In this document: piece by piece, positions 1 through 47,711 of the stretch
Layout: every line of letters starts with the position of its first letter
How positions within the stretch are numbered: the stretch's first letter is position 1
Source of the DNA: a virus
Strand: one strand, 5' to 3'
DNA length: 47,711 nucleotides
IMG/VR virus record: IMGVR_UViG_3300024999_000158
Coordinates: 1 to 47,711 of that record
The notes under the pieces: model-generated
The model's input: only the letters and a program-made list of their open reading frames with translations
What the model was told of the DNA's origin: nothing
Database searches by the model: none
Made by a program: the position numbers and the translations under genes

Positions 1-2
1 AT

Positions 3-416
3 ATTAAGTACCTAAGCGATAAAGCTAGTAACCGAGGGGCTAAGAGCGGCGAAGTGGTTGATGCCGAAGTGCGCAGGATGAAAGCTGATGCTGATCTCAA
101 GGAGAGCAAGGCAGGAATAGCAGCCCTCGAACTAAATGAACTCGAGGGAAAAATGCACCGCAGTGAGGACGTCGAGGCAATGACGACGAATCTGGTTTTC
201 GCGATTCGTAGCATGATCATGGCGCTGCCTGGACGACTTGCGATAGATGTGGCCAATACTAAAACAGCGGCAGAAGCATCGGAACGCATTAAGCAAGAAT
301 GCCATGGCATTCTCTCAGATCTTTCAAATTATCGCTACGATCCCGAGGAATATAAGCGGCGGATAAGGGATCGTCAAGGCTGGCAAGAGTTAGAGGAAGA
401 TGGCCCGGAAGGATAA
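3..416 (+). CDS. Terminase small subunit (Nu1-like), 5' end outside the left edge
   Basis: The small terminase subunit recognises phage DNA and recruits the large subunit for packaging. The frame is open from base 3, so the visible GTG at 54 is probably internal and the gene enters from outside the window. The 137 visible residues are highly charged and helical with a KADADLKESKAG-type segment, as in Nu1/DUF1441-like small subunits just after the N-terminal helix-turn-helix. The stop overlaps the start of the large subunit at 400, the usual coupling for this pair. The open frame starting at 47642 continues into this frame exactly if the molecule is circular. The family call rests on position and general character rather than a diagnostic motif. 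Confidence 0.7.
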   Translation: MKYLSDKASNRGAKSGEVVDAEVRRMKADADLKESKAGIAALELNELEGKMHRSEDVEAMTTNLVFAIRSMIMALPGRLAIDVANTKTAAEASERIKQECHGILSDLSNYRYDPEEYKRRIRDRQGWQELEEDGPEG

Positions 417-2292
417 GCGAGCGCTCGAAAGGCTGAACGCAGCCATTTCGAGCGCACTCAAGAATTTCAGGCCGCCCGAGAGCCTTACCGTGGCAGAATG
501 GGCTGACAGGGACCGCCGCCTCTCCCCTGAGAACTCGGCAGAGGCAGGGCCGTGGAGAACTTCGAGAACTCCGTATTTAAGGGAACCGATGGAAGCCTTC
601 ACGGATCCACGAATCCAAAAGATTGTAATGGTCGCGGCATCGCAAGTTGGAAAGTCTGAGCTCGAGCTGAACATCATCGGGTACATCATTGATCAAGATC
701 CAGGATCGATCCTTTTCGTCCAGCCAACGCTTGAAGATGCAAAGAAGTTCTCACGACTTCGCGTGGCCCCGATGATCAGAGACAGTAAGCCCCTGAAGGC
801 TAAAGTATCAGAGATTAAGACGCGCGACAGCGGGAACACCATCCTTCAAAAATCATTTCCCGGTGGCATGCTCACGATGACAGGGTCAAACAGCGCGTCG
901 GCCCTGTCATCCACTCCTGCTCGGTACATACTTGGCGACGAGCGGGATCGATGGGCCTTAAGCGCTGGCACCGAGGGTGATCCGTGGGCTCTTGCTGAAG
1001 CAAGGCAGGCGACATTCTACAACGCGAAAGCAATCGAGGTATCGACGCCGACCATCAAGGGTAGCAGCAACATCGAGACGTCGTTCTATCAAGGTACGCA
1101 AGAACGATGGTGCCACCAGTGCCCTGAATGCGGGGAATGGCACAGCATCGTATTCGATAACGTGAAATACGAACATGAGGTCGTTAAGGCGAACCGCAAA
1201 AAGACCTACTATGTGACGATTACAGGCTGGGCCTGCAGCTCATGCGGGTGTCTATCCGCAGAGGAAGTTATGCGCAAACAGCCCGCCAAGTGGATCGCAG
1301 ACAATCCGGACGCCTATAGTAATGGGGTCCGGTCATTTTGGCTTAACGCCTTTTCGTCCCCATGGACGCCATGGACTAAAATCATTCGAAAGTTCCTCGA
1401 AGCACAGCACGATCCCGAGCGCCTAAAGGTCGTCTTCAATACTCTACTTGGAGAATTGTGGGAAGATCGCGGAGACCTTGAAGATGAGGACTCGATGCTC
1501 TCCCGCCGAGAGGAATATCCTGCCGAATTGCCGGACGGCGTGCTTGTCCTGACGTGCGGTGTCGATACCCAGGACAACCGCCTAGAGTATGAGGTCGTCG
1601 GCCACGGTCACTATGGCGAAACGTGGGGCATCAAAAAAGGTTATATCATGGGCAAACCAGACACGGAGGAAGTATGGAAGCGGCTGGATGATGTCATAGA
1701 TCACGTCTATAAATTCCAGAGCGGAAGCGGTCTTAAGCTCTCGATTACTTGCGTCGACTCTGGAGGCCACTATACTCAAGAGGTTTACAAAGCATGTCGA
1801 GCAAGGCAAGGCAAACGTGTGTTCGCAATTAAGGGTAAAGGTGGAGATGGGATACCCTTCTTTGGCCCACCGTCAAAGGTGCCGATCAAGGGCAATAAGA
1901 AGATCACATGTTGGCTCTATACATTGGGCGTTGATGCTGGCAAGGCCTCAATAATGAGCGCCCTCAAGGTGCAGGAAGCTGGCGCGAAGTTCTGTCACTT
2001 CCCTCGAGGGGATCGTGGTTATGATACCAATTACTTTAACGGGTTACTCTCCGAGAAACTCGTATTAAAGAAAAGCCGCACGGGCAATCGATGGGGGTGG
2101 GAAAAACTCCCTGGTCACGCTAGAAATGAAGCTCTTGACTGCCGTAACTATGCGCTCGCTGGCCTAAAGATAGTCGACCCTGACATGGACGCCGTGGAGC
2201 GGAGATTAAAGGAGATACCAGAAACGCCCAAGCCGAAGTCTGTACAGCAGCTGAAGCAAAGACAGAAGCGGGAGCCTGATGACGACTGGTAA
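400..2292 (+). CDS. Terminase large subunit, lambda GpA family
   Basis: This is the packaging motor: an N-terminal ATPase drives DNA into the prohead and a C-terminal nuclease cuts the concatemer. The 630 residues match GpA-family length. The Walker A-type motif is ASQVGKSE near residue 88 and the Walker B region reads YILGDERDRW near residue 180. A zinc-ribbon-like CPECGEW segment with a later CSSCGC pair follows near residues 245-290. The nuclease domain opens with GVDTQDNRLEYEVVG near residue 388, which supplies a candidate metal-binding aspartate. The ATG at 400 overlaps the upstream small-subunit gene by 17 bases. The GpA family fits the lambda-type portal, protease, decoration and capsid genes downstream. 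Confidence 0.95.
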   Translation: MARKDKRALERLNAAISSALKNFRPPESLTVAEWADRDRRLSPENSAEAGPWRTSRTPYLREPMEAFTDPRIQKIVMVAASQVGKSELELNIIGYIIDQDPGSILFVQPTLEDAKKFSRLRVAPMIRDSKPLKAKVSEIKTRDSGNTILQKSFPGGMLTMTGSNSASALSSTPARYILGDERDRWALSAGTEGDPWALAEARQATFYNAKAIEVSTPTIKGSSNIETSFYQGTQERWCHQCPECGEWHSIVFDNVKYEHEVVKANRKKTYYVTITGWACSSCGCLSAEEVMRKQPAKWIADNPDAYSNGVRSFWLNAFSSPWTPWTKIIRKFLEAQHDPERLKVVFNTLLGELWEDRGDLEDEDSMLSRREEYPAELPDGVLVLTCGVDTQDNRLEYEVVGHGHYGETWGIKKGYIMGKPDTEEVWKRLDDVIDHVYKFQSGSGLKLSITCVDSGGHYTQEVYKACRARQGKRVFAIKGKGGDGIPFFGPPSKVPIKGNKKITCWLYTLGVDAGKASIMSALKVQEAGAKFCHFPRGDRGYDTNYFNGLLSEKLVLKKSRTGNRWGWEKLPGHARNEALDCRNYALAGLKIVDPDMDAVERRLKEIPETPKPKSVQQLKQRQKREPDDDW

Positions 2293-2313
2293 TATCTCGA
2301 GGAGGTGACGATA

Positions 2314-2577
2314 ATGCGAACCAAGGAGGACATAACAGCTGATCTCGCAGATGTAAAGGAGAGGCTCGCCCTTTATCGAAGCCGCGAAAAAGAAATGCTA
2401 AGCAATGGCGTTCAGAGCTACGGCGTTGGATCTAGAAACCTGTCAAGGTACAACACCGATCTCAATACGATCTGGAATAACATCAAGCAACTCAAACAAG
2501 AGATCATAGAGTTGAATTCAGAACTAGTTGGTGGCAAACCACGCCGAGCGATCGGGGTGGTACCTTGTGATTGGTAA
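2314..2577 (+). CDS. gpW/DUF6148-like head-tail joining protein
   Basis: A small protein of about 87 residues between the large terminase and the portal, where lambda-type phages carry gpW. It is rich in charged helices (DVKERLALYRSREK, then a Leu/Ile-rich helix near residues 55-70), as gpW-like proteins are. I chose the ATG at 2314 because GAGGAGGTGA lies directly upstream; the longer frame starting at 2305 begins inside that site. The end overlaps the first possible start of the portal. The assignment is by position, size and helical pattern. Confidence 0.65.
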   Translation: MRTKEDITADLADVKERLALYRSREKEMLSNGVQSYGVGSRNLSRYNTDLNTIWNNIKQLKQEIIELNSELVGGKPRRAIGVVPCDW

Positions 2578-4199
2578 GGGAGGTGAGACTAATCAAAGGA
2601 ACCCAAAAACGCAACGTGAGGGCAGCGATTCATCCAGAGAACAAAGGGTACGGAGAAGCTGGGGCGAGCTGGAAAAAGAAAGCAACCAAGGGTTTTAACG
2701 CACAAAGCGGTAGCGCTCAAGAGGATATTGACTACAACAACTACACGCTACGCCAACGGGCTAGGATGCTTTATATGGCGGCGCCAGTCGCAACATCGGC
2801 AATCAAGACAAATCGCACTAATGTCATAGGCATCGGACTTCAACTGAAAAGTCGTATAGATCGTGAAGCGCTGGGCATGACGCCTATAGCTGCTGAGGCG
2901 TGGCAAAAAAAGGCCGAAGCAGAGTTTGCCCTATGGGCAAATAGTAAGCGAGCTTGCGATGCCACCGGTGTCAATGACTTCTACGCCATACAGCAACTCG
3001 CGTTCGTGTCATGGCTTTTAAGCGGCGACTCCTTCGTCGTATTCAAGCAATACGAGGTTACGCAACTTATGCCTTACAACTTGCGCCTACACGTCATCGA
3101 GGCTGATCGAATTAGCACGCCAGGAAGTTATATGTTATCCATCATGACAGACGGCAAGGCGGAAAACGGCAACAACATCTACGACGGAGTCGAGGTCGAT
3201 AATGATGGCGCGATCGTTGCGTATCACATCCGCAACACCTATCCGCTGCAAATAGGATTGGCTAAGACGACGGAGTGGAAGCGGGTGGATGCATATGGAG
3301 AGCTCACCGGACTACCAAACATTCTACAGATCATGGACACGGAACGCCCTGATCAATACCGTGGCGTCAGTTATTTAGCACAGGTTATCGAGCCGCTGCT
3401 TCAACTTAGGAGATACACAGAAAGCGAGCTCATCGCCGCTGTGGTGGAGAGCTTCTTCACGGCGTTCATTACGACCGAGGCGTCAACTAGTGAAAACCCA
3501 TTTAATGAAGTGGGGAATTCGGAAGTCTCGGATGATCCGAATGAGTATGAAATGGGCCCCGGCCAAGTCAATATCCTGAAGCCTGGAGAAGACGTAACCT
3601 TCGCGGATCCAAAGCGCCCAGGCAATGGATTTTCTGGCTTCATACGATCGATATGTGAGCAAGTAGGCGCTGCTCTTGAAGTGCCGGCTGATCTGCTTCT
3701 CAAGGCGTTTGATGCTAGCTACTCGGCGAGTCGTGCTGCGCTACTGGAGGCATGGAAAGCCTTCAAGATGCGACGCGTCTGGTTTACTAATGACTTCTGT
3801 CGCCCTACCTACGAGGTATGGATGGCTGAAGCTGTGGCCCGTGGTCGGATACTGGCACCGGGCCACATTACAAACCCCACCATGCGCAACGCATATCTCG
3901 GCAGTGAATGGATCGGACCAAGCCAAGGGCAACTTGACCCGGTAAAAGAAATAACGGCTGAGATTCTCGCAGTTAGCGAGGGATTTACTACTCGTGAACA
4001 ATCGACCATCAGGCTCAACGGTGGCCAGTGGGAGGCAAATGTCGAGCAACTCGCACGCGAAAACACCAAGCTCGCAGAGGCGAATGGCGTAAAGGAAGGC
4101 AGTGGAACACAGCTTGCCAACACCATCAAAGCCGTAATACTCCAAGCATTGAAGGAAGGAGACGACAATGGTAAAAAGAAAAACCTCAATACTGATTAA
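2571..4199 (+). CDS. Portal protein, lambda gpB family
   Basis: The portal forms the twelve-fold ring at the capsid vertex through which DNA enters and to which the neck attaches. It has 542 residues; the sequence VATSAIKTNRTNVIGIGL near residue 75 and an LLKAFDASYSASRAALLEAW block near residue 380 are typical of lambda-type portals. The start is uncertain. The first available codon is TTG at 2571, but a strong GGGAGGTGA lies at 2578-2586 and the codon at ideal spacing is ATC at 2592, in frame. A GTG at 2583 lies inside the ribosome binding site. The stop overlaps the protease start at 4168, as expected for a coupled head operon. Confidence 0.93.
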   Translation: MVREVRLIKGTQKRNVRAAIHPENKGYGEAGASWKKKATKGFNAQSGSAQEDIDYNNYTLRQRARMLYMAAPVATSAIKTNRTNVIGIGLQLKSRIDREALGMTPIAAEAWQKKAEAEFALWANSKRACDATGVNDFYAIQQLAFVSWLLSGDSFVVFKQYEVTQLMPYNLRLHVIEADRISTPGSYMLSIMTDGKAENGNNIYDGVEVDNDGAIVAYHIRNTYPLQIGLAKTTEWKRVDAYGELTGLPNILQIMDTERPDQYRGVSYLAQVIEPLLQLRRYTESELIAAVVESFFTAFITTEASTSENPFNEVGNSEVSDDPNEYEMGPGQVNILKPGEDVTFADPKRPGNGFSGFIRSICEQVGAALEVPADLLLKAFDASYSASRAALLEAWKAFKMRRVWFTNDFCRPTYEVWMAEAVARGRILAPGHITNPTMRNAYLGSEWIGPSQGQLDPVKEITAEILAVSEGFTTREQSTIRLNGGQWEANVEQLARENTKLAEANGVKEGSGTQLANTIKAVILQALKEGDDNGKKKNLNTD

Positions 4200-5388
4200 T
4201 GGTTCAACGTCGGGAGCTCAAGCAACAGCACCAAAGTTCTGGAACGTCGCGTCCGTGTCGGATGATGAGGGAGAAATTACCCTATATGGTGACGTGGTAA
4301 GCAGCCGTCCAATAGATTTTTGGACCGGCGAAACGCTTCCAGGCTTCTATATCTCCCCCGAGGGCTTCCTCGACGATCTAGAAACAGTCAAGGGAAAAAG
4401 CAAGATCACGGTCAAACTCAACAGCGTGGGCGGGGACCTTTATACGGGCATCGCAATTCACAACGCGATCAAGGGTCTCTCAGGATCAAAGACGGTTATC
4501 GTCGAAGGCATCGCGGCCAGCGCAGCCAGTGTCATTATGTGCAGTGGTGACGAAGTCGTAACTTATCCCGGTAGTCTCGTTATGATCCACGGAGTAAGCG
4601 CCCCACTCTGCGACTACTACAACATCACAGATCTCAAGTTGGTGATCAAAGGATTCGACGCAGCTGAAAGGGCAATTGCCGAGATCTATGCCGCAAAGAC
4701 CGATCTCGATGTCGAAACCCTTCGTTCCATGATGACAAAGGAGACGTGGATGACGGGCAAGGAAGCGGTTGATAAGGGTTTCGCCAATAAGCTACTTGAG
4801 GGCTCTGATCCACAAATGATCATGAGCGCTGACAAGAACGTTCTGCTCGTAAATGGAATCGGGCACAACATCAAGGGTCTGCACAACATTCCTGGTGGCA
4901 TCCCGGTCAAAAGCGTTCCGCCCGCAGCGCCAAAAGACTCAGCGGCTGGAATAGAAAAAACAAATGGAGGAGGCAAAAAAAATATGGACCTGGAAGAACT
5001 CAAAAAGCAGCATCCAGAGCTCGTTGCTCAAATAGAAGCGGCGGCAAAAGGAACTGTAAACGCTGAAGCTATCGCAGCAGAGAGAACCCGTATCAAAGAC
5101 ATCGAGAGCATTGAGTCGGTGGTAGGAGATCCTCAGCTCGTTGCGGATGCTAAATACGGAGAAAAACCATGTACAGCTGCTGAACTATCCCTGAAGGCTA
5201 TGCAAAAACAGGCACAACTCGGCAAGCAGCACCTCGACAATAGTGCGAAGGACTTCAAAGCATCTGGAGCTGCTGGAATAGGTGCAGCACCAAATGCGGG
5301 GAACCAAGACGACGAACCCGACGAGGCCCAGGAAGTTAACCAGATTGTGGGCCTCTACAACAAAATAACGAGCGGAGGTAAAAAGTAA
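4168..5388 (+). CDS. Prohead protease (ClpP-type, lambda gpC-like) with C-terminal scaffold domain
   Basis: This serine protease matures the prohead by cutting the scaffold. The N-terminal half (to about residue 230) has the ClpP/SppA crotonase-like fold: NSVGGDLYTGIAIHNAI, then GIAASAASVIM carrying the predicted catalytic serine near residue 112, then MIHGVSAP with the predicted histidine. The C-terminal part from about residue 273 is helical, Glu/Lys/Ala-rich and scaffold-like. It carries its own ribosome binding site and ATG (see the nested gene at 4984). The start overlaps the portal gene and the stop overlaps the decoration gene (TAATG). Confidence 0.92.
   Translation: MVKRKTSILINGSTSGAQATAPKFWNVASVSDDEGEITLYGDVVSSRPIDFWTGETLPGFYISPEGFLDDLETVKGKSKITVKLNSVGGDLYTGIAIHNAIKGLSGSKTVIVEGIAASAASVIMCSGDEVVTYPGSLVMIHGVSAPLCDYYNITDLKLVIKGFDAAERAIAEIYAAKTDLDVETLRSMMTKETWMTGKEAVDKGFANKLLEGSDPQMIMSADKNVLLVNGIGHNIKGLHNIPGGIPVKSVPPAAPKDSAAGIEKTNGGGKKNMDLEELKKQHPELVAQIEAAAKGTVNAEAIAAERTRIKDIESIESVVGDPQLVADAKYGEKPCTAAELSLKAMQKQAQLGKQHLDNSAKDFKASGAAGIGAAPNAGNQDDEPDEAQEVNQIVGLYNKITSGGKK
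4984..5388 (+). CDS. Nested in-frame scaffold protein (lambda Nu3-like)
   Basis: An internal start inside the protease gene would give a 134-residue protein identical to its C-terminal domain. GGAGGAGG at 4966-4973, followed by an A-rich spacer and ATG at 4984, is as strong as any gene start in this region, which is unusual inside a reading frame. The product begins MDLEELKKQHPELVAQ and is charged, helical and Ala/Gln-rich with no protease motif. In lambda, Nu3 scaffold is made in the same way from the 3' part of gene C. That it is translated here is inferred from the site; the frame is certain. Confidence 0.65.
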   Translation: MDLEELKKQHPELVAQIEAAAKGTVNAEAIAAERTRIKDIESIESVVGDPQLVADAKYGEKPCTAAELSLKAMQKQAQLGKQHLDNSAKDFKASGAAGIGAAPNAGNQDDEPDEAQEVNQIVGLYNKITSGGKK

Positions 5389-5993
5389 TGAGCAGACTTG
5401 ACGAAAGTCTTGGGAGCTTGGGCTTTGATAACTTGATCCACGAAAATCATCCCGCAGCCTTGACTGGCCACATCAAACTCACGGCCAGTCAAGGAATACT
5501 TACCCGGGGTTCCGTCATAGCTATGGCTGCTGCTGGTGGAGAAGGTATCCTTATCGGATCCGACAAGATTGTAACAGCCACCCTTGAAGTTACGACACTG
5601 GAGGCAACCTATGAAAAGGTAAATCTCGATACATCCAAGCTGAAAGTATACGCAGTTGATTCAGAAACAGCGGCAACCATCACAACCGACTACACTGTCG
5701 AGTACGCCAGCGACACGCTAACCGTTACACTGACAGCAGACGGCGCATTAAAAGACGAGACCAGCATCGTCATCGCGTGCGAAATTACCGCTGCGGGTAT
5801 GGCAAAAGCCAAATACATCCTCGTAGAGGATACCGACACAGGAACGAGCGCCGCAGTCGTGGCACCTGCTTATAAGGCTGGGTACTTCAACGGCAACAAG
5901 CTGATCGTTGCCACTGGCTACACTATGACCGCAGCCAACGAGGAAGAGCTAAGGGCTCTCGGTATTTTCCTTGCTGACGCATTTGAAAGATAA
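5388..5993 (+). CDS. Head decoration protein (gpD-like) with inserted Ig-like domain
   Basis: Lambda gpD-like proteins bind as trimers on the capsid and stabilise it. The first 60 residues (ENHPAALTGHIKLTASQGILTRGSVIA) and the last 60 (KAGYFNGNKLIVATGYT) fit the gpD fold. About 72 residues at 62-134 are inserted: LKVYAVDSETAATITTDYT followed by LTVTLTADGALKDE. That segment is a predicted beta-sandwich that recurs in the tail sheath and in baseplate gpJ of this phage. Total length is 201, against about 110-120 for plain gpD, and the insert accounts for most of the excess. The gene sits between protease and major capsid protein. Confidence 0.85.
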   Translation: MSRLDESLGSLGFDNLIHENHPAALTGHIKLTASQGILTRGSVIAMAAAGGEGILIGSDKIVTATLEVTTLEATYEKVNLDTSKLKVYAVDSETAATITTDYTVEYASDTLTVTLTADGALKDETSIVIACEITAAGMAKAKYILVEDTDTGTSAAVVAPAYKAGYFNGNKLIVATGYTMTAANEEELRALGIFLADAFER

Positions 5994-6008
5994 GGAGGAG
6001 AAAAACAA

Positions 6009-7076
6009 ATGGCTTTTAACATTTACAGCACCCATTCCCTACTCATGGCCGTGGAACAAATCGCGCCCCTCCATACTTTCTTGCGCGATAGATATTTCCC
6101 TACGAACGACGCGACCGACATCTTTTCGACTGACGACGTGCTCGTTGAGTACAAAGACGGAAGTAAGAAGCTGGCACCGTTTGTGTCTCCAATTAAGGGA
6201 GGCGTAACCATTACCCGCGAAGGGTACAGTATGGAGAGATACACCCCTCCATTCATCGCTCCTCGCAGAGTGCTAACAATCGACGACCTCAAGAAGAAAG
6301 GTTTCGGAGAAGCCCTATTCAACAAACTCACACCCCAGCAGCGCGAAAGCATGATGCTCTTGAAAGATGCCGATGAAATGGGGGAAATGATCTCTAGACG
6401 TGAGGAACTAATGGCAGCTGAGACCATGCTTAACAACGCCTGTGTTATGAAGCACTACGCTGACGACCTGACATTGTACAAAGAGAAGGAAATCCGCTTT
6501 TATAGCGAAGCGCTTAACCCGGCTATTTATACGCCAGATAATGATTGGGATGCTGTTGGTGCCAAAATACTAGAAGACATCGCGGCTATGATCCGCCTAT
6601 TAACCTCCAGAGGGTTACCCGCCTCTGAGCTGATCGTTGCGCCCGATGTTGCAGATACAATAATCCATGACCCAACCATTCAAAAGCTCCTTGACATTAA
6701 GAATTTCAACGTTGGAAGCATCGACCCGTCCACTCTACCAGCTGGAGCAGCTGTCATTGGTAGGTTTAATGTAAATGGCAGAATGATCGACATCATCAGC
6801 TATGATGATACTTACGAGTCTGACAATGGAGTGGCAACTCAGTATATCCCAGCCGGCAAAGTAATCCTGACAGCCCCCGCAACTGGCCGAACTCTTTACG
6901 GCGCAGTCACTCAAGTTGAGCAGTATGACGGGCAGTTCCACACATACCCTGCTAGACGTGTGCCGAAGTACCTGTCCAGTGCTGAGGGTAACACTAGAAC
7001 GCTGACAGTCACATCCTGTCCGTTGCTGATCCCGAATCAGAAGAACCCTTGGATCTCTGCAACTGTTCAGTCTTAA
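6009..7076 (+). CDS. Major capsid protein, lambda gpE family
   Basis: This is the main shell protein. At 355 residues with the start PLHTFLRDRYFP and the middle segment YTPPFIAPRRVLTIDDL, it fits the gpE family, as does its place after the decoration protein. The segment RLLTSRGLPASELIVAPDVADTI near residue 200 and the closing CPLLIPNQKNPWISATVQ are also typical. The start ATG at 6009 follows AAGGAGGAGAAAAACAA. An overlapping frame starting at 5971 is a shadow. Confidence 0.95.
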   Translation: MAFNIYSTHSLLMAVEQIAPLHTFLRDRYFPTNDATDIFSTDDVLVEYKDGSKKLAPFVSPIKGGVTITREGYSMERYTPPFIAPRRVLTIDDLKKKGFGEALFNKLTPQQRESMMLLKDADEMGEMISRREELMAAETMLNNACVMKHYADDLTLYKEKEIRFYSEALNPAIYTPDNDWDAVGAKILEDIAAMIRLLTSRGLPASELIVAPDVADTIIHDPTIQKLLDIKNFNVGSIDPSTLPAGAAVIGRFNVNGRMIDIISYDDTYESDNGVATQYIPAGKVILTAPATGRTLYGAVTQVEQYDGQFHTYPARRVPKYLSSAEGNTRTLTVTSCPLLIPNQKNPWISATVQS

Positions 7077-7100
7077 TCGAAAAAAGGAGGGAAGATAACG

Positions 7101-7505
7101 ATGATTAAGATCATTCAAGGGACATATGGCCACTGCGAAGGTGCCAGAATTATACCTAAAACCCCAGCCGATGAGCCATTTGAAGCTACTCCAGAACGGG
7201 AGCAGCGTCTTGTCAGACTTGGTGTGGCAGTCTATGTGGAAACAGAGCTGACAGTCCCAGAGGCTTCTGCCGCAAAGGTAGCAGGCTCCGACAATGGAGA
7301 AAACGACGGCAGCCTACCTGAGTACAATGTAGACATGAAAATGGACGAACTGAAAGAAATTGCTCAAGCATATGGAGTTGATGCTTCCAAAGCGAGATCC
7401 AAGGCTGAGATCATCGCAATAATTGACATGGCCAGGGAAGGTGAAGTGGATGAGGACGGAGAGATACCTCCCGTATTTGGCGCTATTCCTCCGGTAGCTC
7501 AGTGA
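7101..7505 (+). CDS. Head-associated protein with HeH/SAP-like domain
   Basis: A 134-residue protein downstream of the major capsid protein. Residues about 77-110 (MDELKEIAQAYGVDASKARSK and the following helix) form a helix-extended-helix domain like those of Rho-N, SAP and LEM proteins; such domains are frequent in small head or neck proteins at this map position. The N-terminal half reads KIIQGTYGHCEGARIIPKTP and the C-terminus is acidic and proline-rich. GGAGGGAAGATAACG precedes ATG 7101. The exact structural role is unknown; it may be a head fibre or neck accessory. Confidence 0.6.
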   Translation: MIKIIQGTYGHCEGARIIPKTPADEPFEATPEREQRLVRLGVAVYVETELTVPEASAAKVAGSDNGENDGSLPEYNVDMKMDELKEIAQAYGVDASKARSKAEIIAIIDMAREGEVDEDGEIPPVFGAIPPVAQ

Positions 7506-7828
7506 TGGTTGGTAAATTTCAAGAGCAGATCGCCCAAGACAACGCTCTCGTATTCTTAAATATCGACGAATTTGGTGAGACTCACACCGTCGAGGGGAAA
7601 GAAATCACGATTATAATTGACGACGATGCGCTCGTAACAAGGAAAGGTGGAGCCGAGCTGGGAATCGCTGAGTCGAGCATGTTAATCTTTGCACGCTCTG
7701 AGGACTTACCGAAAAAGAAGGCGCCAGGCTCTGCTCTTAATATCGATGGGCGCGAGTGCATCGTGGACGACTGGGTAGAAAGTTCAGGAATGTCTCAGAT
7801 CTCGCTAAGCCAAAATCGTACAATCTAA
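7505..7828 (+). CDS. Head-tail connector protein (lambda gpFII-like by position)
   Basis: A protein of 107 residues with mostly beta character (EITIIIDDDALV, SSMLIFARSEDL) and a final VDDWVESSGMSQISLSQNRTI. Its size, position and the closing beta strand match small stopper or joining proteins such as gpFII. I prefer ATG 7505, which overlaps the previous stop by one base; GTG 7502 is the alternative. The name is a positional inference. Confidence 0.55.
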   Translation: MVGKFQEQIAQDNALVFLNIDEFGETHTVEGKEITIIIDDDALVTRKGGAELGIAESSMLIFARSEDLPKKKAPGSALNIDGRECIVDDWVESSGMSQISLSQNRTI

Positions 7829-7843
7829 CGAAGGGGGTGTCTC

Positions 7844-8470
7844 GTGTCTATCGTTCGCAATCTCGACAATATAGTCGAATGGACGAAGGCGGCAATCTGC
7901 CAGAAGGTCAAGCTCAAACTTCCGGACGATGATGCCAATGACGCAAACTACGTCGGTAAACTCGTCACTCCCGAGGCGTTCGTGATGTACGTCCCGACAA
8001 AGGATAGGCTTGCCCCAAAGATAGCTGCCCCCATACCCTCCATTTGTGTACAGCTTGTCGAAGGAAAAGACAGCCCTGGCTTAGGATCTGGGCGGTTTAA
8101 GATCCGTTTTTGCTTAAGCGCATGGAATCCTGGAGAGCATGGAGGGGATACCTTCATCCCGACAGAGTCAGACCTTTATCGCTGGACCTACCAGAGATGG
8201 GTGGGACCGGACGCTTCAAAACATTTTGTGCGCAACTGTGAAGGTTGGCGTGACGTCTGGAACTTCACTGACATAGCGCTTCAAACCATCGAAAACACCG
8301 AATACATTGCAGGACTGAGGCTCGTCAAAGAGGATGGTGTCGACTATGGACCTTTTACGGAGGAAAGTGGCATCGTCGATTATTATCCGTACTGGTTTAG
8401 TTGGATACAGTGCACCCTTGAACATGGGCTCAGTCGAAAGACTTCTGACAGCTACAAAGATTTATTGTGA
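7844..8470 (+). CDS. Tail completion/terminator-like neck protein
   Basis: A 208-residue protein immediately upstream of the sheath, where contractile-tail phages encode the tail terminator that joins the finished tail to the neck. It starts at GTG 7844 after AAGGGGGTGTCTC. Visible segments include ICVQLVEGKDSPGLGSGRFKIRFCLSAWNPG and a C-terminal YWFSWIQCTLEHGL strand, compatible with a small alpha/beta tail-terminator fold. I see no catalytic motif. Confidence 0.5.
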   Translation: MSIVRNLDNIVEWTKAAICQKVKLKLPDDDANDANYVGKLVTPEAFVMYVPTKDRLAPKIAAPIPSICVQLVEGKDSPGLGSGRFKIRFCLSAWNPGEHGGDTFIPTESDLYRWTYQRWVGPDASKHFVRNCEGWRDVWNFTDIALQTIENTEYIAGLRLVKEDGVDYGPFTEESGIVDYYPYWFSWIQCTLEHGLSRKTSDSYKDLL

Positions 8471-8495
8471 AAAATATTTAAAGAGGTGAATACGC

Positions 8496-9971
8496 GTGCC
8501 ATATAAACATGGAACACAGGGCAACATCGGCGACTCTAAAGCTGCCAGTGCAGCGCAGGCCAGCACGGTTGCGGTTTACGTCGGTACTGCTCCAATCAAT
8601 TTAGTGAGGGGTTATGCTGACGCCGGGCTTATCAATAATCCGGTGCGAGTGTCAAACATGCCTGATGCTCAGGTTCGTCTCGGATATTCTACCGACTGGG
8701 ATGCCTACACATTATGTGAAGCATTTGCAGCACATTTTGACAATACCGTGGGAAATGTAGGCCCAATCCACATTATTAATGTCTTAGACCCTGACGTCCA
8801 CAAGGAAGCACTCCCAACCACGGACACTGTAACTTTCAGCGCTGGCCGTGGAGAACTCAAGAGCGACACCGTAATAATTGACACCTTTGTGATCGCTGAC
8901 AAGGTAGAGGGTGTGGACTTCAAAATGGAGTACAACTATACCAAGGGAGCCCTTGTCATCACGTCATTGAAATCCGACGCTCAACTCACAGGAGAAGTGT
9001 CCGTCTCCTTCTCGGAAATCGACAAAACCAAGGTTGTAGCAGCTGACATAATCGGAGGCGCAACCAGTGATGGAGAATACACCGGACTGGCCTCTTTGTC
9101 TAAGCTCTACCAGAACTCGAACGCAGTGACTAATATCATTGCAGCACCAGGATGGGGCGAAACACCGAGCGTATATACTGCAATGGTTTCCGCCTCTCAG
9201 AAAATCAATGGTCACTGGGATGCCTTTGTGATTACTGACATTCCTATCATGGACGGAGTCACTGCGGTAGACACGATCACGAAGGCGAAGGCGTGGAAGG
9301 TTGAAAAAGGTTACACTTCAGAACGTTCTAAAGTATGTTGGCCAATGGGAATGGACGGCAACGGCAGGATCTTCCACCTTAGTACCATAGCGGTGGCTAC
9401 AATGTTAAGAACGGACAATAGCCACGATTCGATCCCCATGGAGAGTCCATCCAATAAGCAGATCGCAATCACGAAGCAGTATTTTGGAGCAGACTCCAAG
9501 AACCAGGGATATGACCAACAGACAGGTAACCAACTCAATGAAACCGGTATTACAACGGCAGTATATTGGGGTGGTAAATTTGTACTATGGGGGCCCCATA
9601 CTGCTGCTTTTATGTACGGAGGCGACGTGGATCCTCGTGCCATCTTCGATGTAAGCATGAGGATGCTCATGCACATTACGAACAGCTTCCAGCTTGAGTG
9701 GGGAACTACGATCGACGAACCTATGAGCACCCAACTTAAGGATACCATCGTCAATAGGGAGCAGGAAAAGCTTGACACGTTGGGCGGAATGAACGCATTG
9801 ATTGGCAACCCAGTCGTTGAATTCTTAGAGACGGCAAACCCGTTAACAAACCTTGTGAACGGTGATTTCGTCTGGAATGTAAGCGCAACGCCTACGCCTC
9901 CTCTCAAGAGCGCGTCCGCTATTGTGAGGAGGCGTAGGCAGGGCTTCGCAGCTTATTTTGGAGGTGAATAA
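8496..9971 (+). CDS. Contractile tail sheath protein
   Basis: The sheath contracts to drive the tube through the host envelope. It has 491 residues starting at GTG 8496 after AAAGAGGTGAATACGC. It shows the sheath pattern STVAVYVGTAPINLV at the N-terminus, NVGPIHIINVLDPD near residue 90, and TGITTAVYWGGKFVLWGPHTA with a C-terminal EFLETANPLTNLVNGDFVW. Residues about 108-177 are an inserted beta domain (SDTVIIDTFVIADKVEGVDFK onward) related to the inserts in the decoration protein and gpJ. Only two bases separate it from the tube gene. Confidence 0.95.
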   Translation: MPYKHGTQGNIGDSKAASAAQASTVAVYVGTAPINLVRGYADAGLINNPVRVSNMPDAQVRLGYSTDWDAYTLCEAFAAHFDNTVGNVGPIHIINVLDPDVHKEALPTTDTVTFSAGRGELKSDTVIIDTFVIADKVEGVDFKMEYNYTKGALVITSLKSDAQLTGEVSVSFSEIDKTKVVAADIIGGATSDGEYTGLASLSKLYQNSNAVTNIIAAPGWGETPSVYTAMVSASQKINGHWDAFVITDIPIMDGVTAVDTITKAKAWKVEKGYTSERSKVCWPMGMDGNGRIFHLSTIAVATMLRTDNSHDSIPMESPSNKQIAITKQYFGADSKNQGYDQQTGNQLNETGITTAVYWGGKFVLWGPHTAAFMYGGDVDPRAIFDVSMRMLMHITNSFQLEWGTTIDEPMSTQLKDTIVNREQEKLDTLGGMNALIGNPVVEFLETANPLTNLVNGDFVWNVSATPTPPLKSASAIVRRRRQGFAAYFGGE

Positions 9972-9973
9972 TT

Positions 9974-10480
9974 ATGCCATGGTTAGACATTAAAGGCACA
10001 ACGGTGGCCGACACCGTTTATTCAGACAATCAGTTGGTGGCCAAAGACGTCTCCTTTACTCTTCCGGCCGTTACAATGATGACCACAGACGTACAGGCCA
10101 TGGGTACTATGTCAGTCCCGGTTGTCGGACTCCTTGAGGACATGGAGTTGGCGATCACAAAGGTAGGACTCGACATGGGTCTCAGCCAAATGAGCAAGCT
10201 GGAAAAACAGAGCATTGAGTTCAGATGGGTACAGAACGTTGTCAAGGCTGATGGGTCTACTTCTCCAGAAGGTTGCAAAGCCTTCGTTCGTTGCATCCCG
10301 AAAGCCTTGCCTGGTATCGGAGTTGAAATCGGATCGGCATCCGAGAATGAGCTAACTTACGGTGTGTCTCGCGTACAGATTTTTGTGGGTGGTGTAGAGT
10401 ATTTACTGGTTGACAGACTAAGTCAGATCCTCCGTGTCAACGGCAAAGATTATTATAAGGACATTAATAGCTTGTTGTAA
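9974..10480 (+). CDS. Contractile tail tube protein (P2 FII-like)
   Basis: The tube lies inside the sheath and carries the DNA. It has 168 residues, the usual length of the P2/Mu-type tube, with VAKDVSFTLPAVTMMTTDVQ at the start and GVSRVQIFVGGVEYLLVDRLS near the end. It is tightly coupled to the sheath gene, and the following hairpin at 10487 probably limits read-through so that sheath and tube are made in excess. Confidence 0.92.
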   Translation: MPWLDIKGTTVADTVYSDNQLVAKDVSFTLPAVTMMTTDVQAMGTMSVPVVGLLEDMELAITKVGLDMGLSQMSKLEKQSIEFRWVQNVVKADGSTSPEGCKAFVRCIPKALPGIGVEIGSASENELTYGVSRVQIFVGGVEYLLVDRLSQILRVNGKDYYKDINSLL

Positions 10481-10486
10481 AAAATG

Positions 10487-10514
10487 GCCTCCGGAGCTTT
10501 CCGGAGGCTTTATT
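10487..10514 (+). terminator. Intrinsic terminator/attenuator after the tube gene
   Basis: GCCTCCGGA and TCCGGAGGC form a perfect 9-bp stem with a 4-base loop, followed by TTTATTT. It lies between the highly expressed sheath/tube pair and the chaperone gene. It is probably a partial terminator that sets stoichiometry, because no new promoter is obvious before the next gene. Confidence 0.8.
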
Positions 10515-10529
10515 TGAAGGGAGAAACTA

Positions 10530-10925
10530 ATGAATAATCAAGTGCTAAGGCTTAAAAAACCCATCACGATCAACGGCACAAACGTAAACTCCGTGGAATA
10601 CAACACCGATGAGATCACTGCTCAGCAATTTGCTGAGGCAGACAGCAGGAAAATGAGAGCGAGCGGATCCAAAGGGGGGAACCTTTCTGGAGCGGTAGAG
10701 CTTGACTATGGACTGCACCTATACCTCGGCTTTGCTGCCATCATTGCAGTTAATCCGAGCTATGACATTGTAGACCTTGAACGCATAAAAGGCCCTGACG
10801 TCATGGGGGTAATGAAAATAGGCCGAAATTTTACGCTGGGATCGGTGGCCAAGTCAACAGCAGGAGACTCAGAAGAGCCATCCGAGACTATGCAAGAACC
10901 TTCCATACCTCAGTCTCAGACATAG
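10530..10925 (+). CDS. Tail assembly chaperone, short form (gpE-like)
   Basis: A 131-residue protein between tube and tape measure, the standard place of the chaperone that coats the tape measure during tail assembly. GAAGGGAGAAACTA precedes ATG 10530. It contains a canonical minus-one slippery heptamer, A AAT TTT, at 10826-10832. Shifted ribosomes continue to 11056 and make the long form. The residues after the slip site in the unshifted frame (SEEPSETMQEPSIPQSQT) are low complexity, consistent with a short regulatory tail. Confidence 0.85.
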   Translation: MNNQVLRLKKPITINGTNVNSVEYNTDEITAQQFAEADSRKMRASGSKGGNLSGAVELDYGLHLYLGFAAIIAVNPSYDIVDLERIKGPDVMGVMKIGRNFTLGSVAKSTAGDSEEPSETMQEPSIPQSQT

Positions 10926-11056
10926 GAAAGAAACGGGTCATAGACTTTTTGATCGAATACGCGGAGGCGGCTGAGGATTTCGCGGCTCAACAAGCTAAAA
11001 AGGCCAAGAACACTCCGCCACACCGGGCAGCAAAACACCGTAAAGCGAGGAGGTGA
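10832..11056 (+). CDS. Frameshift extension of the tail chaperone (gpE' part)
   Basis: This frame has no start of its own and is read only after a minus-one slip at 10826-10832. It is open without a stop for 75 codons to TGA 11054-11056. It contains RRLRRAIRDYARTF, KKRVIDFLIEYAEAAEDF and a basic end (KHRKARR), typical of the C-terminal extension of long tail chaperones that binds the tape measure. The stop lies in the ribosome binding site of the tape-measure gene. Frameshifting itself is inferred from the heptamer, the frame and the conserved gene order. Confidence 0.8.
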   Translation, partial: YAGIGGQVNSRRLRRAIRDYARTFHTSVSDIGKKRVIDFLIEYAEAAEDFAAQQAKKAKNTPPHRAAKHRKARR

Positions 11057-11061
11057 GGGCG

Positions 11062-13833
11062 ATGGCTAGTAAAATATTGCAAACTATTGTAGAGATAGCT
11101 GGCACATTAAGCCCTACACTCGCTAGCTCAATCGAGGAAGCGACTGGGAAGCTAGATAAGATAAACGTCAGCGCCCTAGGGGTGGGCATAGCAGTCGGAG
11201 GTATTGCAATCGCCTCGGGGAAAGCTGTATTTGAGGCTGGCCAATACCTCAACAATTTGGGTACCGAATACCATGACGTCATGAACGACCTCTCGGCCAG
11301 CACAGGCGCAACGGGCGGAGAGCTTGAAGGACTTGGTGACGTCGTTAAGGCGGTATATAGCGACAACTTCGGGGAGTCCATGCAGGACGTAGCCGAGGGA
11401 GTTGCTCAAGTTACCAAAATGACAGATCTGGCAGGTGAAGAACTTACCAAGGCCACAGAGGCTGCCTTCGCTCTCTCTGACACGTTCGGTTATGAAATCG
11501 AAGAAAGCACACGATCAGCCTCGGCTTTGATGAAAAACTTTGGCATTGACGCTGAGGAAGCCTATAACATAATTGCATACGGAGCGCAAAACGGAGCAGA
11601 CCAAAATGGGGACTTAATAGACACTATTAATGAATACTCGGCGCAATATGATGCCCTCGGGCTATCCGCAGACCAATTCGTCCAGGGTCTTGTAACAGCC
11701 GGTGACGTAGGTGTTTTCTCAATCGACAAAGTCGGAGACGCGGTCAAGGAATTCAATATCCGGTCCAAGGACCTCTCGAAAGGCTCAGCTGAAGCCTATA
11801 AGAGTTTGGGCATGAACGCCGAGGATATGTTCTCACGCTTCGCAGCAGGTGGGGATACGGCAAACGCGGCTTTTTTTGAAGTAGTAACGGCACTCGATAG
11901 TATGGAGGATCCACTGGCCAAAAATCAAGCGGCCGTCGGTCTTTTTGGTACTGCATATGAGGATTTAGGTGACGACATCTTCCCGGTACTGGCAAGTATG
12001 AAGGGCGCAACCCTGGAGAATGTTGACGCGCTTGGGCAGATTAACAAAGTGAAATACGACAACATTGGAGCGGCTTTCGAGGCAATCAAAAGATCGGGAG
12101 AAGTTGCTCTCTTACCATTGGCCACAACCCTGGCGAATGGCCTCCGGGACTTAATGCCAATCATAACGGACACGATGGAGACACTCGGGCCTATTATAGA
12201 GCAAGTCCTTAAACTGGCCATGCCCTTCGTCGAGAACTTCCTCGGACAAATGGGTGAAATTCTTCAAATGGTGATGCCTATGTTCGCGGACCTTGCTACA
12301 GGGATCATGCCGCTCATGCTTGGGATACTAGATGCAATACTGCCGGTGGCAATGCAATTTATTAAAGCGGTACTTCCGGTAGTTTTAAAGCTAATGCATG
12401 CAATCATGCCAATCCTAAACGTAATACTCTCGCTACTTAGTCCCATCCTCGGCCTTGTAATTAGCTTACTTGAGCCTATTCTAGGATTAATTACCGGAGC
12501 TATCACACCATTAATAGAAGTGCTCGCAAATTTAATTAACATGGCACTTACCCCTCTGATCCCGCTCATTAAGTGGGTTTCCGAGATATTAACAGGAGTG
12601 CTCGGCAGCGCGGTTGAAGCAGTCAGGCCGATCATTGACTCATTGACTCAGGCATTCGGAAGCCTTATCGATTTTATTAAGAATGTGTTTTCAGGCAACT
12701 GGAGCGGTGCTTGGAGCAACATAGTGAGTATGTTCGGAGGTATATTCAACGGTATCAAGGCTCTATTTATGGCACCGTTCAAGTACATCATCGGAGGAAT
12801 TAACAGCTTTATAAAAGGCATTAACAAGATCGAGATTCCAGACTGGGTACCGGGTGTTGGTGGTAAGGGGATTAACATACCGCTAATCCCTACGCTTGCT
12901 TCCGGAGGTTTCACGGAAGGCCTAAGCATAGCGGGCGAAGCTGGCAAGGAAGCCGTAATCTCTTTTGATCCGGCTTACCGAGCGGCAAACATCGAATACT
13001 GGCAGCAAGCTGGACAACTCCTCGGAGTATACAACCAAGAAATCGCAGGTCAACCGGTTGTCGCATCGCTGGAAGGGTTACCGATGTTCTCGGCAGGAGG
13101 CTTTACCGAAGGCATAACGATCGCGGGAGAAGAGGCTGCTGAGGCGGTGATCTCCTTTGACCCGAACTACAGGCAAGCAAATATAGGGTACTGGGAGCAG
13201 GCGGGGCGTAGGCTGGGAGTCTATGAACGCTCAGATATAGGCCAGGGTGTCAAAAATGCTGGGCATGCAATGAGCCAGATCACAACCTTGAGTGGTGACA
13301 GTTCACAAAGCGAGCGCGATACAAGCACGACACAAGCCCCGGGGATACTGGAGTCGACGCTTCTTTTTATCCAGTCAATATTTAGGCGAAATACTGATAT
13401 TTTGAATACAGCAAACACCGCGAACGCTGTAAACACCTCTAACGAAAGCAATGCGTTGGCCAACCTCCCAACTTATGAGTCCGGTGGTTTTACTGAAGGC
13501 CTAAGCATTGCAGGTGAAGCTGGTAAGGAAGCCGTAATCTCTTTTGATCCGGCACGTCGTCAAGAAAATATTGGTTACTGGGCAGTAGCCGGACAACTCC
13601 TCGGGCTTGATGACTTCTCGCTCTCTGAAATGGCCGAGAATTCAAGCGTAGTTATTTATGACTTTAGTGGTTTTAACTGGAATCCGATTGTCCACGTTGG
13701 AGAAGGCGGCTCTGATAAAGAGGGTCTTCTGGCAAAACTGAGGACTCATGAAGCTGAGTTTTTCGATTGGTTAGAGGACTGGCTCAAACAGCGGGAGGTG
13801 GGAAAGTTTGCAACGAGTAACGTCATTTATTAA
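11062..13833 (+). CDS. Tape measure protein
   Basis: It sets tail length and helps eject DNA. It has 923 residues: a TP901-like N-terminal region (LSASTGATGGELEGLGDVVKA), a strongly hydrophobic central part (about residues 380-520, many Met/Ile/Leu/Pro) and a C-terminal part with three copies of a GGFTEG-SIAGE-EAVISFDP-R-NI-YW-AG-LG repeat near residues 614-655, 678-718 and 808-850. ATG 11062 is chosen because GCGAGGAGGTGA lies directly upstream; GTG 11053 is inside that site. At about 2.8 kb of gene it implies a tail of moderate length. Confidence 0.93.
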   Translation: MASKILQTIVEIAGTLSPTLASSIEEATGKLDKINVSALGVGIAVGGIAIASGKAVFEAGQYLNNLGTEYHDVMNDLSASTGATGGELEGLGDVVKAVYSDNFGESMQDVAEGVAQVTKMTDLAGEELTKATEAAFALSDTFGYEIEESTRSASALMKNFGIDAEEAYNIIAYGAQNGADQNGDLIDTINEYSAQYDALGLSADQFVQGLVTAGDVGVFSIDKVGDAVKEFNIRSKDLSKGSAEAYKSLGMNAEDMFSRFAAGGDTANAAFFEVVTALDSMEDPLAKNQAAVGLFGTAYEDLGDDIFPVLASMKGATLENVDALGQINKVKYDNIGAAFEAIKRSGEVALLPLATTLANGLRDLMPIITDTMETLGPIIEQVLKLAMPFVENFLGQMGEILQMVMPMFADLATGIMPLMLGILDAILPVAMQFIKAVLPVVLKLMHAIMPILNVILSLLSPILGLVISLLEPILGLITGAITPLIEVLANLINMALTPLIPLIKWVSEILTGVLGSAVEAVRPIIDSLTQAFGSLIDFIKNVFSGNWSGAWSNIVSMFGGIFNGIKALFMAPFKYIIGGINSFIKGINKIEIPDWVPGVGGKGINIPLIPTLASGGFTEGLSIAGEAGKEAVISFDPAYRAANIEYWQQAGQLLGVYNQEIAGQPVVASLEGLPMFSAGGFTEGITIAGEEAAEAVISFDPNYRQANIGYWEQAGRRLGVYERSDIGQGVKNAGHAMSQITTLSGDSSQSERDTSTTQAPGILESTLLFIQSIFRRNTDILNTANTANAVNTSNESNALANLPTYESGGFTEGLSIAGEAGKEAVISFDPARRQENIGYWAVAGQLLGLDDFSLSEMAENSSVVIYDFSGFNWNPIVHVGEGGSDKEGLLAKLRTHEAEFFDWLEDWLKQREVGKFATSNVIY

Positions 13834-14035
13834 CTATACAACAAGAGAGGGTGACACCTTCGACAGCCTGGCACTCTCCATGTATGACGAGGAAAGGCTC
13901 GCGCACTATATCATCGCCTATAATCCGGATCATGCTGATGTGATTATCTTTGACGCAAACGTTGCTCTCAGGCTCCCAGTAATAGATAATGTCGAAATGC
14001 CTGAAACCCTCCCGCCTTGGAGGCGCAGCACATGA
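13808..14035 (+). CDS. Tail protein X (P2 gpX-like, LysM fold)
   Basis: A 75-residue protein starting at TTG 13808 after GGGAGGTGGGAAAG and overlapping the tape-measure end. It contains TTREGDTFDSLALSMYDEE and IIAYNPDHADVIIFDA, the LysM pattern of P2 gpX and related small tail proteins. In contractile tails this protein links the tape measure and tube to the baseplate hub. Gene order X then D is the same as in P2. Confidence 0.88.
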   Translation: MQRVTSFINYTTREGDTFDSLALSMYDEERLAHYIIAYNPDHADVIIFDANVALRLPVIDNVEMPETLPPWRRST

Positions 14036-14952
14036 AGTTAAGATACCAAGGCGTAGACATTTTTCCGCAGGTGTCCGTCAATTACTGCGTACACGACATG
14101 TACGCGGAAGGGCGCAGCGATACCTTGGTGGTCCGTTTTAATGATCCGAAAGGAGTGTGGAATAAATGGGCCCCGGCCAACGGCGAGCTGGTGGAATTCG
14201 AGAATGGATCATCCAGAACTGGAAAGATGAACGTCACTAGCTTGAAGCCAGAGAATGGACTTTATACACTCAGGGCAATGTCCTTGCCTCTCTCTGGGCT
14301 GGTACTCAATAGTAAATCATGGGAGGCGGTTCACTTCCTCCAAATCGCAAATGAGATAGCCGGTAAGCATGGTCTTGAGTACGAGAATTATGGATGTACA
14401 GATCATCTATACAGCTATCTTTCTCAAGTAAATGAAACAGATTTTGAGTTTTTTCACAAGCTCTGCATGCTTGAAGGTTGCCAAATGCTTATATTTGATG
14501 GCAAGTTGCTCAGTTATAATGAGCAGCAGATCGAGGGCCAACAACCTGCGGACTCGCTTGAAATCGGAGACGACGGCGTGTTCGAGTATACGGATAGCTC
14601 AGATCAATCCTACGGATCTGCTGAAGTGTTTAGCGGATCATATAAGGGCACCTTTGCAGCCCCGGGCAGCACAAATAAAAGAGTTCTTAAACCTCGCAGC
14701 ATTGTGTATGCCACAAGCGATGCAGAAGCAGCAAGATATGCCAAGGGGCTTCTAAGGCATGCCAATAAAGCTGAAAAGTCTGGATCATTAAGTAAGGACC
14801 TTATGCTCGGCTATGCAGCGGCGAGCCTAATCAAACTGTCAACGAGTAAGGCTGGAGCGTGGGACGGTACGATTTTCGTAACCAGAGTGCGTCATGACCA
14901 CATAAACAACCGAACGAAACTATTTTTCAGGAAACCACTGGGGGGATACTAA
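14032..14952 (+). CDS. Baseplate hub protein (P2 gpD-like / T4 gp27-like)
   Basis: The hub forms the ring that joins spike and tube. It is 306 residues from ATG 14032, eight bases after GGAGG. The segments HFLQIANEIAGKHGLEYENY and DHLYSYLSQVNETDFEFFHK fit gpD-type hub proteins, and the near C-terminal GAWDGTIFVTRVRHD is a typical closing strand. It overlaps gpX and abuts the spike gene without a gap. Confidence 0.9.
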   Translation: MKLRYQGVDIFPQVSVNYCVHDMYAEGRSDTLVVRFNDPKGVWNKWAPANGELVEFENGSSRTGKMNVTSLKPENGLYTLRAMSLPLSGLVLNSKSWEAVHFLQIANEIAGKHGLEYENYGCTDHLYSYLSQVNETDFEFFHKLCMLEGCQMLIFDGKLLSYNEQQIEGQQPADSLEIGDDGVFEYTDSSDQSYGSAEVFSGSYKGTFAAPGSTNKRVLKPRSIVYATSDAEAARYAKGLLRHANKAEKSGSLSKDLMLGYAAASLIKLSTSKAGAWDGTIFVTRVRHDHINNRTKLFFRKPLGGY

Positions 14953-15294
14953 GTGGCCGAAGTGATTAAAGGAATAATCTTAAACATCGAAGCGGACGGC
15001 ACGCGCGCAAGGGTACGCCCTTCCTCTGCGGAGGGCCTTGTATCTCGCCTGGTGACTATCCCATGGCACATGCGAGGATCAACAGGGAATCTTACTAAGG
15101 GAACTGAGGTAGTGTTTGCTATATTCGAGGACCAGAGTGGTCTTCTTTTTTCTCGTATGGATGGTAATTGGGGTCACTTTATTGGTGGAGACATTGAAGC
15201 CGGTGGTGACGTAAAAGCCGGAGATATAAGTCTTAAAAACCATACCCATAGTGGAGTTGATACTGGACCGGGAAACACTGGCGGTCCACAATAA
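14953..15294 (+). CDS. Baseplate spike/puncturing protein (gpV-like, OB fold)
   Basis: A 113-residue protein starting at GTG 14953. The N-terminal part is a short OB-like domain (IKGIILNIEADGTRARVRP) and the C-terminal part reads GGDIEAGGDVKAGDISLKNHTH, a short beta-helix-like repeat ending in SGVDTGPGNTGGPQ. This pattern is typical of compact spikes of contractile phages, where the His-rich segment may bind a metal ion at the tip. It lies directly after the hub gene. Confidence 0.85.
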   Translation: MAEVIKGIILNIEADGTRARVRPSSAEGLVSRLVTIPWHMRGSTGNLTKGTEVVFAIFEDQSGLLFSRMDGNWGHFIGGDIEAGGDVKAGDISLKNHTHSGVDTGPGNTGGPQ

Positions 15295-15309
15295 AACGAG
15301 GTGAAAATC

Positions 15310-15993
15310 ATGGCGGTAATGGCAAAATGGAGGACAAAAAAGTGGGAAGTCTCCACCAAAAAAGTGACAGCCCTCTCGGGTCTCTCTACTTCTGCAAAAA
15401 TTAAAGCAGAGACCAACGCTGATCTCGAAAACTCCCCTTCGACCAATGAGCGCGGAATGGAGCTTGTGCCTCTATCCTTCGAGACTCAGCTCCATTCCGC
15501 CGCAGGTGTTGATGTTCGTGCCGAGTATGAGTCGTGGGTTGATCTTGTCAAGAAATCAGGAACTTTTTTTCTCGCCGGTAAGAAATTCGGGCCGACGATG
15601 CAACTGCAAGAGGTGGGGCTTTCAGACGTGCAATTAGACGACTTTGGTCGCATGAGGACGGCAAAGCTCTCCCTCAGATTTGAAGAGTACAACCCCACCA
15701 CAGTAATGGTGCTGGCAACGAGTACTTCGGCGCTCAATGTTGGAGCCAAAACAGCAAGCAAGTCGGAGCTTAAACCAGAAAACCCTCAGATTGTCAGCGC
15801 AACAAGCTCTAGCTTGAAAGTCGGTAGCATGGCCAAGCCTACTGGCGAAAAGTATGCCACTGGGCAAAAGATCCCACAATGGGTAAAGGACCGCTCTCAC
15901 GTCGTCTCCCAGATAAATGGAGCAAAGACGTTGCTCGGAAGCCCAAGCGGAATTAATAGCTGGGTCTTTACCGACGAGTTGACGCTTGCCTGA
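15310..15993 (+). CDS. Tail protein, gpU-like with C-terminal extension
   Basis: A 227-residue baseplate-region protein. Residues 1-130 (MAKWRTKKWEVSTKKVTALS, SFETQLHSAAGVDVRAEYESW, KLSLRFEEY) resemble the P2 gpU/XkdN-like layout. The remainder has a Ser/Ala/Lys linker and a compact end domain (IPQWVKDRSHVVSQINGAKTLLG) of the type that finishes several baseplate proteins. ATG 15310 is preferred over GTG 15301, because AACGAGGTG is the binding site. Confidence 0.6.
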   Translation: MAVMAKWRTKKWEVSTKKVTALSGLSTSAKIKAETNADLENSPSTNERGMELVPLSFETQLHSAAGVDVRAEYESWVDLVKKSGTFFLAGKKFGPTMQLQEVGLSDVQLDDFGRMRTAKLSLRFEEYNPTTVMVLATSTSALNVGAKTASKSELKPENPQIVSATSSSLKVGSMAKPTGEKYATGQKIPQWVKDRSHVVSQINGAKTLLGSPSGINSWVFTDELTLA

Positions 15994-16007
15994 GAAGGAG
16001 GGAGGAT

Positions 16008-16295
16008 ATGAAATCAATAGGGAACGGAAGTCCTGAGCAATGCGCTTATAACCTGCTAAGGATATCGCGTGGCGAAGTTCCTTACGAGCGGCTAAAGGGC
16101 CTAAGTACAGCAACCATTGATGCGCCTGCTGCCATGGCAACAACAGACGTCGAGGCAGACGCAGAGTGGGTAGTGGAAACCTATGAGCCTCGCGTGGACG
16201 TCAACAGTATTAATCTCTCTGCCTCCGATATCTCCGGTGGAGACTTCTCCATCGCTGCAGATATAACGGTCAGGAAGGATGAGGAACTTGAGTGA
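16008..16295 (+). CDS. Baseplate wedge protein (gp25-like)
   Basis: A 95-residue protein just upstream of gpJ. P2-like baseplates encode the gp25/gpW lysozyme-like wedge subunit here. The visible NGSPEQCAYNLLRISRGEVPYE at the start is the gp25-type pattern of a helix followed by RG-VP. GGAGGGAGGAT precedes ATG 16008. The end overlaps the gpJ start. Confidence 0.78.
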   Translation: MKSIGNGSPEQCAYNLLRISRGEVPYERLKGLSTATIDAPAAMATTDVEADAEWVVETYEPRVDVNSINLSASDISGGDFSIAADITVRKDEELE

Positions 16296-17637
16296 CCTAA
16301 ATTTTATTACCACAGATACCACTGAAATATATAACAAAATTATCACAGCGCTCGAGAACGGAGTTGCCAGTCCACTTTATCCAGGGGACGAGCGTCGAAT
16401 TTTTGGAGAGGCGCTGGTCCCTTTATTTGTGGCCATGTATAGCTCCATGAACGATGCTGCACGCCAGAAAATGCTCAGATATGCAAGAGAAATAGTTCTT
16501 GACGCACTGGGGGAACGTCTCGGCGTGGTAAGACAATCGCCGGTACCGGCTAAGACGGTGCTTCGTTTTACAATAGTCGCTCCGATCAGCGAGAACATAA
16601 TTATTCCTCATGGCACAAGAGCCACGAGCGACTACGTACGGTACTTTCAGACAGATACCACGGCAGTGCTAATAGCTGGAGACACAAGTGTGGAAGTCGC
16701 AATATCAAGCGTAGATGGTGGCACAGATTATAACGGAATATCAACCGGAGCTATCAACGTTCTTGTCGACCTGATCCCGTACGTGGACACCGTGGAGAAC
16801 ATTACGAATACAGCTGGGGGGAGCGATGAGGAAGGCGACGACAGCCTGCGAGAACGTATCAGGATCGCACCGTCGAAGACGTCGACGGCTGGCCCGGTTA
16901 ATGCTTATAAATACTGGGCCAAATCGGCAGACCCGACGATCTCTGATGTGGTAGTTGTTAGCGAGATTGAAACCATCGAGCGATCACTTGCCGTTGTGGG
17001 AGGCAAGGCGTTCAAAGGAGGTAACTATCTACTAGATGCTACGCTCAAGGTATACGCACATGGAGAGACAACCCCGGCCGCCTTAGCCGCAGATTATACT
17101 CAAACCTACGAGGATAATCTGCTCACCATCACGCTGATAGTGGGTGGCACTCTGACCACATCTACCGAGATCTATATTGAAATCGACCAGACGATGGAAG
17201 GACGGGTGAGGATCGTCCCTATCTGCTACGGTGGCGTACTGCCGAACGAAGGGATACTTGCTAAGGTGCTAGAAACGTGTAGCGCTGACGATGTACGACC
17301 ACTCACTGACTACGTCACGGTTGAAGCTCCGAGTGTTCAAAGCTATGATATTGAGCTGAAATACTACACTACAGCAGCAGACGAGAGAAGAGTGATTGAG
17401 ACCATAGAGGGAGCCGGCGGTGCTATCGATAAGTATATCTACTGGCAGGACTCCGCACTCGATCGAGACATTAATCCTGACAAGCTGCGGGCTCTGATCC
17501 TCGCGCCAGCGTGGAGTAGTGACCTGACTAGTGCCGTGCGCGTCGATATTATTAGCCCTATATACACAAGACTGACGTTGACAACGGTGGCCAAGCATAG
17601 CGGCTCCCTAATAGTGACACATGAGGTGATGGATTGA
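16279..17637 (+). CDS. Baseplate assembly protein J with inserted Ig-like domain
   Basis: gpJ forms the wedge skeleton of the baseplate. It has 452 residues: the N-terminal YPGDERRIFGEALVPLFVAMYS, the core GGTDYNGISTGAINVLVDLIPYV and NTAGGSDEEGDDSLRERIR are strong gpJ signatures. Residues about 233-306 are an insert (LKVYAHGETTPAALAADYT, LLTITLIVGGTLTTSTEIYI) related to the inserts in the decoration protein and the sheath. The start may be TTG 16288 (MSDLNFI), better placed behind AAGGATGAGG than ATG 16279. Confidence 0.92.
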   Translation: MRNLSDLNFITTDTTEIYNKIITALENGVASPLYPGDERRIFGEALVPLFVAMYSSMNDAARQKMLRYAREIVLDALGERLGVVRQSPVPAKTVLRFTIVAPISENIIIPHGTRATSDYVRYFQTDTTAVLIAGDTSVEVAISSVDGGTDYNGISTGAINVLVDLIPYVDTVENITNTAGGSDEEGDDSLRERIRIAPSKTSTAGPVNAYKYWAKSADPTISDVVVVSEIETIERSLAVVGGKAFKGGNYLLDATLKVYAHGETTPAALAADYTQTYEDNLLTITLIVGGTLTTSTEIYIEIDQTMEGRVRIVPICYGGVLPNEGILAKVLETCSADDVRPLTDYVTVEAPSVQSYDIELKYYTTAADERRVIETIEGAGGAIDKYIYWQDSALDRDINPDKLRALILAPAWSSDLTSAVRVDIISPIYTRLTLTTVAKHSGSLIVTHEVMD

Positions 17638-18986
17638 TGCGGCTATCTGATGCGGACATTCTAAAGCTGATCCCTGGCTTCATGAGGGATGACAATGCTG
17701 TCGTGGCTCTGGCCAAGGTCGTCAATGAACTGATTACTGAGCCTGGTGGTCGCGTTAAACGGCTGCGCTCATGGGATCGGATCGATGATCTCGACCACGC
17801 TGATCTCGACGAGCTGGCGTGGGAACTTAACGTTGACTGGTACAACTCAGCACTCGACCTGAAGCGTAAACGAGAGACGATAAAGATCTCCGATCAGGTA
17901 CACGCCAAGCGCGGAACAAAACGGGCCGTCGAACGGATAATTGCTGAATATTTTGGCCCAGGATATATTCAAGAGTGGTTTGAGTATATGGGTAGTCCAT
18001 ATCATTTTAGGGCCATTATGCGAATGGATGAACATGCAGATCTGATTGATATAGGCAAGCTCGAGGCTACCATCAATAGCGTAAAGAATGCACGTTCCAA
18101 GTTTGATGGGGTTATCCCTTTATATATTTGCACCTTAAATATCATAACCTTACTCAATAAATGGTTCTCTGAGGTACTTGATTCTTGTGGCTCGATACGA
18201 ACTCTGAAAATACCCTTTATAGCTACGCTGGGTCGCAGGCACATTAATCTCGCCACAGACAAGCTGAATAGTTATATGTCAAATGTCCTAAGCCGGGCGG
18301 GTCCGTTCCATTATCCTACACCAACTACGCTGGGACACAGATACATCGACCTAGTCACCGATGAATTGGCGTCGTATTTATCCAGCATCCTGGCGCGCGC
18401 GGCTCCATATACTTACCCCTTTGTAACAACCAACGGGCGGCGGTATGTCGAACAAATTACGGACCAGCATAATGCCTGGTTATCCAGCATCCTGGCGCGC
18501 GCGGGGCCGGATATGTATCCTTTGACGGTTACACAAGGGCGACGGTTTACAGACCTACTTAACGACGAACTGGCAGTTTATTGGTCTAGCGCTTTTAGGT
18601 TAGCAATGAACACAGTAGGAAGGCTTCTTGTCGATGATTCGTTAATCGATTCGATGCAAAGTTACCCTTCTACGGAGTTACTAAGGGCGTCCGAAGATGC
18701 CTTTGTCGCTTCGGTTACTGATGGGCTAAGCTACGCTGAGTGGTTCACTGACAAGTTGGAGGCGTATTCATCAAGCGTCATTCGATTGGCGAGCGCAAGT
18801 TTAGGGATGTCGTATGGAGAAGGGATCGTGGATTCGCTAAGTAAATATTTGTCAAGCGTCATTCGATTGGCAAGCGGAAGCAAAGGAATGTCGCATGGAG
18901 AGGGGGTTATGGATTCGCTTAGCAAATATTTGTCAACTAAATTAACACCAGTAAGTCCGACGACATACTGCAAAGGAGGGTACTAA
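17637..18986 (+). CDS. Tail protein I with repeated C-terminal extension
   Basis: gpI connects the baseplate wedge with the tail fibres. Residues 1-160 are the gpI domain: LDHADLDELAWELNVDWYNS and KRGTKRAVERIIAEYFGPGYI. The 449-residue product is about twice the usual length. The extension from about residue 190 is built of related units of GRRY/GHRY-(I/V)-D-L-SS-(I/V)LARA-P-YP type (four copies), then SSVIRLAS-GMS-GEG-DSLSKYLS units. Exact DNA repeats occur at 18374-18398 and 18479-18503 (core CAGCATCCTGGCGCGCGCGG). ATG 17637 follows GAGGTGATGGATTG. Confidence 0.85.
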   Translation: MRLSDADILKLIPGFMRDDNAVVALAKVVNELITEPGGRVKRLRSWDRIDDLDHADLDELAWELNVDWYNSALDLKRKRETIKISDQVHAKRGTKRAVERIIAEYFGPGYIQEWFEYMGSPYHFRAIMRMDEHADLIDIGKLEATINSVKNARSKFDGVIPLYICTLNIITLLNKWFSEVLDSCGSIRTLKIPFIATLGRRHINLATDKLNSYMSNVLSRAGPFHYPTPTTLGHRYIDLVTDELASYLSSILARAAPYTYPFVTTNGRRYVEQITDQHNAWLSSILARAGPDMYPLTVTQGRRFTDLLNDELAVYWSSAFRLAMNTVGRLLVDDSLIDSMQSYPSTELLRASEDAFVASVTDGLSYAEWFTDKLEAYSSSVIRLASASLGMSYGEGIVDSLSKYLSSVIRLASGSKGMSHGEGVMDSLSKYLSTKLTPVSPTTYCKGGY

Positions 18987-19280
18987 ATGTTCACACCCGA
19001 CGGTTTGGATTTCCTATACAACTCAATTACGAATGATTTGCTCAAAGCTCGTGTTCTGGTCAGTGGACAATACGTGGATGTCGGTATACAAAAAACAGTT
19101 TTGAAGACCGATTCTATCCAGATTTATGTTTATGTTCCTGAGACCGTTGTTGGCACAATTACAAAGTACCAACTCATGCTGGTGACGGGGAAAGTCATGC
19201 TGGAACGCACCGAAAATCTTGTCAAAGATGGGACCCGGGGCTTGCTTAACGTTTTCGAAATTAGATTACAGGAGGTGTAA
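18987..19280 (+). CDS. Small baseplate/tail-fibre region protein
   Basis: A 97-residue protein with a largely beta pattern (KARVLVSGQYVDVGIQK, SIQIYVYVPETVVG, YQLMLVTGKVMLER). It is the first of three genes between gpI and the retroelement target. I do not recognise a family. Position suggests a fibre-attachment or fibre-tip accessory. Confidence 0.6.
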   Translation: MFTPDGLDFLYNSITNDLLKARVLVSGQYVDVGIQKTVLKTDSIQIYVYVPETVVGTITKYQLMLVTGKVMLERTENLVKDGTRGLLNVFEIRLQEV

Positions 19281-19284
19281 ATGA

Positions 19285-20118
19285 GTGGGTGATTATACTA
19301 AAGTAACCTGGTACGATGAAGTAAAGGACCAGGATGGAAACATTATACAGGAGGGCACCCCATTAAGTGCTCAAAATATGAACAATCTCGAAAGTGGAGC
19401 AGATACCGGTGCCAACACCGTTGGCCTCATTGCTATTGAGGCCCTGCAGCATATCAACGCTATCGAAAAAGATCTTGATAAATGGAAAAAACAACGTCTT
19501 CAGCAGGGCACAGCCTACATTTACAATAAGTGCGTTATGGAGGGCTGCGTTGTCTCCAAGATGACCAATAGCCGCTATTTGCAAGTGTCCCGGACGGGAA
19601 CATTTACGGCCGGTGATGTTTCCAAGTGCCACGTCGATGGCCGGCAAGTAGGGGTAATTGATGAGCAATTAGTGGCCATGGTTCCCTTGGGTTCAGGAGC
19701 GACCAACAAAGACTATTATGTTTATGTCGATTGGGATGTTGCTGCCAGCCGGTACCGGCTCTACCTGGCGCCTGACGCACTACCTACCGGAAAGCTTGGA
19801 CTATACAAGGCTACTGTGCCATGGTCCGACCAGGGCATGGATCTGACGGCAGTAACCCTTGCCGATATTCGTCGCATTGAGTCCAATAACGCCTTTCGGA
19901 CGACCGAACCGTTTGTTCTCATCAGTAACCCTGGCTATACGCTGTTTGATGCTCCAGAATACGATGTCCAATTGTCCATTGAGGAAGCCTCAGACTTCTC
20001 CAGGGTTGGGGATCTTGTGGTTTACGAAAAAGCTGCCAATGGATTCAAAGTTAAGTTTACTGGAAACGCGGACAACGTGAAGGTCCGTTGGACTATCATT
20101 AATCCCGATATTAGCTAA
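19285..20118 (+). CDS. Tail fibre protein
   Basis: A 277-residue protein starting at GTG 19285, seven bases after AGGAGGTG. Its beginning (TKVTWYDEVKDQDGN and TPLSAQNMNNLESGADT) is the typical phage-proximal start of short fibres in Bacillota phages, followed by a helical rod region (HINAIEKDLDKWKKQRL) and a beta-rich receptor-side part. It probably adapts the diversified lectin protein downstream to the baseplate. Confidence 0.72.
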   Translation: MGDYTKVTWYDEVKDQDGNIIQEGTPLSAQNMNNLESGADTGANTVGLIAIEALQHINAIEKDLDKWKKQRLQQGTAYIYNKCVMEGCVVSKMTNSRYLQVSRTGTFTAGDVSKCHVDGRQVGVIDEQLVAMVPLGSGATNKDYYVYVDWDVAASRYRLYLAPDALPTGKLGLYKATVPWSDQGMDLTAVTLADIRRIESNNAFRTTEPFVLISNPGYTLFDAPEYDVQLSIEEASDFSRVGDLVVYEKAANGFKVKFTGNADNVKVRWTIINPDIS

Positions 20119-20138
20119 AGAAAGGTTGGTGAAAAAAC

Positions 20139-20510
20139 TTGAGGATACAAGAGATTAACGAAGGTACTAAGGCGGGGTATTCCCTAACCGGTGCGTTACT
20201 GACTATCACAGTGGGTACCCAATCGCTAGAGGTTGACCTGGTTACTGCACAGCAGGACACTGAGCAAGTGGTGGATGTCTCCCTGGATGGAGAGCGGAAG
20301 ATTCGGATTGGTGTTGAAAAATGGTATGTCGCAAATGTTATTATCCCGCCCCAGAAAACGCACCTGGTAGAATCTGACGAAGTCGATGAAAATGAAAATC
20401 CCCAATTCATGCAAGAGATCTTGCCACTAAACGTGGATGAGGTCTCTTTGGTCTTGTGGGCCTTACCCGCATTCACTGTTGATAATGATAACGAAGGAGG
20501 GCTAATTTAA
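20139..20510 (+). CDS. Tail-fibre accessory protein upstream of the DGR target
   Basis: A 123-residue protein from TTG 20139 after AAAGGTTGGTGAAAAAAC. It is beta-rich in the first half (LLTITVGTQSLEVDLVTAQQ, VVDVSLDGERKIRIGVEKWY) and acidic later. It overlaps the target gene by TAATG. The stop-start overlap suggests a stoichiometric partner of the variable protein, perhaps a connector. No family recognised. Confidence 0.6.
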   Translation: MRIQEINEGTKAGYSLTGALLTITVGTQSLEVDLVTAQQDTEQVVDVSLDGERKIRIGVEKWYVANVIIPPQKTHLVESDEVDENENPQFMQEILPLNVDEVSLVLWALPAFTVDNDNEGGLI

Positions 20511-21592
20511 TGGCATTTATTTTTAGTATTAAAGATAGTTTCAGAGCGGCAGTTGAGGCGGCTACTGGCGGTAAAAACACGGTTATGTATGATGACCAAG
20601 GGAATCCTAGCATCATGGTCGTTATCCCGAAATTCAATATTGCAGACGTAATCACGGGAGGCGCAGCCACACCACACCCGGCGTTTATTGTGAACGGAGT
20701 CGCCAAAGACGCGATCTATGTATCCAAGTATCAGAATGTGGTTTCCGGAAGCCGCGCGTACAGCTTGCCGATGCAGGATCCAGCCAACTCATTAAATTTC
20801 GATAGTGCAAAAACGTATTGCCAGAACAAAGGTCAAGGCTGGCACTTAATGACCAACGCTGAGTGGGCGGCGATCGCCCTTTGGTGCAAAAAGAACAATT
20901 TTATGCCGCGCGGAAACAATAACTACGGGGCAGACATTTCCGCCGCGCATGAGGTTGGGAAAAAGACTTACATGTCAGATGCTACTCATATTGGGCGTGT
21001 GGCATCAGGTTCAGGACCAGCATCTTGGGCCCATGACAACACAAACGAGGGAATTTTCGACATGAACGGCAACGTATGGGAATGGTGTGGCGGCATGCGC
21101 CTAAAAGACGGCGAGATTCAAATCATTAAAGACAATGATGCCGCCATCTACAACGCCGATCAAACTGCTACGAGCGCTTTATGGCAGGCCATACTAGCAA
21201 CCGATGGATCATTAGTCACACCCGGTACAGCAGGAACTCTAAAGCATGACTATACCGCTGCACCAGCCGCAGGATCTGCAAATATCGAACTTGCCACTAC
21301 AATTGCGAATGCCCAAGCAGACGATACTCCGTATGGGAGCAAATCTTTTGAAACATTAACAGCTCATGCCGGCATTACTGTTCCTGATTTAATTAAAGCC
21401 TTGGGGTTGTTTCCTATAGATACAAGTCATGGTGCTGACATTTTTCAATTTAGAAACAACGGAGAACGGCTCCCGTATCGTGGCGGCGGCTGGGACAACG
21501 GTGGCAGTGCTGGCGTCTTCGCGTTGAATCTGCACAACCCGCGGTCGAGCGTGGGCACGAGCATCGGGTTCCGCTCCGCTTTCGTCCTGTAA
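20510..21592 (+). CDS. DGR target: variable C-type-lectin/FGE-fold tail protein
   Basis: A 360-residue protein whose residues about 65-360 have the formylglycine-generating-enzyme/C-type-lectin fold: CQNKGQGWHLMTNAEWAAIAL, GIFDMNGNVWEWCGG and the final GFRSAFVL. The last 112 coding bases (21469-21580) are the variable repeat matching the template at 22061-22172. Diversified positions fall in RGGGWDNGGSAGVFALNLHN and SSVGTS, the exposed ligand face of such folds. Residues 1-65 are probably the attachment part. It is the likely receptor-binding tip of the tail and the only visible substrate of the retroelement. Confidence 0.93.
   Translation: MAFIFSIKDSFRAAVEAATGGKNTVMYDDQGNPSIMVVIPKFNIADVITGGAATPHPAFIVNGVAKDAIYVSKYQNVVSGSRAYSLPMQDPANSLNFDSAKTYCQNKGQGWHLMTNAEWAAIALWCKKNNFMPRGNNNYGADISAAHEVGKKTYMSDATHIGRVASGSGPASWAHDNTNEGIFDMNGNVWEWCGGMRLKDGEIQIIKDNDAAIYNADQTATSALWQAILATDGSLVTPGTAGTLKHDYTAAPAAGSANIELATTIANAQADDTPYGSKSFETLTAHAGITVPDLIKALGLFPIDTSHGADIFQFRNNGERLPYRGGGWDNGGSAGVFALNLHNPRSSVGTSIGFRSAFVL
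21469..21580 (+). repeat. Variable repeat (VR) of the diversity-generating retroelement
   Basis: 112 bases aligned without gaps to the template at 22061-22172. I count 12 differences, 7 of them at template adenines (A to G five times, A to T once, A to C once). The other five pair a template C, C, T, T or G with a different base here. The last 16 bases (CGGGTTCCGCTCCGCT) are identical in both and are the probable initiation-of-homing region. The repeat ends four codons before the stop. Confidence 0.92.
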
Positions 21593-21621
21593 TTCTGTAA
21601 TCCGATACCCTGTAATCTGCT

Positions 21622-21641
21622 AGGCGCTCGATAGAGCGCCT
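21622..21641 (+). promoter_or_regulatory. GRNA-tetraloop hairpin downstream of the VR
   Basis: AGGCGCTC and GAGCGCCT form a perfect 8-bp stem around the loop GATA, 41 bases after the end of the VR. In the Bordetella phage retroelement a hairpin or cruciform with a GRNA loop just after the VR is required for homing; GATA fits GRNA. The short T-run after it (TTTT) means it could also act as a terminator of the target gene. Confidence 0.7.
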
Positions 21642-21683
21642 TTTCCGACATCAAAGTAATGCAGCAAAGGAGATCTCAACATC

Positions 21684-22025
21684 TTGGAAGAGCTTAAAAT
21701 CCAACAAAAGACGTACGACATGATCCTATACGGTAACGTTTGTCTCAGACAATTTCCAAAGAGCGAAAAATACGCGCTCGCTTCGGATATCAAAGAATCC
21801 ATGTACGCCTTACTTCGCCTCATCATCACGGCCAACAAGCGCTACTACAAAAAGACTACCCTCCAGGACATCGACGTTGAACTTGATACCCTGCGCACGT
21901 TGATCCGCTTATCCGCAGACAAAGAGTTCATGTTTTTACCGCTCCGCAAGTATGAAAACTGGAGTCGAATGCTTGCCGAAATTGGCAAGATGCTCGGCGG
22001 CTGGATGAAAGCCATTAAACAATAA
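21684..22025 (+). CDS. avd: DGR accessory variability determinant (Avd-like)
   Basis: A 113-residue all-helical basic protein between VR and template, the standard place of Avd. Avd is a pentameric four-helix-bundle protein that binds the reverse transcriptase and template RNA. Segments MILYGNVCLRQFPKSEKYALA and a C-terminal MLAEIGKMLGGWMKAIK are typical. It starts at TTG 21684 behind AAAGGAGATCTCAACATC. Confidence 0.9.
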   Translation: MEELKIQQKTYDMILYGNVCLRQFPKSEKYALASDIKESMYALLRLIITANKRYYKKTTLQDIDVELDTLRTLIRLSADKEFMFLPLRKYENWSRMLAEIGKMLGGWMKAIKQ

Positions 22026-22060
22026 AGCAATTATCGCACTATGGGGAATGGGCCATATAA

Positions 22061-22172
22061 GCTCCCGAATCGTGGCGGCAACTGGAACAACGGTGCCAGT
22101 GCTGGCGTCTTCGCGTTGACTCTGATCTACCCGCGGTCGAGCGTGAACACGGGCATCGGGTTCCGCTCCGCT
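22061..22172 (+). repeat. Template repeat (TR) of the diversity-generating retroelement
   Basis: A non-coding copy of the VR between avd and the reverse transcriptase. Reading it in the VR frame gives RGGNWNNGASAGVFALTLIY then SSVNTGIGFRSA. It keeps adenine-rich AAY codons at five places where the VR is changed or conserved. At other places it carries ACT, ATC, TAC, GCC or GGC where related templates usually have AAY, and the VR has AAT, CAC, AAC, GGC or AGC. The template itself therefore seems to have been altered at former adenines. Confidence 0.9.
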
Positions 22173-22277
22173 CTACCCTCAACATTAGCCAGAAGTTAGC
22201 ATCTTAAGGGGTACTATCCAGTGCGCTGAGGACAAAGGGGTCCATTTCCCTTCCGAAAGGAAAAATATTTAATTGCC

Positions 22278-23432
22278 ATGAAGGTCGCGAGTAGGGAACG
22301 AAAGAGGCCACGCATGGCGTTAGTAGCATGGAAGGACCTGAATACATTGCATAAAATTCGCGGCTTATACGAAAAAATATTTGATTTCGAGAACCTACAC
22401 CAGGCATATCTTGAGGCCCGCAAGGGCAAGAGATACCGCATCGAAGTTATGAAGTTTACGAATCACCTGGAAGAGAACCTGATTCAAATCCAAAACGAGC
22501 TCATATGGAAAACTTACGAAGTCGGCAGGTACCGGGAATTCTTCGTTAATGAACCTAAAAAGCGCCTCATTATGGCGCTCCCGTTCAAGGACCGTGTCGT
22601 CCAGTGGGCTATTTACCGAGTGCTAAACCCATACTTGGAGAAAGGCTTCATCCAAGACTCTTACGCCTGCAGGGTCGGCAAGGGGACGCATAAGGCTGTG
22701 GACAGGCTGCAATACTGGTTGTGCTACATGAATCGTAGGCATAAGCGTTTCTATGCCCTCAAGATGGATGTCTCAAAGTATTTTTATCGTGTTGACCACG
22801 ACGTACTCATGGGAATTCTACGTCGGCGCATCGGGGACGAATGCCTTCTTTGGCTACTGGATACCATAGTTCGCTGCGAGCATACGAAGTTCGGCATCCC
22901 GCTCGGTGATCACGAATTCGATGCGGACAGAATCGGCGGGGTAGGGATGCCAATCGGCAACCTCACTAGCCAGATGTTCGCTAATCTCTATCTGAATGAA
23001 CTGGATCAGCACGCAAAGCAAACCCTACACGTCAAGCGGTACCTACGCTATATGGACGATGTCGTTGTGCTTCATGAGGACAAAAAGTATCTCTGGGAGC
23101 TCAAGGAACAGCTCGACGAGTTCATTACTGACCGGTTACACCTTAAGTTAAATAACAAAACCATGGTCAGGACTGTTAACCAGGGCGTGGAGTTTGTCGG
23201 GTACCGCGTTTGGCCAACGCATCGCAAGATCAGGAAAAAGACGGCCAAGAAGATGAATAGAAGAATGCGCTATCTCAGCAAGGCCTACAAGCGCGGGGAA
23301 GTGAGCATCAATGTAATAAAAACGAGTCTTCAGAGCTACACGGGTATGTTGCAGCATGCCAATTGTCACAACCTTAGAATGAAGATGCTCAAGCAGTTAG
23401 TGTTGATCAAATCAAAGGATCCCCGCGCCTAA
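22278..23432 (+). CDS. DGR reverse transcriptase
   Basis: A 384-residue retron/group-II-type reverse transcriptase. Motifs run in order: KKRLIMALPFKDRVVQWAIY, FYALKMDVSKYFYRV (first catalytic Asp), GMPIGNLTSQMFANLYLN, and LRYMDDVVVLHEDK with the catalytic YMDD. It copies the template RNA with errors at adenines and the cDNA replaces the VR. ATG 22278 has a weak binding site; ATG 22314 (MALVAWKDL) behind AGAGG is a credible alternative. A GC hairpin overlaps the stop. Confidence 0.95.
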   Translation: MKVASRERKRPRMALVAWKDLNTLHKIRGLYEKIFDFENLHQAYLEARKGKRYRIEVMKFTNHLEENLIQIQNELIWKTYEVGRYREFFVNEPKKRLIMALPFKDRVVQWAIYRVLNPYLEKGFIQDSYACRVGKGTHKAVDRLQYWLCYMNRRHKRFYALKMDVSKYFYRVDHDVLMGILRRRIGDECLLWLLDTIVRCEHTKFGIPLGDHEFDADRIGGVGMPIGNLTSQMFANLYLNELDQHAKQTLHVKRYLRYMDDVVVLHEDKKYLWELKEQLDEFITDRLHLKLNNKTMVRTVNQGVEFVGYRVWPTHRKIRKKTAKKMNRRMRYLSKAYKRGEVSINVIKTSLQSYTGMLQHANCHNLRMKMLKQLVLIKSKDPRA

Positions 23433-23445
23433 CGGGGTTATTTTT
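23421..23445 (+). terminator. Terminator after the reverse transcriptase
   Basis: CCCCG and CGGGG pair around a 7-base loop spanning the stop codon, followed by TTATTTTT. The stem is short, so read-through into the lysis genes is likely. Confidence 0.6.
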
Positions 23446-23468
23446 ATGCCCAGAAAGGAGTGAGCTCT

Positions 23469-23702
23469 GTGGGGGACCAAGACACAGCAGTAGCAGTTCT
23501 TCAGGAAAAAGTTAAATTCTTAGAGGGCCAACTCAGCGCGGTCCAATGTGATGTGAGGGACAAGTTTGACAGGCTCGAAGTTAAGCTTGATTTAGCATTA
23601 AAGGCAATTCAGTCAGGACGGCCAACGTGGGCAGTAGCTTTGCTGATAGCTGGCTTGATGACAGTTTGTACGGGCTTGATCGTTTATTTAGCTACACATT
23701 AA
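23469..23702 (+). CDS. XhlA-like lysis-associated membrane protein
   Basis: 77 residues from GTG 23469, eight bases after AAAGGAG (the GTG at 23460 lies at the edge of that site). Residues 1-50 form a coiled coil (VAVLQEKVKFLEGQLSAVQ, FDRLEVKLDLALKAIQ) and residues about 55-75 one transmembrane helix (WAVALLIAGLMTVCTGLIVY). This is the layout of haemolysin XhlA-type proteins in Bacillota phages, which work with the holin and amidase found next. Confidence 0.8.
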   Translation: MGDQDTAVAVLQEKVKFLEGQLSAVQCDVRDKFDRLEVKLDLALKAIQSGRPTWAVALLIAGLMTVCTGLIVYLATH

Positions 23703-23714
23703 GGAGGATTATTT

Positions 23715-24437
23715 ATGCAAGTAAGGGTTCAAACAATACGGTACATCGACCTGCACCATACCGCCGGTCATGAGACCAATACCCAAAGAATCAGAGAAAT
23801 ACACATGAGTCCACCGAACAACTGGGGTGACATCGGGTATAACTCAGTAATCGAACCAAGCGGGGTCGTTGGAGCTGGAAGAGATGTTAAGTGGGCAGGG
23901 GCTCACGATCCGGGCACAATCCTTGGTGAAACTTACAACATGAATCAGGTGGCCTACGCAATCTCACACATCGGTAACTTCATGGTGGATGAAATGTCTG
24001 AGATCCAATTCCAAGCATCCGTCGCGGAGTGTGCTAGAGTTTGCAAGCTTTATGATATCCCGCCAACAAAGGAACGAGTGCGAAGACATAAGGACCAATA
24101 CGCTACAAACTGCCCGGGTGATAAGTTTCCTTATGACAGGTATGTGGCGGAGCTTAAAAAGCGATTAGAAGGAGGGAACAACGTGTTAGAACATGCAGTT
24201 GTTTATTTTACTGATACAGATTTCTCTAGCGCAAGGATAGTCTCGAGGAAGCTAGGTGGATGCGCTATGTATTGCAGGGATGGGGTTAATGCCAACATTC
24301 ACAAGGACGTTGAAAATTGCGAGCATCCCGTAATCGTTGGTGGCGCAGAGCTGGATATTCCGGGGGTTACAAATTGCTGTGGGTTACATGCAGAGGATAC
24401 AGCCATTAAAGCAGCTCAGTACGCTAAGACACTGTAG
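23715..24437 (+). CDS. Endolysin: N-acetylmuramoyl-L-alanine amidase
   Basis: It cleaves the amide bond between muramic acid and the stem peptide. Residues 1-150 are an Amidase_2/PGRP domain: IDLHHTAGHE with a predicted zinc histidine, WGDIGYNSVIEPSG, and RRHKDQYATNCPGDKFP with the last ligands. A separate domain from about residue 158 (HAVVYFTDTDFSSARIVSRKL, HPVIVGGAELDI, several Cys) resembles a cell-wall-binding module. No signal peptide is visible, so export depends on the holin. Confidence 0.92.
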   Translation: MQVRVQTIRYIDLHHTAGHETNTQRIREIHMSPPNNWGDIGYNSVIEPSGVVGAGRDVKWAGAHDPGTILGETYNMNQVAYAISHIGNFMVDEMSEIQFQASVAECARVCKLYDIPPTKERVRRHKDQYATNCPGDKFPYDRYVAELKKRLEGGNNVLEHAVVYFTDTDFSSARIVSRKLGGCAMYCRDGVNANIHKDVENCEHPVIVGGAELDIPGVTNCCGLHAEDTAIKAAQYAKTL

Positions 24438-24438
24438 T

Positions 24439-24464
24439 CAAATTCGCAAGCGCTTGCCAATTTG
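24439..24464. repeat. 26-bp near-palindrome, copy 1
   Basis: CAAATT and AATTTG flank the core GCAAGCGCTTGC with one base between on each side. It lies just after the endolysin stop and before the holin. Copy 2 (43516-43541) differs at one base and copy 3 (39842-39867) at three. A protein-binding site is likely; no T-run follows, so it is a poor terminator. Confidence 0.85.
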
Positions 24465-24490
24465 AAAAGTTAAGGAAGGGATGATTGCGT

Positions 24491-24688
24491 ATGAAAAAAT
24501 GGTACGAATCAAGGGCTGTATGGGGCGGACTAATAGCAGTCGGCGCGGCAGCTGTCGGAGCCTTTGGGATAGTCGTGGATACAGAAACGCAGGGCCAAAT
24601 AGCAGATCTCATTGTTGTCGGCGTTGGTTCTGTCGGTGGATTGCTGGCAATCTACGGTCGGGTTAAGGCTGCGAAGCCAATAAAGTAA
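24491..24688 (+). CDS. Holin
   Basis: 65 residues with two hydrophobic helices (VWGGLIAVGAAAVGAFGIVV and LIVVGVGSVGGLLAIYG) and a basic tail (RVKAAKPIK). The beginning KKWYESRAVWGG is a common start of small holins in Bacillota phages. ATG 24491 follows AAGGAAGGG at correct spacing. It forms membrane holes that release the endolysin encoded just upstream. Confidence 0.85.
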   Translation: MKKWYESRAVWGGLIAVGAAAVGAFGIVVDTETQGQIADLIVVGVGSVGGLLAIYGRVKAAKPIK

Positions 24689-24700
24689 ATAGGCATATCG

Positions 24701-24732
24701 AAAGCCCTCTCCATAACGGAGGGGGCTTTTTT
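24701..24732 (+). terminator. Strong terminator closing the late operon
   Basis: AAAGCCCTCTCC pairs with GGAGGGGGCTTT (one G-T pair) around ATAAC, followed by TTTTTT. It separates rightward late transcription from the leftward gene at 24751. Confidence 0.9.
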
Positions 24733-24750
24733 GACGTTTCTACAGGGGGA

Positions 24751-25389
24751 CTATTTTACTTTAATTTTCGCTCGTGTTAATTTTAGATACTGTCCGTCTT
24801 TAACCGTAATATATTTCTCCCCTTGGAAATTGTCGTTTGATACTATGTTTCCCATATCATGAGAGCTATTACTACTCACTTCTGCATATCCCATACTGTC
24901 GGCGGTAGCCTTATATTCCCCGGCGGGAAGATCTATGCTCACCTTATACATTCCTTCTGGCAAAAATCCATCCGCTGAGAGCTTAACCTTGGGGGCATCG
25001 TTAAAGGCATAGGCCGTGCAATTTCTTAGTGTTAGATATTGTCCATCTACTACTGTGATAATTGAGCGATTGCTAAAGTTGTCGTTAGAGATAATACTTT
25101 CAAGTTGTCCGGTAGAATCTTTTGTTGCTTGATAGTACGCCATGCTATTAGCCATCAAAACATACTCTCCAGCAGGCATATCTTGCCCAATTTTATACAT
25201 ACCAGCTTTATAGGTTTTTACCGTTGGTTTAGCCGGTTCCTGTGGCTTATCAGGAGTGGCTTCAGATTGAGGGTTAGACGTTGTACCGACTGGGGCCGAA
25301 GTGGGAGATACCTTGTCATCGCCACCACTTGAGGCAATAGAAACTATAACAACTAATAATACGATACCGATAAGGATTTTCTTAAACAT
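24751..25389 (-). CDS. Membrane-anchored protein with two tandem repeats
   Basis: 212 residues: an N-terminal membrane helix (KKILIGIVLLVVIVSIA), a Pro/Ser/Thr-rich linker (about residues 20-58), then two copies of a roughly 70-residue domain. Each copy has G-MYK-(I/V)--D-PAGEY, SM-Y, a SNDNF motif and DGQYL-L. The domain would sit outside the membrane. It has its own upstream region and lies at the lysogenic end of the prophage map, a usual place for genes expressed from the prophage, such as exclusion or surface-modifying proteins. I do not assign a function. Confidence 0.8.
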   Translation of the reverse strand: MFKKILIGIVLLVVIVSIASSGGDDKVSPTSAPVGTTSNPQSEATPDKPQEPAKPTVKTYKAGMYKIGQDMPAGEYVLMANSMAYYQATKDSTGQLESIISNDNFSNRSIITVVDGQYLTLRNCTAYAFNDAPKVKLSADGFLPEGMYKVSIDLPAGEYKATADSMGYAEVSSNSSHDMGNIVSNDNFQGEKYITVKDGQYLKLTRAKIKVK

Positions 25390-25481
25390 TAACCTAACAA
25401 CTCCTTCTTAATTTAATTCAGGGATTAGTTCCGCGCAGATGAGGATTTTCCTGCCATGCGACAGGATTAATGGTTTTGCGA

Positions 25482-27869
25482 CTATTTTGCAGCGTTCCTT
25501 TCATCACCTCCTTGGCGTGTAATAGGCGCTGGAAGGTGGGTGACGAACTTGGCGTAGTTCTCGTTACACTTGATCAGGTTCAAACTGTGATAGCGCTTTA
25601 AGTTCAGTAAATCCTCTTCGGTGTATGGATATAATTCGCTCTTGAGTTCATCAAAGTTCTTTTTATCACAACCTGAAATTAACATATAGGACGCATTGGA
25701 GCTCCTGAATTCTTCGCGGATAGATTTAACCTGATTAAGATAGTGACAACTGATAATAGGCTTAAGATTAAATTTAGGGAGTTGGCTTAACTTCAGCTTG
25801 AGGAACTTCTCGGCGTTGTTCACCTGGTATAACTCGTCGATAATCAAGTTCACCTTTGTCATTTTGGATCTATCCTTGACTTGCTCCTCCCGGATCTGCA
25901 GGGCAAGCCAAATCTTTGTCATCCAATAGGTTACATAAACATCCTTTTCATTATCGGTGAGAAACATCCGTTGTGGCATCTTAATAACAATTAGCTGGTT
26001 TTTCTGCATCTCCCGCACCAGGTCAATGTTATTTTCACTACCTTTCTTCAACATAGTTTCGATGTAGGCGTTGACTTTCAGCTTTTGTAGTCTATCTACA
26101 GCGCCGGTGATTAAGTGTGTCTTGGTGCCAACTACCTTGCCTTTCTTATCTACTTCATCAAGTTCCCTCAAGTAGTCAATATACTCTTCCATGTTCTCCA
26201 TCTGCTCATTAGACACCGCATCAATAAATGCCTTGCGGACTTTATAATTCAGTAGAGTAGCAAACACATCCTTGATATTGCCATTCGACAAGAATACGAC
26301 CAAGGCAGCGCTCTCGAAATACCTGCCCATTTTCGCTGTAAAGTTTGCATCGTCAGCGTTAATGCTATCAACTAAGGTCATCAAGAGTGCTGTTTGCTCT
26401 TTAGCATTTTTGTACTGTATAAATGGGTTCGTGCTTGGCGGGACTTCGTTATACCCCAAACCTTGCAATGTCTCCCAGTTGTCACAGCGGACCTCAAGAA
26501 CTTTATCCTTAGAGAAGGCTGAAGCAATCTCATCACTCATTTGGCAGCTCCCAATGAAGTCTGGGATGATCACACATTCTCCTGCATTGATCGCATCACG
26601 AGCTATGTTTGCCAGGAACTTAGATTTTCCGGCTCTGTTAGGCCCGATGAGCACCAGTGAAAGCATTTGGTAATCAAAGTCGGTGCTCATGTAGACCTTT
26701 TGCTTATTCCCCTTGAAGGTATTTTCGCCTAGGCACATTACGCCGGTAAGGAGTTCGTCGGGCACCTCACTCTCAAGGGTCTCGATCTTCTCAATAAACT
26801 TGTGTTTTGCCAGAAGTTCGCGTCCCGGCAAGGCTAAAAAATTACTACATTCATCCACGCCCACCTTAAGCACTTCAGCGCCCTTTACTTTAGTATCCAA
26901 GTGATGGAATTTACCCTTGTATTTTCTACGCACTAGGCTATTGTCCTCGCCGATGCAATCGTAGCTTTGGGCTAGAGCCTTTGCATTGTTTCGCTGGCGT
27001 AGCTCATCTTTACTTTCGCTGAGTACGATAATTTGGGCCTTAAGTACCGTGTTTTTCCCCTTTGTTACTGTGGCATCAGACACAATCTTATGATTAGATA
27101 TACTGGATAACGTTTGCTTCAAAATCATTGCGTTATCCTTTTCATATTTGGCGATGTATTTACCATCTCCCCCAAGCACTTGGCCAACGTCATTTACTAG
27201 TCCGGACAAAAGGGAGAAGGCCAACTTGGCCAAGTACTTAGGCCCAGCTTTGTTTTTGTCCACCGGCTGCTCCATGCGCACTTTCGTGATCGTGGACCTA
27301 TACTCGCTTAGCCAACTGCGCTGGGATGTAGGGATGAAATTGTAGAATATGCCAACCTTGTCACCGTCCTCCATGATGTCCACGATATTCATGTTGCTCT
27401 CCAAGAGGTTATTGCTGCGCTTATCTACTGCTAGACTGAGACCGTCCTCTTTAGAGTATGCCAACTGGTATATAGTCGAGTCCTCGCTGAAGCCTGGCAG
27501 TTCATCCACGGGCTTAATAGTTACGCTGTCCCAAGTATCGGACATCTTTTCGCTTATGATGCTTTCATATCGGGTAGGTACTATAAAGTAAAATTCAATG
27601 CGCTTTTTCTCAATGTAAATGTAATAACCGACTTTAGGCGTCAAGGCCACGGAAAACTTGGTACCCAATACAAACTTCTTGCCCAGTACCTTGATTAACT
27701 TTTTCTGCTCAGTCTTTACGCTTTGCTGCAGGGTCTTGAAAAGTGAGCCTATAGTCTTAGCGATGTTACTAGACGTGTTATTACGGATCGCATTGTTCGG
27801 TGTGAGCCTTAAATAAACATAAGTTGGCTTTACGAACTCCACATATTCGCTCAGCTTAATTGACTTCAT
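25482..27869 (-). CDS. VirD4/HerA-like conjugation-type ATPase
   Basis: A 795-residue ATPase. Residues about 1-390 are a non-catalytic domain (VKPTYVYLRLTPNNAIRNN, KFVLGTKFSVALTPKVGYYI). Walker A is GPNRAGKSKFL near residue 412, followed by VIIPDFIGSCQMSDEIA. Walker B is VNLIIDELYQVNN near residue 686, followed by KPIISCHYLNQVKSIREEF and MLISGCDKKNFDEL, the pattern of type IV coupling proteins. No membrane helix is obvious in it, but the two genes upstream on the same strand encode membrane proteins. No relaxase is visible, so DNA mobilisation is only one possibility. Confidence 0.82.
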   Translation of the reverse strand: MKSIKLSEYVEFVKPTYVYLRLTPNNAIRNNTSSNIAKTIGSLFKTLQQSVKTEQKKLIKVLGKKFVLGTKFSVALTPKVGYYIYIEKKRIEFYFIVPTRYESIISEKMSDTWDSVTIKPVDELPGFSEDSTIYQLAYSKEDGLSLAVDKRSNNLLESNMNIVDIMEDGDKVGIFYNFIPTSQRSWLSEYRSTITKVRMEQPVDKNKAGPKYLAKLAFSLLSGLVNDVGQVLGGDGKYIAKYEKDNAMILKQTLSSISNHKIVSDATVTKGKNTVLKAQIIVLSESKDELRQRNNAKALAQSYDCIGEDNSLVRRKYKGKFHHLDTKVKGAEVLKVGVDECSNFLALPGRELLAKHKFIEKIETLESEVPDELLTGVMCLGENTFKGNKQKVYMSTDFDYQMLSLVLIGPNRAGKSKFLANIARDAINAGECVIIPDFIGSCQMSDEIASAFSKDKVLEVRCDNWETLQGLGYNEVPPSTNPFIQYKNAKEQTALLMTLVDSINADDANFTAKMGRYFESAALVVFLSNGNIKDVFATLLNYKVRKAFIDAVSNEQMENMEEYIDYLRELDEVDKKGKVVGTKTHLITGAVDRLQKLKVNAYIETMLKKGSENNIDLVREMQKNQLIVIKMPQRMFLTDNEKDVYVTYWMTKIWLALQIREEQVKDRSKMTKVNLIIDELYQVNNAEKFLKLKLSQLPKFNLKPIISCHYLNQVKSIREEFRSSNASYMLISGCDKKNFDELKSELYPYTEEDLLNLKRYHSLNLIKCNENYAKFVTHLPAPITRQGGDERNAAK

Positions 27870-27882
27870 CGCTACTTACCTC

Positions 27883-28512
27883 CTACTTCAAGGCTAAATG
27901 TGGCGCAGGATCAACAGAAGTTTTCCCGCCATCGAGACGTATTTCGAAGTGGACGTGGGGGCCCGTGCTGCGCCCTGTGTTACCACTTAATGCTATTACT
28001 GCGCCCTGCCATACCGATTGACCAACCGTAACTAGGACTTGACTGTTGTGGGCGTACATTGTCTGTGTTCCATCGGGGTGATCAACCTCCACTACGTTGC
28101 CGACTATGTTCCCTTTGTACCCGGCGAAGCATATCGTACCAGCTTTGCTCGCTTGCACCTTAGTACCTTCCGGTACCGCGAAATCTATACCATAGTGAAA
28201 ACCATCGGGAGAGGAAGGACGTGGGCCAAAGGGGCTAGATACTGATCCAACAACCGGCGCGATATATTCGCCTTGTCTTACAAGTTCTCCGGTGTCATTT
28301 ACATCAATGAAGATATTAAGAAGAATATAACCAACCAGTGCTATGCCTACCCATCTAATCCCGGGCTTAAAGCCTCCGACGTATAAGAGAATTAATGATG
28401 CGCAACCAAGCAAGACGACAACATGCGCGTAAGCAAGGAATAAAACTGGCTTAGTCATGATCATGGTTACAGCGGCTAATATAACTCCACCTTTTAGCGC
28501 TGCTAAGATCAT
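27883..28512 (-). CDS. Membrane-anchored M23 (LytM) endopeptidase
   Basis: 209 residues. The first 75 contain about three membrane helices (GGVILAAVTMIMTKPVLFLAY, VVVLLGCASLILLYV, WVGIALVGYILLNIFI). Residues about 85-205 form an M23 metallopeptidase with intact ligands: HYGIDFAV, MYAHNSQ and GPHVHFEIR. It would cut peptidoglycan cross-bridges outside the membrane. Conjugation systems of Gram-positive bacteria pair such hydrolases with a coupling ATPase. It overlaps the upstream gene by four bases and lies 13 bases from the ATPase. Confidence 0.88.
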   Translation of the reverse strand: MILAALKGGVILAAVTMIMTKPVLFLAYAHVVVLLGCASLILLYVGGFKPGIRWVGIALVGYILLNIFIDVNDTGELVRQGEYIAPVVGSVSSPFGPRPSSPDGFHYGIDFAVPEGTKVQASKAGTICFAGYKGNIVGNVVEVDHPDGTQTMYAHNSQVLVTVGQSVWQGAVIALSGNTGRSTGPHVHFEIRLDGGKTSVDPAPHLALK

Positions 28513-28829
28513 GATTTAAACAGCCCTTCTATTTGGTCCAGTGCCTGGGGGAGGGCAAGCATAGCGCCAAAGCATATGAGGTAACCAATAAACTGGTGTT
28601 TTGCTTTTTCATAGTCCCCATCTAAGACAGACTGGATAGAGTTAACGGACCCTTTACCCAAAATTACATATTTACCTACACTGACAATCTTCCAATAAAT
28701 ACTCATGCCCTTGTCATCCAAACTCGAGGCTAAAGCCACGGTAGGGGATAGGAGCATAGCGGCCGCCGTAATTCCTACTTGAAAATAGAAGCTTTTGTGC
28801 TTGCGGAAATGGTTGGTTAATCTTAACAT
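28509..28829 (-). CDS. Small two-helix membrane protein, pilin-like layout
   Basis: 106 residues with a signal-like first helix (GITAAAMLLSPTVALASS, residues about 19-36, a possible cleavage after ALA) and a second helix near residue 82-97 (FIGYLICFGAMLALPQAL). Small proteins with a signal and one or two helices are the usual form of VirB2/TrbC-like subunits next to conjugation ATPases. The resemblance is in layout only. AAAAAGGAGGTATTCCGCAA precedes the ATG. Confidence 0.7.
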   Translation of the reverse strand: MLRLTNHFRKHKSFYFQVGITAAAMLLSPTVALASSLDDKGMSIYWKIVSVGKYVILGKGSVNSIQSVLDGDYEKAKHQFIGYLICFGAMLALPQALDQIEGLFKS

Positions 28830-28876
28830 TTGCGGAATACCTCCTTTTTGGAATAAAACGGGGTACCTGTCGCATA

Positions 28877-28897
28877 AAGTTTATAGACGATAAACTT
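28877..28897. promoter_or_regulatory. Perfect dyad upstream of the conjugation-like block
   Basis: AAGTTTAT and ATAAACTT surround AGACG. On the minus strand the right half contributes TATAAA, so the dyad overlaps a possible -10 box about 50 bases before the gene at 28829. It is a candidate operator, possibly for the ribbon-helix-helix-like protein encoded next to it. Confidence 0.55.
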
Positions 28898-28924
28898 ACA
28901 TAGGCGCGGTCTAGCCTTCCGCCA

Positions 28925-28966
28925 AGAGCTCCGATGTCCTTCGGGATGTCGGGGCTCTTTTTGTTT
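28925..28966 (+). terminator. Rightward terminator with TTCG loop
   Basis: GAGCTCCGATGTCC pairs with GGATGTCGGGGCTC through Watson-Crick and G-T pairs around TTCG, followed by TTTTTG. It points rightward, although the genes on both sides run leftward, so it may stop antisense read-through. It abuts the stop of the gene at 28966. Confidence 0.7.
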
Positions 28967-29202
28967 CAGGACCTTTCAGCTTTGAGATTGAGCATCAACT
29001 CCCGAGCCACCAGTCGTGCCGCATCCGGTGTGATGGGTTCCACTGGCTTACAGTCAGTTATCCCGAACCATGCTCTTAATGCCATCCTGATCACAGTGCT
29101 CTTTTCACTTCTCGGAATCGCAGAAAGCTTTGCGTTGATCGGTTCGTCTGCCCAAAATGTTTGTTTTTTTTCCGTGGGAATCGCCTCCTTTTGAAATGTC
29201 AC
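28966..29202 (-). CDS. Ribbon-helix-helix-like DNA-binding protein
   Basis: About 78 residues. EPINAKLSAIPRSEKSTVI followed by RMALRAWF has the strand-helix-helix pattern of CopG/Arc-type proteins. The start is unclear: GTG 29202 gives a full frame, but the only good binding site (AAAAGGAGG) lies inside it, and the codon at ideal distance is ACG, with ATT closer. It precedes the conjugation-like genes on the same strand, where relaxosome accessory or autoregulatory RHH proteins are common. No relaxase is present. Confidence 0.55.
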   Translation of the reverse strand: MTFQKEAIPTEKKQTFWADEPINAKLSAIPRSEKSTVIRMALRAWFGITDCKPVEPITPDAARLVARELMLNLKAERS

Positions 29203-29301
29203 CACATGAACATAGAATGTAGGACGGTGGGTGTCGCTGGAAGACGTTGGGTTCCGGTGTGGGTAGCGTGGGTTACAGTGGATGATAAATAGTATTTGTC
29301 G

Positions 29302-29314
29302 ATCGACCAATTTA
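29302..29314. promoter_or_regulatory. Candidate operator, left member of a three-copy motif
   Basis: ATCGACCAATTTA resembles ATCGGTAAATTAC at 29620-29632 and ATCGACAAATTAC at 29712-29724. The three sites surround the small HTH gene at 29359-29544 and the divergent promoter region. Either of the two small HTH proteins could bind them. Confidence 0.4.
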
Positions 29315-29341
29315 TGCACGGGTAATTACAAAAATAAATAT

Positions 29342-29375
29342 AAAAAGGGCCCAACTTTTCAGTCGGGCCAGATGT
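29342..29375 (-). terminator. Leftward terminator of the small HTH gene
   Basis: On the minus strand TGGCCCGACT pairs with AGTTGGGCC (one wobble) around GAAA and is followed by CTTTTTATA. It overlaps the stop of the gene at 29359. Confidence 0.75.
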
Positions 29376-29544
29376 AATCGATTCCCCATCCAAGCGCATT
29401 TGATATTTTTCTAGCTGTCTTTAGATTAACTTCCTTTTTATCGTTTATGATCTTGCTTAACGAACCCTCATTCATGCCTAATTTCTCTGCAAACTCCTTT
29501 TGACTAATCCCTTTCATCTCTAGTATTTCTCTTATCCTATTCAA
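29359..29544 (-). CDS. Small XRE-family HTH regulator
   Basis: 61 residues, nearly all one helix-turn-helix domain: IREILEMKGISQKEFAEKLG, MNEGSLSKIINDKKE and ARKISNALGWGIDYIW. It faces a second small HTH gene at 29784, with a shared upstream region containing three copies of an ATCG-AATTA motif. The pair looks like a separate regulatory switch left of attP, distinct from the CI/Cro switch at 31.4-32.1 kb. It may control the conjugation-like block. Confidence 0.85.
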   Translation of the reverse strand: MNRIREILEMKGISQKEFAEKLGMNEGSLSKIINDKKEVNLKTARKISNALGWGIDYIWPD

Positions 29545-29696
29545 TAATTATCACCTTGAAAATTATTCCACATCCAACGGTGAATTCCTCCCGAATAGAA
29601 TACCTACCTTAGTTTATCGATCGGTAAATTACATGACAAATTTCACGCGATTTATACACACTACAAGACTTATACTCTTAATATCCTTAAGGAATA

Positions 29697-29727
29697 GGGG
29701 TAATCAATATAATCGACAAATTACCCC
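29697..29727 (+). promoter_or_regulatory. Promoter -10 box inside an operator dyad
   Basis: GGGGTAAT (29697-29704) and ATTACCCC (29720-29727) are perfect inverted halves 15 bases apart. A perfect TATAAT lies between them at 29708-29713. It is positioned to start the gene at 29784 and to be repressed by occupancy of the dyad. A clear -35 box is not visible. Confidence 0.55.
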
Positions 29728-29783
29728 TTGAAAAAGGCGAATGTATGTTCTATTATTTAAGGAATACAAAAGGAAGGTTCGTG

Positions 29784-29972
29784 ATGCATACGATTACATT
29801 AGAATTAATTCGGGAAAAATCAAAACTAACAATCAGTGAAGTTGCCAGCCATTGCGGGGTAACTGTATCAAGGATTAAGGAACTCGAAAGCAATCCAGGA
29901 GAGATGCCAGTCAGTATAGCGTTGAAGCTAAGGAAACTGTATGGAGTACCCTTTGATTATATAGAAAATTGA
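29784..29972 (+). CDS. Small XRE-family HTH regulator, divergent partner
   Basis: 62 residues from ATG 29784 after AGGAAGG: LELIREKSKLTISEVASHCG, VTVSRIKELESNPGEMPVS and LRKLYGVPFDYI make one HTH domain. It is transcribed toward attP and closed by a perfect 15-bp terminator. Starting at 29745 instead would add 13 residues without a binding site. Confidence 0.82.
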   Translation: MHTITLELIREKSKLTISEVASHCGVTVSRIKELESNPGEMPVSIALKLRKLYGVPFDYIEN

Positions 29973-29975
29973 ACA

Positions 29976-30011
29976 AAGAAAAGACCGTGAGATTAATCAC
30001 GGTCTTTTCTT
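29976..30011 (+). terminator. Perfect 15-bp terminator before attP
   Basis: AAGAAAAGACCGTGA and TCACGGTCTTTTCTT pair completely around GATTAA. The sequence reads as A-rich stem then T-rich stem, so it can terminate from both directions and shields the attachment site. Confidence 0.9.
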
Positions 30012-30015
30012 ATTA

Positions 30016-30281
30016 GGGGTGTATTTTAGGGGTGTATTTTAGGGTGTACAGTAATTTTCTAAGTGGTGCGGTCGAGAGGACTTGAACCTCCATGCCCTTG
30101 CGAGCACTAGAACCTGAATCTAGTCAGTGTGTCACTTGTGATACTTGGTATAGGCCAGTCTTAGTTTTCTTCTATATAAAGAGTAACGATATTTTATAGA
30201 TGCTAATCGTTTCTTTATTGATACGATATTAAAAATAATTGGTGTCAGGGGTGTAAAAAGGGTGTATTGGGGTGTAAAAAG
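30016..30281. other. attP: tRNA-Leu 3' fragment flanked by integrase arm-site repeats
   Basis: The core at about 30064-30122, read on the minus strand, is the 3' part of a tRNA-Leu with anticodon CAG: anticodon arm around TTCAGGT, long variable arm, T arm GAGG-TTCAAGT-CCTC and a CACCA end. It cannot be a functional tRNA because the acceptor 5' strand and D arm are absent. Both sides carry GGGTGTA repeats: 30016, 30029 and 30042 on the left, and 30248, 30260 and 30269 on the right. These fit arm-type integrase sites. The phage probably inserts into the host tRNA-Leu(CAG) gene and restores its 3' end. This stretch of about 300 bases contains no gene. Confidence 0.85.
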
Positions 30282-30291
30282 AGAGACAGGA

Positions 30292-31407
30292 TTAAGTTCC
30301 TGCCTTTTTGTTTTTTTCCTGTATATCTGTGAAAATTCCTTCTATGACCAAGCTTGCTTCGCTATCCATATCCGAGGATGAGTGTTGATACTTCCTTGTC
30401 ATGTCAACTTGACTGTGCCCTAATCTCCCGGCTGCTATCGTGTCCCTGACTCCATACTTCATCATCATCGTAGCGTTGAAATGCCGGAGATCGTGAAGCC
30501 TGATGTGTGGTAGACCATGGTTGTACAGCATCTTTTTGAAGTGCTGGCTATAAGAAGATGGCTTATATTGACCGCATATACGTTCTGGTACAATTTTTAT
30601 CGTTTTCAGATAATCACTAATTACATCAATTACAAACCCGGGGACCCTTATACTACGCTTACTTGTCTCCGACTTGGGGTCTTTAATAATCCAATCGCTA
30701 TTCATTCTAACCATAGTTTCAGAAATGGAAATCCTGTACTCTTTAAAATCTATATCCTGTAATCTTATGCCGAATATTTCACCGCGCCTAAATCCACAAA
30801 CCCCAGCTAACATAATAACAACCTCATCAAACGTCCCCTTGGTAACCGAGAGTAATTTATCAAAATCTTGTTCATTATAGATCGTCGGCTTGAATTTTTT
30901 AGATTTGGGCTTATTAACTCCATCACATGGGTTGTACTTGATGATTCTATTTTTCATGGCATCCTTTAAGGCTAGGTTAAGAAAAGAGTGTAGCTTACCC
31001 ACCGTCTTACCGGATAGTCCAGATTCTATTTTAGCATTGTAAAATTCCTGCAATTGCATCGGCAGTAGCTTCTTGATTTTCAACCTCCCGATCTCGGAAG
31101 GGATAACATGCTTATCTATATAAAGCTTGTAGAGTTCCCTTGTTGTTTCGGCTAGATCAACAGTGTAAACCTTATACCATTCCTTCAAATATTCTTCCAG
31201 AGTAGCGTCCGACTCGTTCATGTAGAGGTTATTGTCTATCTCATATTGGAGAGCATTAACTCGACTCCATAACTCTTTTTCCTGCTTAGCATCGCTTAGT
31301 TTGGTATCTCCATAAAACTCCTTCTTATCACGCTTGCCATCCTTACCACGCGGTAACTCTACCCTGCCACGCCAACGACCATTCTTATCCTTAAATACTG
31401 TTCCCAT
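30292..31407 (-). CDS. int: Tyrosine integrase
   Basis: 371 residues. The N-terminal domain has an AP2-like arm-binding region (KDKNGRWRGRVELPRG) and a SAM-like core-binding helix bundle. The catalytic domain shows CGFRRGEIFGIRLQD with the first Arg, HIRLHDLRHFNATMM with the His/Arg pair, AAGRLGHSQ and the final RKYQHSS tyrosine. ATG 31407 behind AAGGAGTAACGCT is preferred to the longer frame. The stop lies next to the arm sites of attP. It follows the CI-like gene by four bases, so lysogens probably express both. Confidence 0.95.
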   Translation of the reverse strand: MGTVFKDKNGRWRGRVELPRGKDGKRDKKEFYGDTKLSDAKQEKELWSRVNALQYEIDNNLYMNESDATLEEYLKEWYKVYTVDLAETTRELYKLYIDKHVIPSEIGRLKIKKLLPMQLQEFYNAKIESGLSGKTVGKLHSFLNLALKDAMKNRIIKYNPCDGVNKPKSKKFKPTIYNEQDFDKLLSVTKGTFDEVVIMLAGVCGFRRGEIFGIRLQDIDFKEYRISISETMVRMNSDWIIKDPKSETSKRSIRVPGFVIDVISDYLKTIKIVPERICGQYKPSSYSQHFKKMLYNHGLPHIRLHDLRHFNATMMMKYGVRDTIAAGRLGHSQVDMTRKYQHSSSDMDSEASLVIEGIFTDIQEKNKKAGT

Positions 31408-31411
31408 AGCG

Positions 31412-31723
31412 TTACTCCTTATTTTTAAGATATTGGATGAATGATATTGCCTCAACCTTCTTTTCGTCAGTTAATCCCTTAAGCGGATCGTTAATAGAAA
31501 TCGGTGCTCGATCCTCAGAGAATCCAAACAGCCAATCTAGGGACACATTAAAATATTTAACTAATTTACGAAGGGCCTTCAAGCCGGGATCAACCTGACC
31601 GCGCTCATATTTAGAAAGAAGAGACTTGTTTATTCCGGTAATTTTGGCCACATCCTCAAGTGACTCACTCTTTTCGATGCGTAAAACTTTAAGCCTTTCG
31701 CCTAATTCCTTTATTTCTTCCAC
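31412..31723 (-). CDS. CI-like lysogeny repressor (XRE HTH)
   Basis: 103 residues: LGERLKVLRIEKSESLEDVAK, ITGINKSLLSKYERGQVD and LVKYFNVSLDWLFG form the HTH domain. A short C-terminal tail lacks any cleavable LexA/CI peptidase domain, so induction is not by RecA-stimulated self-cleavage of this protein. It is divergent from the Cro-like gene and shares three operators with it. Confidence 0.87.
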   Translation of the reverse strand: MEEIKELGERLKVLRIEKSESLEDVAKITGINKSLLSKYERGQVDPGLKALRKLVKYFNVSLDWLFGFSEDRAPISINDPLKGLTDEKKVEAISFIQYLKNKE

Positions 31724-31765
31724 TGGATAACCTCCCGCATAGGATAATTTTATTATATACCATTA

Positions 31766-31869
31766 GTATAAAATTTGATACATATAACATCAAAACGTGT
31801 CATATATGCCAAAATAATCATTGACAGAACTATATTGACAATATATAGTTATGGTATCAAATTTGAAAC
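31766..31869. promoter_or_regulatory. Immunity switch: divergent promoters with two operators
   Basis: The rightward promoter has TTGACA at 31821-31826 and TATAGT at 31844-31849, exactly 17 bases apart. A leftward promoter is likely with TTGATG and TATACT read on the minus strand (31793-31788 and 31770-31765). Operators of type GTWTCAAATTTGAWAC lie at 31766-31781 (two mismatches), overlapping the leftward -10 box, and at 31854-31869, over the rightward start point. A third copy is at 32121-32136. Confidence 0.8.
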
Positions 31870-31904
31870 GAAAAAACGCTAAAAGAAAGGATGTTAAACT
31901 TAGT

Positions 31905-32117
31905 ATGGCCAATAAGGGAAAAAAAATACCCTCTGCGAAAATAAAGGGATTGAGGGCAGAACGAGGGATGTCGCAAGCAGATTTGGCCAAAATTATCGGC
32001 ATTACTGCTGGTTCTCTGCAATTAAAGGAAGATGGTAAATATGATTGGAAGTCTAGTGAAATGTTTACGATGAGGAGATTCTTCAAGGTGTCACTGGACG
32101 AACTTTTTCCTGCCTAA
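31905..32117 (+). CDS. Cro-like HTH regulator
   Basis: 70 residues: IKGLRAERGMSQADLAKIIG, ITAGSLQLKEDGKYDW and MRRFFKVSLDELFP. I use ATG 31905 behind AGAAAGGATG. The longer frame from 31851 would begin inside the operator and promoter start. It is the first gene rightward from the immunity promoter and has an operator on each side. Confidence 0.83.
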   Translation: MANKGKKIPSAKIKGLRAERGMSQADLAKIIGITAGSLQLKEDGKYDWKSSEMFTMRRFFKVSLDELFPA

Positions 32118-32120
32118 GAT

Positions 32121-32136
32121 GTATCAAATTTGAAAC
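32121..32136. promoter_or_regulatory. Third immunity operator
   Basis: GTATCAAATTTGAAAC, an imperfect dyad identical to the operator at 31854-31869, three bases after the Cro-like stop. A repressor bound here could block elongation or a second early promoter. Confidence 0.75.
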
Positions 32137-32163
32137 GATTATGAAAAAGCGGGTTAACAAACG

Positions 32164-32204
32164 CCCAGTACCTAGCAGTTAGCTCGGCAACGGGAGGCGA
32201 GAGC
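32164..32204 (+). repeat. Early-region leader repeat, copy 1
   Basis: CCCAGTACCTAGCAGTTAG then CTCGGCAA and a purine-rich GGGAGGCGAGAGC. It matches copy 2 at 32845-32883 with three mismatches in the first 27 bases. Both copies lie in untranslated leaders upstream of rightward genes. The rest of 32137-32311 holds no gene that I can support. Confidence 0.6.
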
Positions 32205-32311
32205 TTAAGGTTGTCTAACTCGGATTCAAGTCTTTGCGTTGACTACGGGATGTAACTCACTCTTTATCACTTATCTTGTTAATATTATCCCACGAAAGGA
32301 AGGTGCAATAA

Positions 32312-32791
32312 ATGGCAGGAAAAGCCACAAAAGCAGCTGAAAATGCATTTTATATCGCACGCATGGAGGCTGCAGCGTTCAACGACAACTTTAACAGCCG
32401 TGAAGGAGCGTCCGAGGTCCTAGGGATTGACCGTACCAGGCTCGCACGCATTGAGCTTGGTAGTCTCAATCCATATCCAGAAGAAGTAATGCTAATGGCA
32501 GATGCCTATAACGCGCCTGAATTAGGTAATTATCATTGCTCAAGGCAATGCCCCCTTGGAAAACAAACGGTCCCACGGATCGAGGTTGCTGATTTGGACC
32601 GTTTGACCATACAGATCTTATCGTCCTTTCAAAGGATTGATCACATCAAGGACATCCTTATCGATATCACGGCTGATGGAATAATCGACATGGAAGAAAG
32701 GCCTAAACTTAAGCAGGTAATGGCCGCGCTTGACATGATCTCTGCAAACGCTCAATCACTAAAGCTGTGGGCTGAGAAAACCCTTAAATAG
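32312..32791 (+). CDS. XRE-type regulator with Cys-containing linker
   Basis: 159 residues: an HTH domain (SREGASEVLGIDRTRLARIE, LGSLNPYPEEVMLMADAYN), then NYHCSRQCPLGK, and a helical C-terminal part (LTIQILSSFQRIDHIKDILI onward). The same arrangement of HTH followed by a C-x3-C linker is seen in early regulators of Bacillota phages and mobile elements. It is the first larger early gene. Confidence 0.78.
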   Translation: MAGKATKAAENAFYIARMEAAAFNDNFNSREGASEVLGIDRTRLARIELGSLNPYPEEVMLMADAYNAPELGNYHCSRQCPLGKQTVPRIEVADLDRLTIQILSSFQRIDHIKDILIDITADGIIDMEERPKLKQVMAALDMISANAQSLKLWAEKTLK

Positions 32792-32844
32792 AGGACAAGC
32801 CTTTAAGAAAGTGGAGGTAAGTGTGAAAACGTTGGTTAGTGAAC

Positions 32845-32883
32845 CCCAGCACCTGGCGGTTAGCTCGGCAAAGGGGGGAGAGC
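32845..32883 (+). repeat. Early-region leader repeat, copy 2
   Basis: CCCAGCACCTGGCGGTTAG then CTCGGCAA and a G-rich tract ending AGAGC; see copy 1. It contains CCAG-CAC-CTGG, a short hairpin that copy 1 keeps only partly. It lies about 30 bases before the start of the gene at 32913. Confidence 0.6.
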
Positions 32884-32912
32884 AAACGTTGGCTTGGAGG
32901 GGGGTGAGAAGG

Positions 32913-33110
32913 ATGTCAGAACAAACGGTGGACCAACGCCTATCCGCCCTAGAAAAAGAAATAGCCAAACTGAAAGTGCAAGTTTCAGCTCGGCCAGCAC
33001 AAGAACAATTTGAAGAAGTTCTTCGTCGTTTTAGGAACTCGACTACTAGGATTCCTTTTTCTCCCCTAGGTACTCCATCAACTTCTGGTGGTAATCCTCA
33101 AGAACTCTAA
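32913..33110 (+). CDS. Small coiled-coil early protein
   Basis: 65 residues from ATG 32913 behind GGAGGGGGGTGAGAAGG: MSEQTVDQRLSALEKEIAKL is a clear coiled-coil start. The last 22 codons are antisense to the minus-strand gene ending at 33046 and are of low quality (STTRIPFSPLGTPSTSGG), as if the original 3' end had been lost where that gene was inserted. Confidence 0.6.
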   Translation: MSEQTVDQRLSALEKEIAKLKVQVSARPAQEQFEEVLRRFRNSTTRIPFSPLGTPSTSGGNPQEL

Positions 33111-33288
33111 TCGTTATATTTCCTACTTCCGATATTCTGTAGTCCATCATTAATCCAAGTCGATCTAAGTCCTGAAGTTCACCCTTAGCAACCAGCAGAT
33201 CTATCTCCTTGATTTTGTTAGTAGTTCTTTCAACTTCTTTTGGTTGGAAAAAGTTAAACTTATCACCGAAATTATACTCAAAACTCAT
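33046..33288 (-). CDS. Minus-strand cargo gene A
   Basis: 80 residues starting MSFEYNFGDKFNFFQP and continuing as a charged helical protein (ERTTNKIKEIDLLVAKGELQ, VLEDYHQKLMEYLGEKK). No family recognised. The ATG at 33288 follows GGGGAGGAGGTATGAGT. Its upstream leader (33289-33356) is shared with genes B and C at 33545 and 33983. It runs against the direction of the early operon. Confidence 0.7.
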   Translation of the reverse strand: MSFEYNFGDKFNFFQPKEVERTTNKIKEIDLLVAKGELQDLDRLGLMMDYRISEVGNITIRVLEDYHQKLMEYLGEKKES

Positions 33289-33356
33289 ACTCATACCTCC
33301 TCCCCGTATCGAATTGCTTAGTCTGAACAACTACCAATTCGACACGAAAGAGGGAA
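33289..33356. repeat. Shared divergent leader, copy 1
   Basis: On the minus strand, read toward gene A: CCTCTTTCGTGTCGAATTGG, then GTTGTTCAGACT, an ATTCGATA box and GGGGAGGAGG. Copies 2 (33782-33846) and 3 (34316-34383) align over about 65 bases. Each separates a leftward cargo gene from a rightward small gene. It probably carries the promoter and a control site. Confidence 0.7.
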
Positions 33357-33399
33357 AACCTTGAAAAAGTTAGCTATTGAGGGGGGTGAAAAATTACTC

Positions 33400-33579
33400 A
33401 TGACAGAGCAAAAAGAAAAGGCCGCCCCGAACGAAGTGGCCGAAAAGACTGAATCGAAATGCTCAAAATGCGGAAACGAGCGAATTAAGGAGAACTACAA
33501 TTTTTGCAGTGCCTGCGGAAATCAGCTTAAGGAGAACCCGATAATTATCGATTATCTTCCTCAAAGACAACGGGCTTAA
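33400..33579 (+). CDS. Small zinc-ribbon protein
   Basis: 59 residues from ATG 33400 behind GAGGGGGGTGA. It begins MTEQKEKAAPNEVAEKTESK and has two CxxC knuckles, KCSKCGNE and FCSACGNQ, the pattern of a zinc-ribbon. The start region is nearly identical to that of the gene at 33910 (MSEQKEKATP), so the leader and the first codons have been duplicated. The 3' end overlaps gene B on the other strand by 35 bases. Confidence 0.65.
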   Translation: MTEQKEKAAPNEVAEKTESKCSKCGNERIKENYNFCSACGNQLKENPIIIDYLPQRQRA

Positions 33580-33781
33580 TTAACTCAGATACAAAGTGTT
33601 CGGTTTTGCTCCCACATACGTGGCAATAACAAGCATCCTCAGAACAAGAAGTTCTTTCATTGCCATTATTAAGTACGCAATGACCATTTGAGCAATAGTT
33701 ACCATCTAACTCATGACCACAATTCCAACAGTAATTATCATCTTCTTCTATTTCTGGGCATCTGCATTTAATGCAAATCAT
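33545..33781 (-). CDS. Minus-strand cargo gene B, multi-Cys zinc protein
   Basis: 78 residues with four Cys pairs: ICIKCRCPE, YCWNCGHE, SCSEDACYCHVCGSK and additional Cys in GNYCSNGHC. Two zinc sites are likely. ATG 33781 lies eight bases after GAGGAGA. It shares the 5' leader with A and C. Function unknown. Confidence 0.7.
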   Translation of the reverse strand: MICIKCRCPEIEEDDNYCWNCGHELDGNYCSNGHCVLNNGNERTSCSEDACYCHVCGSKTEHFVSELIKPVVFEEDNR

Positions 33782-33846
33782 TATCAACGTCTCCTCTCTA
33801 TCAAAATCGTAAACCTCGACAATTTACAATTCTGCGAGAAAGAGGG
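33782..33846. repeat. Shared divergent leader, copy 2
   Basis: The most divergent of the three copies. Minus strand: CCCTCTTTCTCGCAGAATTG, then TAAATTGTCGAGG, an ATTTTGATA box and GAGAGGAGA. The spacing of the blocks is the same as in copies 1 and 3. Confidence 0.65.
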
Positions 33847-33909
33847 AATACCTCCAGAAGACATGGTGATTGTGAAAAAGTTAGTTATGGAAGGGAGGTG
33901 AAACCACAC

Positions 33910-34185
33910 ATGTCAGAGCAAAAAGAAAAAGCCACTCCGAAGGGACAAGCTTCAGAGTGGCCTAAAGATAACAAATTCAATTTTAAAGAGGACGTTTTAT
34001 CACAGGATCACCTGGATCTCCCGGTATTTTTGGATAAGCAACAAAGTCTGCAGCAATTCCACTCTGATGAGCCTTTAGATAGAGCGCAGCTTCATCTTTA
34101 TGCAGATTCCGAAGCTGCTCTTGAGATATCTCAAGCTCGTACTCAAAATCTTTTACATCCCAAAGGTACTTTTCAATGTAATTAA
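33910..34185 (+). CDS. Small early protein, probably truncated
   Basis: From ATG 33910 behind GGGAGGTGA: MSEQKEKATPKGQASEWPKD resembles the gene at 33400. From 33983 on, the frame is only the antisense of gene C, so the last 67 codons are probably meaningless and the gene is a remnant left by insertion. The beginning is supported by the conserved leader and start. Confidence 0.35.
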   Translation: MSEQKEKATPKGQASEWPKDNKFNFKEDVLSQDHLDLPVFLDKQQSLQQFHSDEPLDRAQLHLYADSEAALEISQARTQNLLHPKGTFQCN

Positions 34186-34315
34186 CAGCACGAGTTTTAG
34201 CGCTTTCCTTACTGTCAGAAAGTACCCAAACGTGAACCTTCGCACCTGCTATATCTTTAAAGTTTTCATTCGTCAGTTTAGGAACAGCGTTAATCACAAA
34301 CATAAACGGGGCCAA
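33983..34315 (-). CDS. Minus-strand cargo gene C
   Basis: 110 residues from TTG 34315 behind GGAGGAGGTGATATCG: MAPFMFVINAVPKLTNENFK, then AKVHVWVLSDSKESAKTRAV, and a helical acidic part (EISQEQLRNLHKDEAALYLK). An alpha/beta fold with sheet-forming VHVWVLSD is likely. No family recognised. It shares the leader with A and B. The gene occupies the same kind of site as phage morons, so an anti-defence or lysogen-expressed role is possible but unproven. Confidence 0.68.
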   Translation of the reverse strand: MAPFMFVINAVPKLTNENFKDIAGAKVHVWVLSDSKESAKTRAVNYIEKYLWDVKDFEYELEISQEQLRNLHKDEAALYLKAHQSGIAADFVAYPKIPGDPGDPVIKRPL

Positions 34316-34383
34316 CGATATCACCTCCTCCCTGATCGATATTGAAAGTCCGAACAACTTACAATTCGACACGGAAGAGGGGA
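34316..34383. repeat. Shared divergent leader, copy 3
   Basis: Minus strand: CCTCTTCCGTGTCGAATTGT, then AAGTTGTTCGGACT, an ATATCGAT box and GGGAGGAGGTGAT. It is closest to copy 1. The halves TCGA-(AT)-TTG and CAATTCGA form a loose dyad in both. Confidence 0.7.
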
Positions 34384-34419
34384 AACCTGTCAAATTATTT
34401 CGTGAAGGGAGGTGAATAC

Positions 34420-34608
34420 GTGCTTCGTAAGATTCTCGAAGCAACCCTTGGACCAATGACGGACTCCGAGTTCGAGGAAACCCTTGAATTGACTACCTCG
34501 GATATCCTTGTTAACCGCGTCGCCTTCGGCAAGCGGACAAGCCTTAAAGACGTGGTTGAGATAGCGGATCACTGCTTCACTGCAGTCGGACGCGGGAGAG
34601 TAGCTTAA
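34420..34608 (+). CDS. Small helical early protein
   Basis: 62 residues from GTG 34420 behind GGGAGGTGAATAC: MLRKILEATLGPMTDSEFEE, TLELTTSDILVNRVAF and KDVVEIADHCFTAVG. A compact helical protein with no recognised family. The longer frame from 34342 would begin in the divergent leader. Confidence 0.65.
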   Translation: MLRKILEATLGPMTDSEFEETLELTTSDILVNRVAFGKRTSLKDVVEIADHCFTAVGRGRVA

Positions 34609-34633
34609 ATCAGCTTAGGACAGCCGGGGTGAG

Positions 34634-34940
34634 TGTCGTATCAACGCAGAGCTCCCCAGGACAATATTTTTAAATTATTTGCCTACATCATGGAGATAGT
34701 CGGTAGAGACACGAAGGGCATAAGCGATTTTGGAGAGATTCTTATGTCTAGGTTCAAAATATCCTTTTAGCCAACGCTTGACGGTAATCGGTGAGACATT
34801 TGTCTGGTGGGACAAATCTACTACACCCATACCGAGCTGATCCATTGCGGATGCAAGCCGTGAGGAGAAAACGGAAGGGAAAAAGAAAAAAAGAAAGCAC
34901 ATCACTCCTTGCGCCTGGGGAGCTCTGCGTTGATACGACA
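34634..34940. mobile_element. Inverted-repeat HTH cassette 1 (307 bp)
   Basis: A perfect 27-bp inverted repeat (34634-34660 and 34914-34940) encloses 253 bases that are almost filled by one minus-strand HTH gene. The outer part of the arm is GTCGTATCAA preceded by T. Cassette 2 at 35005-35310 has the same plan, nearly the same length and arms that differ at six positions, each change being matched in the partner arm. It may be a mobile cassette, an invertible segment or a structured transcript; the sequence alone does not decide. Confidence 0.65.
34675..34902 (-). CDS. HTH protein of inverted-repeat cassette 1
   Basis: 75 residues. Residues about 15-75 are an XRE-type HTH domain: SRLASAMDQLGMGVVDLSHQ, TNVSPITVKRWLKGYFEPRH and LSKIAYALRVSTDYL. 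It is preceded by an odd hydrophobic start (MCFLFFFFPSVF) encoded by a pyrimidine-rich tract. AAGGAG lies only two bases before ATG 34902, so the true start could differ. It is a paralogue of the gene at 35041. Confidence 0.72.
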   Translation of the reverse strand: MCFLFFFFPSVFSSRLASAMDQLGMGVVDLSHQTNVSPITVKRWLKGYFEPRHKNLSKIAYALRVSTDYLHDVGK

Positions 34941-35004
34941 GGAATCGTTATTGATACCACTTCGACATGATAAGTAAAAATCCTATAAGAGAGGAGGGCG
35001 TGAA

Positions 35005-35310
35005 GGTCGTATCAAGGCAGAACCCTCCGGGTTATTTTAATTAATCTATTCTGCCTATGAGATAGTCGCTAGAGACATTGAGCGCGGCTGAAATACGAGA
35101 TAAATTTCGGTGTCTTGGCTCAAATCTTCCATTCAGCCAGCGTTTTACGGTAGAAGGCGAAACCTGGGTCATCCTGGATAGGAGATATACGCCTATACTG
35201 CGTTTTTCCATTGCGAGTGCTAGCCGCACGGAAAAATCATCGAAGAAGAAAAAGAAGAAGAAGATGCATCACATTCCTTTGTGCCCGGAGGGTTCTGCCT
35301 TGATACGACC
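35005..35310. mobile_element. Inverted-repeat HTH cassette 2 (306 bp)
   Basis: A perfect 27-bp inverted repeat (35005-35031 and 35284-35310) encloses 252 bases with a minus-strand HTH gene. The arms contain GTCGTATCAAGGCAGA and end in CCTCCGGG. A rightward gene starts about 60 bases after the right arm. Sixty-four bases separate it from cassette 1. Confidence 0.65.
35041..35229 (-). CDS. HTH protein of inverted-repeat cassette 2, start disrupted
   Basis: 62 residues: RLALAMEKRSIGVYLLSRMT, QVSPSTVKRWLNGRFEPRH and LSRISAALNVSSDYLIG, about 60% similar to the cassette 1 protein by eye. GTG 35229 is the first usable start but has no binding site. The AAAGGA-ATG equivalent of cassette 1 lies 43 bases before the conserved CGG codon instead of 42, one base out of frame, across a CTT/T pyrimidine tract. 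Confidence 0.6.
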   Translation of the reverse strand: MRLALAMEKRSIGVYLLSRMTQVSPSTVKRWLNGRFEPRHRNLSRISAALNVSSDYLIGRID

Positions 35311-35367
35311 CAGGATGATATGTTCGACAATAACCCTAATTTTTCCTGTAAAAGTGAGGTGATACCT

Positions 35368-35481
35368 GTGCCCTACGAAATCATCCAGAAACGTGGCTAC
35401 GTCGAGCTCTGGATTGACGGAAAATTCGCGGGTAGCTTTGACTCAGCGGAGGAGGCAAAGGCAGAAGTGAATCCTGCATAA
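35368..35481 (+). CDS. Very small early protein
   Basis: 37 residues from GTG 35368 behind GTGAGGTGATACCT: MPYEIIQKRGYVELWIDGKF then AGSFDSAEEAKAEV. The pattern of two or three strands followed by a helix is common in small phage proteins that bind nucleic acid. No family recognised. Confidence 0.6.
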   Translation: MPYEIIQKRGYVELWIDGKFAGSFDSAEEAKAEVNPA

Positions 35482-35499
35482 CCGAAAGGAAGTGGAAGA

Positions 35500-35721
35500 A
35501 TGAGTGAAACATCTACCATCGAGACTCCATCTCAAAAGGTCCTAAGATTCATCAATGAGCGCTTTATTCCCGGATCCGTAACCGCCACGGAATGCAGCCT
35601 AGTCCCTGGTGGGCAAATCATCCGCGATAAATCAGGCGCCACATTACTACTCTTCTGGAACATCGAGTATGAGTGCATGATGCAAGCTGATCCAGGAGGA
35701 CCGGGGAAAATTGTTTATTGA
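35500..35721 (+). CDS. Hypothetical early protein
   Basis: 73 residues from ATG 35500 behind GAAAGGAAGTGGAAGA: SQKVLRFINERFIPGSVTAT, DKSGATLLLFWNIEYECMM. Alpha/beta and compact, no recognised family. It belongs to a tight series of small rightward genes. Confidence 0.6.
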   Translation: MSETSTIETPSQKVLRFINERFIPGSVTATECSLVPGGQIIRDKSGATLLLFWNIEYECMMQADPGGPGKIVY

Positions 35722-35733
35722 GGAGGGAGAACG

Positions 35734-36045
35734 ATGAAGTTAGGCATTGAAGCGGGAATAAACCTCCAAAAGATGTATGACGACCTAGGTCTATACATCG
35801 AAAGCCTACAGGCCCAACGAGCGGCCATCGGTGCCAACCCAAACATTTGCACACATCCGGTCCAGGAGAAGACAGACTTCGACGGAGGTAAGTCCATAAC
35901 GCACTGTAAGCATTGTCGGAGGGTTGTCAGTGCCATCGGTTTTGACTGTGTATCAGAGGAAGGAGGAGGTCCCCATGAAAAAGCAAGCGTTATCCCAAAC
36001 CTGCATTTGCTCCCAAGTAATGGCCTTTCCAGAAGGTCAAATTAA
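35734..36045 (+). CDS. Zinc-binding early protein
   Basis: 103 residues from ATG 35734 behind GGAGGGAGAACG: a helical start (LQKMYDDLGLYIESLQAQRA) and a Cys/His group (NICTHPVQEK, THCKHCRRVV) able to bind zinc. The last 23 codons overlap the next gene in another frame and may not be conserved. Confidence 0.55.
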   Translation: MKLGIEAGINLQKMYDDLGLYIESLQAQRAAIGANPNICTHPVQEKTDFDGGKSITHCKHCRRVVSAIGFDCVSEEGGGPHEKASVIPNLHLLPSNGLSRRSN

Positions 36046-36364
36046 GGCTAAATGCCCAACAAAGGGTTGTGGAGCGAACTGGGAGCTTGGTCCCGAAGGA
36101 TTTTGGTCCATCATTCGTATCAGTGCAGAGCAACGAGCAGAAGAAGTAATGAAGAAGTTCATAAGGTCAATGACGGAAGCGTTTAAGAAAGTATATAACT
36201 CCATGAAGGCCGCATTGAAGGGCATTAACCTCAAATGGTTGCATTACTACACACGCTCCAAGCAGAAAAGAATCCGCAATAAGTACGAACGGAGGATCTT
36301 AACCTACATGATGGATTCCCTGCAGACCGCTCCACTTAAAGGATCTGGGAGGCGAAGAACCTGA
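35975..36364 (+). CDS. Basic protein with N-terminal Cys motifs
   Basis: 129 residues from ATG 35975 behind AAGGAGGAGG: CICSQVMAFPEGQIKAKCPT and KGCGANWELG give a zinc-ribbon-like start. A long basic helical part follows (EEVMKKFIRSMTEAFKKVYN, RSKQKRIRNKYERRILTYM). Probably binds nucleic acid. No family recognised. Confidence 0.62.
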   Translation: MKKQALSQTCICSQVMAFPEGQIKAKCPTKGCGANWELGPEGFWSIIRISAEQRAEEVMKKFIRSMTEAFKKVYNSMKAALKGINLKWLHYYTRSKQKRIRNKYERRILTYMMDSLQTAPLKGSGRRRT

Positions 36365-36414
36365 GCGCATCGAGCAAGAGTCAGCCTAAAAAAGGAGAAG
36401 TCGACGTTTACTCC

Positions 36415-36528
36415 ATGAACGAAGAATGCCGGAATTGCTATCGACACCAACGTAAGGGTGGCCAATGCAAAGGCCGAAAGGGTTCGCCCTCATGTGTGAT
36501 TTTCAAGGAAATGAAAAAAGAGCCGTAA
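36415..36528 (+). CDS. Small Cys-rich protein
   Basis: 37 residues: MNEECRNCYRHQRKGGQCKG then GSPSCVIFKE. Four Cys in C-x2-C and C-x9-C spacing suggest one zinc site. The motif recurs at the start of the protein at 42113 (CNYCLRHLFHGGKCQGKG). The frame is open upstream and the binding site AAAGGAG is 18 bases away, so the start is unsure. Confidence 0.55.
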   Translation: MNEECRNCYRHQRKGGQCKGRKGSPSCVIFKEMKKEP

Positions 36529-36561
36529 GAACGGCCCCAGGAGAAAGGGGATAAAACTGAC

Positions 36562-36852
36562 GTGCTAAATTTTATTATCGAGCAACCTGGTACGGATAAG
36601 CAAAAAGGACCGCAGGAGCGGACACTCCAAGCGGACCAACGGAAAATACCCACTGAAAGTATACCACAAACACGGGGACATATTCCATTCTCCTTCGATG
36701 AATTTCCAAAAATGGGTCTATACCCTCGAGATCGATTTGTCGGGACCGTGCGTGATTTTCGAAGATACCTTAGGTCCATGCGCCGGTTCTTGGATGCACA
36801 GATCATTGGGGCTTCAACAGGAGGGCTTAGTCATGGCAAGACCGGATTGTGA
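36562..36852 (+). CDS. Hypothetical early protein
   Basis: 96 residues from GTG 36562 behind AGGAGAAAGGGG: LNFIIEQPGTDKQKGPQERT, then a basic part (FVGTVRDFRRYLRSMRRFLD). It overlaps the next gene by 20 bases. No family recognised. A competing frame from 36698 in this region is an upstream extension of the following gene. Confidence 0.5.
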   Translation: MLNFIIEQPGTDKQKGPQERTLQADQRKIPTESIPQTRGHIPFSFDEFPKMGLYPRDRFVGTVRDFRRYLRSMRRFLDAQIIGASTGGLSHGKTGL

Positions 36853-37084
36853 AAAACTTAATCAATGCGGACTCAGTAACTGTCCGTACTTCGAAATGCA
36901 CTGCAAGGTTTTCCACGGCAACGAATGTAAGCAGTTAGGCGGAAACAAGATCCCACGGATGCGTCTAATCGATCGTAGCAAACAGGAGGACAAGCACAAG
37001 CTAAAGCGCGTGCTCTTGGTCACGAAATTCAAACCTTATTTTATAATTCCAAACACAAGGGATGGTGACCAGTTTGCCATTTAA
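36833..37084 (+). CDS. Cys-rich early protein
   Basis: 83 residues from ATG 36833 behind AGGAGGGC: MARPDCEKLNQCGLSNCPYF, MHCKVFHGNECKQLGGNK. Five Cys and one His in the first 45 residues suggest zinc binding. The remainder is basic (DRSKQEDKHKLKRVLLVTKF). No family recognised. Confidence 0.6.
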   Translation: MARPDCEKLNQCGLSNCPYFEMHCKVFHGNECKQLGGNKIPRMRLIDRSKQEDKHKLKRVLLVTKFKPYFIIPNTRDGDQFAI

Positions 37085-37253
37085 CCATCGGCTATTTATC
37101 CGGTTTTTTAAGCACCTGGAAAACTGCGGTGGATGTACCGGCCTACGAGACCAAACCAAGTGCAAATATGCGCTTGTATGTGCCCATTTGGAAAAGCTTT
37201 CGAAGGAGGAGAACGATCGTGCTAGAGCAAGCAATTGCGAAAGTAAGAACTGA
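37062..37253 (+). CDS. Small Cys-rich protein overlapping the PcfK-like gene
   Basis: 62-63 residues from ATG 37062 or GTG 37065 behind AAGGG: FFKHLENCGGCTGLRDQTKC, YALVCAHLEKLSKEEN. Cys pairs (CGGC, C, C) suggest a metal site. Both ends overlap neighbouring genes in other frames, which is common in this tightly packed region. Confidence 0.5.
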   Translation: MVTSLPFNHRLFIRFFKHLENCGGCTGLRDQTKCKYALVCAHLEKLSKEENDRARASNCESKN

Positions 37254-37596
37254 AATGACTGGAAATAATGCCAACTCTTATATCCAGGTTGTTGGGGGAT
37301 TTCTGTTGGACCATCTAGATAAAAAGCCCCAAGACGCGGGAAAGATCCTTGCCACAGACAAAACGGTCGCTAAGAGCCTGGATGAAATGAGGAAGGCGGC
37401 GGGGAAAAAGAAGGTCGGTAATATGGCTATGTTTACGCCCCAGGAAGGTTTCGCTATCGTGCTGAAATATTTCGGTATCGATGCCGTGGTAGAGATGCAA
37501 AGGCCGCTTGTCCCGGATCCAGTCCCCGCTCCAGCTCCGGTCGTAAAACGGAAACCAGATATCGACTTTGAAATCTCACTTGAGGATTTGCTCTAG
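37219..37596 (+). CDS. PcfK-like protein
   Basis: 125 residues from GTG 37219 behind AAGGAGGAG: SYIQVVGGFLLDHLDKKPQD, KSLDEMRKAAGKKKVGNMAM, and a Pro/Ala hinge before an acidic end (PDIDFEISLEDLL). PcfK-family proteins are known from conjugative plasmid pCF10 and from many Bacillota phages, always next to PcfJ; here the PcfJ-like gene follows 12 bases later. The biochemical role of the pair is not established. Confidence 0.78.
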   Translation: MLEQAIAKVRTEMTGNNANSYIQVVGGFLLDHLDKKPQDAGKILATDKTVAKSLDEMRKAAGKKKVGNMAMFTPQEGFAIVLKYFGIDAVVEMQRPLVPDPVPAPAPVVKRKPDIDFEISLEDLL

Positions 37597-37608
37597 GGAG
37601 GCGGAACG

Positions 37609-39540
37609 ATGCTTATTAAAAAAGAATTGGATCAAATTGTTGTTCAAAAATGTCCTGACCTCCCCAAGAAGGGCAAGGGGTATGACAAGTATGTTGCAGC
37701 GGTCCAGGTATTAAAGCTAAAAAAGTCCGGGAAAATGCTCATCATTGATGTTTTCAAACGAAAGGATTCAACCCTACAGCTCCGCTTTTTCTCTGACGGT
37801 GTTTCGTTCCTGGTTTGTAAGGAATGGCCGGTCGGGAAATGGGAGAAAAGGCTGCCGGGTAATTTGTTGGATAATTTATATGCTGACAATATTAATGCCG
37901 CTGAAAATGATGTAAAAAAAGCTCATGAAATCTTAAAAAGCAGACAAAAATCATGGCACCACATGTCCGGGATAAAAAATGAAATGGACTCCTTTGTCAG
38001 CGCAATATATGAACGAAAGCAAGAGAAGGCAATGGATAGCAAGTATTCCAAGATGGAGTCGCATTTCGGGATGTTCCCTGCTTATCCGGATGACCTGGCC
38101 GAATACTGCGAGATTAACGTATTTGGGTACACATATATTTTCTTGAGTAAAATTCAGAATGGAGCAAGAGAAGCGGTATGCGGCCATTGTGGGCACAAAT
38201 TTCCCGTAAGTAAAGATATTAAACCTGGGCAAGACGGAATATGCCAAGGATGCAACATGAATGCCAGATATCGCGCCACGTGGACCAGCGGCCGCAGTGA
38301 AGACAAGGGCAAGATCTGTATAGCCCATAAAGTCCAAGACCAGCTGCTGATCCGCTGGACAAATATAATCCGCGCGTTTGACGGCGTGAAACATAGATAT
38401 CATTTTTACGACTATTACAGAAATCTGTATCTTCATTTTCCCAAGGGACCAACAATCTACGCTTACGACTACAAGTCAATGATAGGTTGGGGAGAGAGAT
38501 GGTTCCGCCAAAAGAACGGAAACACTCACTATGGGAAATCATTCGTTTACACAAATAATCTGAAAGAGGTTTTTGGTGATAATTACTACCACGTTGACTT
38601 GGAAGCGGGACTGAAAAATTCCAGTAAACTGTCATTTTCATCCTTACTTAACAACCTTAAGAACATTCCAGCTGCGGAATACCTTTTCAAAATGGGGATG
38701 TCGGCGCTTGCGGCTGGCATGGCAAAGATTGAATTTGGCAAGGGAGCAGGGTTTATGGAGGTCCTTGGGGTCAGTAAACAGTATCTCCCGCTGTACCAGA
38801 AATATAATGTTAGTCCCCTTGAACACATGGTCCTAAAAGCGTCAAAAACATGGGTGAGTGAATCCAGTTTTGAAAAACTTCGCTTACTGGCACCTGAGTA
38901 CGTAGATTTTGAAGATATCGTTGATATCCTTAAAACCATGTCGTTTGAGCGCTTTGTAAACTATTTTTCAAGGCAAAAGGCGCTGATCGAAAAGAAAAAG
39001 CTTCAATACGTTATAACGCTCTATAAGGATTATGTAAGCATGTCCGAATCGCTAAAAGTGGACATGTCAAGGAAATCCATCCGTTTCCCCCGGAATATCA
39101 AAGAGGCGCACGACTTGCTCCTTCCTCGTTTTAACCAAGTGAAGCACCAGGTGGATGATAAAAAATTCAAACAGGCCGTGAAGGGGCTCTATTCAGGAAT
39201 GAAGGAATATGCAAATGAAGATTATTGTATCGTATTCCCAGCCCTACGAAGCGATCTTATTACAGAGGGTCAAGCCTTAAACCATTGTGTTGGTGCGGAT
39301 AGGTACTACCAAAACCATATTGCCGGAACGAGGATGATATTTTTTGTCCGACAGGCAAGGGATCCGGAGAAGCCGTTCATTACGTCGGAAATCGATATGA
39401 AAGAGTTGAAGATACTGCAGTTATATGGATTCGGCGATCGTCCCGCGCCCCCTGAAGTGCGAAAGTTCGCAAATGAATTCTTAAGAACATTAAAGCCGAT
39501 CCGTGAGGAAAATAGGGTCCCAGTGACAGTCCCAGCATAA
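37609..39540 (+). CDS. PcfJ-like protein
   Basis: 643 residues from ATG 37609 behind GGGAGGCGGAACG. A zinc knuckle pair (AVCGHCGHK, GICQGCNMNARY) lies near residues 190-220. The family signature occurs in the C-terminal third: SDLITEGQALNHCVGADRYY, AGTRMIFFVRQARDPEKPF and an ELKILQLYG strand. PcfJ is encoded on conjugative plasmids and in phage early regions. With PcfK it may be a nucleic-acid-handling pair, but its activity is unknown. Confidence 0.87.
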   Translation: MLIKKELDQIVVQKCPDLPKKGKGYDKYVAAVQVLKLKKSGKMLIIDVFKRKDSTLQLRFFSDGVSFLVCKEWPVGKWEKRLPGNLLDNLYADNINAAENDVKKAHEILKSRQKSWHHMSGIKNEMDSFVSAIYERKQEKAMDSKYSKMESHFGMFPAYPDDLAEYCEINVFGYTYIFLSKIQNGAREAVCGHCGHKFPVSKDIKPGQDGICQGCNMNARYRATWTSGRSEDKGKICIAHKVQDQLLIRWTNIIRAFDGVKHRYHFYDYYRNLYLHFPKGPTIYAYDYKSMIGWGERWFRQKNGNTHYGKSFVYTNNLKEVFGDNYYHVDLEAGLKNSSKLSFSSLLNNLKNIPAAEYLFKMGMSALAAGMAKIEFGKGAGFMEVLGVSKQYLPLYQKYNVSPLEHMVLKASKTWVSESSFEKLRLLAPEYVDFEDIVDILKTMSFERFVNYFSRQKALIEKKKLQYVITLYKDYVSMSESLKVDMSRKSIRFPRNIKEAHDLLLPRFNQVKHQVDDKKFKQAVKGLYSGMKEYANEDYCIVFPALRSDLITEGQALNHCVGADRYYQNHIAGTRMIFFVRQARDPEKPFITSEIDMKELKILQLYGFGDRPAPPEVRKFANEFLRTLKPIREENRVPVTVPA

Positions 39541-39558
39541 CCGAAGGGAGGAAAGAGC

Positions 39559-40617
39559 ATGAACGAAGTTGCGATGATCGATAAGAACCTCTCCGTTGAT
39601 CGGACACCTGAAGTAATTGCTGTCGAGATCAACAGTATTAAGGAACAGACCCGCAAGATAATGTTATTCAACTCAATCGAGATTGGCAAAAGGCTTGCGG
39701 AGGCTAAGATAATGCTTGGTCATGGTGAGTGGGGAGAGTGGCTTAAAGGATCTGTCGATTATTCACAGCGAACCGCAAGCTATCTGATGGGGATATTTGA
39801 GCAGTACGGAGCTAGCCAAATAAATATGTTCTGCGACAATGCAAAATCGAAAGCGCTTGCGAATTTGAGTTATACCCAGGCGGTGCTACTAATGGGGATT
39901 CCTCAGGAAGAGCGGGAAGCATTTATCGAAGATAATAATATTGATAGCATGTCTACCCGGGAGCTAAAACAGGCAATCAAGGAGAAGCAAGAACTCGAAG
40001 CTAAGCTCAAGGAAATTGAAGCAGGGTGGGAAAAGGATAAGAAGCTTGTCAAAAAGGCTGAGACAGCAAAGCAAGCTGCCGAGTCTGCCCTAAAAACTAC
40101 TCAGGCTACAGTTGAACAACTCAAAAGTGACCTTCAAAAGGAGAAGGATGACTCAAAGGAAGAGATTGAGCGGTTGGAACTATCTATTTTGGAAACCAAA
40201 AAGTTGCTAGATGAGGCGGAGTCTTCCGGGAACACCGATGATATTGAACGTCTAAGCGAATCGCTTGTAAAAGCGAATAGCGAACTCGCATTTTCACTTG
40301 AAAGAATCGTAGAGCTGGAGGACCAACTTAAGGAGCCGATCGAGGTAACGGCTGCGCCAGTGGTTGAGAAGATCCCTGAGGAAGCGGAGAAAGAACTTAA
40401 TGAGCTCAGGGAAAGGAACAAGGAACTGGAGGCCAAGGTAGTCCAGCAAGTTATTCCTGCTATTCCACCCAAAGAGAGATTTAGGGTCCATCTTGACTCA
40501 TTAGTGGATGGATTTAGGGATCTACTTAGTTCCTTGAGTGAGATTGAAATCGAGGAGCAAGAGCGGTACAAGCAAGCGGCATTGAAGCTTATCGGTAAAA
40601 TGTCTGAGCGGTTGTAA
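39559..40617 (+). CDS. DUF3102-family protein with coiled coil
   Basis: 352 residues. The N-terminal part (EQTRKIMLFNSIEIGKRLAE, LGHGEWGEWLKGSVDYSQRT, LANLSYTQAVLLMGI) is the DUF3102 domain of phage and plasmid proteins, which resembles DNA-binding Fe-S/ParB-neighbourhood factors. Residues about 130-265 are coiled coil. Codons for KSKALANL contain copy 3 of the 26-bp near-palindrome (39842-39867). Confidence 0.8.
   Translation: MNEVAMIDKNLSVDRTPEVIAVEINSIKEQTRKIMLFNSIEIGKRLAEAKIMLGHGEWGEWLKGSVDYSQRTASYLMGIFEQYGASQINMFCDNAKSKALANLSYTQAVLLMGIPQEEREAFIEDNNIDSMSTRELKQAIKEKQELEAKLKEIEAGWEKDKKLVKKAETAKQAAESALKTTQATVEQLKSDLQKEKDDSKEEIERLELSILETKKLLDEAESSGNTDDIERLSESLVKANSELAFSLERIVELEDQLKEPIEVTAAPVVEKIPEEAEKELNELRERNKELEAKVVQQVIPAIPPKERFRVHLDSLVDGFRDLLSSLSEIEIEEQERYKQAALKLIGKMSERL
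39842..39867. repeat. 26-bp near-palindrome, copy 3 (inside a gene)
   Basis: 23 of 26 bases match copy 1 (24439). It keeps the complete AAGCGCTTGC core and the right half GAATTTG, while the left half is altered at two bases. It is embedded in the DUF3102 gene. Confidence 0.7.
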
Positions 40618-40621
40618 GGCT

Positions 40622-40656
40622 TAGGGTAAATCCGGGACAACCCTAGATTTACCCTA
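40622..40656. promoter_or_regulatory. Perfect 11-bp inverted repeat before the replication gene
   Basis: TAGGGTAAATC and GATTTACCCTA surround 13 bases. It lies between the DUF3102 stop and the replication initiator. The following GCTATTTCTCTT is only weakly T-rich, so an operator is as likely as a terminator. Confidence 0.6.
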
Positions 40657-40688
40657 GCTATTTCTCTTAAAAGCAATGAGGTGATGGT

Positions 40689-41678
40689 ATGGCAGACGTT
40701 AAGTGGATCAAGCTAAGCACTAGCATATTCGAGGACGAGAAGATAGATTTTATAACTAGTCTTCCTGAGTCGGATGCAATTCTGGTGATATGGATTAGGC
40801 TCTTGGCCCTCGCTGGAAAGAGTAATGCTGGTGGATATATTTATCTAACTGAAATGATCCCATACACGGAGGATATGCTCATCCACAAGTTCAAGAAGCC
40901 ACCAAGCATAATCAGATTAGCACTAGAAATATTCGAACGACTTGGCATGGTGGGCTTAGATGAGGAAGGTTTTTTTCTCCCAAACTGGGATAAGCACCAG
41001 AACGTCGAAGGTTTGGAAAAGATCAAGAAACAAACAGCGGAACGCGTTGCTAAACACCGGGCTAAGAAGAAATTACCTGCAGGTGACGAGTTACATGTAA
41101 CACATACAACTAAAGATGTAACGCTACATGTAACGCACGGTAACGCAACAGATAAAGAACTAGATAAAGAATTAGATATTATTAACAACGACAACAACGT
41201 GCGCGAGGAAATTGAGATAAATGTGAACGATTCCGAGGAAAACTTGTCCAAAACACCTCAAAACGTGAACGAATCGAGCGAAACTGTATCCAAGGGTAAC
41301 AGAACCGTATCCATGGCAATAGGCACCAAGGCTATTAACTGGGCGGAAAAAAACTGGGGACGATTGATACCTAAGGGCGAGTCTGACTCAATTCTTGCCT
41401 GGTGTGATGAGTTCTCATCGCAAGGAAGCCCTGATCCGGATGCTGTGGTCATCGAAGGTCTAAGGCGCTGCCTTGATGCAGATGTCCGGAACATGTTCTA
41501 TCTTCGCAGGGTATTAACTGATTGGAGAGAAGCTGGCGTTCTTACGGTAGAGCAAGTTGAGGCCCGAGAAACTGAGCGTAAAAATCAAAAAGAGCACAAG
41601 CGTCATAAGGACCCTGGAGATAAGACATCTAAACCACCTAAGGGAACATCAAGCAAGTACGAGAAATTCTATCTTTGA
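40689..41678 (+). CDS. Replication initiator/replisome organiser
   Basis: 329 residues. The N-terminal 120 (VKWIKLSTSIFEDEKIDFIT, GGYIYLTEMIPYTEDMLIHK, FFLPNWDKHQ) are the winged-helix domain of phage replisome organisers. A polar linker with coding iterons follows, and a DnaD/DnaB_2-like C-terminal domain (ESDSILAWCDEFSSQGSPDP, MFYLRRVLTDWREAGV). It binds the origin and recruits host helicase loading. No phage helicase is visible, so host DnaC-type helicase is probably used. Confidence 0.9.
   Translation: MADVKWIKLSTSIFEDEKIDFITSLPESDAILVIWIRLLALAGKSNAGGYIYLTEMIPYTEDMLIHKFKKPPSIIRLALEIFERLGMVGLDEEGFFLPNWDKHQNVEGLEKIKKQTAERVAKHRAKKKLPAGDELHVTHTTKDVTLHVTHGNATDKELDKELDIINNDNNVREEIEINVNDSEENLSKTPQNVNESSETVSKGNRTVSMAIGTKAINWAEKNWGRLIPKGESDSILAWCDEFSSQGSPDPDAVVIEGLRRCLDADVRNMFYLRRVLTDWREAGVLTVEQVEARETERKNQKEHKRHKDPGDKTSKPPKGTSSKYEKFYL
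41091..41150. other. Candidate replication origin: iterons within the initiator gene
   Basis: Four TGTAACG-like elements lie close together: TGTAACA at 41096, TGTAACG at 41117 and 41129, GGTAACG at 41139. Two of them are extended as ACATGTAAC. An A/T-rich stretch (41151-41190, GATAAAGAA twice and TTAGATATTATTAACAA) follows and could be the unwinding element. Initiator genes of many Bacillota phages carry the origin inside their coding sequence. Confidence 0.6.
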
Positions 41679-41689
41679 GGTGAAAAGGA

Positions 41690-42100
41690 ATGCTGAACAG
41701 AGTTGTCTTAATCGGTCGCTTAACCAGAGATCCAGAGTTGCGTTATTCTCCTTCCGGAGTTGCCGTATCAAACTTCACCTTAGCCATCGATCGCAGATTC
41801 AAGAACGCTCAAGGCGAAAAGGAAACTGACTTTATTCCGTGCGTTGTGTTTAAGCAGCTTGCCGAACATTGTGCGAATTATTTGGCCAAAGGAAAGCTTG
41901 CTTCAGTCGACGGGCGAATTCAGGTTCGAACATACAACGATAAGGATGGCCAAAAGCGCTGGGTGACTGAGGTTATTGCCGAAGATGTCCATTTTTTAAG
42001 CCCGAAGGATAGCGGTGGAGGAAGTTCGCAACAAGGCTCTTCGAGCAGAACTAGCTCGTTTGGACACGAGGTAAATCTAGATGACGATATTCCATTTTAA
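41690..42100 (+). CDS. ssb: Single-stranded DNA-binding protein
   Basis: 136 residues: [59 protein letters not shown] are the OB-fold domain. A Ser/Gly-rich linker leads to the acidic end DDDIPF, which recruits replication proteins. It covers single strands during phage replication and repair. Confidence 0.96.
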
Positions 42101-42112
42101 GGAAGTTGAGAC

Positions 42113-42487
42113 ATGCGTGAATGCAATTACTGCCTAAGACATCTATTTCACGGCGGAAAATGCCAAGGTAAAGGTGATGGTAAGTCTTGCTTGATATTCC
42201 AACGTGATCCGCGTGGACGTAGGGAATACCTTGAAAACGATGGGTTCAAAATTCCCTTTCACGTGGATATTCCAGAGGTTGGGAAAATAAATACGGATTG
42301 GGAAATATGTGGGATAGCCAAGACATTGACGTTTACCAAAATCCGTAAGGTCGAATGGCATAGCGATACGAAGGGATTACATGGGGTATATCTTTGGGCT
42401 GATTACTGGTACTGGTCGGACGAAAACGGAGAGCTGCCGCCAAGTAAACCGAAGTTGAGTCTTGTTAAGAACAGTGGAGGAGAGTGA
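42113..42487 (+). CDS. Cys-rich N-terminal protein, replication region
   Basis: 124 residues starting MRECNYCLRHLFHGGKCQGK, a motif shared with the 37-residue protein at 36415. The remainder is beta-rich with several Trp/Tyr (LHGVYLWADYWYWSDENGEL), without a recognised family. Zinc binding by the first four Cys is likely. Confidence 0.6.
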   Translation: MRECNYCLRHLFHGGKCQGKGDGKSCLIFQRDPRGRREYLENDGFKIPFHVDIPEVGKINTDWEICGIAKTLTFTKIRKVEWHSDTKGLHGVYLWADYWYWSDENGELPPSKPKLSLVKNSGGE

Positions 42488-42497
42488 GGAAACCTTG

Positions 42498-42620
42498 ATG
42501 TTTACTTTAGGACTGTTCCTTGGTGGGCTGATCGGGACTTTAGTCGGAATAGTGGTTTGTTCGTTGATGGTAGTGGCTAAAGACGCGGATGAGGGGATGG
42601 TTGGTGAGCCAAGTGAGTAA
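42498..42620 (+). CDS. Tiny membrane protein (DUF3789-like)
   Basis: 40 residues from ATG 42498: FTLGLFLGGLIGTLVGIVV then CSLMVVAKDADEG. One membrane helix with G-x3-G spacing followed by a short charged end is the DUF3789 layout seen in early regions of Bacillota phages. It overlaps the resolvase gene. Confidence 0.65.
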   Translation: MFTLGLFLGGLIGTLVGIVVCSLMVVAKDADEGMVGEPSE

Positions 42621-43197
42621 AGACCAGCGCAAGAATGCCGAGGGTTACCAAGATATGACCGCTTACGAGGCCATGAAGCGTCTCAAGGATCCGCAACGTC
42701 AAATCCAAGGTGCTCGGTCGAAGGCTGTCGGAGAACACTTTGAGAACATGATCACGGGGGCCTGCTTTTTCTACTACGAAAAGAACCTCGCTCACATCGA
42801 AAAGACACCGGAGCCCATGAAAGCAATCAAGCCAATTCCAAGAATGCCTGGTAAATTCATCGCCCATTTTGAAAAGGCAGCGCAGCCAGACTACAAGGGA
42901 ACGCTCCTGGGCGGTAAGGCAATCGTTTTCGAGGCAAAGCACACAGACCATGACCGCATCGAGCGGGGTAGAGTCACACAGGAACAACTTGACGGCCTAG
43001 AAAAGCATCACAAGTTAGGAGCATTGGCGTTTGTGTTTGTATCTTTCGGTTTCCAGAGTTTCTACAGGATTCCGTGGACTGTCTGGCGTGACATGAAAGA
43101 TTTATACGGCCGTAAATACCTTAAGGCGGATGAACTGGACAAGTATCGTCTACCAGCACCTGGCGGCGTAATCAGGCTGCTGAGCGGGATCGTCTAA
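42604..43197 (+). CDS. RecU-like Holliday junction resolvase
   Basis: 197 residues from GTG 42604 behind GAGGGGATGG. GARSKAVGEHFENMITGACF, PDYKGTLLGGKAIVFEAKHT and RVTQEQLDGLEKHHKLGALA supply the E, D, E-x-K and Q of a RecU/PD-(D/E)XK nuclease. It resolves branched DNA during replication and before packaging. Starting at 42589 would add five residues. Confidence 0.82.
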   Translation: MSQVSKDQRKNAEGYQDMTAYEAMKRLKDPQRQIQGARSKAVGEHFENMITGACFFYYEKNLAHIEKTPEPMKAIKPIPRMPGKFIAHFEKAAQPDYKGTLLGGKAIVFEAKHTDHDRIERGRVTQEQLDGLEKHHKLGALAFVFVSFGFQSFYRIPWTVWRDMKDLYGRKYLKADELDKYRLPAPGGVIRLLSGIV

Positions 43198-43236
43198 TCT
43201 GACTGAGGCTTTGAGCGGCAGGAGGAATTGAAGCGC

Positions 43237-43542
43237 ATGAGTGACTTCTATAACGAGCGGAAAGTTAAAAAGACCAGAAAGGAACATAAATGTTTCGGAT
43301 GCATCATTAAGCTGCCAATTGGATCAACTGCATTTTATATTTCTTCAGTCTATGAGGGGAATTTTGGGACCTATTATCTTTGCATTAAGTGTCGAGGCTA
43401 TTTAGATAAAAATCCAGAGGTAGCCAGAGAGGGTTATTTCGAGGGAGATATCAGGGCTGCAATACTGGAGGATGAAGAGTGGAGGAAGCAACGTGAAGAT
43501 GATGCTATGGCATTTCAAATTAGCAAGCGCTTGCCAATTTGA
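43237..43542 (+). CDS. Zinc-binding early protein
   Basis: 101 residues from ATG 43237 behind GGAGGA: KHKCFGCIIKLPIGST fold, with KCFGC and YLCIKCRGYL as two Cys pairs, and a charged C-terminal helix. The stop codon and last eight codons lie in palindrome copy 2. No function assigned. Confidence 0.65.
   Translation: MSDFYNERKVKKTRKEHKCFGCIIKLPIGSTAFYISSVYEGNFGTYYLCIKCRGYLDKNPEVAREGYFEGDIRAAILEDEEWRKQREDDAMAFQISKRLPI
43516..43541. repeat. 26-bp near-palindrome, copy 2
   Basis: Same core GCAAGCGCTTGC with CAAATT and AATTTG flanks; it differs from copy 1 (24439) only at the seventh base. It spans the 3' end of the gene at 43237. Confidence 0.85.
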
Positions 43543-43570
43543 TCTATACGCAAGGGGTGATGATTAAGTA

Positions 43571-43801
43571 ATGGCCATAAACATGATGTGTACGAACAGT
43601 CGGTGTGTCAACTACTGGGAAGATAACTGCATGAAGAACATCAACGAGGAACGCATTGAGATTAACGAATTTGGTATATGTGAAACGTTTGAGGCAGGTA
43701 TAAGCCAAATGTACAAAGATGAGGAGGCGAGGGACAGCGAAAGCACTGACAGTATGGCAACCTTGGGCGACATTAATAGCGGAGGGACACAAGAAAATTG
43801 A
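43571..43801 (+). CDS. Small Cys-containing early protein
   Basis: 76 residues from ATG 43571 behind AAGGGGTGATGATTAAGTA: MAINMMCTNSRCVNYWEDNC, EINEFGICETFEAGIS. The four-Cys beginning is frequent in small Bacillota phage proteins. The second half overlaps the ASCH gene in another frame and is poorly structured. Confidence 0.6.
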   Translation: MAINMMCTNSRCVNYWEDNCMKNINEERIEINEFGICETFEAGISQMYKDEEARDSESTDSMATLGDINSGGTQEN

Positions 43802-44162
43802 GACACGGAGCTGGAACACCAATATCAGAGGAGCGGTCGCTATACACTCTGCAAAGAAGCCAATCAAAGAGGTTATAAAACTTATGACTCAAGAATCGAT
43901 AAGGATCGTCAGCAACCTTTTATACCCGTTCACACTATCAAGACTACCGATCGGTCATATACTTGCGGTTGGAAATCTAGTGGATTGCAAGCTGATTAAC
44001 GAGGCATTCATTGAAACACTGAGTGCGGATGAGTTGCCGCTTGGTGACTACACCATTGGTCGCTACGCATGGATATTCAAAGATATAAGACATTTACCTT
44101 CTCCCATCCTTACCAGAGGCGGACAAGGGTTTTGGGAGTGGAAAACGGAGGGGAAAAAATGA
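43719..44162 (+). CDS. ASCH-domain protein
   Basis: 147 residues: KALTVWQPWATLIAEGHKKI, ETRSWNTNIRGAVAIHSAKK and HILAVGNLVDC are the ASCH (PUA-like) fold, with the closing RYAWIFKDIRHL. ASCH domains bind RNA or modified nucleotides and phage members sit among accessory early genes. The start is unsure: ATG 43719 has no binding site upstream, while GGAGG at 43723 would fit a start near codon 10. Confidence 0.82.
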   Translation: MRRRGTAKALTVWQPWATLIAEGHKKIETRSWNTNIRGAVAIHSAKKPIKEVIKLMTQESIRIVSNLLYPFTLSRLPIGHILAVGNLVDCKLINEAFIETLSADELPLGDYTIGRYAWIFKDIRHLPSPILTRGGQGFWEWKTEGKK

Positions 44163-44389
44163 ACGTCGATCAAGTCGATTTTAACAAAATCCTAGTCGTC
44201 AATGGCCTTTTCTACTCAGGAATGAGTAAAGATTTAAGCCCTAATCGATCCGAAGCGGTAATTATTAAGAGTCAAAATGCGCTTAATATCATACTCGGAG
44301 CCGTACTTAGCTCGGTTATGCGTGGAAAGATCGTACTGAAAAGGATTGAAGTTGTCAAAGAGAAGGAGGCTAAACCCAATGCCATGTAA
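44159..44389 (+). CDS. Hypothetical early protein
   Basis: 76 residues from ATG 44159 (overlapping the ASCH stop, binding site GGAGGGGAAAAA): MNVDQVDFNKILVVNGLFYS, GAVLSSVMRGKIVLKRIEVV. Alpha/beta, basic, no recognised family. Confidence 0.6.
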   Translation: MNVDQVDFNKILVVNGLFYSGMSKDLSPNRSEAVIIKSQNALNIILGAVLSSVMRGKIVLKRIEVVKEKEAKPNAM

Positions 44390-44510
44390 GTGTCGTAAAT
44401 GCAAAGCTGGTACTTGCCAATGCAAAGATTGCGAAGAAAAGGGTAAAAGTGGGTCTCCTATAGATCAGTGTCGATGGTTACTGATCGGAGGCAAGAAACA
44501 GGATGCCTGA
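44379..44510 (+). CDS. Small Cys-rich protein
   Basis: 43 residues from ATG 44379 behind AGGAGG: MPCKCRKCKAGTCQCKDCEE, with seven Cys in 32 residues, then PIDQCRWLLIGGKK. A metal-binding mini-protein. It overlaps the preceding and following genes by a few bases, in line with translational coupling. Confidence 0.65.
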   Translation: MPCKCRKCKAGTCQCKDCEEKGKSGSPIDQCRWLLIGGKKQDA

Positions 44511-44601
44511 AGAAACTGTTTGCAAGGAGTGCGGGGGCAAGATCGTTCGGGCGAGCGGTTGCCAACAGTGTTTAGTATGCGGAACAAGTAATTGTGGGTA
44601 A
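44503..44601 (+). CDS. Mini zinc ribbon like the tail of class II ribonucleotide reductase
   Basis: 32 residues from ATG 44503: MPEETVCKECGGKIVRASGC then LVCGTSNCG. The pattern C-x2-CGG-x(n)-GC-x2-C-x2-CG-x-S-x-CG is that of the C-terminal zinc ribbon of B12-dependent ribonucleotide reductases, here as a stand-alone protein. The overlap with the previous gene is eight bases. No reductase is encoded in the window. Confidence 0.6.
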   Translation: MPEETVCKECGGKIVRASGCQQCLVCGTSNCG

Positions 44602-44646
44602 CTCTGTGGATAGTCTGTGAATTAAATGGCAAAGCGGGGTGAGTAA

Positions 44647-45043
44647 TTGTTGGCAAGTCTCAGCAGTTTACTCCAATACGCTTATAAAAAGGTAGACGTC
44701 CGGGATGGCGGGGTTTGCCTCCATCCCGGATGCGGAAGCGATTATAACACGGATCATCACCACTGCGAGCCACGTTCGCAAGCAAAAGATCGTGTAGCAT
44801 GTGTAGAGAACATTATGCACGGAACACCATCACGGAAGAGAAGGTCCCCACGAATCTGCATATTGGCGTGAGCACTGGAAACGGTGGCAGCTGGATAAAT
44901 ACCCATACTACATGCCCAAGGCCGAACAGAACGAAATGGAGCGGCTGAGGTTGAAGCGTTTCAAGGATCCAGGAGTAATGGAAAGACTAGGAGAGTTGGA
45001 GGAAAAGTGGCGGAGGTGGGAAGAGTGCAGGATAAAAGTATGA
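44647..45043 (+). pseudogene. Broken HNH endonuclease
   Basis: TTG 44647 opens a frame with VDVRDGGVCLHPGCGSDYNT and DHHHCEPRSQ, the first two thirds of an HNH nuclease. The next recognisable part, MCREHYAR (44798 onward), is in a second frame. The end, HHGREGPHESAYWREHWKRW and an acidic-basic helix to TGA 45043, is in a third. At least two indels are needed to restore one protein. It is either decayed or the sequence has errors here. Confidence 0.65.
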
Positions 45044-45291
45044 TTCTAGGCAATCTTGCCTTCCAACGCGTGGAACTTGAACGCACTCTAAGTAAGGCAC
45101 ATGCAATTGAATCCGAAATAAGTAGACTGGAAACCGATTTACGCAACATTGGAGAAAGCTTGAATAACCCAATGGCCTGCCTAAATCCTATTGAATTCGT
45201 GATGAAAAAGTGCGGTCAATGCGGATTTTACGGACAGTGTACTTATCGAGGAAAGGGAGACTATGAGAGATTCAAGTCGTTGAATACTTAG
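45025..45291 (+). CDS. Coiled-coil protein with C-terminal Cys motif
   Basis: 88 residues from GTG 45025 behind GGAGGTG (45012-45018); GTG 45007 is an alternative. LAFQRVELERTLSKAHAIES and EISRLETDLRNIGESLN form a coiled coil; KKCGQCGFYGQCTYRGKG holds three Cys. No family recognised. Confidence 0.6.
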   Translation: MQDKSMILGNLAFQRVELERTLSKAHAIESEISRLETDLRNIGESLNNPMACLNPIEFVMKKCGQCGFYGQCTYRGKGDYERFKSLNT

Positions 45292-45347
45292 ATCCTAATA
45301 GAAATCTTAGATTTTTATTGGACATTGAATGGAAAGGCGGAGCATTG

Positions 45348-46265
45348 ATGGCTAAAAAGAAACCGACACTAAAGCACGAGTCCCCAGAACCATGCGATTA
45401 CAGAACAAATGCAGACCCCAAAGCATGGGCTGATGAGATCCCTGTGTTTTGCTCCCACGACGCTATCGTCAAGACGTCGGATCTCAAGCCGAACCCGAAG
45501 AACCCGAACCAGCACCCTCCTGAACAGGTGAAGCTCCTGGGGGCCATCATCCGTGGCCAAGGATGGCGCGGACCAATCACTATAAGTAACCGCAGTGGGT
45601 TGATCGTCCGAGGACATGGTCGGCTCATGGCTGCACAGTTGGAAGATCTGCTTGAGGTACCCGTCGACTATCAGAATTATGCCAGTGAAGCCGAGGAAAT
45701 GGCCGACCTCGTGGCTGACAATAGGATTGCGGAACTCAGCGATGCAGATGCTAAGATGCTCGCTGAGGTATTCTCCGACATCAACACTGGAGAGATCCCG
45801 TTCACGTTGTCTGGATACTCTGAAGAGGAATACAGTGACATCGTGAACGCTCTTGCTGAAGCGTTACAGGATCAAACTAAGGAACAAGAAACCGCCCCGG
45901 AGCCATATAAACCTGTAACCAAGAGCGGAGATCTTTGGATTCTCGGGAAACACCGTGTAATATGTGGAGACTGCACCATCCCGGAAGAGCTGGACCGCCT
46001 ATTCGATGGCAATGAGCCTAAAATACTGATCGGCTTAATCGAGAGGCTGTTATTAGAAGTGGGTACGACAAGGATGATCGCTTGCGATTCCACGAGAGAG
46101 ACGGCTTGCATTATGGAAAAGACACCGGAATTCACTGACATCATTGTCAAGCGGTACGTGCGGGCCACGGGCGATAAGGACATCCGCTGCATTCGGAACG
46201 GGAAAGCGCTACCCCTTGAAGTAATAGAAGAACTATTTGAACCAGGCGACGAAGGGGGGGAATAA
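45348..46265 (+). CDS. ParB-type protein with deleted methyltransferase domain
   Basis: 305 residues from ATG 45348 behind AAGGCGGAG. Residues about 30-160 are a ParB/sulfiredoxin-like domain with GLIVRGHGRLMAAQ. GDLWILGKHRVICGDCTI near residue 197 is the linker that precedes the catalytic domain in ParB-methyltransferase fusions. The DPPY motif is absent; sequence jumps to EVGTTRMIACDSTRETACIM and FTDIIVKRYVRATG, the degraded S-adenosylmethionine-binding end. The methyltransferase is therefore internally deleted and cannot be active. The ParB part may still bind or cut DNA. Confidence 0.8.
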   Translation: MAKKKPTLKHESPEPCDYRTNADPKAWADEIPVFCSHDAIVKTSDLKPNPKNPNQHPPEQVKLLGAIIRGQGWRGPITISNRSGLIVRGHGRLMAAQLEDLLEVPVDYQNYASEAEEMADLVADNRIAELSDADAKMLAEVFSDINTGEIPFTLSGYSEEEYSDIVNALAEALQDQTKEQETAPEPYKPVTKSGDLWILGKHRVICGDCTIPEELDRLFDGNEPKILIGLIERLLLEVGTTRMIACDSTRETACIMEKTPEFTDIIVKRYVRATGDKDIRCIRNGKALPLEVIEELFEPGDEGGE

Positions 46266-46269
46266 CAAT

Positions 46270-46902
46270 ATGAATAAATCAAAGGGCTTGGCACAAGCGC
46301 AGATGCTGGAGATTGACAAAATTATCGAACGGGCAGTTCATAAAAGTATCGGGGCTGTCATAGAAAAAGACGATGAAAAGGATGCGCGAACTTTTGACTA
46401 CTACAAAGCGACAGAAATAATTCTATACAATTATCCTAAGCTTCTTGATATAGTTGCTGATGAATGCGGGTATATGGAGGGCATAAATAAGCAAAGAAGC
46501 AAAAGTATCACACATTTCTCCCAGAATACTAGCTATATGGATCAAGCGGATGAGAAGGAGAAGGAACGCCATAAGTCGTACAACCGAACAAAAGCCCAGC
46601 TTGAAAGTATTGACAGGATCCTCAACCAATTCAGGGATGACCATCGCTTCCGGATTATAGAGATATATTATTTCAATTGCGATGTGTCTGGGCAGCGAAG
46701 AAGTGGAGGCTCCAAGAGATTGTCATTTGAACAGATGGCTGAACAAATGACCAAAGGAGATGGGAACCATCCAGAGGTTAAGACCATCAGGAGGTGGAGA
46801 TCTCAAATGGTTGGAGATATATCGGTTGCCCTGTTTGGGATACCAGCTGCCTTATCAAATAGCTTGACAAGGAGGAAAAACCCGGTAAAAATGTCCGAAT
46901 GA
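46270..46902 (+). CDS. ArpU-like late transcription regulator
   Basis: 210 residues from ATG 46270 behind GGGGGGG: MLEIDKIIERAVHKSIGAVI, SIDRILNQFRDDHRFRIIEI and a C-terminal region FEQMAEQMTKGDGNHPEVKT, then IRRWRSQM, a sigma-like HTH. ArpU/RinA-type proteins sit at the end of the early region and switch on the packaging and structural genes that follow, which fits here exactly. Confidence 0.8.
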   Translation: MNKSKGLAQAQMLEIDKIIERAVHKSIGAVIEKDDEKDARTFDYYKATEIILYNYPKLLDIVADECGYMEGINKQRSKSITHFSQNTSYMDQADEKEKERHKSYNRTKAQLESIDRILNQFRDDHRFRIIEIYYFNCDVSGQRRSGGSKRLSFEQMAEQMTKGDGNHPEVKTIRRWRSQMVGDISVALFGIPAALSNSLTRRKNPVKMSE

Positions 46903-46969
46903 TGACCTTTTCATGACCTCGACGATACCTTTAGTATCTGTTATTCTTATTAAGATGTATTTTTGAACG

Positions 46970-47001
46970 AAAAGCCCGAGCTGAAGAGCCTGGGCTTTTT
47001 T
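46970..47001 (+). terminator. Terminator between early and late regions
   Basis: AAAAGCCC pairs with GGGCTTTT around 14 bases, followed by T's. It lies after the ArpU-like gene and before the gpZ-like gene. The 46903-46969 stretch just upstream has no gene and is a likely place for a late promoter controlled by the ArpU-like protein. Confidence 0.8.
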
Positions 47002-47029
47002 CATGCCCAGAAGGAGGGGATGTAAGCCA

Positions 47030-47641
47030 ATGAACATAAACCTCAGGGGCTACAGCGAGTTACTTGACAACCTGAAAGCTCTAAACAGAGAAAGCGAGAC
47101 CGTTGTCAGGAGAACGACGAGCGACTTCAAAAGCAGGGCACCAGCATGGGTGGCCGCTGCAGTAAGCGAGACCTATGGGATCAAGAAGGCCGAGATCAGC
47201 AAAGCTAAGACGGGAGCTCAGGCAATCGGCACAGTCAAAGTATCTGGTATACTCGTCGACAATGTGCAGTTGACCTTCTCTGGACGAGTGCTAACGCCGA
47301 CTCACTTCAAGATGAAGCCCACAAAACGACCGACATCCAAGAAGGATGAGAACGGACGGACAGTGAGGAAGGCTCGACAGTACACAGTGACCTCCGAGAT
47401 CTTCAAAGGACAACGGAAAGCACTCGGGTCCAAGGTGTTCCTTGGTACCAATAAGGGCACCGGGCAGATCCCGTTCCAACGTACAGGAAACGCCCGATCG
47501 GCAATCGATGCTGTTAAGACGTTGAGTATCCCACAGATGATCACCAACGAGACCGTAGCAGCTCAAATACAAAGGAGTATAGATGAAGGCCTTACCAAGA
47601 GACTCCAACATCATATGAATCAAGTTATAGGCCAGGGATGA
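47030..47641 (+). CDS. Minor tail protein Z-like (GPZ/neck family)
   Basis: 203 residues from ATG 47030, ten bases after AAGGAGGGG. ETVVRRTTSDFKSRAPAWVA, the basic middle part (FKMKPTKRPTSKKDENGRTV), then KVFLGTNKGTGQIPFQRTG and a C-terminal helix (IDEGLTKRLQHHMNQVI) match the gpZ type of tail completion protein. Its place upstream of the terminase rather than between head and sheath is unusual. The stop overlaps the next ATG (ATGAATG). Confidence 0.75.
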   Translation: MNINLRGYSELLDNLKALNRESETVVRRTTSDFKSRAPAWVAAAVSETYGIKKAEISKAKTGAQAIGTVKVSGILVDNVQLTFSGRVLTPTHFKMKPTKRPTSKKDENGRTVRKARQYTVTSEIFKGQRKALGSKVFLGTNKGTGQIPFQRTGNARSAIDAVKTLSIPQMITNETVAAQIQRSIDEGLTKRLQHHMNQVIGQG

Positions 47642-47711
47642 ATGGCTGTCGTGCCCAGGATAGCTGAAAAGGTACTTCCGCTGAAACTTTTCCCCTGCGG
47701 TGCTGGCGAGA
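47642..47711 (+). CDS. Start of the small terminase gene, cut by the right edge
   Basis: ATG 47642 opens a frame (MAVVPRIAEKVLPLKLFPCG) with no stop before the edge. Joined to base 1 it continues without interruption into the frame at base 3 (the junction codon would be AAT). Most simply this is the first 24 codons of the Nu1-like gene described at the left edge, in a circular or circularly permuted genome. Confidence 0.6.
   Translation, partial: MAVVPRIAEKVLPLKLFPCGAGE

Follow-up and report, generated by a model that had tools for sequence, protein, structure and literature searches.

Two neighbouring cassettes in the window, that is, the whole 47,711-nucleotide stretch of viral DNA analysed here, were found to belong to a family of 22 elements with the same layout, in which a short HTH gene is enclosed by inverted repeats whose two arms, as judged by comparing the family members, evolve together without absolute fidelity. 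The best explanation, to which we assign about an even chance, is a stably inherited phage regulator gene whose mRNA ends would pair with each other and limit its expression. If so, 5'-3' end pairing, which in bacterial mRNAs has been a matter of few, individually studied cases, would here be an inherited trait built into an entire gene family. Because the arms covary in nature, swapping them would put this hypothesis to a direct test in prophages of named Paenibacillus strains.

Anatomy of the cassettes and distribution of the family

The window is the record of a 47.7-kb temperate siphovirus with terminase, portal, tape measure, integrase, repressor and replication genes. Our analysis confirmed the twin tandem units of about 306 bp reported by the initial annotation, in each of which perfect 27-bp inverted repeats enclose a single minus-strand HTH gene. 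The units measure 307 bp (34634-34940) and 306 bp (35005-35310), and their arms, each of 27 nt, are 100% complementary. Equally borne out was the claim that the arms of the two cassettes differ at six of 27 positions, with every difference matched in the partner arm. In the sense of the HTH gene (minus strand) the right repeat of each unit is the 5' arm (34914-34940 in cassette 1, 35284-35310 in cassette 2) and the left repeat the 3' arm (34634-34660, perfect complement of 34914-34940, and 35005-35031, respectively). On the same strand, cassette 1 carries a Shine-Dalgarno sequence AAGGAG (34905-34910, read from the sequence) 3 nt inside the 5' arm, a pyrimidine tract (34879-34899) and the HTH gene (P0001, XRE/P22 C2-like; 34675-34905), with the HTH domain beginning at about residue 13; the HTH frame of cassette 2 spans 35041-35268. 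Across the 47.7-kb window, the cassette arms are the only perfect inverted repeats of at least 18 nt whose partners lie no more than 3 kb apart; the only other inverted pair found was a 91% hairpin at 9890-9939.

A search for further copies, run as an arm-motif scan of viral contigs and then of GTDB genomes, established that the pair in the window is not a one-off. Elements were found in Paenibacillaceae prophages, in viral contigs and in a related 46.8-kb phage, with the arm consensus GTCGTATCAAGGCAGAACCCTCCGGG, and all named host records are of the soil bacterium Paenibacillus. It was the arm pattern that revealed the family; a protein-only search of viral contigs yielded few relatives. The common layout runs from a 5' arm (26 nt) over 3-7 nt to the Shine-Dalgarno sequence, TGATG, a pyrimidine tract, the HTH domain and the stop codon, followed after 7-15 nt by the 3' arm. 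Among 400 sampled Paenibacillaceae genomes 13 matched the arm, 12 of them with an element, always one per host genome, and one (G219) with a lone arm only. Twin elements, always in tandem, are confined to two related phages, that of the window and its 46.8-kb relative (IMGVR_UViG_3300033982_000163). The relative has both units in a block 91% identical to the window, and in its second unit two more arm bases have changed, from AA to GG, a change matched between the arms. The lone arm of G219 (L152, about 1501-1522) is partial, with 22 contiguous bases and 24 of 26 positions matching, and lies after an excisionase-like gene, directly before a Shine-Dalgarno sequence and another ORF; it is probably a deletion scar.

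Inverted repeats and this HTH clade go together as far as their sequences tell, since the HTH profile, applied to 24 genomes at E<1e-12, matched only arm-bearing genomes, 11 of 12, the twelfth being G219 with its solo arm. At 50 more distant HTH loci in viral contigs, flanking repeats were not above shuffled controls, and nearly all of these genes share 45% identity or less over the domain. Homologues devoid of repeats, which the initial annotation had regarded as damaging to its reading, were encountered only beyond the limits of the family, among HTH genes of 45% identity or less. INPHARED phages gave no DNA match and only distant HTH proteins, Rfam 15 gave no match up to E=1, and no description of such elements was found in the open-access papers searched, which represent only part of the literature.

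Each cassette is predicted to encode a Cro/C1-type DNA-binding protein of 60-75 aa. Pfam HTH_3 was detected in both units (E 2.9e-6 and 1.6e-8) with scores of 27.6 and 34.9 bits, above the Pfam gathering cut-off of 23, and the nearest PDB match of the HTH profile was the P22 C2 repressor (2r1j/3jxb, E 5e-8). With a mean pS of 0.67 and pN of 0.24, a pattern displayed to the same degree by no other frame, sequence comparison indicates purifying selection on the HTH protein and synonymous sites near saturation. A plus-strand ORF across the element was considered and discarded: it is open in some members, but its ends and frames differ, and its pN/pS of 0.49 results from overlap with the HTH frame. 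Like phage repressors of the Cro/C1 type such as P22 C2, the cassette protein has an HTH domain and is encoded opposite the early genes of a temperate phage; unlike them, it is encoded apart from the cI and cro genes that the phage also has, terminates immediately behind the HTH domain, has an N-terminus encoded by a poly-pyrimidine tract and is bracketed by inverted repeats. HTH domains appear to have been exchanged between conserved arms and leaders. One locus, L148, is a mosaic with a leader like that of L149 and an HTH domain like that of L151. In another member (L131) a deletion frameshifts the HTH gene, yet the arms still match.

Brevibacillus phages, which infect a related host, also have both duplicated P22 C2-like HTH genes and inverted repeats, but the two lie apart (PMC4909266). 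Their repeats surround a larger putative transposon region, are not tied to HTH genes and have no compensated arms described (PMC4909266).

Covariation of the arms and proposed pairing of the transcript ends

That pairing between the arms, or conversion between them, has been maintained during drift was proposed from the two cassettes of the window and is now strongly supported by 22 family members. Comparison of 13 distinct arm pairs revealed two-sided changes at 10 of 26 pairs, and 98.5% of cells were paired, a value reached by none of 500 shuffles and approached by no slid register. Fourteen arm changes were matched, against about 0.5 expected if the arms changed independently. Uncompensated arm differences, named beforehand as evidence against the proposal, do occur in part: nine of the 23 changes are unmatched, and compensation, though strong, is thus not absolute. 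Mean divergence was 0.094 in the arms versus 0.539 at HTH third codon positions, and 11 of the 26 arm pairs never vary. The outer 8 bp, GTCGTATC, are nearly invariant across arms, beyond the needs of pairing alone, which would allow for the action of a DNA- or RNA-binding factor. A strand-specific RNA signal was sought in the unmatched transitions and rejected, as these give G.U pairs in the sense RNA in four cases and in the antisense RNA in four, with no visible preference. Taken as a covariation test for 5'-3' UTR pairing, the family has complementary untranslated ends whose pairing is conserved.

The initial annotation had left three options, a minimal mobile cassette, an invertible regulatory segment and a transcript closed by a stem. 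Of these, the closed transcript gives the best fit, as the arms tightly bracket one gene; the part of this option that concerns action as RNA, affecting translation or decay, is what we infer. With the arms hugging the ribosome site and the stop codon, the natural unit would be the transcript, and the complete mRNA, having one arm just before the Shine-Dalgarno sequence and the other just after the stop, would close into a 26-bp stem. The predicted pairing probability of this closing stem was 0.77-1.0 in all 21 elements folded, and fold z-scores were -6.1 and -8.1. According to the proposed mechanism, the 5' and 3' untranslated ends of the complete mRNA would zip up directly upstream of the Shine-Dalgarno sequence, so that the finished mRNA would be closed at its ribosome-loading edge and would offer a long duplex to RNase III; translation would be possible mainly before the 3' arm is made. 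Computed accessibility of the Shine-Dalgarno sequence with versus without the 3' arm gave no consistent switch. Two further candidates were rejected, namely a switch in which the 5' arm sequesters the Shine-Dalgarno sequence, predicted to be strong only in the clade of L072 and not general, and a leader peptide running through the arm, whose frame relative to the arm differs between loci.

The closest parallels are two systems known in bacteria. In Staphylococcus aureus, pairing between the 5' UTR and 3' UTR of icaR mRNA blocks ribosome loading and the duplex is cut by RNase III; the partner of the Shine-Dalgarno region is a short UCCCCUG motif, and the 3' UTR bridged by the pairing is long (PMC3868564). 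As in icaR, the cassettes would yield a repressor-type mRNA in Bacillota with complementary ends next to the ribosome-binding site; unlike in icaR, the complementarity extends over 26 bp, perfect or nearly so, lies immediately outside the gene, belongs to a phage and is known from sequence. The stem may, by analogy with icaR, keep the regulator low. In hok-type mRNAs of type I toxin-antitoxin systems the 3' end folds back and closes the full-length mRNA (via PMC3868564). Closure of the full-length mRNA from 5' to 3' (predicted here) and translation hinging on the presence of the 3' end would be shared with hok, but the predicted cassette product is a DNA-binding protein and that of hok a membrane toxin, no separate antitoxin RNA was identified for the cassettes, and their pairing is far longer and simpler. 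The cassette transcript would resemble the 5'-3' pairing of icaR and hok carried to an extreme.

Gene conversion or template switching could also have homogenised the arms, one of them (e.g. the 5' arm, as operator or leader) being selected and the other copied, and would yield matched changes without selection on pairing. Within each phage both arms carry the same sequence, and half-way arm states exist in both directions (L040 and G433), as conversion would have it. Against this, four lineages (L072, L085, L148 and L150) keep the same two unmatched arm positions, with flanks only 72-85% identical and synonymous sites of the HTH gene saturated; the persistence of these mismatches despite diverged flanks implies that arm homogenisation is not frequent. 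Conversion by crossover should in addition leave inverted copies, of which none was seen in the loci examined, and we consider this account unlikely.

The arms might instead be two DNA sites for one protein, either the HTH protein itself or another regulator, serving autoregulation with looping, in which case they would match because both must fit the same protein. The near invariance of the outer 8 bp, the far stronger conservation of arm sequence than of the gene and the place of the 5' arm, about where an operator downstream of the start site would be, are compatible with this proposal. It would, however, not be expected to match all 26 positions rather than a subset, nor to make ten variable positions co-vary, as free operator positions would drift separately; moreover, the putative recognition-helix residues (SPxTVxRW) vary while the arms stay at consensus. 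We rate it as improbable.

A minimal mobile cassette, with terminal inverted repeats on which a transposase or recombinase provided in trans would act, would account for defined ends and conserved termini, for the twin copies in the window and its relative and for a 91% identical block amid mosaic surroundings in these two phages. This option of the initial annotation found no support and is very improbable: there is a single element per host genome, no target duplications were found in element flanks, the early-region location is conserved, and the edges of the one empty site found, in G170, are not the arms. Two flanking genes abut at that site, where sequence on both sides is missing together with the element, about 165 bp outside the 5' arm and less than that outside the 3' arm. 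With the gap extending past them, the arms are not the element edges, and the G170 gap appears to be an ordinary mosaic exchange, not an arm-bounded transposition. Inversion of a regulatory segment by a site-specific recombinase, which might be suggested by a promoter-proximal gene lying between perfect inverted repeats of about 26 bp, is contradicted by the fixed orientation, with the HTH gene antisense to early genes in every locus examined, by arms without internal dyad and by the lack of a dedicated invertase next to the elements, and we regard it as scarcely credible.

Reading frame of the HTH gene

Apart from the proposed pairing of its mRNA ends, the regulator gene has an unusual beginning in most members. 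The TGATG start is conserved in all but one element, with the start codons of the window at 34900-34902 (cassette 1) and 35267-35269 (cassette 2), and of the 21 elements tabulated, 19 have their HTH frame shifted by one base (+1) against the start codon adjacent to the Shine-Dalgarno sequence. Frame 0 is mostly a short Leu/Phe leader (MRLLLFLLF-type) closed by a stop codon, in most cases UGA; at this place the HTH frame has Asp, Glu or Asn and runs on. In cassette 1 the ATG is in the HTH frame because its tract is one base shorter than that of the ortholog G1 in the related phage. In cassette 2 the HTH frame announced by the initial annotation is present but has no ATG, GTG or TTG at its natural beginning, and the listed ORF of 62 aa (P0002) is only the part from an internal GTG at 35229; the leader ORF, MHLLLLFLLR-stop (ATG CAT CTT ... 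CGA TGA, 35237-35269, minus strand), is one base off the HTH frame. A further in-frame ATG or GTG exists in some members (the L072 clade, L130 and L049).

The sequences make it possible that the HTH protein is started by programmed +1 frameshifting, non-canonical initiation or tract-length switching. We tentatively entertain, at well below an even chance, that two brakes are stacked, namely a zipped mRNA with a covarying 26-bp stem and an HTH frame reached only indirectly, by a +1 shift (ATG ... CUU/UUU UGA), a non-canonical codon or a tract change. The off-frame start of most members poses a testable puzzle of how phages keep a regulator low.

Early-region setting and other features of the phage

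The HTH genes of the cassettes are antisense to the early operon, and in most annotated loci the element lies between repressor (cI), cro or excisionase-like genes and replication/recombination genes, with an outward promoter or promoter-like region beside the 5' arm. Both window cassettes have, on the side of the 5' arm, an outward promoter-like site of the type TTCGACA-N16/17-CCTRT. On the plus strand these are TTCGACA-N16-CCTATAAG (34961-34990), divergent from cassette 1, and TTCGACA-N17-CCTGTAAA (35323-35352), divergent from cassette 2, both identified by consensus match only. The TGTCGAA motif also adjoins G1, G2, L040, L100, L130, L153 and L154; another subgroup has TGCTAAA(A/C)T repeats on the 5'-arm side and not TGTCGAA. 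The simplest biological role suggested by this arrangement would be that of a divergent HTH regulator controlling the outward promoter-like site. Some members of the family have possible -10 elements shortly before the 5' arm; the sense promoter, which is conjectural, differs between subgroups.

TTCGACA sites are clustered on the plus strand of the window (33338, 34365, 34961 and 35323), and those at 34365, 34961 and 35323 have CCTRT 16-17 bases on; such promoter-like elements recur in the early region and were met upstream of cassettes in other phages too. Direct repeats of the type GTTCCAGTACANTGTT, possible operators, were seen upstream of the element in L170 (about 4450-4600) and in the 3' flank of L053.

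Elsewhere in the window, a three-gene block on the minus strand (25482-28829) between structural and lysogeny genes encodes a large protein, whose only match, weak and below cut-off, is to a domain of T4SS coupling proteins, together with an M23 peptidase and a small hydrophobic protein; from its sequence it looks like a conjugation-type module inside the phage. The early region also encodes, on the plus strand (37609-39540), a PcfJ-like protein (Pfam PF14284, E 3e-28), of a family named from conjugative plasmids.
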